Part shown: positions 1 to 38,793 of the stretch, one piece after another | Layout of the letters: the number at the start of each line of letters is the position of its first letter | Numbering within the stretch: position 1 is the stretch's first letter | NCBI GenBank assembly: GCA_021775575.1 | Contig: JAJFHO010000237.1 | Coordinates: 1-38,793 of the forward strand | Reading direction: 5' to 3' | Source: Hyphomicrobiales bacterium | GTDB lineage: Bacteria > Pseudomonadota > Alphaproteobacteria > Rhizobiales > Methyloligellaceae | DNA: 38,793 bases | Translations under genes and position numbers: made by a program | The notes under the pieces: generated by a model | Database searches by the model: none | What the model was told of the DNA's origin: nothing | The model's input: the letters and a program-made list of their open reading frames with translations, nothing else

Positions 1-384
1 GATCAGCGCCTCTATGTCCCCGGTTTCCAGGCAGGGCTGATCGCCAAGCGCCACGATCACCGCATCATATTGCGCGCCGGTCGCGGTCAGCCCCACGGCA
101 ACCGACCCCTGCTGTCCGGCCTGATAATCGGGATTGTGCACCATGGTGAGGGCAAGCCCGGCCAGCGCCGCCTCGATCCTGTCATGCTCGTGTCCCGTCA
201 CAACGGTGACATCGAGGCCCGCGCCCAGCAATATCCGGGCGGCGCGGCGCACCATCGCCTCGCCGCCGATGTCGATGAGCAGCTTGTTTTGATCTCCCAT
301 GCGTTTCGAAAGACCGGCGGCAAGCAGCAGGGCTGCGACTTTGGGCGCGCGCGGACCTCCAGGCGGGCTTTGCGGGGAGGTCAT
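1..384 (-). CDS. MobA-like NTP transferase (molybdenum cofactor nucleotidyltransferase type), C-terminus cut off by window edge
   Basis: Reading leftwards from an ATG at 384, an open frame of 128 codons runs off the window. The N-terminus after a Pro-rich leader has the nucleotide-binding motif LLLAAGLSKRMG with the following K (residues 19-34), then a TVVTGH strand, a GQQGS segment and LGDQP near the end. This is the pattern of the MobA-like NTP transferase fold (MocA/CoxI-linked type), which transfers CMP or GMP onto molybdopterin. The upstream ATG at 384 is chosen because the next one (300) lies inside the conserved motif. The C-terminal half and the genes that follow are not visible, so substrate cannot be assigned; other sugar- or MEP-cytidylyltransferases of the same fold are possible but fit the GQQGS/LGDQP pattern less well. 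Confidence 0.8.
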   Translation of the reverse strand, partial: MTSPQSPPGGPRAPKVAALLLAAGLSKRMGDQNKLLIDIGGEAMVRRAARILLGAGLDVTVVTGHEHDRIEAALAGLALTMVHNPDYQAGQQGSVAVGLTATGAQYDAVIVALGDQPCLETGDIEALI

Positions 385-451
385 GGCGACAGGCGACGGC
401 GGCGTGCCGCCCCGTCCAGCCGGGCGCATCCGATATGGCGCCTGGAAAAAA

Positions 452-530
452 TTGCGCCGGCGATGCGATTCGAACGCACGGCTTCAACTTTTGGCAAAGG
501 CAAGTTCGCTCTTTCCATAACGTGCCGCAT
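452..530 (-). pseudogene. tRNA-Gly-like remnant
   Basis: On the minus strand the T-arm is intact (GTGCG-TTCGAAT-CGCAT at 463-479) and is followed by CGCCGGC-G-CAA, an acceptor-like 3' end. The anticodon region contains TTTGCCA, and the spacing and flanking bases closely follow the complete tRNA-Gly(GCC) at 19553-19627. The anticodon loop is expanded by several bases, the D-arm is not recognisable and the 5' acceptor strand (near 524-530) pairs only partly, so this is most likely a decayed tRNA copy. A divergent functional RNA is less likely. Confidence 0.5.
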
Positions 531-618
531 CGGTGGTGCTCGGCGCTTCGAAGCGCTACCCCATTTACGTGCAATGAGGCGTCCGCGAAAGGCGTTTTTG
601 GGCGATGTCCAGCCCATA

Positions 619-632
619 TTGACATAAGTCAT
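619..632 (+). promoter_or_regulatory. Possible FNR/FixK-type box upstream of the Na/Pi transporter
   Basis: TTGAC-ATAA-GTCAT matches the alphaproteobacterial FNR/FixK dyad TTGAY-N4-RTCAA with one mismatch, in the same form as the box at 7021-7034. It lies about 190 bp upstream of the transporter start. The hexamer at class II distance (655-660, GCTCAT) is a poor -10, so this is the weakest of the four boxes in the phosphate island. Confidence 0.35.
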
Positions 633-821
633 TGCGGCAAAATGTCATAAATGCGCTCATTTCCTGCGCAGATTTACTTGCTTCGGCTCGGCCGGTCGAA
701 CCGAATAAGCGATGTTTCTTGGTGACGTAATTTTTGCCAAGGGGAGGGGAACATCGTCGCCGCTCAATGAGCCCGGCGACGATAATCGAGTGGTCGTTCA
801 TATGATAGTCGAGCTGAATTC

Positions 822-2621
822 ATGATCCGGCGAATAGTATTGCCCGTCATTTTCTTCGTGCTGGTCTATGGCTTCTGGGTCAGCCCCGATTTCAAGCAGA
901 TATCGGCGGGCGTCGCCATTTTTCTGTTCGGCATGCTGTTTCTCGAGGATGGTTTCCGGGCCTTCACCGGCGGCCTGCTGGAGAAACTTCTGAACAATAC
1001 GACCGACCGGCTTTGGAAATCGATTTCCTTCGGCATCGTCACCACGACGATCATGCAGTCGAGCTCACTGGTTTCGGTGATCACGATTTCGTTCCTGAGC
1101 GCGGAGTTGATCGCGCTTGCCTCCGGGATCGGCATCATCTTCGGCGCCAATATCGGCACGACGACGGGCGCCTGGCTGATCGCCGGCTTCGGTCTCAAGG
1201 TAAAGATCTCCGCCTACGCCATGCCGATGCTGGTGTTCGGTATCGTTCTGGTGTTCCAGAGCAACCGCTCGATGAAGGGCATTGGCTATATCCTCGCCGG
1301 ACTGGGTTTCCTGTTCCTCGGCATCCACCATATGAAGGAAGGCTTCGAGGCGTTCCGTTCGACCATCGATCTGACCCAGTTTGCGTTGCCCGGATATGCC
1401 GGCCTGTTCGCCTTCGCGGGGATCGGCGTGTTCGCGACTGTCGTCATGCAGTCCTCGCACGCCACGCTGGTGCTGATCATCACGGCGCTGGCGGCGCAGC
1501 AGGTCACCTATGAAAACGCGCTCGCGCTCGCCATCGGCGCCAATATCGGCACCACGATTACCGCGATTCTCGGGTCCATGAGCTCGAACTACCAGGGCAA
1601 GAGGCTGGCTGCGGGGCATTTGATCTTCAACATGATTACCGGCGTTATCGCGATTGCCTTCATTCACCAGATTATGTTGGCGGTCGATATGACGGCGGAC
1701 TTTGCCGGCATCCGCGCCGACGACTACACGCTGAAACTGGCCGTGTTTCACACCATCTTCAATGTCATCGGCGTCGCGGTCCTAATTCCCTTCGTGAAAC
1801 AGCTGGTGAATTTTCTTGAGCGGATTATCCCGGCGCCGAGGATCGATGTGGTCGAGCCGAAATATCTGATGGATTCGGTGATGGACTTTCCCGAGACCCT
1901 GCTGGAAGCGGTCAGGAATGAAACCATTCACCTCTATGACAATGCCTTCGAGATCATCGCGCATGGCATCAATCTGCACCGCACCGAGATTCTGACGGCC
2001 GGCGATCTGGAGGAGTTCATAAACAACGACCGTGAGATCCACGATTTCGACCTCGACTCCGTCTACGAGCGGAAAGTCAAGGCGCTCTACTCCAAGATTC
2101 TGGAATTCATCAGCCGCGCGCAAGGCGATGTTCCGGCGGAATTTTCCGACCAGCTCTACGGCCTGCGCCAGGCCTGCCGCCAGATCGTCCTGACGGTGAA
2201 AAGCATCAAGCATCTGCGCAAGAATATCACCCGCTATATGGTCGACAAGGACGATGATATTCGCGGCGAATATAACGCACTCAGGATTCAGCTGGCGACG
2301 CTGCTGCGGGACATCAACGACATGCGCAACACCGAAGAGGACGATCGCAATATTATCGACCTTGACGTCTACCGGGTTGCGATTGACGAGGAAAGCAGCG
2401 CCGTCGACGGCACGCTGGACAGGCTTATTCGCAAGGGACGGATCACCTCCACGATGGGCACCTCGCTGATGAACGATCACAGCTATGTCCGCAACGCCAT
2501 CTGGAACCTTACCGATATCGCCAGGTCGTTGTTCGGTTCGCGCGACGTTGCCGAGATGGAGGCCGAGGAGTTGATCGGCCTGGACCAGGACGACCTCCAA
2601 GCCATGTCGGCAAGTGAGTGA
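822..2621 (+). CDS. Na+/phosphate cotransporter family protein with C-terminal PhoU-like domain
   Basis: A 599-residue membrane protein of the Na/Pi-cotransporter II family, expected to import inorganic phosphate with sodium across the inner membrane. It shows the two inverted repeats of this family: QSSS at 79-82 with GANIGTT at 108-114, and QSS at 210-212 with GANIGTT at 239-245. Hydrophobic helices fill residues 1-330. Residues about 350-590 are soluble, charged and helical, resembling the PhoU-like tail of bacterial NptA/YjbB-type proteins, which may regulate transport. The ATG at 822 is preceded by only a weak GAG ribosome site. It opens a neighbourhood of phosphate and polyphosphate genes, and a 73-aa lysine-rich gene follows 73 bp downstream on the same strand. 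Family assignment is firm. Direction of transport is inferred, since some relatives export phosphate. Confidence 0.92.
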   Translation: MIRRIVLPVIFFVLVYGFWVSPDFKQISAGVAIFLFGMLFLEDGFRAFTGGLLEKLLNNTTDRLWKSISFGIVTTTIMQSSSLVSVITISFLSAELIALASGIGIIFGANIGTTTGAWLIAGFGLKVKISAYAMPMLVFGIVLVFQSNRSMKGIGYILAGLGFLFLGIHHMKEGFEAFRSTIDLTQFALPGYAGLFAFAGIGVFATVVMQSSHATLVLIITALAAQQVTYENALALAIGANIGTTITAILGSMSSNYQGKRLAAGHLIFNMITGVIAIAFIHQIMLAVDMTADFAGIRADDYTLKLAVFHTIFNVIGVAVLIPFVKQLVNFLERIIPAPRIDVVEPKYLMDSVMDFPETLLEAVRNETIHLYDNAFEIIAHGINLHRTEILTAGDLEEFINNDREIHDFDLDSVYERKVKALYSKILEFISRAQGDVPAEFSDQLYGLRQACRQIVLTVKSIKHLRKNITRYMVDKDDDIRGEYNALRIQLATLLRDINDMRNTEEDDRNIIDLDVYRVAIDEESSAVDGTLDRLIRKGRITSTMGTSLMNDHSYVRNAIWNLTDIARSLFGSRDVAEMEAEELIGLDQDDLQAMSASE

Positions 2622-2627
2622 TACGAA

Positions 2628-2648
2628 ATATCAACAAGTTTTTGATAT
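2628..2648. repeat. Inverted repeat between the transporter and the lysine-rich gene
   Basis: ATATCAA (2628-2634) and TTGATAT (2642-2648) form perfect 7-bp arms around a 7-nt spacer. It starts 6 bp after the transporter stop. The AT-rich stem without a following T-run makes it a weak terminator. It could be an operator for the lysine-rich gene or an mRNA-stabilising hairpin. Confidence 0.4.
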
Positions 2649-2694
2649 GAAATAGCGAAGGAACCGCCGGTTGGCGGCTGAGGGAGTTGCTCAA

Positions 2695-2916
2695 ATGAAA
2701 CTAGGTGATGTATTCGATATTCTCAGCCTGAAGCGCGCGAGAAAACGCGATGCGTTGAAAAAGGTACTGAAAAAGCTCAACAAAAAACAGCGCAAGCTCG
2801 TCAAAGCGCTGAAGTCGGAAAAATCGAAAAAGAAATCAAAAAAGCTGAAAACCCAGATCAAGACCTGCAAGAAGCAGCGTCAAAAAGCGAAAAAGCTAAT
2901 CAAGGAGTTCGGTTAG
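2695..2916 (+). CDS. Small lysine-rich protein of unknown function
   Basis: A 73-residue protein with 26 lysines (about 36%), few acidic residues and no signal peptide or membrane segment. After a short hydrophobic start (MKLGDVFDILSL) it is a run of heptad-like K/L/A helix containing SKKKSKK and ending KKLIKEFG, so a basic amphipathic helix or coiled coil is likely. The ATG at 2695 is preferred over the TTG at 2671 because AGGGAG sits 8 nt before it. I do not recognise a family. The neighbours are a phosphate transporter (upstream, same strand) and PPK2 (convergent), so binding of polyphosphate or another polyanion is a reasonable inference. Nucleic-acid binding is the main alternative. Codon use agrees with a real gene: the reading frame is continuous with a strong ribosome site and ends at a GC hairpin. 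Confidence 0.7.
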   Translation: MKLGDVFDILSLKRARKRDALKKVLKKLNKKQRKLVKALKSEKSKKKSKKLKTQIKTCKKQRQKAKKLIKEFG

Positions 2917-2924
2917 CGAGGCCT

Positions 2925-2966
2925 CGGCGCGCCTCTGGCGGCGCGCCGGTATCGGCTTATTTTTTG
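2925..2966. terminator. Hairpin between convergent genes, possible terminator
   Basis: CGGCGCGCC (2925-2933) pairs perfectly with GGCGCGCCG (2940-2948) around a 6-nt loop. A TTATTTTTT tract follows 8 bp later (2957-2965), overlapping the end of ppk2. The gap between stem and T-run makes intrinsic termination uncertain, but the position after the lysine-rich gene fits. Confidence 0.45.
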
Positions 2967-3886
2967 TCGACATCCTCATATTGGTCCGGCACCAGATTCT
3001 GATCCTCCATGGGCGGACGCACATAACTGCTGCCTTCACTTCGCGGCGGCAGCTTGATCGGCTCGGGTGTCAGATCCTGATAGGGGATAAGGCTGAGCAG
3101 ATGCCTGATGCAATTCAGCCGCGCGCGTTTCTTGACGTCGGCCTCGACCACATACCATGGCGCCTGCTTGATGTCCGTGTGCGCGAACATGGTGTCCTTG
3201 GCCTTGGAATATTCGATCCAGCAGCGGCGTGATTCCAAATCCATCGGGCTCAGTTTCCAGCGTTTGGTCGGATCGATGATGCGGCTCTGAAAACGGCGCT
3301 CCTGTTCTGCATCGCTGACCGAGAACCAATATTTGATGAGCTTGATCCCCGAGCGCACCAGCATGCGCTCGAACTCGGGGCAGGAGCGCATGAATTCTTC
3401 ATATTCCTCATGCGTGCAGAACCCCATGACATGCTCGACGCCGGCGCGGTTGTACCAGCTGCGGTCGAACAGCACGATCTCGCCCGCCGCCGGCAGATGG
3501 GGCACATAGCGCTGGAAATACCATTGAGTCTTCTCGCGTTCCGTCGGCGTTCCCAGTGCCACGACCCGGCAAACCCTTGGATTCAGGGACTCTGTGATCC
3601 GCTTGATGGTGCCACCCTTGCCGGCCGCGTCCCGGCCCTCGAACAGGACAACCACCTTGAGCCCCTCGGCCTTGACCCACTCCTGCAGCTTGACCAGTTC
3701 GATTTGCAGCTTGGCGAGCTCTTTGATGTAAACCTTGTTCGGAAGCTTTCTTTTGTCGACCTTGATATCAGCGCCGATCCGATCGCCGCGCTGTAGCGGC
3801 GCGCTTGGCTCCAGCACAAGGTTCTCCCCCTTCTCACCGGCCTTGACCGCCGGTGATTTCGTCTGCTGTTTCGATTTCCTAGCCAT
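2957..3886 (-). CDS. ppk2: Polyphosphate kinase 2 (PPK2 family)
   Basis: A 309-residue cytoplasmic enzyme of the PPK2 family, which moves phosphate between polyphosphate and nucleotides (usually making GTP or ATP from polyphosphate). The Walker A motif GRDAAGKGGT spans 84-93 with K90, and the Walker B/lid start DRSWYNRAG spans 141-149. The family blocks around EREKTQWYFQRY, MGFCT, RRFQSR and WKLSPMDLES follow in order. The length fits single-domain class I PPK2. Residues 1-20 form a basic tail (KSKQQTK...KAGEKG) outside the catalytic fold. The ATG overlaps the stop of the upstream CorC-type gene (TAATG), with AAGGGG as ribosome site, so translation is coupled. It is the last gene of a three-gene leftward operon led by two CNNM/CorC proteins. 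Magnesium transport and polyphosphate use fit together because Mg2+ is the main counter-ion and cofactor. Confidence 0.95.
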   Translation of the reverse strand: MARKSKQQTKSPAVKAGEKGENLVLEPSAPLQRGDRIGADIKVDKRKLPNKVYIKELAKLQIELVKLQEWVKAEGLKVVVLFEGRDAAGKGGTIKRITESLNPRVCRVVALGTPTEREKTQWYFQRYVPHLPAAGEIVLFDRSWYNRAGVEHVMGFCTHEEYEEFMRSCPEFERMLVRSGIKLIKYWFSVSDAEQERRFQSRIIDPTKRWKLSPMDLESRRCWIEYSKAKDTMFAHTDIKQAPWYVVEADVKKRARLNCIRHLLSLIPYQDLTPEPIKLPPRSEGSSYVRPPMEDQNLVPDQYEDVDKK

Positions 3887-5331
3887 TACTGCCCCTTTTC
3901 TCCAGTAACCGGTTTCGTTGAAGCACGCTTCTTTTTTCTCGAGATTTTCTTGCCAACGGCCGGCGCGCGCGCGCTCGGCGTTTCGCTGGGCTGCTCTTGC
4001 TCGGCAGGCGGGGGCGGTTCCGGCCTGGCGCCGGCTTGGGCGGCTTCGGCATCGGCATTGGGCTCGACGCGCAGCTTGACCAGCGACCGCTCCGTTGCCT
4101 CGGCGACGGTCAACCGATATCCCAGCTCGATGATATAGTCCCCCTCGCGCGGGATGCGCCGCAGCCGCGCCATCACCAGCCCGCCCAATGTGTGAAATTC
4201 CGTCGCCGGCAGGTGAATGCCAAGCACTTCATTGGCCTCGGAAATCGAAACCCGGGAATCCATCAGGTAAATATCGTCGCCGATCCGGGTGAACTCGTGA
4301 CGTCTCTTGGTCTGGTATTCCTCGAAATCGTAGCCGACGTCGATTTCCCCCAGAACCTCCTCGACGATGTCCTCCATGGTGATCATGCCGACGGCCGAAC
4401 CGAACTCGTCGACGACGACCGCCATATGGTCCTCGCGCTGGCGGAGTTCCGGCAGCAGCGTGTCGATGGTTTGATTGGGCGCCACATAATACGCCGGTTT
4501 GATCATATCGGTGATCGGCTTTTCATTGGCGTGAACCGCCAGCATCTCCCAGGTGGTCAGGGTGACGATGCCGGTAATGTTCGAGGCATTCTTGTCATAA
4601 ACGGGAAGCCGGTTGAAGCCGTGCTTGCGTACCAGATCGATGGCCTCGCGCGTCCTCTTGCGGCCGATTTTTTCGCGGTCGAACGAAATGACCTGAGCGA
4701 TCGGAACCATCGCTTCAGCGACAGTGGTGTCGGCAAAACGGATGACCCGGCGGATACGGCCCCGGTTTGACTCGCTGAGCGCGGCACTTTGCTCGGCCAT
4801 GTCGACAAGGGTGCGGAACTGCTCGCGGGTTATGAACAGCGTCTGCTCCATATTGCCCGCGCCGACGAGGCGGGCGCAGAAGCGCGCGATCCGCGAAAAT
4901 ACGAAAATCACCGGATAGAAGAGTTTGGCGCTCCAGTTGAGCGGGAAAATGATGAGAGGTGTAAGGAGCGACGCTTTTTGCTGATACACGCTCTTTGGAA
5001 CGACTTCGCCCAATACCAGAAATAGCGGCGTATAGGCAAGGAAGGCGTATAAGTCGCCGCGCTGGCCGAACCAGTCGATCATCAGCAGAGTGCCGACGGT
5101 GGTCAACGCAATGGTGGAAATATTGGTCCCGACAAGGGTCGTGCTGAGCAGGACCTCGGGTTTTTGCAGCAGCTTCATCGCCAGCTCCGCGCCGCGATTT
5201 CCTTGCTTTGCCGCATGGCGCAGCTTGATCTTGTCGGCGTTGACCAACGCGATCTCCGAGCCGGAGAAAAAGCCCTTCAACAGCAACAGCACGATCATCA
5301 GCGGGATGGCCAGAATCGGGTCCATAATCAT
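3886..5331 (-). CDS. HlyC/CorC (CNNM-type) transporter with CBS pair and lysine-rich tail
   Basis: A 481-residue inner-membrane protein. Residues 1-190 are the CNNM/DUF21 transmembrane domain with the typical FFSGSEIALVNAD start and VLGEVVPKS motif. Two CBS domains follow (about 205-335, with VVVDEFGSAVGMITMEDIVEEVLGEI). The CorC_HlyC domain then covers about 345-430 (DSRVSISEANEVLG, FHTLGGLV). Homologues export or regulate Mg2+/Co2+. Residues 430-481 are an unusual tail: Ala/Pro/Glu-rich, then strongly basic (VGKKISRKKKRASTKP). The start overlaps the stop of the preceding paralogue by 4 bp (ATGA), and its own stop overlaps the ppk2 start. A second ATG two codons later is also possible. The basic tail is one of several lysine-rich extensions in this island. 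Confidence 0.92.
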   Translation of the reverse strand: MIMDPILAIPLMIVLLLLKGFFSGSEIALVNADKIKLRHAAKQGNRGAELAMKLLQKPEVLLSTTLVGTNISTIALTTVGTLLMIDWFGQRGDLYAFLAYTPLFLVLGEVVPKSVYQQKASLLTPLIIFPLNWSAKLFYPVIFVFSRIARFCARLVGAGNMEQTLFITREQFRTLVDMAEQSAALSESNRGRIRRVIRFADTTVAEAMVPIAQVISFDREKIGRKRTREAIDLVRKHGFNRLPVYDKNASNITGIVTLTTWEMLAVHANEKPITDMIKPAYYVAPNQTIDTLLPELRQREDHMAVVVDEFGSAVGMITMEDIVEEVLGEIDVGYDFEEYQTKRRHEFTRIGDDIYLMDSRVSISEANEVLGIHLPATEFHTLGGLVMARLRRIPREGDYIIELGYRLTVAEATERSLVKLRVEPNADAEAAQAGARPEPPPPAEQEQPSETPSARAPAVGKKISRKKKRASTKPVTGEKGQ

Positions 5332-6704
5332 TCCCCCGCCTTTGCTTCGGGCTCGGACGCCTGAATTTCGGTCGGGTCGACATTCTTGGCGATACGCACA
5401 CGGGCCACGCGGTGCCCCTTCATCTCCAGCACGGTCGCGGCATGGCCGTCGACGACGACGGTGTCGTTCGTACGCGGCAAGCGGTCGAGATGGCGAAAGA
5501 CGACCCCGCCGATCGTTGTCATCCGGGGATCTTCAATACCGAAATTGGTGAGATCGTTGAAGTCCGTCAGCTTCATGTCGCCGGGAACCTCGTAATCATT
5601 CTCGTCCTGCTCCTGATAATAGGCCTGGCTCGATACGCTCTCGGAAATCTCGCCGAAGATAAACTTGATGATGTCACGCATGGTGATCAGCCCGTCGACA
5701 CCGCCAAATTCGTTCAGAACGATCGCGGCGCGGGCATTGTTCGCCTGGAAGAAATCGAACATTTCGTCGACATTCTTGGTTGGCGGCACGACGACCGGTG
5801 GATGCATAATATCTTCCGCGCTCAGCGCATTGAGGTCGGCGCCGTCCATGGTCCAGCGCAGGACGTCTTCGGCATGCAGGAAGCCGACAAAATCATCGGC
5901 GCGGTCGCGGCAGATAGGCACGCGTGGATGCTGGAACGCCTTGAATTGCTCGAACATCTCCGGCACAGATGTGTCGATATCCAGAAATTCAATCCGGGTT
6001 CTGGGAGTCATGATTTCGACGATTTCCGTCTCGCCGGCCTCGAGAAGATTGTCGATGAGCACGCGCTCGGTCGCATCAAGCACGCCTTCCTCGGCCACGT
6101 CTTCCAGAACCGCGCGGAATTCATCGACCCGCAGGATGTTTTCAGGCGCCTGCTCGCCGCCGACAATCCAGGTGGTGATGCTGCCGGCGGCCACGCGAAC
6201 GGCGCGCCGGAGCGGCGTAATGATACGGCTCCACACGGCCAGCGGCGACGCAACAATGCCGGTGCTGATGCGGATGGGATTGCTCGCGGAGATCGTTTTC
6301 GGCGTCACTTCTCCGAACAGCAGCAGCAGTGGAAACATGATGATGATGTTGATCCACCCGGCCTGTTCCGGCCCATAGAGCGCCAGCAAGATGCCGGCCA
6401 TATTGACCGTCGCGGCGACGTTGACCAGTTCGTTTCCGCAGAGGATCGAAATAATCAGCCGCCGTGGCTCGTCCAGCAATGCGTGCAGGGTTTCAGATTT
6501 CGGATGGCGCTCCCGGCGAAGCTTCTGCAGGTCCAATCGCGACAGCGAAAACAGCGCCGTCTCGGCCCCGGAAAAAAACGCCGAACATCCGAACAGAACC
6601 ATTTGCAGGATCAGTCGCGCCACCATGGTCGGCTCGAGCAGGCGCGCGATATCGACCGAGAAGAAGGCGGCGACATAATTCCAATATGAACCGATGTCGA
6701 ACAC
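5328..6704 (-). CDS. HlyC/CorC (CNNM-type) transporter, first gene of the ppk2 operon
   Basis: A 458-residue paralogue of the next gene with the same order of parts: CNNM/DUF21 membrane domain (CSAFFSGAETALFSLSRLDL, LFGEVTPKTIS), two CBS domains (IVLNEFGGVDGLITMRDIIKFIFGEI) and a CorC_HlyC domain (TTIGGVVFRHLDRLP). Expected role is Mg2+ or Co2+ transport or its regulation at the inner membrane. The start is set at the GTG at 6704, which has AGGGGAGGG just upstream. A GTG at 6761 in the same frame has no ribosome site and would add a polar, non-conserved leader. It overlaps the next gene by 4 bp (ATGA). An FNR-like box with a suitably spaced -10 hexamer lies about 155 bp upstream (6859-6872). 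Confidence 0.9.
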   Translation of the reverse strand: MFDIGSYWNYVAAFFSVDIARLLEPTMVARLILQMVLFGCSAFFSGAETALFSLSRLDLQKLRRERHPKSETLHALLDEPRRLIISILCGNELVNVAATVNMAGILLALYGPEQAGWINIIIMFPLLLLFGEVTPKTISASNPIRISTGIVASPLAVWSRIITPLRRAVRVAAGSITTWIVGGEQAPENILRVDEFRAVLEDVAEEGVLDATERVLIDNLLEAGETEIVEIMTPRTRIEFLDIDTSVPEMFEQFKAFQHPRVPICRDRADDFVGFLHAEDVLRWTMDGADLNALSAEDIMHPPVVVPPTKNVDEMFDFFQANNARAAIVLNEFGGVDGLITMRDIIKFIFGEISESVSSQAYYQEQDENDYEVPGDMKLTDFNDLTNFGIEDPRMTTIGGVVFRHLDRLPRTNDTVVVDGHAATVLEMKGHRVARVRIAKNVDPTEIQASEPEAKAGE

Positions 6705-6830
6705 GAACCCTCCCCTGCGACTCCCCGCGCCAACATCATTGTGATCGCGCGTCTGGCGCACCGCATTGCGACTTCGTGTTCGTCCGCGTCCGCGCTCGGC
6801 GATGATGGCGCGACAAATACGAGCAGTGCA

Positions 6831-6872
6831 GTTTTACGGAGTTTTTCACGGATTTCCATTGATTTGGGTCAA
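6831..6872 (-). promoter_or_regulatory. FNR/FixK-type promoter for the corC-corC-ppk2 operon
   Basis: TTGATTTGGGTCAA (6859-6872) is a full match to TTGAT-N4-RTCAA. On the minus strand a -10-like TAAAAC (6836-6831) begins exactly 22 nt beyond the box, which puts the box centre about 41 bp upstream of the expected start, as in class II FNR/FixK activation. The opposite direction has no -10 at this distance (6895-6900 is TGCGCC). The predicted start is near 6825. Confidence 0.55.
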
Positions 6873-7020
6873 CATTCGGTCATTTGATCGGTTCTGCGCC
6901 GCTCCTGCCGGCGCGAGATCCGCGCGTTGAAAACGGGACCAATCGAGCGCACGGCACGTCCCGCGGCATGCTTGGCCAGGCAAAATAAAAATGCGCAACG
7001 GGCGGCATTTTCGCGGCAAA

Positions 7021-7062
7021 TTGACTTGGGTCATCGTGGCGCAAATGCCAGCTGTATATAGT
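7021..7062 (+). promoter_or_regulatory. FNR/FixK-type promoter for the HhH-lysine gene
   Basis: TTGACTTGGGTCAT (7021-7034) matches TTGAY-N4-RTCAA with one mismatch in the last base. TATAGT (7057-7062), a 5/6 match to the -10 consensus, begins exactly 22 nt after the box, giving class II geometry towards the plus strand only. The predicted start is near 7068. Confidence 0.6.
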
Positions 7063-7249
7063 TGAGATTGCGAATGAAGAGCCGGAACAAAGGGCTCGAA
7101 GGCAACGGGCAATCCGAGCTCCTTGGCATCGGTTGCACAAAGGAGTTGGAACGCGCGATTTCGCGTGAGCCCGGGGCAGCAGACATATCGACGGAAGCTC
7201 CACGGCGCGTATTAGGAGAGGCGCGCCCCTGGTCAGGGAAGGGAAATTC

Positions 7250-7858
7250 ATGCGTAAGGTTGTTGAAATTGAGGGTATCGATCCGGCGTTGGCGACGGCC
7301 TGTGCGGAGAAAGGATTCAACAGCGTTGAGGATGTCGCCGGAGCAACGGTGACCGGGCTTGCCGCAGTGCCGGGACTCAGCAGGGTGCGGGCCAAACAGC
7401 TTATCGACGACGCGCAAACGTTGCTCGACGACGCACCGGCGCCCGAGACCGAGTCCGCAATGAGCGCTACAGACGAGACACCGCAGCCGGCGAGCCCGGC
7501 AACCGCGGCCAAGAAGCCGGCGGCCTCCGCGCCGGTGGCGCGCGACGACACATCGCCGCCAAAGACCAATTCCGTAAAGAGCGCTGGAAACGGGACACCG
7601 CCGCCGGCGAGCACGGCAACCACAGCCAAGAAGCCGGTGGCGTCCGCACCGGCAGCAAATGACGACGCTCCGCCGACCGAGACCGAGTCCGCAAAAAGCA
7701 CGGCAGACGAGACCGCCCCTCCGGCGAGTGCGGCGGACCGAAAGAAGAAAAAATCCACCAAAAAGAAAAAGAATAAGAAGGTAAAAAAGGGAAAGAAAGA
7801 TAAGAAAAAAGACGATAAAAAGAAGAAGAATAAGAAAAAGAAAAAGAAGAAAAAATAG
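7250..7858 (+). CDS. Helix-hairpin-helix protein with repeat linker and poly-lysine tail
   Basis: A 202-residue predicted cytoplasmic protein in three parts. Residues 1-62 look like a helix-hairpin-helix pair (IDPALATACAEKGFNSVEDV, then VPGLSRVRAKQLIDDA), a fold that usually contacts DNA or a partner protein. Residues about 65-160 are a low-complexity linker of Ala/Pro/Thr built from 39-residue repeats that each contain a KKP(A/V)ASAP box. The last 40 residues are almost pure lysine (29 of 40), ending in eight consecutive lysines. The ATG at 7250 has GGGAAGGG upstream. No known family covers the whole architecture. The context (PPK2, Pit, PPK1) and an FNR-type promoter suggest a granule- or nucleoid-associated role in polyphosphate storage. 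A histone-like DNA compaction role is the main alternative. Confidence 0.75.
   Translation: MRKVVEIEGIDPALATACAEKGFNSVEDVAGATVTGLAAVPGLSRVRAKQLIDDAQTLLDDAPAPETESAMSATDETPQPASPATAAKKPAASAPVARDDTSPPKTNSVKSAGNGTPPPASTATTAKKPVASAPAANDDAPPTETESAKSTADETAPPASAADRKKKKSTKKKKNKKVKKGKKDKKKDDKKKKNKKKKKKKK
7445..7735 (+). repeat. 117-bp tandem repeat inside the HhH-lysine gene
   Basis: Copies start at about 7445, 7562 and 7679, each opening with a GAGACC/AAGACC-type sequence followed by TCCG, so the period is 117 bp (39 codons). About 2.5 copies are present, and the first two share the CCAAGAAGCCGG segment. The repeats are diverged rather than identical, so the array is not recent. Confidence 0.7.
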
Positions 7859-8015
7859 TATTTAGTCCAAAATAGAGAAGGCTTAACTTCGAGGATTATG
7901 GATCGTCACTGCTTAAACTTGGCCTGACACCAGGTATAAAAGCTGATCTTTCCGTTTAACCGACAAACAATGCGTCCGCGCGCATTCGTCCTTTGCGTGG
8001 ATATCCGGGAGTGTT

Positions 8016-8041
8016 GGAAACGTGTGACAGCGGTTCGCGTT
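8016..8041 (+). promoter_or_regulatory. Possible EcfG-type promoter for the DUF47-pit operon
   Basis: GGAAAC (8016-8021) and CGTT (8038-8041) are separated by 16 bp. This resembles the GGAAC-N16/17-CGTT promoter of the alphaproteobacterial general stress sigma factor, with one extra A in the -35. It lies about 55 bp before the start at 8097. The motif is short and could be chance. Confidence 0.25.
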
Positions 8042-8096
8042 TCGAGTATGCGGAACGCAAAAGGGAACTGGGTATTGAACATGGGAGAATTGGCCA

Positions 8097-8777
8097 ATGG
8101 CTGGAAGTAACCCGTTTGCGAGTTTGTTTGGACGGTCGCCCTTTAAGCCCCTGCAGGAGCATATGCGCACCGTAAAAAAATGCGCTGCCCAGGTCACCAA
8201 GCTGTTCGAGGCGCTGTGTGAGGACGACCAGAAAAAGGTTGCGGAGATCAAGGAACGGATCTTCGAGCTTGAGAATGAAGCCGACGATATCAAGAACCAG
8301 CTGCGCGCACATCTTCCCAAGAGCCTGTTCATGCCGGTCGACCGGCGTGACCTGCTCGAAGTCCTCGACCTTCAGGATTCTATCGCCGACACCGCCCAGG
8401 ACATCGCCGGCCTTCTGGTCGAGCGAAAAATGGAGGTCGCGGAAGGGATGGCGCAGCCGCTGCTCAACATGGTGCGGCGTTGCGTCGATGCCTGCGACCA
8501 GGCGACACGCATCATCGAACGCCTGGACGAGCTGGTGGAAACCGGTTTCCGGGGACCCGAGTCCGACGCCGTGATCGAGATGGTCGAGCAACTGAACAAG
8601 ATCGAATCGGACACCGACCAGATGGGGCTGGAGCTGGCGCGCAGCCTGTTTGTCCATGAAGACAGCATGAACGCTGTGTCCGTGGTGTTCTGGTACGACC
8701 TGATCCGGATGATCGGCGAGTTGGCCGACTATGCCGAAAAAGTCGGAAATCGTTTGCGGCTGTTGCTCGCACGTTAA
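8097..8777 (+). CDS. PhoU-like DUF47 protein (Pit accessory)
   Basis: A 226-residue all-helical cytoplasmic protein of the DUF47/TIGR00153 family, a relative of PhoU. The family signature ELENEADDIKNQLR lies at about 57-70 and a second PhoU-like motif (MIGELADYAEKVGNRL) near the C-terminus. These acidic E-x-x-AD motifs bind metal clusters in PhoU proteins. Members are almost always next to Pit phosphate transporters and are thought to control them, and here pit starts 18 bp downstream, making a two-gene operon. GGGAG lies 9 nt before the ATG. No terminator is seen between the HhH-lysine gene and this one (238 bp), so read-through from the FNR-type promoter is possible. Confidence 0.92.
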   Translation: MAGSNPFASLFGRSPFKPLQEHMRTVKKCAAQVTKLFEALCEDDQKKVAEIKERIFELENEADDIKNQLRAHLPKSLFMPVDRRDLLEVLDLQDSIADTAQDIAGLLVERKMEVAEGMAQPLLNMVRRCVDACDQATRIIERLDELVETGFRGPESDAVIEMVEQLNKIESDTDQMGLELARSLFVHEDSMNAVSVVFWYDLIRMIGELADYAEKVGNRLRLLLAR

Positions 8778-8795
8778 ATCCGGGAGGAAAGAACC

Positions 8796-10064
8796 ATGGA
8801 ACTCATTGAGCTGCACGGCGCATTATTCATCGGCATTGCCGTCGTCTTCGGCCTGTATATGACATGGGGTATCGGCGCCAACGACGTCGCCAATGTCATG
8901 GGGACATCGGTCGGCTCCGGCGCCATAACGGTCACAACGGCGATCGTCATCGCCGCCGTCTTCGAATTCGCCGGCGCGGCCCTTGCCGGCGGGCATGTTA
9001 CCCAGACGATCCGCAAGGGGATTATCGACCCTTCGTCCATTGCGCAGAATCCTGAAATTCTCATATTCGGCATGCTCGCGGCCCTGTTGGCCGCCGCCGT
9101 CTGGCTGATGCTCGCCTCCATGCGCGGCTGGCCGGTGTCGACGACCCATTCGATCGTCGGCGCGGTGGTCGGCTTCACCATTGCGGCGATCGGCATCGAA
9201 GCGGTCAACTGGGGGAAGATCGGTCAAATCGTCGCCAGCTGGGTGATCTCGCCGGTTCTCGGCGGGGCGATATCCTTCGTTCTGATGATGAGCATCCGCA
9301 AACTGATCCTGAACGCGCCGCAACCCTTCCAAGCGGCAAAACGCTGGGGACCGCTTTATATCTTCCTGGTCGGGTTCATCATATCCCTGGTTACGATCTT
9401 CAAGGGGTTGAAGCACCTCAAGATCGAACTTGGCGCTCCCGCAAGCTTTGCTATTGCCACCGCGTTCGGCGCCGCCATCGCCATCATCGGATACATTCTT
9501 ATCCAGAGGGTGAAAGTCGATGAGGAGGCGGACAAGGATTTCCACTATGCCAGCGTCGAGAAAGTGTTCGTCCCGATGATGCTGTTCACGGCGTGCGGTA
9601 TGGCCTTTGCGCATGGTTCGAACGACGTCGCCAACGGTGTTGGTCCGATGGCCGCTGTCGTTGGCCTTGTCGAGTCAGGCGGCGAGGTGGCGCAGAAATC
9701 GGAACTGCCGATCTGGATATTGCTGGTCGGCGGGTTCGGTATTGTGGTTGGCTTGGCCACATACGGCTACAAAGTCATGCGGACCATCGGCACCAAGATC
9801 ACCGAGTTGACGCCGACGCGCGGCTTCTGCGCGACCATGGCGGCGGCGACGACCGTGGTGCTGGCGTCGCGGACGGGAATGCCGGTATCGACAACGCATA
9901 TCGCCGTCGGCGGCGTTATCGGCGTCGGCTTGGCCCGGGGAATCGGAGCGCTCGATTTGCGCGTGATCGGCGGCATCATCATGTCCTGGGTCATCACCCT
10001 GCCGATTGGCGGCATCCTCGCCGCCCTGTTCTATTTCACGCTGCGCGGCATGTTCCTGGGCTAA
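8796..10064 (+). CDS. pit: Inorganic phosphate transporter, Pit family
   Basis: A 422-residue integral membrane protein of the PHO4/Pit family, which takes up metal-phosphate (for example MgHPO4) driven by protons or sodium. Both family repeats are present: GANDVAN at 27-33 and HGSNDVANGVGP from 273, each followed by hydrophobic helices and a VSTTH box (GWPVSTTHSIVGAVVG and GMPVSTTHIAVGGVIG). Hydrophobic segments cover the whole length apart from a central charged loop near residues 230-255. GGGAGGAAAG provides a strong ribosome site before the ATG. It follows the DUF47 gene by 18 bp and ends at a strong intrinsic terminator. Pit takes up phosphate as the Mg complex, which fits with the CNNM/CorC genes nearby. 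Low-affinity Pit is typical of polyphosphate-accumulating bacteria. Confidence 0.95.
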   Translation: MELIELHGALFIGIAVVFGLYMTWGIGANDVANVMGTSVGSGAITVTTAIVIAAVFEFAGAALAGGHVTQTIRKGIIDPSSIAQNPEILIFGMLAALLAAAVWLMLASMRGWPVSTTHSIVGAVVGFTIAAIGIEAVNWGKIGQIVASWVISPVLGGAISFVLMMSIRKLILNAPQPFQAAKRWGPLYIFLVGFIISLVTIFKGLKHLKIELGAPASFAIATAFGAAIAIIGYILIQRVKVDEEADKDFHYASVEKVFVPMMLFTACGMAFAHGSNDVANGVGPMAAVVGLVESGGEVAQKSELPIWILLVGGFGIVVGLATYGYKVMRTIGTKITELTPTRGFCATMAAATTVVLASRTGMPVSTTHIAVGGVIGVGLARGIGALDLRVIGGIIMSWVITLPIGGILAALFYFTLRGMFLG

Positions 10065-10104
10065 CGGGGAAAACGGACTTACGGTCAGTACGCGCCGTTT
10101 CGCA

Positions 10105-10135
10105 AATGCCCTGCCTTGCGGCAGGGCATTTTTTT
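10105..10135 (+). terminator. Rho-independent terminator after pit
   Basis: AATGCCCTGCC (10105-10115) pairs perfectly with GGCAGGGCATT (10120-10130) around a 4-nt loop and runs straight into a T-tract to 10135. There is no T-run on the opposite strand, so it terminates rightward transcription only. Confidence 0.95.
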
Positions 10136-10180
10136 GCCCGTCAAAGACTTTGAAGACCTGTTGGGGTCGCCGGGATCAAG

Positions 10181-11677
10181 CTAAGCGCCCAGCCCGTCGT
10201 TGAGGAATGCGAGCGCCGGCTCGGGAACGAACTCCAGCGGCATCACGCGCCCATCGCTCATGATCATCGCGGCGAGGCGGTGCGTATGGGCGGAATAAAC
10301 AAGGTGATGCCCGACGATTCCGCCTATGTCCAGCCACACCGTCCCCTCCGAGGACAGCGGCGTATGGCCGACAATCACCGGCGCGTGCCTGGACAGGTTC
10401 AAGGTTTGACGGAATCGTCTGACGCTTCCCTTGCCATAACCGGCCGGACGGTTTCCCTGCCGCAGCCGGTTCCACACCAGTTCATTTTGGATGCCTGGGT
10501 AGCGCTGGATATTGACCAGGGTATTGCGGTCGACCCTAGAGCGGACCGGGGCGCCGTGACAGCCGGCAAAATCGTTTCCGTGGATAACAAAAGCCAGGGA
10601 GTTGAACAGGGTCTCGATCTCGCTGACATAGGCCTTGCCGCGCCGTTCCTTCAAAAGTTTGCGGAAAAGAACGCCCTGCGGCACGCCGCCCTTGCCGACA
10701 TCGGGTGAAAAGCTCTCGTGATTGCCGCGGATGTAGAAAACATTTTCAGGGAAGCGGCGCTTCAGCATGCAAAAAATATCCAGGATGAAAATCGAGGATT
10801 CCATGTCTTCAAGTTCGCCGTCTTCCTGGCTGTGAACCAGATCGCCCAGCAAGACCAGGCAGGCATCGCCGCGCTCCAGCGCGGCCAGCAACCCCCCTTC
10901 CGTGATCACGCGCAGAAGATTGTCCACGCGGGTGTGAATATCGCCCATGATCACGACGGTCATGTCGTCTGGGAACCGGATGACGCCACCCGGAGCACCT
11001 TCGTCATCGGGCTCCCGGTAAACCTCCGCCGCGATGACGGCGTTGACGTCGCGGATAACCTTCAGCGCATCCTTATCATCGAACTGGGTCAGAGGACGTC
11101 CGAGGACATCCGGCAAGCGCTTCAGATTCTTGCGACGCGCCTTCCATACGGAGCTTGAGGACGTAATCGCCGAAATTTCCGTCTGCCGGTCCAAATCCAG
11201 CGGCTGGACCGTCAGCTCGCCCTTGCGGTTGTCGATCCTGGCATGGCGTCCGGCGACCGATTTGTTGAGCCCGAATAACCTCTTCTGCAAATCGTCGGAC
11301 CGCCCAACCACGACCGTCTCCCCAGGCGCGATGCGGAGGAAACTCGGAACGCCCTTGTAGAAATCCCGGCCCGAATGAATAATCCATTCCCGGTTGCCGT
11401 CATTTTCATTCCCGGTGACGGCGAGATCGGGATGGATCTCCAGCGTCACATTGCCAAGCGTCAACTGGAACGGCTGGCCATCCCAGGCGATACGGACAGC
11501 CGAGCCGAGCTTCGCCGGCTTCGGCGGGAGAGCCATCAACTCTCCCTCCGGCGTACTCTTGAGAAAATTGCCAATCCGCCCAAACAGCGAGCGCTTTTCC
11601 GCAAGTCCCTCGGGCAGCGTCTCGGCAACTTTTCCCGTATCGGCGGCGTCGGTCACAACTTTGGCGCCTTCTTGCAT
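10181..11677 (-). CDS. FHA-like/metallophosphatase fusion protein
   Basis: A 498-residue cytoplasmic protein. The C-terminal half is a calcineurin-like (PPP-type) metallophosphatase with all metal motifs: GDIH 245-248, GDLVHS 278-283, GNHE 318-321, H366 and GHTP 437-440, so activity on a phosphoprotein, nucleotide or polyphosphate is likely. The N-terminal part has an FHA-like stretch at about 120-165 (VVVGRSDD, then S140 and GRHARID 143-149), the G-R/S/R-H pattern that reads phosphothreonine. An FHA-phosphatase pairing is uncommon. The gene overlaps the upstream P-loop gene by 25 bp and lies in a ppk1-led leftward operon. The start at 11677 is the first in frame, and a later ATG is possible because the first 40 residues are poorly structured. 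The substrate is unknown. Confidence 0.8.
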   Translation of the reverse strand: MQEGAKVVTDAADTGKVAETLPEGLAEKRSLFGRIGNFLKSTPEGELMALPPKPAKLGSAVRIAWDGQPFQLTLGNVTLEIHPDLAVTGNENDGNREWIIHSGRDFYKGVPSFLRIAPGETVVVGRSDDLQKRLFGLNKSVAGRHARIDNRKGELTVQPLDLDRQTEISAITSSSSVWKARRKNLKRLPDVLGRPLTQFDDKDALKVIRDVNAVIAAEVYREPDDEGAPGGVIRFPDDMTVVIMGDIHTRVDNLLRVITEGGLLAALERGDACLVLLGDLVHSQEDGELEDMESSIFILDIFCMLKRRFPENVFYIRGNHESFSPDVGKGGVPQGVLFRKLLKERRGKAYVSEIETLFNSLAFVIHGNDFAGCHGAPVRSRVDRNTLVNIQRYPGIQNELVWNRLRQGNRPAGYGKGSVRRFRQTLNLSRHAPVIVGHTPLSSEGTVWLDIGGIVGHHLVYSAHTHRLAAMIMSDGRVMPLEFVPEPALAFLNDGLGA

Positions 11678-12282
11678 TCGACGATTTTCATCGGTGTGCC
11701 TTCGCGTTCCACGCGCACATAGACATGCATTCCCGAAGTCCAGAAATACCAGGCAATCGTACGATAAAATTCTACCTGACAGGTTACTATTTCGGGCGTG
11801 ATATACCGGTCGTGGGGGAACAGCCCGGTCTTCGCCCGCGCAATCCGGTCCCGATATATCTGGTCAGAGGGCGGCAGAATAAACTCGAAAACATAACGCG
11901 TGCGCCAATCCGCTCCGAAAAACCAGGTTTTGGGGGGTGGGATCATGATCCGCCGGAAGTCCATTTCCAGGCTGTCGCAATTATTCACCCATTCGTCGTC
12001 AAGGACCGTGAGTGCCTCGCTGTGCCCCTTGAACGGGACTCCGAGATGGATTTCGCGGGGTCTGTATGTCAGCTCATGAACCCGCCACCAGTAGGGCACG
12101 GAGAGATCGACATATCCCTCATAGGGCCAGCCCCGCATTTTGCCCACCAGCGTACTTTTTCCCGATCCGGGCGGGCCCGTGATCAGAAACTGGCGGAATT
12201 TGGGTTCTTTGGGGAACGCAACCCCGTTTATGTCTTGCAGATCCTCGATCGGTGCCAGGATCAGGGCTTCAGCGGCAATCAT
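11653..12282 (-). CDS. P-loop NTP-binding protein of unknown function
   Basis: A 209-residue cytoplasmic protein with a clear Walker A motif, GPPGSGKST at 36-44, inside LITGPPGSGKSTLVGKM. A LTVLDDEW segment follows that could serve as Walker B. The rest (FRRIMIPPPKTWFFGADWR, RIARAKTGLFPHDRYITPE, YRTIAWYFWTSGM) is distinctive but not one I can place in a named family. Length and layout fit a small kinase-like or G-protein-like fold rather than an AAA+ ATPase. It sits between ppk1 (93 bp upstream) and the FHA-phosphatase (25-bp overlap), so a kinase/phosphatase pair linked to polyphosphate is a fair inference. The ATG at 12282 has AGG a few bases upstream. Confidence 0.75.
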   Translation of the reverse strand: MIAAEALILAPIEDLQDINGVAFPKEPKFRQFLITGPPGSGKSTLVGKMRGWPYEGYVDLSVPYWWRVHELTYRPREIHLGVPFKGHSEALTVLDDEWVNNCDSLEMDFRRIMIPPPKTWFFGADWRTRYVFEFILPPSDQIYRDRIARAKTGLFPHDRYITPEIVTCQVEFYRTIAWYFWTSGMHVYVRVEREGTPMKIVECKKAPKL

Positions 12283-12375
12283 TTGGTTAGCCTGCGGGGA
12301 GAATCGGAATAGGCCAAGCGACGTGACGCTTTTGTCTCATTCGCGCGCTGGATGTGCAAGCATTCCGCAAGAATC

Positions 12376-15300
12376 TCAGCGTGTCGACCGCCGTGCGATA
12401 GCCTTGGGCCGGAGCAGTTGTTTCTGCCGCGCCTCCTGATGACGGACCTCCGCGGCGTCGATCATCGCCTGTTGACAACCAGGCTCGGTCTTTCCACTCA
12501 GGGGCTGGCGTTGCTTATAGCCTCCTTCGGAATCCATTTCCCAAACGTTGCGCCGGTCGTTCAACTGCGCTTCCAGACAGCTGCGCAGCCGATCGCGCAG
12601 AGGCTCGTCCTCGATTGCAACGAGGACTTCGGCGCGGCGCTCCAGATTGCGCATCATGAGATCGGCGGAACCGATATAGAATTCCTCATCGCCGCCATTG
12701 TGGAAATAATAGATCCGCGCATGCTCGAGAAACCGCCCGACGACGCTAACCACGGTGATGTTGTCGGAAAGTCCCGGTATTCCGGGCCGCAAGCGGCAGG
12801 TATCGCGGATTATCAGCTCTACCTTCACGCCGACGCGTGACGCCCGGTAAAGGGCTTCGGTGATATCGGGGTCCTCCAGCGCATTTGTCTTCAGCCGGAT
12901 CAAACCGCGAGAACGCGTCGAATTCTTGGAAATCTCCCGATCTATCTTGCTGAGAAGCCGGTCCTTCATGTTGCGCGGCGACACCAGGATTTTCGAATAA
13001 TGGCGCAGCGGCTGACAGCCGGAGGTCAGGAAGTTGAAGAAATCGCCGATTTCAGCGCCAATTTTGCTGTTACAGGTCAGCAACCCGAAATCCACGTAAA
13101 GCCGCGCCGTACCGGCATGGTAATTGCCGGTGCCAATATGGGCATAGTGGCGCAAGCCGTCGAAATCCCGGCGGATCACGAGAACGAGCTTGGAATGGGT
13201 CTTGAGGCCGACGACGCCGTAAGTGACGTGAATCCCGGCTTCTTCAAGACGGGTCGCCCAATTGATATTGGCGGCCTCGTCGAAACGGGCCTTGAGTTCG
13301 ACCGCGACCGCGACTTGCTTGCCGTTGCGCGCCGCCTCGATCAGGTAGTCGATGATCCCCGTACCCTCCGTCGTCCGGTACAAAGTCATCTTGATCGCCA
13401 TCACCTTGGGGTCCTGACAGGCCTCGCGGACAAAGCGTACGACAGAGGTCTTGAAGGATTCATAGGGGTGATGGAGAAGGAAAGGCCCCTTGTTGCGAAT
13501 GGCGTGAAAAATGTTCGGCTCGCCTTCGATTTCGACATTGTCGATAGCGTGGTGGTCCGGGTCGTGCAGCTCGGAAACGTTGACCCCCGCGATTTCGAAC
13601 AGATCGCACATGCCCAGCATGACGTCGCTTTCGAAGACGTCTTCATCCTCGTCGAGACCAAGTTCGGCGGCAAGCATGCCGCGATGGACCGATTTGATGC
13701 CCGTTGCCGTTTCGAGACGCACGATCGGGGCGAATTTGCGGTCGCGGACCTCGCCCTCGATCATTTCCAGAAGATCGTCGGCGGTTTCCTCCTCGCGTTC
13801 CGTGTTCGCGTTGCGCGTTACTCTGAATACCTCGCACGTCGTCACTTCGACATCTTGGAACAGAACGTCGAGATTGTTGGCCATGACGTCTTCAAGCAGG
13901 ACGAACCGGTTGGTTGAGCCAACGGGAATGAACCGCGGCACATTATTGCCCGTCGGCACTTTGACGCGGGCCATGATGGGCGTCGCTTCGCCTTGGGTGC
14001 GGAGCGTGACCAGCAGATTCAAGGACAGATTCGAAATATGCGGGAAGGGATGGGCCGGATCCATGGCGAGCGGCGTGACCAGCGGGTAGATATTTTCCAG
14101 ATAGTAGGCGCGCACGCCGGCCTGTTCGTCTTCCAGCAAATCCGCGTAATCGCAAATGGCGATATCCCGCCGATGAAGACGCTCTTTAAGATCAAGAAAA
14201 ATAGTTCTGGCCCTGGCTTGAATGTCGCGGACCAACGCCACGCAGTCTTGGATTTGATCCTGAGGACTGCGGCCATCGACGGTACGTTCGTGGATGCCGG
14301 CGCCGACCTGCTGCTTCAATCCACCGATCCGTTTCATGAAGAACTCGTCGAGGTTGCCGCCGACGATGGCCAGGAATTTCACGCGCTCCAGCAAAGGCGT
14401 GCGGTCATCTTCGGCCTCGTGCAAAACACGCCTGTTGAACTCGAGCCAGGTCAGTTCACGGTTCAGGTAAAGTTCAGGCGCTTTCAGGTATTTTCCGGTT
14501 TCGGCTTCCGAGCGGGCGGCTTTTTCCGCCGCCTCGCTGGCTCTCAGGGCGGCGCGTTCCGCAGCCGCCTTCGATGCCGCGGCAGCGTGGGCGGCAGCGG
14601 CGGCCTCTGATTTTTCAGCCGCTTTCGCCGAGGCGCGTGTATCGTCCACCGCCGCTTTCGTTTCCGTGCGCGCTTCGCCGACCGTGGCCTTGGCCATGCT
14701 CAACGACTGTCCCGCCTGCTTGTTTCCGCCGCGAACCGCGTTTTCCGCCTTCTTAGCCGCCAGTTCGGTTCTCTTCACCGCATGGGCAGCTTCCTTGACT
14801 TTTTCCGCCGCCGCCACGGCCTCGGCCTTGGCTTGGCTGGCCAGCGCCGCCACCTTCATTGCCGCCGCCTCCGCCGCGGCTTCCTTTGCCTCCGCTTCCT
14901 TGGCGAGCTTTACGCAGCGCCGCATGGATGACTTGGTTGACCGCTCTGCCGGCTTTCCGGTCCGTTCCGCCTGGGCAAGCTCGATTTCAGCGCCCTTGGC
15001 CTTGGCTGCCGCCTTGATCGCAGCCGTCTCCGTTTTGCGGGCATCAGCGGCGGCCGATTCGCTCTCGGACGCCAATTTCGCGGCGCGTGCGGCCATCTGC
15101 TCTGCCGCGCTCGCGGCTTTTGCTGCTGCCTTGGCCTCCTTGTCCGCCGTCGCAACGGCGCGGCTGAGCGGCGTTCGGGGATGCCCGCGTTCGGCTTCAG
15201 CCAAAGAGGCTTTGGTCGCCTCTTTGGTCTTCGCCACGGATTTCGCGGCGTGTGCCGTCTGATCGGCGGCCTTGGACGCCTTCTTGCGTGACTTGGTCGC

Positions 15301-15417
15301 CGCCAAGGACGCCCGGTCGGCATTTGATTTGGTGAACCGCGTCTCCGGAGAGAGCAGGTTGCTTTCGATTTCTTCAGCACTCATCTTATTGATTGGGCGT
15401 ATATTTATTCTATGCAT
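12376..15417 (-). CDS. ppk1: Polyphosphate kinase 1 with a long Ala/Lys-rich N-terminal extension
   Basis: Makes polyphosphate from ATP, reversibly. Residue numbers count from the upstream GTG at 15480 (1034 aa); from the preferred ATG at 15417 subtract 21. The PPK1 core runs from about 338 (YLNRELTWLEFNRRVLHEA) to 990. H762 in GLKTHSK is the autophosphorylated histidine and H920 in FLEHARIYYFHNG the likely second catalytic one. NLDEFFMKRIGGLK and the HIGTGNYH motif are intact. Residues 45-330 are an Ala/Lys/Glu-rich helical region, recalling histone-H1-like AlgP or phasin-type repeats, whereas ordinary PPK1 is about 700 aa. The 15417 ATG follows eight Gs and lies downstream of the predicted FNR-type start site (about 15465), which would exclude the GTG. 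A third start at 15384 is possible. It leads the operon with the P-loop and FHA-phosphatase genes. Confidence 0.95.
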   Translation of the reverse strand: MHRINIRPINKMSAEEIESNLLSPETRFTKSNADRASLAATKSRKKASKAADQTAHAAKSVAKTKEATKASLAEAERGHPRTPLSRAVATADKEAKAAAKAASAAEQMAARAAKLASESESAAADARKTETAAIKAAAKAKGAEIELAQAERTGKPAERSTKSSMRRCVKLAKEAEAKEAAAEAAAMKVAALASQAKAEAVAAAEKVKEAAHAVKRTELAAKKAENAVRGGNKQAGQSLSMAKATVGEARTETKAAVDDTRASAKAAEKSEAAAAAHAAAASKAAAERAALRASEAAEKAARSEAETGKYLKAPELYLNRELTWLEFNRRVLHEAEDDRTPLLERVKFLAIVGGNLDEFFMKRIGGLKQQVGAGIHERTVDGRSPQDQIQDCVALVRDIQARARTIFLDLKERLHRRDIAICDYADLLEDEQAGVRAYYLENIYPLVTPLAMDPAHPFPHISNLSLNLLVTLRTQGEATPIMARVKVPTGNNVPRFIPVGSTNRFVLLEDVMANNLDVLFQDVEVTTCEVFRVTRNANTEREEETADDLLEMIEGEVRDRKFAPIVRLETATGIKSVHRGMLAAELGLDEDEDVFESDVMLGMCDLFEIAGVNVSELHDPDHHAIDNVEIEGEPNIFHAIRNKGPFLLHHPYESFKTSVVRFVREACQDPKVMAIKMTLYRTTEGTGIIDYLIEAARNGKQVAVAVELKARFDEAANINWATRLEEAGIHVTYGVVGLKTHSKLVLVIRRDFDGLRHYAHIGTGNYHAGTARLYVDFGLLTCNSKIGAEIGDFFNFLTSGCQPLRHYSKILVSPRNMKDRLLSKIDREISKNSTRSRGLIRLKTNALEDPDITEALYRASRVGVKVELIIRDTCRLRPGIPGLSDNITVVSVVGRFLEHARIYYFHNGGDEEFYIGSADLMMRNLERRAEVLVAIEDEPLRDRLRSCLEAQLNDRRNVWEMDSEGGYKQRQPLSGKTEPGCQQAMIDAAEVRHQEARQKQLLRPKAIARRSTR

Positions 15418-15470
15418 ACCCCCCCCTTCGTCCATGACAGGGAACAAATGCGACAAAATTGACAAACCGC

Positions 15471-15512
15471 TTTTTATCACAAAGCGGCCCAGAGCGTATT
15501 AATCTAGGTCAA
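15471..15512 (-). promoter_or_regulatory. FNR/FixK-type promoter for ppk1
   Basis: On the minus strand the box (15512-15499) reads TTGAC-CTAG-ATTAA, one mismatch from TTGAY-N4-RTCAA. A -10-like TAAAAA (15476-15471, overlapping GATAAA) begins exactly 22 nt beyond it. The plus-strand direction, towards the dioxygenase gene, has no -10 at this distance. The predicted start near 15465 lies upstream of the ATG at 15417. Confidence 0.5.
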
Positions 15513-15738
15513 TTCAGGCCGAAGTCCGCGTTGGGGCGAAAGCCGGCCTGCCGGGGCCCTCGGCCAAGTGCGCCTTCACGGCGCATTTTCATTGCCGTCG
15601 TGATGTGCCAAACAGGCCAGGCGGGCGGTCGCCGTGGCGATGCATGCCTGGGGCAATGCCTGGGATACCGTGCTCTCAGCCCGCGCCCATCTGCAACTCC
15701 CGGCCATTCACCGGACCTTCGAATAGCGGAGCCAGCGC

Positions 15739-16605
15739 GTGACAGGAAGCAGCCAAATTTCGGTCAGACGGCTAACCGGCGGTGTCGGCGCCGAGATCAC
15801 CGGAGCCGACCTTGCCGACATCGGGGACGGCGCGGCCTTCGAGAATATTCATCAGGCCTTCCTCGATCATGGCGTTCTGGTGTTCCGGAAGCAGCGGCTC
15901 GAACCGGACGAGCTCGTCGCCTTCAGCTCCAGGTTCGGACCGCTCGAGCAGCATGTCCTGAAGCAGTTCGCATTGCCGGAGAATCCGGACGTCTTCCTTG
16001 TCTCGAATGTCAAGGACAAGGGCAAAGCCGTCGGGGCAATCCGGGCCGGACAATATTGGCACACCGACTGCTCCTATATGGAGCGCCCGACAATGGCTTC
16101 TCTGCTATACGCGCTCGACGTGCCAAGCCACGGCGGCGATACCATGTTCGCCAGCATGGTCCGGGCTTATGAGGAACTGTCCGATACCATGAAAGCCCTG
16201 CTCGCAAATCTCAGGGCCGTTCACGACTACACCAACGCCTATGACACTTTTTTCGCCAAATTTCCCGACCGGCCGCCGCTTTCGGAACAGGAGAAGGCCA
16301 AGGTTCCGCCCGTCGAGCATCCGCTGGTCCGGACGCATCCCGAAACCGGATATAAGGCGCTCTTCGTCAATCCCGGATTCACCCGCAGGATCGCCGGCCT
16401 GACGGAGGAGGAAAGCCGCGCCATCCTCGACTTCCTGTTCAAGCACGCCCAGCAACCACATTTTGTCTACCGGCATATCTGGGCGGCGGGCGATCTGGTG
16501 ATGTGGGACAACCGCGCGACATGGCATCTTGCGGTGGCGGATTATCCGATGGACGAGCGCCGCCACCTGCACCGCACCAGTGTCGCGGGCGACAAGCCCC
16601 GCTAG
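15739..16605 (+). CDS. TauD/TfdA-family Fe(II)/2-oxoglutarate dioxygenase
   Basis: A 288-residue cytoplasmic enzyme that couples 2-oxoglutarate decarboxylation to oxidation of a small substrate. The iron triad is visible as H108 and D110 in YWHTDCSY and H263 in WDNRATWH, and R279 (HLHRTSV) should hold 2-oxoglutarate. Length matches the TauD/TfdA family. The start is a GTG at 15739 with GGAG 7 nt upstream, and no ATG precedes the conserved RRLTGGVGAEITGADL opening. It stands alone, divergent from ppk1, with no sulfonate or aryloxyacid transport genes beside it, so the substrate (taurine, alkylsulfate, 2,4-D-like or other) cannot be named. Confidence 0.9.
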   Translation: MTGSSQISVRRLTGGVGAEITGADLADIGDGAAFENIHQAFLDHGVLVFRKQRLEPDELVAFSSRFGPLEQHVLKQFALPENPDVFLVSNVKDKGKAVGAIRAGQYWHTDCSYMERPTMASLLYALDVPSHGGDTMFASMVRAYEELSDTMKALLANLRAVHDYTNAYDTFFAKFPDRPPLSEQEKAKVPPVEHPLVRTHPETGYKALFVNPGFTRRIAGLTEEESRAILDFLFKHAQQPHFVYRHIWAAGDLVMWDNRATWHLAVADYPMDERRHLHRTSVAGDKPR

Positions 16606-16797
16606 GGCTGCCCCGGCAGGCGCCTCGCGCCAGAACCTGGTCCGCGGGATCGCGTTGCTGAAGCAGAGCGGCACAGGCGGAAACTTGCCGAAGAAGGACC
16701 TGGACCCCTACTCTATCCCCTTGCGAGCCGATTTTCCGTTTGGGCAATATGATCTATGTCAGGTTTTGCCGCCGCGCAGAATGTTATTCGGATAACC

Positions 16798-16891
16798 GGC
16801 AGCCTGAAGCGGCTACTCTCTCCTTCTTCCTCCTCCCCGGAGGTTCGGCTGCCAAGTATAGAGGCCGGACTTCGTGTCCGGCTTCTTTTTT
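16798..16891 (+). ncRNA. Candidate cuckoo-type small RNA with CCUCCUCCC motif
   Basis: The exact anti-Shine-Dalgarno motif CCTCCTCCC occurs at 16829-16837. It lies in the loop of a hairpin closed by GGCAGCC (16798-16804) and GGCTGCC (16847-16853). An intrinsic terminator follows at once (16862-16891). A loop-exposed CCUCCUCCC followed by a terminator hairpin is the layout of the alphaproteobacterial CcsR/alpha-r14 (cuckoo) RNAs, which act on mRNAs in stress responses. No DUF1127 gene precedes it, unlike in Rhodobacter. The 5' end is not defined, and I found no clear promoter. Confidence 0.55.
16862..16891 (+). terminator. Rho-independent terminator of the candidate small RNA
   Basis: GCCGGAC (16864-16870) pairs with GTCCGGC (16876-16882) around TTCGT. 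A further A-T and G-U pair extend the stem, and CTTTTTT follows to 16891. It may also end transcripts of the dioxygenase gene 257 bp upstream. Confidence 0.85.
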
Positions 16892-17011
16892 GTTCAAGTT
16901 TTTTCGTAAGGCAAAAGCATCCAGTGTGGCTGCCTTCTTTCTGACACAGAAAATTAACACGCTTGGTTGAGCCTGAAGGTCTCAATATCTGTTTTACCGG
17001 AAGGTCTGAAC

Positions 17012-17110
17012 ATGTCTGAACGACTAAGGGCACTGTCGTTGCGCGTGTTTCTTACCAGCAGCCTACTTTACAGCGCTATCTGGCTGGGCAGCTATATCGG
17101 CTCGGGTTAG
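17012..17110 (+). CDS. Possible 32-aa hydrophobic small protein
   Basis: The ATG at 17012 is preceded by GGAAGG with a 7-nt spacer, a near-ideal ribosome site, and the frame closes with TAG at 17110. The product starts with a short basic amphipathic segment (MSERLRALSLRVF) followed by about 16 hydrophobic residues (LTSSLLYSAIWLGSYIG), so it would sit in the membrane with a single helix. I do not recognise a family. It lies 120 bp after the small-RNA terminator and convergent with the cyclase gene. The strong ribosome site and membrane-like composition favour a real gene, but 32 codons can arise by chance. Confidence 0.45.
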   Translation: MSERLRALSLRVFLTSSLLYSAIWLGSYIGSG

Positions 17111-17453
17111 CTGAGAAGCCAACGACGACACCCATCTAGAAGCTGACGGACCTGGTTCCGGGTGCCGGTCCTCTATTTGCCCCATGTGGTGTCATATCCG
17201 CCCTGTCCCGGCGACGCGGCCGGCGTCACAAGCCCGGATGCACGCGGTGCGGTTCGCGGAGGGCACAAAACGGGCGATCGAGGGGCTGGCGAAAAGGTGA
17301 GGAGCAGCGTTTGCAGATGTGTGCTTTGGGTCAGAAGCGGTCGCCTGGAAGCTGCCCTTTGCACGTCCGCTTTGCACCCAGGAGCAGACTCCCTTCAGTT
17401 TGGTACTGAACGTCCGCCAAGTGACAGAAGCAGACATGTGCCGGACTTCACAG
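17111..17453. other. Intergenic region containing a GTCCGCTTT-type repeat
   Basis: No gene is supported here. The segment from about 17321 to 17400 contains GTGCTTTGGGTCAGAAGCGG and GTCCGCTTTG (17365-17374), words that recur on the other side of the cyclase gene (CTTTGGGT at 19331 and GTCCGCTTT at 19372). This suggests that related repeat material flanks the cyclase. Confidence 0.5.
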
Positions 17454-19226
17454 CTATCCCGGCAGCCCGGCCTTGTGGAGCCCGTCCATGAAATGTTTCA
17501 TTTCGGCGGGCTCTTTGAAGGGCAGGATCGTCTGGAAATATTCGGTGGACAGGTCCGGTTTGACCCGCAAGGCCCTGTCCAAGGCAGCGCGCGCCTCATC
17601 GATGCGGTCGAGGTAGACCAGCGGCACGGCCTCGCAGAAATGAACCCAAACGGTGGCATTTGGCCATTGCTGCGCCTTCTTGGCCCAAACCAGAGCTTCA
17701 TCATAACGGCGCAGCAGCGTCAGCGCGAAGCTCTTGATGACCATGAACGCCCATAGCAGAGGATCTCGTGGGCTCAATCGTTGCGCCTTGTCGAGCTCGC
17801 GAAATGCTTCTTCCGGCTGTCCCGTGAAACACAGAGCATAAGCCAGGCCGTAATGGGCGTTGGCATAGTTCGGGCTGAGTTGGAGCGACGTTTCGTGGGC
17901 GGAAATCGACGCTTCGTGTTCACCGTGCACCAGCAGAATCCGGCCAAGAACCTCATGCGCGAAGGCATCCCGGTCATCCGCGCCGATGGCGGCTCTCGCT
18001 TCTTTTAGTGCTTGCGGCAAGCGATCGCCATGATCGCTCGCGAGGCCTCCCAGCACTTCATAATAGAGCGAGAAGGCAAGCGCGGCACGCGGCGGCGCGA
18101 AATCGGGATCGAGGTTGATTGCGCGGCCGAAAAGCTCCTGCGCCTCAGTGCTGTCCTCAGCAGTATGCCGGTAAAGGTGCCAAAGTCCGCGCTGGTAACA
18201 CTCCCATGCGTCGAGGTTCCCCGGCGGTTTCCTGTAGGCGCGCTCGCGCTCGGTGCTTTCCAGTTCAGGCTCGATCGCCGTGACGATTGCTTGGGTAACG
18301 TCGTCCTGGACTGCGAAAATGTCTTCCAGATCGCGGTCATACCGTTCCGCCCACAGATGGGCGTCGCTCACGGCATCAATCAACTGGGCGGTGATGCGCA
18401 ATCTTTGTCCCGCCTTGCGAACGCTTCCCTCTACTACATAACGCACGCCCAGCCGGCGGCCGACCTCCTTCACCTCGAACGATTGCCCCTTGAAGGCAAA
18501 GGTCGAATTACGCGCGGTCACGAACAATGAATGGAAGCGAGAAAGCTCGGTAATTATATCTTCCGTCAGACCGTCTGCAAAAAATTCCTGATCAGGATCG
18601 CCCGACATGTTGTCGAACGGGAGCACCGCGATTGACGGTTTGTCAGGCAGGTTCAGGGTCTGAGTTTTCCCTGAGGCTGCAAGCTCCGGGATTAGTTGGT
18701 CCAGAATGATCTGATAGGACCGGACCGCTTCAGGGATGTTTTTGAGCTCTTGCTCACCCATATCCTCGAAACTGAGATCAAGCTTGTGCTTAATTTGGTT
18801 GAAAACGTTGCGGGCGATACAGATGCCTCCCGGTCGGGCCAGCCCTTCCAGGCGCGCGGCAATGTTGACGCCGTCTCCGTAGATATCGTCGTCATCGACG
18901 ATGATGTCCCCGATATTGACGCCGATACGGTAAACAATCTGGTATTCCTCGGGGATACTGGAATTGCGCGCGCCCGTTGCCTTTTGGACGTCAACCGCGA
19001 AATTGATAGCGTCAACGACGCTGCCAAATTCCATGAGCGCCCCGTCCCCCATGAGCTTGATGGTCCGGCCATGATATTCTGCGGATTTCGGTTCTATCAG
19101 TTCTTTGCGATGGGCCTTGAGCCGGGCGACGGTGCCGGACTCGTCCGCAGCCATCAGTCGGCTGTAGCCGACCACGTCCGCTGCGAGAATTGTCGTCAAC
19201 CTCCGATTCTCTTGCTCTGAAACCAT
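17454..19226 (-). CDS. Class III adenylate/guanylate cyclase with TolB-like domain and TPR repeats
   Basis: A 590-residue predicted cytoplasmic signalling protein. Residues about 8-175 are a class III nucleotidyl cyclase domain (TTILAADVVGYSRLM with the metal aspartate, LMGDGALMEFGSVVDA, RIGVNIGDIIVDDDDIYGDGVNIAARLE). Residues about 205-330 are the TolB-like domain common in this family (SIAVLPFDNMSGD, FFADGLTEDIITELSRF, RYVVEGSVRK). TPR-type helical pairs fill the rest. Such proteins make cAMP and are multi-copy in Rhizobiales. The ATG at 19226 with GGAAG upstream is chosen over one at 19292, since residues before it are not conserved in type. Flanking sequences on both sides share GTCCGCTTT words, which may mean the gene arrived or spread as a cassette. 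Confidence 0.92.
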   Translation of the reverse strand: MVSEQENRRLTTILAADVVGYSRLMAADESGTVARLKAHRKELIEPKSAEYHGRTIKLMGDGALMEFGSVVDAINFAVDVQKATGARNSSIPEEYQIVYRIGVNIGDIIVDDDDIYGDGVNIAARLEGLARPGGICIARNVFNQIKHKLDLSFEDMGEQELKNIPEAVRSYQIILDQLIPELAASGKTQTLNLPDKPSIAVLPFDNMSGDPDQEFFADGLTEDIITELSRFHSLFVTARNSTFAFKGQSFEVKEVGRRLGVRYVVEGSVRKAGQRLRITAQLIDAVSDAHLWAERYDRDLEDIFAVQDDVTQAIVTAIEPELESTERERAYRKPPGNLDAWECYQRGLWHLYRHTAEDSTEAQELFGRAINLDPDFAPPRAALAFSLYYEVLGGLASDHGDRLPQALKEARAAIGADDRDAFAHEVLGRILLVHGEHEASISAHETSLQLSPNYANAHYGLAYALCFTGQPEEAFRELDKAQRLSPRDPLLWAFMVIKSFALTLLRRYDEALVWAKKAQQWPNATVWVHFCEAVPLVYLDRIDEARAALDRALRVKPDLSTEYFQTILPFKEPAEMKHFMDGLHKAGLPG

Positions 19227-19552
19227 CCCAGTCTTCCGACATTGAAGCGCCACACCGATAGGGGTGCTTGATTGACCATACCACTGAATCATTCGTGATT
19301 GGATGCGACTGGAGGTCCAGCGAAAGTCTGCTTTGGGTTATTGGCAGACTCTCTGAGCAGTATCGTTTTATGTCCGCTTTACCCCTGAAAGCGGACTTTT
19401 CCCCGCAACCGCTCGACCAAGGCTCATTTATGAGCACATGGCGCAAAGGCCGAACGCGCCTTCCGGTGATGACCGGGCGATGACCGAAGAGCGAGCAGCA
19501 AGGAGCCGCTCTACGGGCGTCAGGAATATCTTATTGAATAAATCACAAAAAA
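19227..19552. other. Intergenic region upstream of the cyclase, with repeat hairpin
   Basis: No protein gene is supported in this 326-bp region. It contains the hairpin at 19372-19396 and the CTTTGGGT word at 19331-19338. The T-run expected after tRNA-Gly lies at its right end (minus strand, just below 19553). Confidence 0.5.
19372..19396. repeat. GTCCGCTTT inverted repeat flanking the cyclase gene
   Basis: GTCCGCTTT (19372-19380) and AAAGCGGAC (19388-19396) are perfect 9-bp arms around ACCCCTG, followed by TTTT. A single arm occurs at 17365-17373 on the far side of the cyclase. Similar AAAGCGGAC hairpins are, to my knowledge, common dispersed repeats in Rhizobiales genomes. Confidence 0.6.
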
Positions 19553-19627
19553 TGGAGCGGGCGATGAGATTCGAACTCACGACTTCAACCTTGGCAAGGT
19601 TGCGCTCTACCCCTGAGCTACGCCCGC
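19553..19627 (-). tRNA. tRNA-Gly (anticodon GCC)
   Basis: Minus-strand cloverleaf: acceptor GCGGGCG/CGCCCGC, D-arm GCTC...GAGC, anticodon arm CAACC-TTGCCAA-GGTTG with anticodon GCC, T-arm GTGAG-TTCGAAT-CTCAT, discriminator T and an encoded CCA. All stems pair, and a T-run follows the CCA on the minus strand. The remnant at 452-530 resembles it. Confidence 0.97.
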
Positions 19628-19721
19628 ATGTCCATTGAGGTGGTCCGTTCTTACGGAGACGCCAGTTTTATCGCTCAAACGTAAATTCTTTGCAAGTGGG
19701 CGAACGCGCGTGCGTGAATAT

Positions 19722-20099
19722 TCAGACCGCCGCAACCGCATCCGTGTCGGCGCGAATCGCCAGCCAGGTCAATGACGCGGTAAACGCATCGAGCGCGGAA
19801 AATAACAGCAGCGCCAGGCCGACCTTGCCGAACAGGACCATGACGGCCATGAATGCGGCGGAGAGGTATCGCGCGGGCACCGACCAGGAATACACCGGCT
19901 CGTTCCGGGTCAGCACGGCCGCGATATAAAAGCCGCCGATCGTGCCGGCGAGAATGCCGACAAAGCGTATCCACATGTCATCGCCCGCACTCATTCCGAA
20001 CAGCCCGAGCGTGAAATGCGGGATCAGGAGAAAGGGAAGGCCGACACCGGTCACGAGGTAGAGGCCATACATGTAAAGTGTAAGGGCGGCTTTGGTCAT
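19722..20099 (-). CDS. Small integral membrane protein of unknown function
   Basis: A 125-residue protein with four predicted transmembrane helices: GLYLVTGVGLPFLLI, RFVGILAGTIGGFYIA, ARYLSAAFMAVMVLFG and VGLALLLFSALDAFTASL. There are only short loops between them, and no signal peptide or catalytic motif. The ATG at 20099 has AAGAGAG upstream. An open frame continues further upstream, but that part runs antisense to the neighbouring gene and is not conserved in type. It is divergent from the tRNA-editing gene with 87 bp between starts. The family is not recognised, although small four-helix proteins of this kind are common in Alphaproteobacteria. Confidence 0.75.
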   Translation of the reverse strand: MTKAALTLYMYGLYLVTGVGLPFLLIPHFTLGLFGMSAGDDMWIRFVGILAGTIGGFYIAAVLTRNEPVYSWSVPARYLSAAFMAVMVLFGKVGLALLLFSALDAFTASLTWLAIRADTDAVAAV

Positions 20100-20186
20100 G
20101 GCACTCTCTTGGCGGTGTCGCGGTTGCTTACTCAGCCCGATTCGATAAAACATCCGAAAGCAGATGCCAATGATGAAAAACGCCAC

Positions 20187-20681
20187 ATGCCCGCAACCCG
20201 CTCCGAACTGTTTGCCCGCCTCGATGCCCTCGGCATCGACCATTCGACCGTGACCCATCCACCGCTTTTCACGGTCGAAGAATCGAAGCGGCTGCGCGGC
20301 GACATTCCCGGCGCCCATACCAAGAATCTTTTCCTGAAGTGCAAGAAGGGCAGTTTATGGCTCGTCGTCGCGCTGGAGAGCGCAGGCATCGAGTTGAAAA
20401 AATTTCACACTCGCATTGGCTCGGGCCGGTTGAGTTTCGGCAAGCCGGAGCTGATGCGCGAGGTTTTGGGCGTGGAACCAGGGTCGGTTTCGCCCTTCGC
20501 CTTGATCAACGATGGCGACAATCGTGTTTCGGTGATACTCGACGCAGCGATGATGGCCTGCGACCCGCTTAACTTTCACCCGCTCGAGAATACCGCGACA
20601 ACGGCTATTTCCTCGCCCGGGCTGCTCGACTTTATCGCCAGCTGCGGGCATTGCCCGCGAACAATGGAGATTGGATCGTGA
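20187..20681 (+). CDS. ProXp-ala/YbaK-type aminoacyl-tRNA deacylase
   Basis: A 164-residue single-domain protein of the YbaK/ProX editing fold, close in pattern to ProXp-ala (PrdX), which hydrolyses Ala mischarged onto tRNA-Pro. Visible signatures are the conserved lysine K46 in GAHTKNLFL, the LVVALES strand, the GSVSPFALIND loop at about 99-109 and a late FHPLENTAT block. Free-standing ProXp-ala substitutes for the editing domain missing from many alphaproteobacterial prolyl-tRNA synthetases. The ATG at 20187 is the first methionine that gives the normal N-terminus (MPATRSELFARLDALG). The ribosome site is weak. Editing of Cys-tRNA-Pro or a relative cannot be excluded. Confidence 0.88.
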   Translation: MPATRSELFARLDALGIDHSTVTHPPLFTVEESKRLRGDIPGAHTKNLFLKCKKGSLWLVVALESAGIELKKFHTRIGSGRLSFGKPELMREVLGVEPGSVSPFALINDGDNRVSVILDAAMMACDPLNFHPLENTATTAISSPGLLDFIASCGHCPRTMEIGS

Positions 20682-20811
20682 CCTGGTGAGGGAGCAAGCG
20701 CAAATCCGGTTGTCAAATCGGGTCCGGATCGTCATGCTTTGACGAAATGACAGGCAGAAACCCCGTCGATGCGCGAGATACGCCTCGCGGCGGCGATAAC
20801 CATTGAGCAGT

Positions 20812-21723
20812 ATGGAAACACCAATTCTCGGTCAAGGCGAGGCCGGCGCGGACGCCGGCCTCATCAAGGATACAACGACAGCCGCCTTCGTGGCGGATGT
20901 TATCGACGCCTCGCGCGACGCGCTCATTAGGGTCGATTTCTGGGCGCCCTGGTGCGAGCCGTGCAAGCAGCTCACCCCGGCGCTCGAGAAGACCGTGAAG
21001 GCCTCCGGCGGCGCCGTGCGCCTGGTCAAACTGAATATCGACGAGCATCCCGCGATTCCCGGGCAAATGGGCATCCAGTCGGTTCCCGCTGTCTTCGCCT
21101 TCAAGGACGGCAAGCCAGTCGACGCTTTTCAGGGCGCCGTTCCCGAGAGCCAGATCAAGTCGTTCATCGCCCGCCTGCTCGGTCCCGGCGCCAAGCTCGA
21201 TGACGCCGCCGAGATCGAGGCCGCCAGCCAGGCGCTGGAGGCCGGCGACGCCAGCATGGCCGCCCGGCTTTTCGCCGCTGTACTGGAGAAGGACAGCGCC
21301 AATACCGACGCCATCGGCGGACTGGCGAAATGTTATGTCCATAGCGGCGATCTGGCCGGCGCGGAGGAAACCCTTGCGCTGACGCCGCCGGACAAGGCGG
21401 GAACCGCGGCGATTGCGTCGGCAACCGCGATGCTTGAGCTTGCCCGCAAATCCGGCGACGGCGCGGACGTGGCCGCGTTGCGCGCGGAGGCGGAAAGCAA
21501 TCCGGGCAACCACCAGGCCAGGTTCGACCTGGCGATCGCGCTCGCAACCAGCGGCGAGCACGAAGGCGCAGCAGAGGAGTTGCTGGCGATCATGCGTGCC
21601 GACCGGGAATGGAATGACGATGGCGCGCGCGTGCAACTTCTGCAATTTTTCGAGGCGTGGGGGCCGAAGGACCCGGCGACGGCTGCCGGTCGGCAGGCGC
21701 TGTCATTGCTGCTTTTCTCCTAG
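20812..21723 (+). CDS. Thioredoxin-TPR co-chaperone (CnoX/YbbN type)
   Basis: A 303-residue cytoplasmic protein with an N-terminal thioredoxin domain (about 18-125) and a C-terminal TPR-like region (about 130-300). The active site WCEPC gives C48 and C51, so unlike E. coli YbbN, which lacks the first cysteine, this one should be redox-active, as reported for the Caulobacter protein. CnoX holds oxidised substrates and hands them to GroEL or DnaK. The ATG at 20812 is preferred to the TTG at 20803. It heads a co-directional run with the LON-type substrate-binding and Trm112 genes, an order I recognise as common in Alphaproteobacteria. Confidence 0.9.
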   Translation: METPILGQGEAGADAGLIKDTTTAAFVADVIDASRDALIRVDFWAPWCEPCKQLTPALEKTVKASGGAVRLVKLNIDEHPAIPGQMGIQSVPAVFAFKDGKPVDAFQGAVPESQIKSFIARLLGPGAKLDDAAEIEAASQALEAGDASMAARLFAAVLEKDSANTDAIGGLAKCYVHSGDLAGAEETLALTPPDKAGTAAIASATAMLELARKSGDGADVAALRAEAESNPGNHQARFDLAIALATSGEHEGAAEELLAIMRADREWNDDGARVQLLQFFEAWGPKDPATAAGRQALSLLLFS

Positions 21724-21747
21724 AGCCGCGCAAAGCGAGGTGTCTCC

Positions 21748-22431
21748 ATCGGGATAACCGACAAATACCGCAAACCGGAAGATCTGCCGGCGGATCTGCC
21801 CGTGTTCCCGTTGCGCGGCGTTATCCTGCTGCCGCGCTCCACGCTCCCGCTCAACATTTTCGAACCGCGTTATCTTGCGCTGGTCAATGATGCGATCGCC
21901 GGAGAGCGGCTGCTGGGTGTTGTCCAGCCGGAAGGTGACGCCGGCGCCGATGAATCGCCCGCCGGACGCGACGTGAGGCTGCGGCGGATCGGCGGTGTGG
22001 GACGGATAACCGCGCTCCAGGAAACCGACGACAACCGCATGCTGATCTCGCTCACCGGCATCGCTCGTTTCGAGATAGCGCGAGAGTTGAGCAGCGATAT
22101 GCCCTACCGCGTCTGCACCCTGGATTACGGCAGGTTCCGGGACGATTTCGTGCGCGGCGCGGGCGAGGATGATGTCGACCGCGAGAAGCTGGTCAGCGTG
22201 CTCAAGACCTATCTGGAGGTGAACGAGCTGAGCGCCGACTGGGACGGGATCAACCGCTCGTCGAACGAGTTGCTGGTGAACACACTTTCCATGATCAGCC
22301 CCTATGGTCCGGAGGAGAAGCAGGCGCTTCTCGAAGCTGACCCGTTGCGCCGGCGCGCCGAGGTGCTTGTGGCGCTCGCCGAGATGGAAATAGCGGCGTC
22401 GGATACCGAATCCGGATCGACCATCCAATAG
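21748..22431 (+). CDS. LON peptidase substrate-binding (PUA-like) domain protein, apparent non-canonical start
   Basis: A protein of up to 227 residues with the stand-alone N-terminal domain of Lon protease: LPVFPLRGVILLPRSTLPLNIFEPRYLALV, then the ISLTGIARFEI core and a helical C-terminal part ending LVALAEMEI. Function is unproven; a substrate adaptor role is inferred. The first ATG/GTG/TTG in frame is the GTG at 21802, but that would remove YRKPEDLPADLP, a lead-in typical of these proteins. The frame stays open upstream to a TAG at 21721. Between them the only start with a good ribosome site is ATC at 21748, 7 nt after GCGAGG. This suggests a rare ATC start or a sequence error. The end at 22431 is certain. 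Confidence 0.85.
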   Translation: MGITDKYRKPEDLPADLPVFPLRGVILLPRSTLPLNIFEPRYLALVNDAIAGERLLGVVQPEGDAGADESPAGRDVRLRRIGGVGRITALQETDDNRMLISLTGIARFEIARELSSDMPYRVCTLDYGRFRDDFVRGAGEDDVDREKLVSVLKTYLEVNELSADWDGINRSSNELLVNTLSMISPYGPEEKQALLEADPLRRRAEVLVALAEMEIAASDTESGSTIQ

Positions 22432-22494
22432 GCCGTTGCCGGCGGGAACGCGATAATCGTTGACGGCGCCGGCGAAAAACCTCAATCAGGACCC

Positions 22495-22707
22495 ATGAGC
22501 GACACGACGGACAAAGCGGGCAGCGCGGAGAATCGGGTCGACCCCAAACTGCTCGAAATTCTCGTATGCCCGGTGACCAAGGGCACGCTGGAATATGACA
22601 GGGACAATCAGGAGCTGATCTCGCGCGAAGCCGGTTTGGCCTATCCGATCCGGGACGGCATTCCGATCATGCTGCCCGACGAGGCACGCAAGCTGGACGA
22701 CGCGTGA
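22495..22707 (+). CDS. Trm112 family protein
   Basis: A 70-residue protein of the Trm112/YcaR family. The core motif [17 protein letters not shown] (about 19-36) and the [17 protein letters not shown] block (about 48-64) are intact. Bacterial members have lost the four-cysteine zinc site, as here (one cysteine). Trm112 proteins activate methyltransferases; in bacteria the partner is usually unknown. It lies 63 bp after the LON-type gene. Confidence 0.93.
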
Positions 22708-22819
22708 GGCTATGGCCCGTCCCCGGCCCTAGCGAAACGGCGGCCAAAGGACTATCCTCGCAGGGAAACGGGCCGCAACGGTCCGGGCGGGCGGATCACG
22801 GTCTTGGGGGAGTGTAAAT

Positions 22820-24148
22820 TTGCGCACGCGCAGCTTGCTTGGCCTTATGCTGGCGGTACTGGCCGCGGGAATTTTGGCGCTCTGGTACAGCCATGAGAAC
22901 CAGGAGTACCGCCTTTCGATAGCAGCGGGCCAGACCACGGGCCAGGCATACCAGATCGTCAAGGCGATCCAGACGGTTGCCCAACGCCATTATCCCAAAC
23001 TGAGGATCGAGGTGTTTGAAACGCGCGGCTCTCTGCAGAATGCGCGATTGCTCGAAAACGGCTCTGTCGACTTGGCGACGACCCAGTCGGATCTGGTCAT
23101 CGGAACCCACGCCCAACTGGTCGCCGGGCTCTATTCCGATGCGTATCAACTTGTTGTCCGCGGTGACAGCGAAATTCGCACCATGGCGGATCTGATCGGC
23201 AAGCGCATCGCGCTGCCGCCGGAGCGAAGCAGCGAATATAATGCCTTCCTGTTTCTGGCCGAGCATTATCATCTGCCGATGTCCGGGATGGAAATTTTTG
23301 CCGGCACCGAGGCAACGACGGACTGGCTGTTCCTGGACGGCAATGTCGATGCCCTGTTTCGTGTTCGGGCGCCAGGCGACGCATCGGTTCTCAACCTTAT
23401 TGAAAAAGCGGACTCGAGGATTGTCGCCATACCTCAGGCCCAGGCCCTGAAGCTCAAGCAGCCGGCGCTTGAGATGGGCACCATACCCAAGGGCTCCTAC
23501 AATGGCCGCCCCGAAGTGCCGGACGAGGATCTGGAAACCGTTTCGGTACAGCGCTTGCTGCTTGCCAGATCGGACGCCCCGGAGAACGCGATCGCAAAGT
23601 TGACATCGGTATTGTTCGAGCGGCGGCGCGAACTGATTGATCTCCTTCCGCTGGCCGGCTCGATTTCCGCCCCCGACCGCAGCAGCGGCACCTTTCTGCC
23701 GATCCACGGCGGCGCCCAGGCGTTTTACGACCGGGACGCTCCGTCATTCCTGCAGGAGAATGCGGAGCCGATCGCCTTGATGGTTTCCGTCCTGGTCATA
23801 TTGACGTCGGCCTATCTGCAACTCAGTGCCCGGCGCCGGAAGCGTGTTCTGGACGTCTATAACAGTGAACTGCTGGCGCTAGCCAAAAAAGCGCGGGCGG
23901 CAAAATCCTTCACGCAGCTGGATGAATGCGACACCAGGCTTGCCGGCTTCGTTGGCCGGGTCGTCACCTCCGCGGAGGAGGGGCAGATCAACTCCAGCGA
24001 TTTCAACCTGTTCCAGTTTACCTATGAGGCGGTTGAGGATGCGATCCGGGACCGCGAGCAACAGCTCGAGCGCGCCTACCGCGAGGAACGCGAGGACGAA
24101 AATCTCGCACAGCGCAGGCGCGGCTCCGGCAAGGTGCGGCGGCGATGA
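22820..24148 (+). CDS. Membrane-anchored TAXI-type solute-binding protein with cytoplasmic tail
   Basis: A 442-residue protein. One hydrophobic segment at about 6-22 anchors the N-terminus. A periplasmic TAXI-family TRAP solute-binding domain spans about 30-300 (LSIAAGQTTGQAYQIVKAI, VDLATTQSDLV, TMADLIGKRIALPP). A second helix at about 316-336 (IALMVSVLVILTSAYL) is followed by a cytoplasmic helical tail of about 105 residues ending in a basic cluster. Ordinary TAXI proteins are free in the periplasm and paired with TRAP permease genes, and no permease is present here. The start is a TTG at 22820 with GGGGAG upstream. It overlaps the next gene, a Cache-domain protein, by 4 bp (ATGA). Together they look like the input side of a sensor. 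Confidence 0.85.
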   Translation: MRTRSLLGLMLAVLAAGILALWYSHENQEYRLSIAAGQTTGQAYQIVKAIQTVAQRHYPKLRIEVFETRGSLQNARLLENGSVDLATTQSDLVIGTHAQLVAGLYSDAYQLVVRGDSEIRTMADLIGKRIALPPERSSEYNAFLFLAEHYHLPMSGMEIFAGTEATTDWLFLDGNVDALFRVRAPGDASVLNLIEKADSRIVAIPQAQALKLKQPALEMGTIPKGSYNGRPEVPDEDLETVSVQRLLLARSDAPENAIAKLTSVLFERRRELIDLLPLAGSISAPDRSSGTFLPIHGGAQAFYDRDAPSFLQENAEPIALMVSVLVILTSAYLQLSARRRKRVLDVYNSELLALAKKARAAKSFTQLDECDTRLAGFVGRVVTSAEEGQINSSDFNLFQFTYEAVEDAIRDREQQLERAYREEREDENLAQRRRGSGKVRRR

Positions 24149-25245
24149 AACTGTCCGAGCATCAAATAAACGGGATCATTCTGGTCTGCGTGGCCGCGCT
24201 GGCCGCGGCCGCCTTGGGCGGATTTTATGTCCACCGCGAAGTCAGGAAAACCGTATTCGCCGACGCTTTCAACCGGCTGACGCTGTTTCATGGTTTGCGT
24301 AAAGCGACCGTCGAGGACCATATGCGCTCGAAGGCGTCCGATGTGAGGGCAATCAGCGGCAACCCGCGCGTCGTCGATACATTTTTCCAACTCGCCGAAG
24401 CGTGGCATGAGGTCGGCCCGCAGCCGTCGCGGACGCTGCGCCGTCTCTACATTGACGACAATCCCTTCCGGGCCGGAGAGAAAAGGCTTCTGCGCAGCGC
24501 CAGAGACGGATCCCGCTATACCGACATCCATCAGGAGTTTCACAACTGGGCACGGCGGTTTCTGGAACATTTCGATTACCGCGACCTGTACCTGATCGAC
24601 CGTGACGGGAACATTCTCTACACGGTGGAAAAGAAAGACGACTATGCCACCAACCTGACTGACGGTCCGTATGGCGAAAGCGCCCTCTGGTTCGTATTTC
24701 AGCAGGCGATACGCCAGGGCGGCAGCCGTGTCACATTGTCGGACTTTGAGCTCTTTGGCCGGACTGACGGCTCTCCCGCGGCCTTCGCCGGCAGCGCGAT
24801 CGTCGACAAGGATGGCGAGGCCGTAGGCGTGTTCGCGGTGCGGATGTCGCCCGCGGCAATCAACGATATGCTGCGCACGACCGCCGGCATGGGCGAAACG
24901 GGACAAACATATATTGTCGGCAACGACAGGCTGATGCGCAGCCAGTCGCGCTTCATCAAGGAATCGACGCTCCTGAAAACCGTTGTCGAGACCGAATCCG
25001 TCGGCGAGGGCCTCGGCGGCTTCAGCGGCTCGCGAACCGGTCCCGACTACAGGGGCGTGCGCGTTCTCTCGGTTTTTTCGGGATTGGATTTCGGCGGACC
25101 GCCCTGGGTCCTTATCGCGGAAATGGACGAGGCGGAAGTGCTGGGCCGCATGCGCCTCTGGCCGGCGCTGATTGCCGCTCTTGTCGCCGCACTGATCGCG
25201 GCGGCGGCCGCGCATCTGGCGCACCGCGTCTACACCGGGACCTGA
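24145..25245 (+). CDS. Cache-domain membrane protein without output domain
   Basis: A 366-residue protein with a transmembrane helix at about 9-28, a large periplasmic domain and a second helix at about 341-361, ending within a few residues after it. The periplasmic part has double-Cache features: YRDLYLIDRDGNILYTVEKKDDYATNL, a FAGSAIVDKDGEAVGVFAVRMS strand pair and GETGQTYIVGND. Normally such domains feed HAMP, histidine kinase, GGDEF or chemoreceptor domains. None is present and the stop is clean, with no frame continuing beyond it. Translation is coupled to the TAXI gene (ATGA overlap), so the two may work as a complex, with the TAXI cytoplasmic tail carrying the signal. Ligand unknown. 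Confidence 0.82.
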   Translation: MKLSEHQINGIILVCVAALAAAALGGFYVHREVRKTVFADAFNRLTLFHGLRKATVEDHMRSKASDVRAISGNPRVVDTFFQLAEAWHEVGPQPSRTLRRLYIDDNPFRAGEKRLLRSARDGSRYTDIHQEFHNWARRFLEHFDYRDLYLIDRDGNILYTVEKKDDYATNLTDGPYGESALWFVFQQAIRQGGSRVTLSDFELFGRTDGSPAAFAGSAIVDKDGEAVGVFAVRMSPAAINDMLRTTAGMGETGQTYIVGNDRLMRSQSRFIKESTLLKTVVETESVGEGLGGFSGSRTGPDYRGVRVLSVFSGLDFGGPPWVLIAEMDEAEVLGRMRLWPALIAALVAALIAAAAAHLAHRVYTGT

Positions 25246-25251
25246 TGTTTC

Positions 25252-26487
25252 TTACGGAATTTCGCCACGCAGCAACGCCGGCACCTCTCCGGTCGCGCCG
25301 GCCGCTTCATGCACGAAGAAGCGCTTGAGCGGCGGTGTTCGGTCGACGAGACCCAGGCCAAGCGAGCGGAGCGCGCGCAGTGGTGCATTATCATTTGAAA
25401 ACAGCCGGTTAAGCCCATCCATGGCAAAGCCGGAGAAGGCGCTGTCGAACCGCCGCCAGCGCTCATAGCGTTGCAGCGTCTGCGGCGCGCCGGCTTCCAG
25501 TCCGACGCGTCTGGCATCGACCACGACTTCAGCCAGGGCCGCGACATCGCGCAGACCGATATTGAGCCCCTGACCGGCCAGCGGGTGCACACCATGCGCC
25601 GCATCGCCGATCAGCGCCAGACGGTCGGCGACGAAGCGGCGGGCGATATGCAAATCCAGAGGAAAAGCGGCGCGCGGACCAGCCAGCGAAATTGCTCCGA
25701 AGCGCACGCCGAAGCGGGGTTTCACTTCGGCCAGAAAGGCCTCGTCGCCGCGCGCGACCACATCGCGCCCGAAGGTCTCACGCTCGGTCCAGACAATCGA
25801 TGAGCGATTGCCCGTCAGCGGCAGAATCGCGAAGGGTCCGGAGGGCAGGAAATGCTGGATGGCAAGGCCGTTATGCGGTTTTTCGTGGGCGATGGTGGTG
25901 ACGATACCGACCTGGGAATAGCCCCAGCCGGTGGTCTTGATGCCGGCCTGTTTGCGCAGGACCGACCTGCGGCCGTCGGCGGCGACCAGAAGGCCGGCCA
26001 TGAGTTCGTCTCCGCTGCCGAGCCGAACGCTGACGCCACTATCCCCGGTCTCATACCCGCTCACCATCTCGGGTGCACGAAAGTCGATGCCGGGCTGCTG
26101 GCGCGCCCGGGCGATAAGGGCGGCGCGCAGGACATGGTTTTCCGCCATGAAGGCCGCCGGCTCGCCCGGTTTGAGTTCGCTGTCGAAATGAAGCAGGCGC
26201 GGGCGGACAATCGACTTCAGTCCCGAATCGGTAATGTCAATTTCCAGGATCGGCTGAACGGACATTTCCACCGCCGCCCACACGCCAAGCGCCTCGAACA
26301 GTTGCCGGCTGGCCGCGGAAAGCGCCGTCGCGCGGCCGTCCGATTCACCCTTTACCGCGTCATCGGGCGGTGTCCGGTCGACGACCGCGACCCGCATCGA
26401 GGCATCGGCGCTGGTCAGCGCAAGCGCAAGGCTCAACCCGGCGAAGCTGCCGCCGGCTATCGCGATGTCATATCGTTCGTTGCTCAT
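25252..26487 (-). CDS. UbiH/COQ6-family FAD-dependent hydroxylase
   Basis: A 411-residue flavoprotein monooxygenase of the ubiquinone-biosynthesis hydroxylase family. The Rossmann dinucleotide motif IAGGSFAGLSLAL is at 10-22, the DG motif VAADGRRSVLR at 168-177 and the second FAD motif GDAAHGVHPLAGQGLN at 294-309. It should hydroxylate the benzoquinone ring at C5, C6 or C1; which position cannot be told because alphaproteobacterial UbiH/UbiF/UbiL/UbiM types overlap in specificity. It is convergent with the Cache gene (6 bp apart) and divergent from the CitE-like gene. The ribosome site is weak (TTTGAA). Confidence 0.9.
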   Translation of the reverse strand: MSNERYDIAIAGGSFAGLSLALALTSADASMRVAVVDRTPPDDAVKGESDGRATALSAASRQLFEALGVWAAVEMSVQPILEIDITDSGLKSIVRPRLLHFDSELKPGEPAAFMAENHVLRAALIARARQQPGIDFRAPEMVSGYETGDSGVSVRLGSGDELMAGLLVAADGRRSVLRKQAGIKTTGWGYSQVGIVTTIAHEKPHNGLAIQHFLPSGPFAILPLTGNRSSIVWTERETFGRDVVARGDEAFLAEVKPRFGVRFGAISLAGPRAAFPLDLHIARRFVADRLALIGDAAHGVHPLAGQGLNIGLRDVAALAEVVVDARRVGLEAGAPQTLQRYERWRRFDSAFSGFAMDGLNRLFSNDNAPLRALRSLGLGLVDRTPPLKRFFVHEAAGATGEVPALLRGEIP

Positions 26488-26658
26488 TTCAAATTGCAGC
26501 CGGTTACTATATTGAGGTGCGTCGGAACCATCCCTTGTTCAGGCCGGTCTGGCCCCGCCCCATTTTCGTCTCCAGCACGGGCAAACACAAGCCGCCCGTT
26601 CGATGTGAAAAAGCGGCATCTGGACGCCCTGGTCGTTATTGCGGTCTAATATCCCACC

Positions 26659-27546
26659 ATGAGCCTTGCCCCTTTACGCAGCAAACTGTTTGTCCCGGCG
26701 TCGCGGCCGGAGCTGTTCGGCAAGGCGCTGGCGAGCGCGGCGGATGCTATATCCATCGATCTTGAAGACGCGGTTCCGGAGGCGCGCAAGGATGAGGCCC
26801 GCCAACACGCCGCCGCATTGCTCGGGCGGGTTGCCGCCGAGCCGCCGGCGAAAACGATAATGGTGCGGATCAATGGGTTGCGGACGCGCCATTGCGACAG
26901 CGACCTTGCTGCAATCGTGCGTCCGGGTCTGGATATCGTAACGCTGCCGAAAGCGGAATCGGAGCAGGACATCGGGTCCCTCGCCAGACGGCTGGCGGAC
27001 GCCGCCGGGCAAGCCGGAATGGAGCGTGCGCCGGGAATATTGGCGACGATCGAGTCTCCAGCCGGGCTGCGGCGCGCCGCCGGGATAGCCGGCGCCGACA
27101 AAAGCGTCATCGGCCTGCAACTGGGTTTTGCGGATTTATTCGAGCCTTTAGGGATCGACAGGGGCGACGCGAACGCGGTTCATCAAGTCCAGCTCGCGGT
27201 GCGGCTGGCGGCCGGGGAGGCCGGTTTGCCTGCCTATGACGCGGTCTTTACCGATGTGCGCGACGGCGAGGGCTTTACGCGCGAGGCGCAAGCCGCCAAG
27301 CGGCTCGGATTTTCGGGAAAGAGCTGTATCCATCCCAGCCAGGTCGCGCTGGCCAACGCGGCATTCCAGCCGAGCGATGCGGAAATTTCAGCTGCCCTGC
27401 AAATCGTAGAGGCGTCGCGGGAGGCGGCGCAAAACGGGCTCGGGGCTTTCCTGCTGGAGGGGCGGATGATCGACGCGCCTTTCACGCGCCGCGCCGAAGC
27501 CGTGCTCGCCGCAGCCAAACGGCTTGGCCGCTTGCCAACCGACTGA
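26659..27546 (+). CDS. CitE-like CoA ester lyase (HpcH/HpaI aldolase family)
   Basis: A 295-residue TIM-barrel enzyme of the citrate lyase beta-subunit-like family, which splits malyl-, citramalyl- or similar CoA thioesters with Mg2+. Motifs in order: SKLFVPASRP (8-17), ISIDLEDAVP (31-40), VRING (69-73), metal ligand E132 in ATIESPAG, D159 in GFADLFEPLG, and GFSGKSCIHPSQV. It is followed after 9 bp by a CaiB-family CoA-transferase, so the pair probably activates a dicarboxylic acid as its CoA ester and cleaves it. Citramalate or itaconate breakdown is one possible pathway. No citrate lyase alpha or gamma subunits are nearby, so it is not part of classical citrate lyase. Confidence 0.9.
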   Translation: MSLAPLRSKLFVPASRPELFGKALASAADAISIDLEDAVPEARKDEARQHAAALLGRVAAEPPAKTIMVRINGLRTRHCDSDLAAIVRPGLDIVTLPKAESEQDIGSLARRLADAAGQAGMERAPGILATIESPAGLRRAAGIAGADKSVIGLQLGFADLFEPLGIDRGDANAVHQVQLAVRLAAGEAGLPAYDAVFTDVRDGEGFTREAQAAKRLGFSGKSCIHPSQVALANAAFQPSDAEISAALQIVEASREAAQNGLGAFLLEGRMIDAPFTRRAEAVLAAAKRLGRLPTD

Positions 27547-27555
27547 GATGCGCCG

Positions 27556-28800
27556 ATGCCGCCCCAGTTGAAAAAACAGGACTATAAGAAGGACGCGACC
27601 GGACCGCTCAGCGGCGTGCGCGTCGTCGACCTTTCGCGCCTTTTCGCCGGCAATGCGCTGACCCAGATACTGGCCGATTTCGGCGCCGAAGTAATCAAGA
27701 TCGAACCGCCGGCGGGCGACACCTTGCGCGGTTGGCGCACAGAAGGCGTCTCGACGCATTGGAAGGTCTTCGGGCGCAACAAGAAGAGTCTGTGCCTGGA
27801 GCTGCGAAAAGAGCGCGCCAGGGAAATTCTGCTCGAAATGGTCCCCTCGGCTCAGATTTTTGTCGAGAGCTTTCGCCCCGGCAGGCTGGAAATGATGGGC
27901 CTGGGACCGGAGGAATTGTTTAAGCGAAATCCCTCCCTCGTGATCGTGCGCATATCCGGCTGGGGCCAGGACGGGCCTTACGCCCAGCGGCCCGGCTTCG
28001 GCACCGTGATCGAGGGCATTACGGGCTTTGCGTCGATGAACGGGTTTGCCGACCGTGAGCCGGTGCTGCCACCGATCTATCTGGCCGATGCCTTTGCCGG
28101 GGTCTACGGCGTGTCGGGCGTTATGGTGGCGTTGCGCGAAGTGGAAATGAATGGCGGCCGGGGCCAGGTCATCGACCTGCCGCTGCTTGACCCCCTTTTC
28201 ACCATGCTCGGGCCTCAGGCGGCGCAGTACCAGCTGACCGGCAAGGTGAAGCAGCGTACCGGCAACCGCTCGACCAATGCGGCGCCGCGCAATGCCTATC
28301 TATGCAAGGATGGACTCTATGTCTGCCTGTCGGCCTCGATCCAGGGGATGACCGAGAGATTGCTGCGCGCCATCGGTCAGGAGGCGCTGATCGACGATCC
28401 GAGATTCAAGGACAACACCGCCCGCGTGGAGAACGCGGAACAGCTCGACGAAATCATCGGCGCATTCATCGCCAAACGAACCCAGGAGGAGAATGTCGCC
28501 TTTTTCGAAAAGGCAGAGATCACCATCGGGCCGATCTACGACATCTCGCAGATTATCGAGGACCCGCATTTTATCGAGCGCGAAGTGCTGGCGGATTATC
28601 CCGACGCCGAAACCGGAACTTTCCCCATGCACCCCGTCGTGCCGCGTTTGCAGGGAACGCCCGGTGCGATCCGGTCGCCGGCGCCAAATATCGGTCAGCA
28701 CAATCGCGAGCTGCTGGAAGAGGTCGGCGTGGACGACGAGGCCTATGCCCAACTGATCGCAGACGGCGTCACGCGCGAAGGCGAGCTGCGCAACAGTTAG
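27556..28800 (+). CDS. CaiB/BaiF-family (type III) CoA-transferase
   Basis: A 414-residue enzyme that moves CoA between carboxylic acids through an aspartyl-CoA intermediate. The family start VRVVDLSRLFAGNALTQILADFGAEVIKIE is at 21-50. The catalytic aspartate is D178 in PPIYLADAF, and SFRPGRLEMMGLGPEEL and ISGWGQDGPYAQRPGFG are also typical. Length is normal. It follows the CitE-like gene by 9 bp. The substrate is not deducible; formyl-CoA, succinyl-CoA:malate/citramalate and racemase-type relatives (Amacr) share these motifs, but the lyase partner favours a dicarboxylate. Confidence 0.92.
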   Translation: MPPQLKKQDYKKDATGPLSGVRVVDLSRLFAGNALTQILADFGAEVIKIEPPAGDTLRGWRTEGVSTHWKVFGRNKKSLCLELRKERAREILLEMVPSAQIFVESFRPGRLEMMGLGPEELFKRNPSLVIVRISGWGQDGPYAQRPGFGTVIEGITGFASMNGFADREPVLPPIYLADAFAGVYGVSGVMVALREVEMNGGRGQVIDLPLLDPLFTMLGPQAAQYQLTGKVKQRTGNRSTNAAPRNAYLCKDGLYVCLSASIQGMTERLLRAIGQEALIDDPRFKDNTARVENAEQLDEIIGAFIAKRTQEENVAFFEKAEITIGPIYDISQIIEDPHFIEREVLADYPDAETGTFPMHPVVPRLQGTPGAIRSPAPNIGQHNRELLEEVGVDDEAYAQLIADGVTREGELRNS

Positions 28801-28813
28801 CCGAGGAAAGCCA

Positions 28814-29716
28814 ATGCCCGCGCCCCCTGGAGTTGCCTATATAAATCGGGAATTTGTCCCGATAGAGAATGCGAAAATCTCGGTTCTCGACTGGGGCTTT
28901 CTGCACTCTGATGCGACATACGATGTTGTGCATGTGTGGAAGGGACGTTTCTTCAGACTGGACGCTCATATCGATCGATTTCTGGAATCGGCGAAACGAA
29001 TCCACTTGTCATTGCCTGTTGGCCGAACCGAACTGGAGAGAATTCTCGCTGAATGCACCGCCCGCTCGGGACATGACGACGCCTACGTTGAAATGATTTT
29101 GACCCGCGGTGTCTCTTCCGCATTTTCCCGCGATCCGCGCGACGCCGTGAACCAGCTAATTTGTTTCGCAATTCCTTTTGGATGGATATTGAAGCCGGAA
29201 CAACGGGAGGAAGGGCTTTTGGTCGCGATCTCCGACATCCAGAGGATTCCGGCCGAATCTGTCGATCCGAGGGTAAAAAACTACCATTGGCTGGACTTCG
29301 TGATGGGGCTTTACGACGCTTTTGAGCGCGGCGCAGGCAGCGTCATTCTCAAGGACGGCTCGGGAAATTTGACAGAGGGGCCTGGCTTCAACATCTTCGT
29401 CGTCAAGGATGGGCGGATTGCGACTCCGGACCGCGGCGTACTTGAGGGGATTACCCGCAGAACGGTTTTGGAAATCGCTGGAGAACTCGATATTCGCGTC
29501 GAGCAGCGGACCGTCTCGGCAGAAGACCTCCTTGGCGCTGACGAAGCGTTTGCAACCTCCACCGCCGGTGGCGTCATGCCGGTCACAAGGGTCAATGGTT
29601 CATCCGTCGCGGATGGAAAAATGGGCCCAATAACAAAGCAATTGATTGAGACCTATTGGGCAAAGCATTCCGATCCCAGTTGGTCAGTCGGCGTGAGCGA
29701 GGTTCTCTCTCGCTGA
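28814..29716 (+). CDS. Class IV aminotransferase resembling (R)-selective amine transaminases
   Basis: A 300-residue PLP enzyme of fold type IV; K155 in DPRVKNYHW is the PLP lysine. Long stretches match my memory of fungal (R)-amine transaminases such as the Aspergillus terreus enzyme: LDWGFLHSDATYDV with H31, Y36 and V38, GRFFRLDAHIDR, DAYVEMILTRG with Y91 and E93, TPDRGVLEGITRR and TSTAGGVMPVT, followed by MGPITK. BCAT and D-amino-acid transaminase have other residues at these places, so amine rather than alpha-carboxylate recognition is likely. GAGGAAA precedes the ATG. The gene is visibly less GC-rich than its neighbours, which suggests a later arrival. It follows the CoA-transferase by 13 bp and could be co-transcribed. 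The natural substrate is unknown. Confidence 0.85.
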   Translation: MPAPPGVAYINREFVPIENAKISVLDWGFLHSDATYDVVHVWKGRFFRLDAHIDRFLESAKRIHLSLPVGRTELERILAECTARSGHDDAYVEMILTRGVSSAFSRDPRDAVNQLICFAIPFGWILKPEQREEGLLVAISDIQRIPAESVDPRVKNYHWLDFVMGLYDAFERGAGSVILKDGSGNLTEGPGFNIFVVKDGRIATPDRGVLEGITRRTVLEIAGELDIRVEQRTVSAEDLLGADEAFATSTAGGVMPVTRVNGSSVADGKMGPITKQLIETYWAKHSDPSWSVGVSEVLSR

Positions 29717-29847
29717 CACGTGACCACAAATAGCCGCACGGAGAAACAGGTACTGCGGATCATTGACGTCGCAGGGGTTGCGAATTCGGCTAAACGCTCC
29801 CCGCGGTGCTTGACAGAGGCACTCCGGATCGTCCTTAACGGGCGGCG

Positions 29848-30711
29848 ATGCCAGACGCCGTCAAAAAACTGCTTTCCATTCTTGATCTGGAGACGCTGGA
29901 GCAGAATCTGTTCCGCGGCCGTAGCCCGCAGGATGGCTGGCAGCGGGTGTTCGGCGGCCAGGTGATCGGCCAGGCGCTGGTCGCGGCGGAGCATACGGTT
30001 GAAGACCGGGTCGCCCATTCGCTGCACGGCTATTTCATGCGCCCGGGCGACCCGAAGGTGCCGATCATCTACGAGGTCGACCGCATCCGCGACGGCGGCA
30101 GCTTCAACACAAGGCGCGTCGTCGCGATCCAGCACGGCCATGCCATCTTCTCCATGTCGGCGTCTTTTCACGTCGTCGAAGAGGGGGTCGACCATCACTT
30201 CGCCATGCCCGATGTGCCGGGGCCTGACGAATTGCCGAGCCTGAACGATATCAAGGAGGCGGAGATTGAGAAATTTCCGCAGGTCATCAAAACCTATTTC
30301 GAGCGCGAGCGGCCGATCGAGATCAAGCCCGTGGATCTGACCCGCTTCCTGCATCCGGAGAAACGCGATCCGGTCCAGTATGTGTGGATGCGCGTTACCG
30401 GCAGATTGCCCGACGACGCCGCGCTTCATCAATGCGCGCTTGCCTACGCGTCCGACTTCACCCTTCTCGATACCGCGCTCATCGCGCATGGGCTGGTGCT
30501 CTACGACCCGACGCTGATGCTCGCCAGCCTCGACCACGCGATGTGGTTTCATCGCCCCTTCCGCGCCGATGAATGGCTGCTCTATGCCCAGGACAGCCCC
30601 GCCTCCCATGGCGCGCGCGGCTTTACCCGCGGCAGTGTCTACACGCGCCAGGGCGTGCTCGTCGCCTCCGCCACCCAGGAAGGCCTGATCCGCAAGAAAC
30701 GCGCCCGCTGA
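29848..30711 (+). CDS. tesB: Acyl-CoA thioesterase II (TesB)
   Basis: A 287-residue cytoplasmic double-hotdog thioesterase that hydrolyses acyl-CoA to free fatty acid and CoA. The TesB catalytic set is visible as D203 (YASDFTLLD), S227 in LASLDHAMWFH (Thr in E. coli) and Q277 in SATQEGLIR. The N-terminal hotdog has VFGGQVIGQALVAA and HSLHGYFMRPGDP. Length equals E. coli TesB. The ATG at 29848 has no clear ribosome site. The 131 bp upstream hold no gene. Confidence 0.95.
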   Translation: MPDAVKKLLSILDLETLEQNLFRGRSPQDGWQRVFGGQVIGQALVAAEHTVEDRVAHSLHGYFMRPGDPKVPIIYEVDRIRDGGSFNTRRVVAIQHGHAIFSMSASFHVVEEGVDHHFAMPDVPGPDELPSLNDIKEAEIEKFPQVIKTYFERERPIEIKPVDLTRFLHPEKRDPVQYVWMRVTGRLPDDAALHQCALAYASDFTLLDTALIAHGLVLYDPTLMLASLDHAMWFHRPFRADEWLLYAQDSPASHGARGFTRGSVYTRQGVLVASATQEGLIRKKRAR

Positions 30712-30869
30712 CGGGCGAAGGCCGAGCCCTGGCACAGGCCGGAGCTTGGCTGCCTAAAATTTGATCATGGCTCAGAATATGCATAATTTTTCAGCATATT
30801 TGGCTGATCCCAGGGTCTGGCGATAGCGCCTTGCTCCGATTTTCTTCAATATAAACAACATGTTATCGA

Positions 30870-30886
30870 CCAGATTGCGAATCTGG
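30870..30886. repeat. Perfect palindrome overlapping the glnK -24 element
   Basis: CCAGATT-GCG-AATCTGG has perfect 7-bp arms. Its right end overlaps the GG of the sigma54-like -24 element (30884-30889), so a bound protein would block the promoter. It may be an operator. Confidence 0.5.
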
Positions 30887-30899
30887 CACAGGCTTTGAT
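30884..30899 (+). promoter_or_regulatory. Sigma54-like promoter for glnK-amtB
   Basis: TGGCAC-AGGCT-TTGAT matches the sigma54 consensus TGGCACR-N4-TTGCW except for the C of the -12 element. It lies 112 bp before the glnK start. Upstream, ATGCATAATTTTTCAGCAT (about 30778-30796) is dyad-like and could bind NtrC. glnK-amtB is a classical NtrC/sigma54 target, which supports the call. The remaining gap between tesB and glnK (30712-31010) shows nothing else. Confidence 0.5.
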
Positions 30900-30998
30900 T
30901 GTTTGGTGCCGGTTGCGGGTCCGATTGCCCGTTTGCCGGGAATAAGCAGGGCGTCGCGGAGCGCATGGATTGCCAAATGCATACCGCCGACAATTTAG

Positions 30999-31349
<351 letters not shown>

Positions 31350-31383
31350 TTACTTCGAATCACGTGTTTTTCAGGGGCTTAAA

Positions 31384-32676
31384 ATGACAAGATTGTCTTC
31401 GATTTGCACGCTGCTGGCGGCAGCCGCTCTTATGCTTCTGGCATTCGCCGCGCCCGCGCTGGCGCAGGATGCGGCGAAACCGGACAGCGGCGACACGGCG
31501 TGGATGCTCACCTCCACCCTGCTCGTGTTGATGATGACGGTTCCCGGGCTGGCGCTGTTTTACGGCGGCATGGTGCGCAAGAAAAACGTTCTCGCCACCG
31601 TGATGCAGAGCTTCGCGGTCTGCTGCCTGGCGAGCGTGCTGTGGATGATGGTGGGTTACTCGCTCGCCTTTACCGATGGCGGCGCGATGAATGCCTATGT
31701 CGGCGGCCTGTCAAAAATATTCCTCGCCGGCATGACGGTGGATTCGCTCACCGGGACGATTCCGGAATCCGTCTTCATGACGTTCCAGATGACCTTCGCG
31801 ATCATAACGCCGGCGCTGATTTGCGGTGCCTTTGCGGACCGCATGAAATTCTCCGCGATGCTGCTGTTTCTCGGGCTCTGGATCATTGTCGTCTACGCGC
31901 CGATCACCCATTGGGTGTGGGGCGGCGGCTTCCTCGGCGGCGTGGGTGTCCTCGATTTCGCCGGCGGCACGGTCGTTCACATCAATTCCGGCGTCGCCGG
32001 GCTCGTCGCCGCACTGGTTCTCGGCCGGCGGCACGGCTACGGCACGGAGAATATGGCGCCCCACAATCTGGTGCTCTCCGTCATCGGCGCTTCGCTGCTG
32101 TGGGTCGGCTGGTTCGGGTTCAACGCCGGGTCCGCCGTCGCCGCGAACGGCGCCGCGGGCATGGCCATGGCCGTCACGCAAATCTGCGCCGCCACCGCCG
32201 CGCTTGCCTGGATGTTCGCCGAATGGGTCGTGCTGAAGAAGCCCAGCGTTCTGGGAATAGTTTCCGGCGCCGTGGCGGGGCTGGTTGCGATCACACCCGC
32301 CTCCGGCTTCGTGGACCCGATGGGCGCCTTGTTCATCGGCATCGCGGCGGGCCTGATCTGCTTTATCGCCTCGGTAAAGGTAAAGCACGCCTTCGGCTAT
32401 GACGACTCGCTCGACGTCTTCGGAATACATGGCGTCGGCGGCATCGTCGGTGCCATCCTCACCGGCGTCTTCGCGGTCGAGGCAATCGGCGGAACGGCGG
32501 GAAGCCCGGCTCAGGTCCTCATCCAGATCGAGGGCATCGCGGCGACCATCGCCTGGTCCGGCATCGCCTCATTCGTTATTCTCAAGGCGATCGACATGAC
32601 GATCGGCCTGCGGGTCGAGCGGAATGACGAGATTGAAGGCCTCGACATCAATCTGCATGGCGAGGTCGTGCAATAA
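31384..32676 (+). CDS. amtB: Ammonium transporter AmtB
   Basis: A 430-residue inner-membrane ammonium channel. A signal peptide of about 27 residues (ends APALA-QD) is followed by eleven helices. The twin pore histidines are H176 (THWVWGGGF) and H349 (FGIHGVGG), and the entry region FYGGMVRKKN is intact. The ATG at 31384 (AGGGG upstream) is chosen; a longer frame begins at 31192 but overlaps glnK. Translation closely follows glnK. A strong terminator lies 33 bp after the stop. Confidence 0.97.
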   Translation: MTRLSSICTLLAAAALMLLAFAAPALAQDAAKPDSGDTAWMLTSTLLVLMMTVPGLALFYGGMVRKKNVLATVMQSFAVCCLASVLWMMVGYSLAFTDGGAMNAYVGGLSKIFLAGMTVDSLTGTIPESVFMTFQMTFAIITPALICGAFADRMKFSAMLLFLGLWIIVVYAPITHWVWGGGFLGGVGVLDFAGGTVVHINSGVAGLVAALVLGRRHGYGTENMAPHNLVLSVIGASLLWVGWFGFNAGSAVAANGAAGMAMAVTQICAATAALAWMFAEWVVLKKPSVLGIVSGAVAGLVAITPASGFVDPMGALFIGIAAGLICFIASVKVKHAFGYDDSLDVFGIHGVGGIVGAILTGVFAVEAIGGTAGSPAQVLIQIEGIAATIAWSGIASFVILKAIDMTIGLRVERNDEIEGLDINLHGEVVQ

Positions 32677-32708
32677 CGCGCCTCGTCTGCCAGAATTCTC
32701 TTACAGTC

Positions 32709-32743
32709 CGGCCGCCCCCTTCCCCCGGGGCGGCCGTATTTTT
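32709..32743 (+). terminator. Rho-independent terminator after amtB
   Basis: CGGCCGCCCC (32709-32718) pairs perfectly with GGGGCGGCCG (32727-32736) around an 8-nt pyrimidine loop, followed by TATTTTT. Confidence 0.88.
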
Positions 32744-32776
32744 CGGCCCGCGCGGCCCGCTGTTCGAGGGCAATCG

Positions 32777-32791
32777 TTAATGAGAGATTAA
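32777..32791 (+). promoter_or_regulatory. CtrA-type box upstream of the aminotransferase-ftsK pair
   Basis: TTAA-TGAGAGA-TTAA, followed by C, matches the CtrA consensus TTAA-N7-TTAAC exactly. It is also a GTTAAT/ATTAAC dyad. It lies about 85 bp before the aminotransferase start and upstream of ftsK, a cell-division gene, so cell-cycle control is plausible. Confidence 0.5.
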
Positions 32792-32874
32792 CCAGTTGCG
32801 CGCTAGGCTTTTGCCAAACCCGCTTCATCGTCAAAAGCGGCGCCCTGGGGTCAGTCGAGTATTCTAGCCGTATC

Positions 32875-34083
32875 ATGTCACATGCCACGTCCGACAAGGC
32901 GCGCGTTGCGGAAATTATCTCGCCCTTCGCGCGACTTGCGCAGCTTCTTGAAGGTCTGCAGCCGTCACGCCCGGTGATCGACCTCGCGGTCGGCGGCCCG
33001 CGCCACCCCCTGCCGGACTTTCTGATGGAGAAAATTGCCGAAGCCCAGTCCGGATTCGGCCAATACCCGGCCATAACGGGCAGCGACGAATACCGTGCCG
33101 CAATCGCCGGCTGGCTGGAGAGACGATACCCGCCGGTTCAGGGCCGGATCGACGCGAATGCCCATATATTGGCGCTGTGCGGAACGCGCGAGGGGCTGTT
33201 TTCGGCCGTTTTTCCGGCAGTGGAACGGCGCGGCGATATCGCGCGTCCGGCCGCGTTGATACCCAACCCCTTCTATCAGACCTATGCGGCGGGCGCGATG
33301 ACAGCGGGCGCGGAGCCCGTCTTTCTGCCCGCTGACGCCAGCACCGGCTTCCTGCCCGAACTGGAGGCGATCGACGAGGGGCTGCTGGCGCGCACGGCGG
33401 TGCTATTTCTGTGCTCGCCGTCCAACCCGCAAGGCGCCGTCGCCGACAGAGCGATGCTGAAGCGCGCCGTCGAATTGGCGCGCAAGCATGATTTCATGCT
33501 GTTTGCGGATGAGTGTTACTCGGAAATCTATACCGCAGAGCCTCCGCCCGGCGTGCTCGAGGCGGCATGTGAGGCGGATGGTGGCTTGACCAATATTGTC
33601 GCATTTCATTCCTTGTCGAAGCGATCGAATCTGCCCGGGCTGCGGGCCGGGTTCTGCGCCGGCGACGCCGATTTTCTGGCCGCGCTGGCGAAATTCCGCA
33701 ACGTGATCGGACCGCAGCTCCCTCTGCCGATACAGCATGGCGCGGCGGCGGTCTGGCGCGACGAGGCCCATGTTGTGGCCAACCGGGCGCTCTACAGTGA
33801 AAAATTCGACATTGCCGACGAGATATTTGGCGCAAAATTCGGCTATTCCCGCCCCGCGGGCGGTTTTTTTCTCTGGCTCGACATGGGCTCTCATGGCGGC
33901 GGCGAGCGAGTTGTGAAAACCCTTTGGAAAGACTGCGGTGTCAAACTGCTGCCGGGCTCCTATCTGGCGCGCACCAACGCGGATGGATCGAACCCTGGCG
34001 CGGATTATGTCCGGGTCGCAATGGTCGCGCCGCTGGACGAGACGAAAGCGGCACTGACCCGGATCGTTGAGCGGCTGGGCTGA
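32875..34083 (+). CDS. Class I/II PLP-dependent aminotransferase
   Basis: A 402-residue fold type I aminotransferase. K249 in [15 protein letters not shown] binds PLP, D212 in FADECYSE and N184 in SPSNPQG contact the cofactor, and the GFGQYP segment near 60-65 is typical of the DapC-like branch. N-succinyldiaminopimelate transaminase (lysine and cell-wall precursor synthesis) is the best guess from motif similarity and the alphaproteobacterial location before ftsK, but aspartate- or alanine-type activity cannot be excluded. It ends 14 bp before ftsK, so the two are likely co-transcribed. Confidence 0.88.
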
Positions 34084-34097
34084 AGGCGGGAAAGGGT

Positions 34098-36638
34098 ATG
34101 TCACTATCAAGGAGCGGGGCGGAACGCAGGCGGTTGCTGCCGGGGTCGGTGAATTCCGGGCTCAGGCGCATGCTGCACCATGCGGCCGGCGGCGGCTTGA
34201 TTCTGCTGGCGCTGGCCGGCTGGGCGGCGCTGGCGACGTGGTCGATTCGCGACCCCAGCTATAACAACGCCACCAGCGACGCCCCGGCCAATCTACTCGG
34301 CCTCTGGGGCGCAACAATCGCCGATTTGTCGATCCAGTCGCTCGGGCTCGCCGCGATCGCGCTGTTCCTGCCCCTGGCCCTGTGGGGTTGGCATATCGTG
34401 ACCGGGATCATTCCCAAACGCGTGCGCGTGCGCCTTGCGATGTGGCCCGTTGCGCCCTTCCTGCTGGCCGGTGGGCTGTCGGCCCTGCCCTCGCCAAAAA
34501 CCTGGCCGCTGCCGAGCGGCCTCGGCGGCCTGCTCGGCGATTTGTCGATGACTGTTTTCACGGCGCTCTCGGCGCTGCTGCCAAGCTTCGTAACATCCTT
34601 CCTCGCCGCGACCGCGATGCTGGCCGGCGGCGCCGTGTGCCTGCTGTTCGCCTGCGGGCTTTCGCCGCGTGACCTGTCCGTTATCTGGTCGGCGACCGGC
34701 GCCCGGGACGGCGTTGAAGGCGAGCCCCGGGCCGACCGCGCGCAGGACGACGAAAATAGTGACGATGAGGATGACGTCGCGGGCGGCGACGCCGACAGGC
34801 TGTCCGAACGCCTCGGCGCGGTGGTCCACTGGACAATGAGCGCGCCGGCGCTTTTCGCCCGCATTATTGGACGTCGCCGGCCACCGGATCTCGATAGAAT
34901 CGCCGAAGAGGACGACGCGGACGGCGATATCGAGGATGGCTCCGAAGCCTATATGAAGCGCGCGCCGCGCGAAGCCGTCGACGAAGCCGGCCGGATCGAA
35001 CCGTTTTTCGACGCCGCGGCACAGAATCAGGGCGCATCTTCAGATGCAGACCAGTATCAGATCACGCAACGCAGCGACCAGACAGCCGCACGCCGCACAG
35101 TGAAACGGCTTCCCGGAGTCGCCAGCACCTACACGCTGCCGCCGGTACGGCTGCTTAAAAAGCCGCCGACAGGGAGGCGGCGCGCCGGGCTGACCAACAC
35201 TGTTCTACAGCAAAATGCGCGGCTGCTTGAGGAGGTATTGCAGGACTTCGGCGTCAAGGGCGAGATTGTCAATGTTCGCCCCGGGCCGGTGGTGACCCTG
35301 TATGAACTGGAGCCCGCGCCCGGCACGAAATCCTCGCGCGTCATCAGCCTGGCCGACGACATCGCGCGATCCATGAGCGCCGCCGCGGCTCGCGTCGCGG
35401 TCGTGGCGGGACGCAACGCCATCGGCATCGAGCTGCCCAACGAACAGCGCGAAATCGTCTATCTGCGCGAACTGTTCGAAAGCGAACACTTCCTTGAAAC
35501 GCAAGCCGGACTGGCGCTGGCCATGGGCAAGGATATCGGCGGCGACGCAGTCGTCGCCGATCTCTCCCGGATGCCTCATTTGCTGATCGCCGGGACCACG
35601 GGCTCGGGCAAATCTGTCGGCGTCAATACGATGATCCTGTCGCTGCTGTACCGCTACGCGCCGGACCAGTGCAAATTCATTATGATCGATCCCAAGATGC
35701 TCGAGCTATCCGTCTATGACGGAATTCCGCATCTCCTCGCTCCTGTCGTCACCGACCCGAAAAAGGCGGTCGTTGCGCTGAAATGGACAGTGAAGGAAAT
35801 GGAGGAACGCTACAAATGCATGTCCAAGCTCGGGGTCCGCAACATCGATGGATATAATGAACGGGTAAAGGAGGCGCAGGAGAAGGACGAGATCATTACG
35901 CGCACCGTGCAGACGGGCTTTGATCGCGAAACCGGCCAGGCCATCTATGAAGAAGAGGAGATGGACTATCAGCCGATGCCGTATATCGTCGTGATTGTCG
36001 ACGAAATGGCCGATTTGATGATGGTCGCCGGCAAGGATATCGAAGGCGCCGTACAACGGCTTGCCCAGATGGCCCGCGCGGCCGGCATCCATCTTATTGC
36101 GGCGACCCAGCGCCCGAGCGTCGACGTCATCACCGGCACAATCAAGGCCAACTTCCCGACCCGGGTCAGTTTCCAGGTCACATCGAAGATCGACAGCCGC
36201 ACCATACTCGGCGAGCAGGGCGGCGAGCAGCTGCTCGGCCTGGGCGATATGCTCTATATGGCCGGCGGTGGGCGGATCACCCGTGTGCACGGACCCTTTG
36301 TGTCCGTAGAGGAAGTCGAGAAAATCGTCCGTTACCTGAAGCGGCAGGGGGTGCCGGAATATCTCGAGGCGATTACCGAAGAAGAGGATGTCGAGGAAAA
36401 TGGCCCTGGTGATACCGCGGGCGGTTCGGGCGATTCGCTGTATGATCAGGCGGTCGCCATCGTGTTGCGCGACGGCAAGGCCTCGACAAGCTATGTGCAG
36501 CGGCGGCTGTCGATCGGCTACAACCGGGCGGCAACGCTGATCGAGCGCATGGAAGAAGAAGGCGTTATCGGCCCGGCCAATCATGCCGGCAAACGCGAGA
36601 TACTTGTCGGTGACGGGACCGGGGAACAGCCCTATTAG
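34098..36638 (+). CDS. ftsK: DNA translocase FtsK
   Basis: An 846-residue septal DNA pump. Four membrane helices lie within residues 30-190 (for example [35 protein letters not shown]). A charged linker of about 140 residues follows. The motor starts near 360: [14 protein letters not shown], Walker A GTTGSGKS 499-506 with K505, Walker [11 protein letters not shown] with D635 and E636. The gamma winged-helix domain that reads KOPS occupies about 780-840 ([27 protein letters not shown]). A short linker as here is normal outside enterobacteria. GGCGGGAAAGGG lies before the ATG at 34098. It coordinates chromosome dimer resolution with division, and lolA follows 126 bp downstream. Confidence 0.97.
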
Positions 36639-36764
36639 GATTTCGAAACCACTTGCTTAAGCCATAGGCCTTCCGCTATTGCGTCAACAAGCTGACTGAT
36701 TTGGTGGATATCATCTATCGCAATTTCCCCAAGGGCACACGATTCCCGCAATGACGGAGCAGAT

Positions 36765-37508
36765 ATGAGCCGGAAATTCTTGCGTGCGATGGCGGCGGCG
36801 GGCCTTGTATCGGCGTTCGCGGCCGTTCCTGTCCTGTCGGCTGAACAACAAAGCGAGCCGGCGGCCACGCCGCTCGGCAGCGGCTGGACCACGGAGGTCG
36901 CGCCGAGCGCGCCGGCTTCACCCGGCGCCCCGGCCGCGGAACCCGGTGTTGCCGCCCTTTCCGCCGAGCAGGCCGATCTTGTTCAGCGGATAAGCGCCTA
37001 TTTCAACGCTCTGGAGCATCTTCAGGGAACCTTTATCCAGATCAACCCCAACAATGAGACAACGGCGGGCAAATTCTATGTCCGCCGTCCCGGTCGCCTG
37101 CGTTTCGACTATGCCGCGCCCAGCAAGATGCGAATCGTGGCCGACGGCCGTTATCTGTCGATCGAGGACCACGATCTGAAGACGGTCGACCAATATCCTC
37201 TCGATGCGACTCCCTTCGGCCTGTTGCTGAGCGAAAATGTCGATTTGATTCGCGACGCGATCATCGTCGATATCTCCCGATCCTCCGATATCGCCAGTCT
37301 TACCGTCGAGGACAAAAGCGACGGGTCGCGCGGAAGGTTACAATTGTTTTTCACGGTCCCGGAGATTGAATTGAAAGAGTGGGTGATAACCGACCCGCAA
37401 GGTCTGGATACAAGAATCCAGTTGGCCAACCTGGTAAAGGGAAAGGAATTGAAGGTGGAATTCTTTAAATCTTCAGCCCTTGATTTCGAAACATTTACAC
37501 CAAACTAA
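36765..37508 (+). CDS. lolA: Outer-membrane lipoprotein carrier LolA
   Basis: A 247-residue periplasmic protein. A signal peptide ends near residue 26 (VPVLSA-EQQ), followed by an Ala/Pro-rich spacer to about 65. The LolA fold begins with ISAYFNALEHLQGTFIQ, then GKFYVRRPGRLRFDYAAP and MRIVADGRYLSIEDHD. It ferries lipoproteins from LolCDE across the periplasm. GGAG precedes the ATG at 36765. The long spacer before the domain is common in Alphaproteobacteria. The order ftsK-lolA-xth matches other alphaproteobacterial genomes. Confidence 0.93.
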   Translation: MSRKFLRAMAAAGLVSAFAAVPVLSAEQQSEPAATPLGSGWTTEVAPSAPASPGAPAAEPGVAALSAEQADLVQRISAYFNALEHLQGTFIQINPNNETTAGKFYVRRPGRLRFDYAAPSKMRIVADGRYLSIEDHDLKTVDQYPLDATPFGLLLSENVDLIRDAIIVDISRSSDIASLTVEDKSDGSRGRLQLFFTVPEIELKEWVITDPQGLDTRIQLANLVKGKELKVEFFKSSALDFETFTPN

Positions 37509-37564
37509 AAGCGAATTGGCCCTGACTAAACAATGTTTGAGGAAATCTGGTTGTTCCTGAAGGC

Positions 37565-37629
37565 GCAACCGGATATTACCTCCTCCGTTGCCAGGTGGGG
37601 CGCTATCGGGCCGGCGCCATAGGATTTTT
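37565..37629 (+). ncRNA. Candidate small RNA with C-rich loop (lolA-xth gap, first hairpin pair)
   Basis: GCAAC (37565-37569) and GTTGC (37587-37591) close a hairpin whose loop holds CCTCCTCC (37579-37586), one base short of the CCTCCTCCC motif of cuckoo RNAs. A second hairpin (GGCGC 37599-37603, GCGCC 37614-37618) and TTTTT (37625-37629) follow and may terminate it, although the T-run is 6 nt away. The 5' end is not defined. Confidence 0.35.
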
Positions 37630-37642
37630 AACGATTTGTTAA
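37628..37642 (+). promoter_or_regulatory. CtrA-type box in the lolA-xth gap
   Basis: TTAA-CGATTTG-TTAA matches TTAA-N7-TTAA exactly. It lies just before the second candidate small RNA and about 300 bp before xth. The sequence is AT-rich around it, so a chance match is possible. Confidence 0.4.
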
Positions 37643-37703
37643 TTTTTTTATCGGGCAAAGATTGAATTTCGCGAAAATGCACATACATCTATTCGTACAG
37701 GTG

Positions 37704-37833
37704 AGTGCATCAAACTTCATCGGTAGTGCCCCCCGTCTAGCCGAAGATGCACTTTCCGGCGCCGGCTTCCCTCCCGGCGCATGCGCAATAAGCGCTTTGA
37801 CGCCCAGCCCCCCCAGGTTGGGCGTCTTTTTTT
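37704..37833 (+). ncRNA. Candidate structured small RNA before xth (second of two)
   Basis: AGTGCATC (37704-37711) pairs with GATGCACT (37746-37753) across a loop containing GTGCCCCCCG. A second hairpin GCGCCGG (37759-37765)/CCGGCGC (37774-37780) has the C-rich loop CTTCCCTC. The intrinsic terminator at 37799-37833 ends it. A CtrA-type box lies about 60 bp upstream. The open frame across this region would translate the terminator and is not credible. A 5' end near 37650-37700 is assumed. Confidence 0.45.
37799..37833 (+). terminator. Rho-independent terminator upstream of xth
   Basis: GACGCCCA (37799-37806) pairs perfectly with TGGGCGTC (37819-37826), followed by seven Ts to 37833. It lies 290 bp after lolA and 100 bp before xth, so it ends the lolA transcript or a small RNA, and xth must have its own promoter. 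Confidence 0.92.
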
Positions 37834-37934
37834 GTCGGCTGGCGATTTGTTCTCTTGCGCCCGCGGCGGTGTAGCGTCACTCTGGCGCCTGATCTTATTT
37901 CCCGACTTGTCCCTGCCCCGGCCCGGCCTCTTCC

Positions 37935-38747
37935 ATGAAACTCAAACTCGCGACCTGGAACATTAATTCGGTTCGCGCGCGACTCCATCTGATCGAGCAA
38001 TTCGTCGCCCGCCACCAGCCCGATATTCTGTGCTTGCAGGAGATCAAATGCGAGGACAGCCAATTCCCGCTCGAGGCCATTCGCTCGCTCGGTTTCAGCC
38101 ATGTGGAGATCCGGGGCCAGAAGGCCTATCACGGCGTGGCGACGCTTTCCCGCCTGCCCATCGAACGCATTGAGTGCCGTTGTTTCAACGGAACCGGCGA
38201 AGCCCGTCATCTCGCGGTTCGTCTTGGCGGCAAGACGCGCGACTCTGTCACCTTGCATAATTTCTACGTACCGGCGGGAGGCGACGTCCCCGATGAAAAG
38301 GCAAACCCCAAATTCAGGCAGAAACTGGACTATTTGAGTGAGATGTCGCGCTGGTTCTCCGACCATGATCGAAAAAGCGCCAGTCGCATGATCCTGGTCG
38401 GCGACCTCAATGTCGCGCCGCTGGAAACCGACGTCTGGTCGCATAAGCAATTGCTCAAGGTGGTTTCGCACACGCCGGTCGAGGTGGATCACATGGCGCG
38501 GCTGCGCGACGCGCATGACTGGATCGATGTCATGCGGCGGCATGTACCCGCCGATGAGAAGCTCTTTACCTGGTGGAGCTATCGTGCACGGGACTGGCGC
38601 CAATCGAACCGGGGGCGACGGCTGGACCATGTGTGGGTAACGCCGGCGCTGCGGGAGGCATCGCGTTCGATGCGTGTGATTGACGAGGCGCGGGACTGGG
38701 AACGTCCATCCGATCATGCACCGGTGCTGGTGGAATTTGATCTGTGA
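37935..38747 (+). CDS. xth: Exodeoxyribonuclease III
   Basis: A 270-residue Mg2+-dependent AP endonuclease/3'-5' exonuclease of base-excision repair. Catalytic residues are visible: N9 and N11 in TWNINSV, E36 in LQEIKCED, Y111 in NFYVPAGG, D157 and N159 in GDLNVAP, and D260-H261 in SDHAPV; LDHVWVT precedes them. Length matches E. coli ExoIII. The ATG at 37935 gives the normal MKLKLATWN start; its ribosome site is weak. The 46 bp after the stop hold no recognisable gene before the window ends. Confidence 0.96.
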   Translation: MKLKLATWNINSVRARLHLIEQFVARHQPDILCLQEIKCEDSQFPLEAIRSLGFSHVEIRGQKAYHGVATLSRLPIERIECRCFNGTGEARHLAVRLGGKTRDSVTLHNFYVPAGGDVPDEKANPKFRQKLDYLSEMSRWFSDHDRKSASRMILVGDLNVAPLETDVWSHKQLLKVVSHTPVEVDHMARLRDAHDWIDVMRRHVPADEKLFTWWSYRARDWRQSNRGRRLDHVWVTPALREASRSMRVIDEARDWERPSDHAPVLVEFDL

Positions 38748-38793
38748 TCTCCGCCGGCATCTCGGCATAGTCGGGCAGCGCGATACCACCTAG

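Follow-up and report, generated by a model that had tools for sequence, protein, structure and literature searches.

The window, the whole stretch of DNA that we analysed, spans 38,793 nucleotides and is the entire contig C154 of a 4.06-Mb Hyphomicrobiales genome in 281 contigs. It contains a gene for a TauD/TfdA-family dioxygenase, here called tauD, whose nearest matches, at 71-74% identity, come from Hyphomicrobiales metagenome-assembled genomes. About 190 nt 3' of its stop codon begins a short element in which a hairpin carrying an anti-Shine-Dalgarno (anti-SD) motif is followed by an intrinsic terminator (Table 1). A possible open reading frame (ORF) for a membrane-type peptide starts ~120 nt 3' of the terminator; it had no homologues among 100 relatives and no Pfam matches. 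At the gathering level, a tRNA was the sole Rfam match in the window, and a plasmid search with the flanking region as query matched tauD alone. On the minus strand, at 12376-15480, lies a polyphosphate kinase gene whose product has an N-terminal extension of ~330 residues, rich in Ala, Lys and Glu, with the first PPK domain starting from residue 338.

Table 1. Features of the tauD 3' region, in window coordinates.
Feature	Position	Strand	Basis
TauD/TfdA-family dioxygenase gene	15739..16605	+	Pfam TauD, 256 bits
Outer hairpin, 7-bp stem GGCAGCC (16798-16804) / GGCTGCC (16847-16853)	16798..16853	+	sequence, fold
CCUCCUCCC anti-Shine-Dalgarno motif, exact CCTCCTCCC in DNA	16829..16837	+	sequence
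Inner hairpin CCUCC-UCCCC-GGAGG, half-masking the motif	16829..16843	+	pair probability
Intrinsic terminator AGAGGCCGGAC-UUCGU-GUCCGGCUUCU with U-tract	16860..16892	+	sequence, fold
Possible 32-aa membrane-type ORF (MSERLRALSLRVFLTSSLLYSAIWLGSYIGSG)	17012..17110	+	GGAAGG upstream; sequence only

A preliminary description of this DNA had placed an exact CCTCCTCCC motif in the loop of a hairpin closed by 7 bp. The motif is present as the single copy in the window, where shuffling expects 0.26 and 24 of 100 shuffles contain one. The 7-bp stem stands as described, but the motif within its C/U-rich 42-nt loop is not fully open, since CCUCC (16829-16833) pairs with GGAGG (16839-16843). This inner pairing has a probability of 0.90-0.99 for transcripts starting at 16745-16796 and of 0.34 to 0.90 for the remaining starts tried. 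Because CCUCC is taken up in it, the UCCC of the motif is the only part that stays constantly open. With a start at 16700, the transcript is predicted to fold without the outer stem. The fold of the 100-nt RNA reaches -44.3 kcal/mol (z -4.2), lower than 200 of 200 shuffles, and without the terminator z is just -2.1 to -2.6.

The strong intrinsic terminator reported behind the hairpin was also borne out. In the DNA it reads AGAGGCCGGAC-TTCGT-GTCCGGCTTCTTTTTTG, with an 11-pair stem (16860-16886) followed by a T-run. Within 16550-17200 there are only two plus-strand terminators, this one and another at 17152. As it is the first after the tauD stop codon, the element is probably part of the tauD 3'UTR. 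Promoter consensus scans of five types gave nothing convincing, and none exceeded shuffles save a marginal EcfG-like match, itself equalled in 5 of 100 shuffles.

The element had been taken for a cuckoo-type small RNA with the layout of CcsR/alpha-r14 RNAs. Cuckoo RNAs have two to four adjacent hairpins with CCUCCUCCC in each loop (PMC4504443), and RNAs of the alpha-r14/CcsR type have several hairpins, again with the motif in each loop (PMC10746234; PMC3927594), so that published definitions of the cuckoo/ar14 group name two to four hairpins or three. The window element is like alpha-r14/NfeR1 (RF02344) and the cuckoo family in its exact CCUCCUCCC within a hairpin, its intrinsic terminator and its order, Rhizobiales. 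It differs from them in having one motif hairpin rather than two to four, with so large a loop and with half of the motif paired; the loop of the terminator is UUCGU. With the Rfam alpha-r14 covariance model the locus scored 17.2 bits (E 0.62) against a gathering threshold of 58.8, and it was absent from the seven matches that this model reported in its own genome at E up to 10. Membership in the ar14/CcsR/cuckoo family does not hold for the window element.

Comparison with other small RNAs of Alphaproteobacteria, in which 3'UTR-derived examples such as CcsR and SorX are known, gave a similar picture. CcsR1-4 of Rhodobacter sphaeroides, found with CcaF1 (DUF1127), originate in the 3'UTR of the DUF1127 gene. 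The window element resembles them in its probable 3'UTR origin and its C/U-rich anti-SD hairpin, but lacks the four-fold repeat and has tauD upstream instead of a DUF1127 gene. That such a gene is missing had been noted correctly: the DUF1127 genes of this genome lie on other contigs only (C21, C50, C254 and, weakly, C99). MmgR/suhB (RF00519), or alpha-r8, likewise combines an anti-SD motif with a GC-rich terminator in a short RNA, but the locus reaches 27.0 bits against a cut-off of 41, a score similar to those of several other sub-threshold places in the genome, whereas matches on C222 (65.5 bits) and C84 (52.4 bits) score higher. SorX of R. sphaeroides (RF02784) shares a hairpin, a very similar GGCCGG-type terminator and a 3'UTR origin with the element, but its motif differs and the score of 18.8 bits falls below the cut-off of 46.6.

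An array on contig C84 is more cuckoo-like than the window locus. Its tandem hairpins, CCGCCGCUCAUCCUCCCGAGCGGCG (6373-6473, minus strand), score 25.9 bits with the ar14 model, under the cut-off. Over 6290-6480 on the same strand (L186), tandem hairpins with AUCCUCCC loops are directly followed by an MmgR above the Rfam cut-off, and a possible 55-aa ORF, different from DUF1127, lies ahead of the array. An ar14 match on C65 was rejected as a further candidate, as the region around its motif has no terminator.

By blastn, the element had no homologues in 100 relatives, none of the genomes searched being of the same genus. Among the inspected matches of a covariance model built from this one sequence (R1), most were terminators and none carried the exact motif. 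In the four closest TauD orthologues (71-74% identity) the element is absent and the 3' ends are unrelated.

Searching the relatives with the ar14 model uncovered, in another genus of this family, an RNA with a single hairpin immediately 3' of amtB. A covariance model built from four copies (R2) then found this RNA, at 43-110 bits, in 17 genomes, 15 of genus g3 and 2 of genus g4 (G020, G002, G026, G023, G010, G018, G007, G014, G024, G016, G012, G025, G021, G008, G028, G003 and G029). Its loci (L254-L270) have CCUCCUCCC in the loop and a terminator; wherever the gene upstream was read, it was amtB, with the RNA immediately behind it. The loop, CUCCUCCUCCC, is nearly invariant across the 17 genomes, and compensatory changes occur at six predicted pairs of the RNAalifold consensus structure, three each for the motif hairpin and the terminator. 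Two of the loci (L254 and L267) gave no Rfam match at the gathering level. As the amtB RNA is kept in 17 genomes, the 3'UTR layout of one hairpin plus terminator without DUF1127 is conserved in the family. The layout claimed for the element thus survives in part: an anti-SD hairpin followed by a terminator and free of DUF1127 is an arrangement conserved after amtB, but with one hairpin and a half-paired motif it is not that of CcsR/alpha-r14 RNAs. If real, the amtB RNA would connect ammonium uptake with anti-SD riboregulation in a clean and testable way.

The window element and the amtB RNA are alike in having one CCUCCUCCC hairpin and then a terminator, in a 3'UTR and with no DUF1127. They differ in that the amtB RNA has a conserved sequence and gene context and holds its motif entirely within a 12-nt loop. 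With the amtB model, the window element ranked top over the window and six other stretches of its genome, at 13.2 bits (E 0.012-0.02) and after tauD, compared with 43-110 bits for the RNAs directly after amtB; at the motif, the alignment slips out of register. We claim a similarity of layout for the two, not homology. The window has an amtB of its own (matched at 31486-32673), and its 3'UTR, from 32677, lacks the amtB-type hairpin. The terminator loop in this 3'UTR (32677-32745) is almost pure C/U (CCCCCUUCCCCC) and is possibly a remnant or analogue of the anti-SD hairpin of the related genera.

We also asked how often such arrangements occur in the genome. The exact motif has 21 copies, compared with 35 of a reversed control, and is thus not itself enriched. 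A terminator lies within 100 nt 3' of 2 of the 21 copies, compared with 1.1% of positions in the same genome (P ~0.02). By chance, ~0.14 motifs per genome are expected within 60 nt upstream of any terminator. The half-masked hairpin, CCTCCTCCCN0-4GGAGG (CCTCCTCCCN{0,4}GGAGG), occurs three times in this genome (C96, C109 and C154) and its control not at all; in 150 relatives the counts are 36 and 29 for the control (sums by hand), and the own-genome excess has P ~0.002. Each of the three sits either outside any long gene or at the end of a gene. The copy on C96 is intergenic and is itself a terminator. That on C109 lies just past a stop codon and ahead of an ORF start; we rejected it as a 3'UTR with terminator, because its second hairpin overlaps the start of the downstream ORF, which makes an intercistronic position more likely. 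Together, the half-masked hairpin and motif-terminator statistics are suggestive, not strong.

These observations could well reflect, and we tentatively propose, an anti-SD RNA with a single hairpin, specific to this lineage and derived from the tauD 3'UTR, cuckoo-like in action and outside the curated families. In its favour we count the motif, stem and terminator themselves, the z of -4.2 with the terminator, the three half-masked hairpins of the genome, the conserved amtB layout, the top rank with the amtB model, the known 3'UTR-derived sRNAs and a GGGAGGAGG site before a TauD paralogue on C42. Against it stand the lack of homologues, the orthologues that lack the element, the want of a convincing promoter, the half-paired motif, the z of the hairpin alone and the low, out-of-register score with the amtB model. 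We slightly prefer this reading to that of a plain tauD terminator, which is a serious possibility in its own right. The element would then be an ordinary Rho-independent terminator, its C/U-rich stretch and 7-bp stem owed to chance or to 3'-end protection, with no regulation in trans. Its position as the first terminator after tauD fits this view, as do the unenriched motif (21 copies versus 35), the hairpin z of merely about -2, the lack of conservation and the ~0.14 chance pairs of motif and terminator per genome, a number that is non-negligible in a large scan. A 3'UTR of 255 nt is long for a plain terminator, however, and this view leaves aside the two further half-masked hairpins in the genome, one of them itself a terminator, and the conserved 3'UTR anti-SD hairpins of sister genera.

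Very unlikely is a role in cis, with the element serving the downstream 32-aa ORF as leader or attenuator. The ORF lies close by on the same strand, and a hairpin plus terminator can form an attenuator, but the ORF has neither homologues nor signs of expression, no alternative antiterminator fold was seen, and a 201-nt fold retains the terminator core. Least probable of all is a true but degenerate ar14/CcsR (cuckoo) member that has lost hairpins: the exact CCUCCUCCC before a terminator would agree with such a descent, and the tandem C84 array is a possible donor, but the ar14 score (17.2 bits versus 58.8), the absence from the own-genome ar14 matches, the single motif hairpin in place of two to four, a stem and loop unlike those of the C84 array and the lack of a DUF1127 neighbour all speak against it.

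If the element is an anti-SD RNA, then the terminator (16860-16891) would end either the tauD transcript itself or a short RNA begun at an unrecognised promoter within the 250 nt that follow tauD. The last 95-130 nt of this transcript are predicted to form two hairpins, a C/U-rich one and that of the terminator, and the small RNA would be freed by processing or arise from a local start. Opening from its UCCC loop, CCUCCUCCC may pair with strong Shine-Dalgarno sites (GGGAGGAGG) of mRNAs in trans. Such pairing would block ribosome binding, by analogy with NfeR1, whose anti-SD motifs silence ntrB by pairing at the ntrB translation start (PMC10746234).

At three sites in the genome that resemble translation starts (on C42, C146 and C200), GGGAGGAGG stands 5-11 nt ahead of an ATG. 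The site on C42 (3398-3406, plus strand) is fully complementary to the window motif, and 6 nt separate it from the ATG start codon of a TauD paralogue (45% identity). This paralogue is a possible target, a testable but post hoc hint; the site is equally available to whatever anti-SD RNA the cell makes. Energies of RNA duplexes with leaders mainly reflected long pairings with gaps, and they were set aside.

A broader and more doubtful idea is that in this family single cuckoo-type anti-SD hairpins have split from DUF1127 loci into the 3'UTRs of metabolic genes, of amtB in two genera and of tauD here. Whenever such a gene for nutrient uptake or metabolism is expressed, it would then also yield an RNA that tunes the translation of other genes, paralogues included. 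Should the proposed tauD RNA be real, one hairpin in a metabolic gene's 3'UTR would be enough for the cuckoo anti-SD module to function, with no DUF1127 partner, and searches tuned to two to four hairpins or to DUF1127 neighbours would overlook part of anti-SD regulation.

Two other loci came to light in the genome. On the minus strand of C96, at 16345-16424 (L191), an orphan intergenic candidate sRNA has a single-stranded CCCCCAACCCUCCUCC and then a terminator with CCUCCUCCC in its own stem-loop. An anti-SD-like candidate sRNA on the minus strand of C103, at 8279-8392 (L192), has a CCCCC-loop hairpin and, after it, a terminator whose loop is CUCCCCCUCCC.
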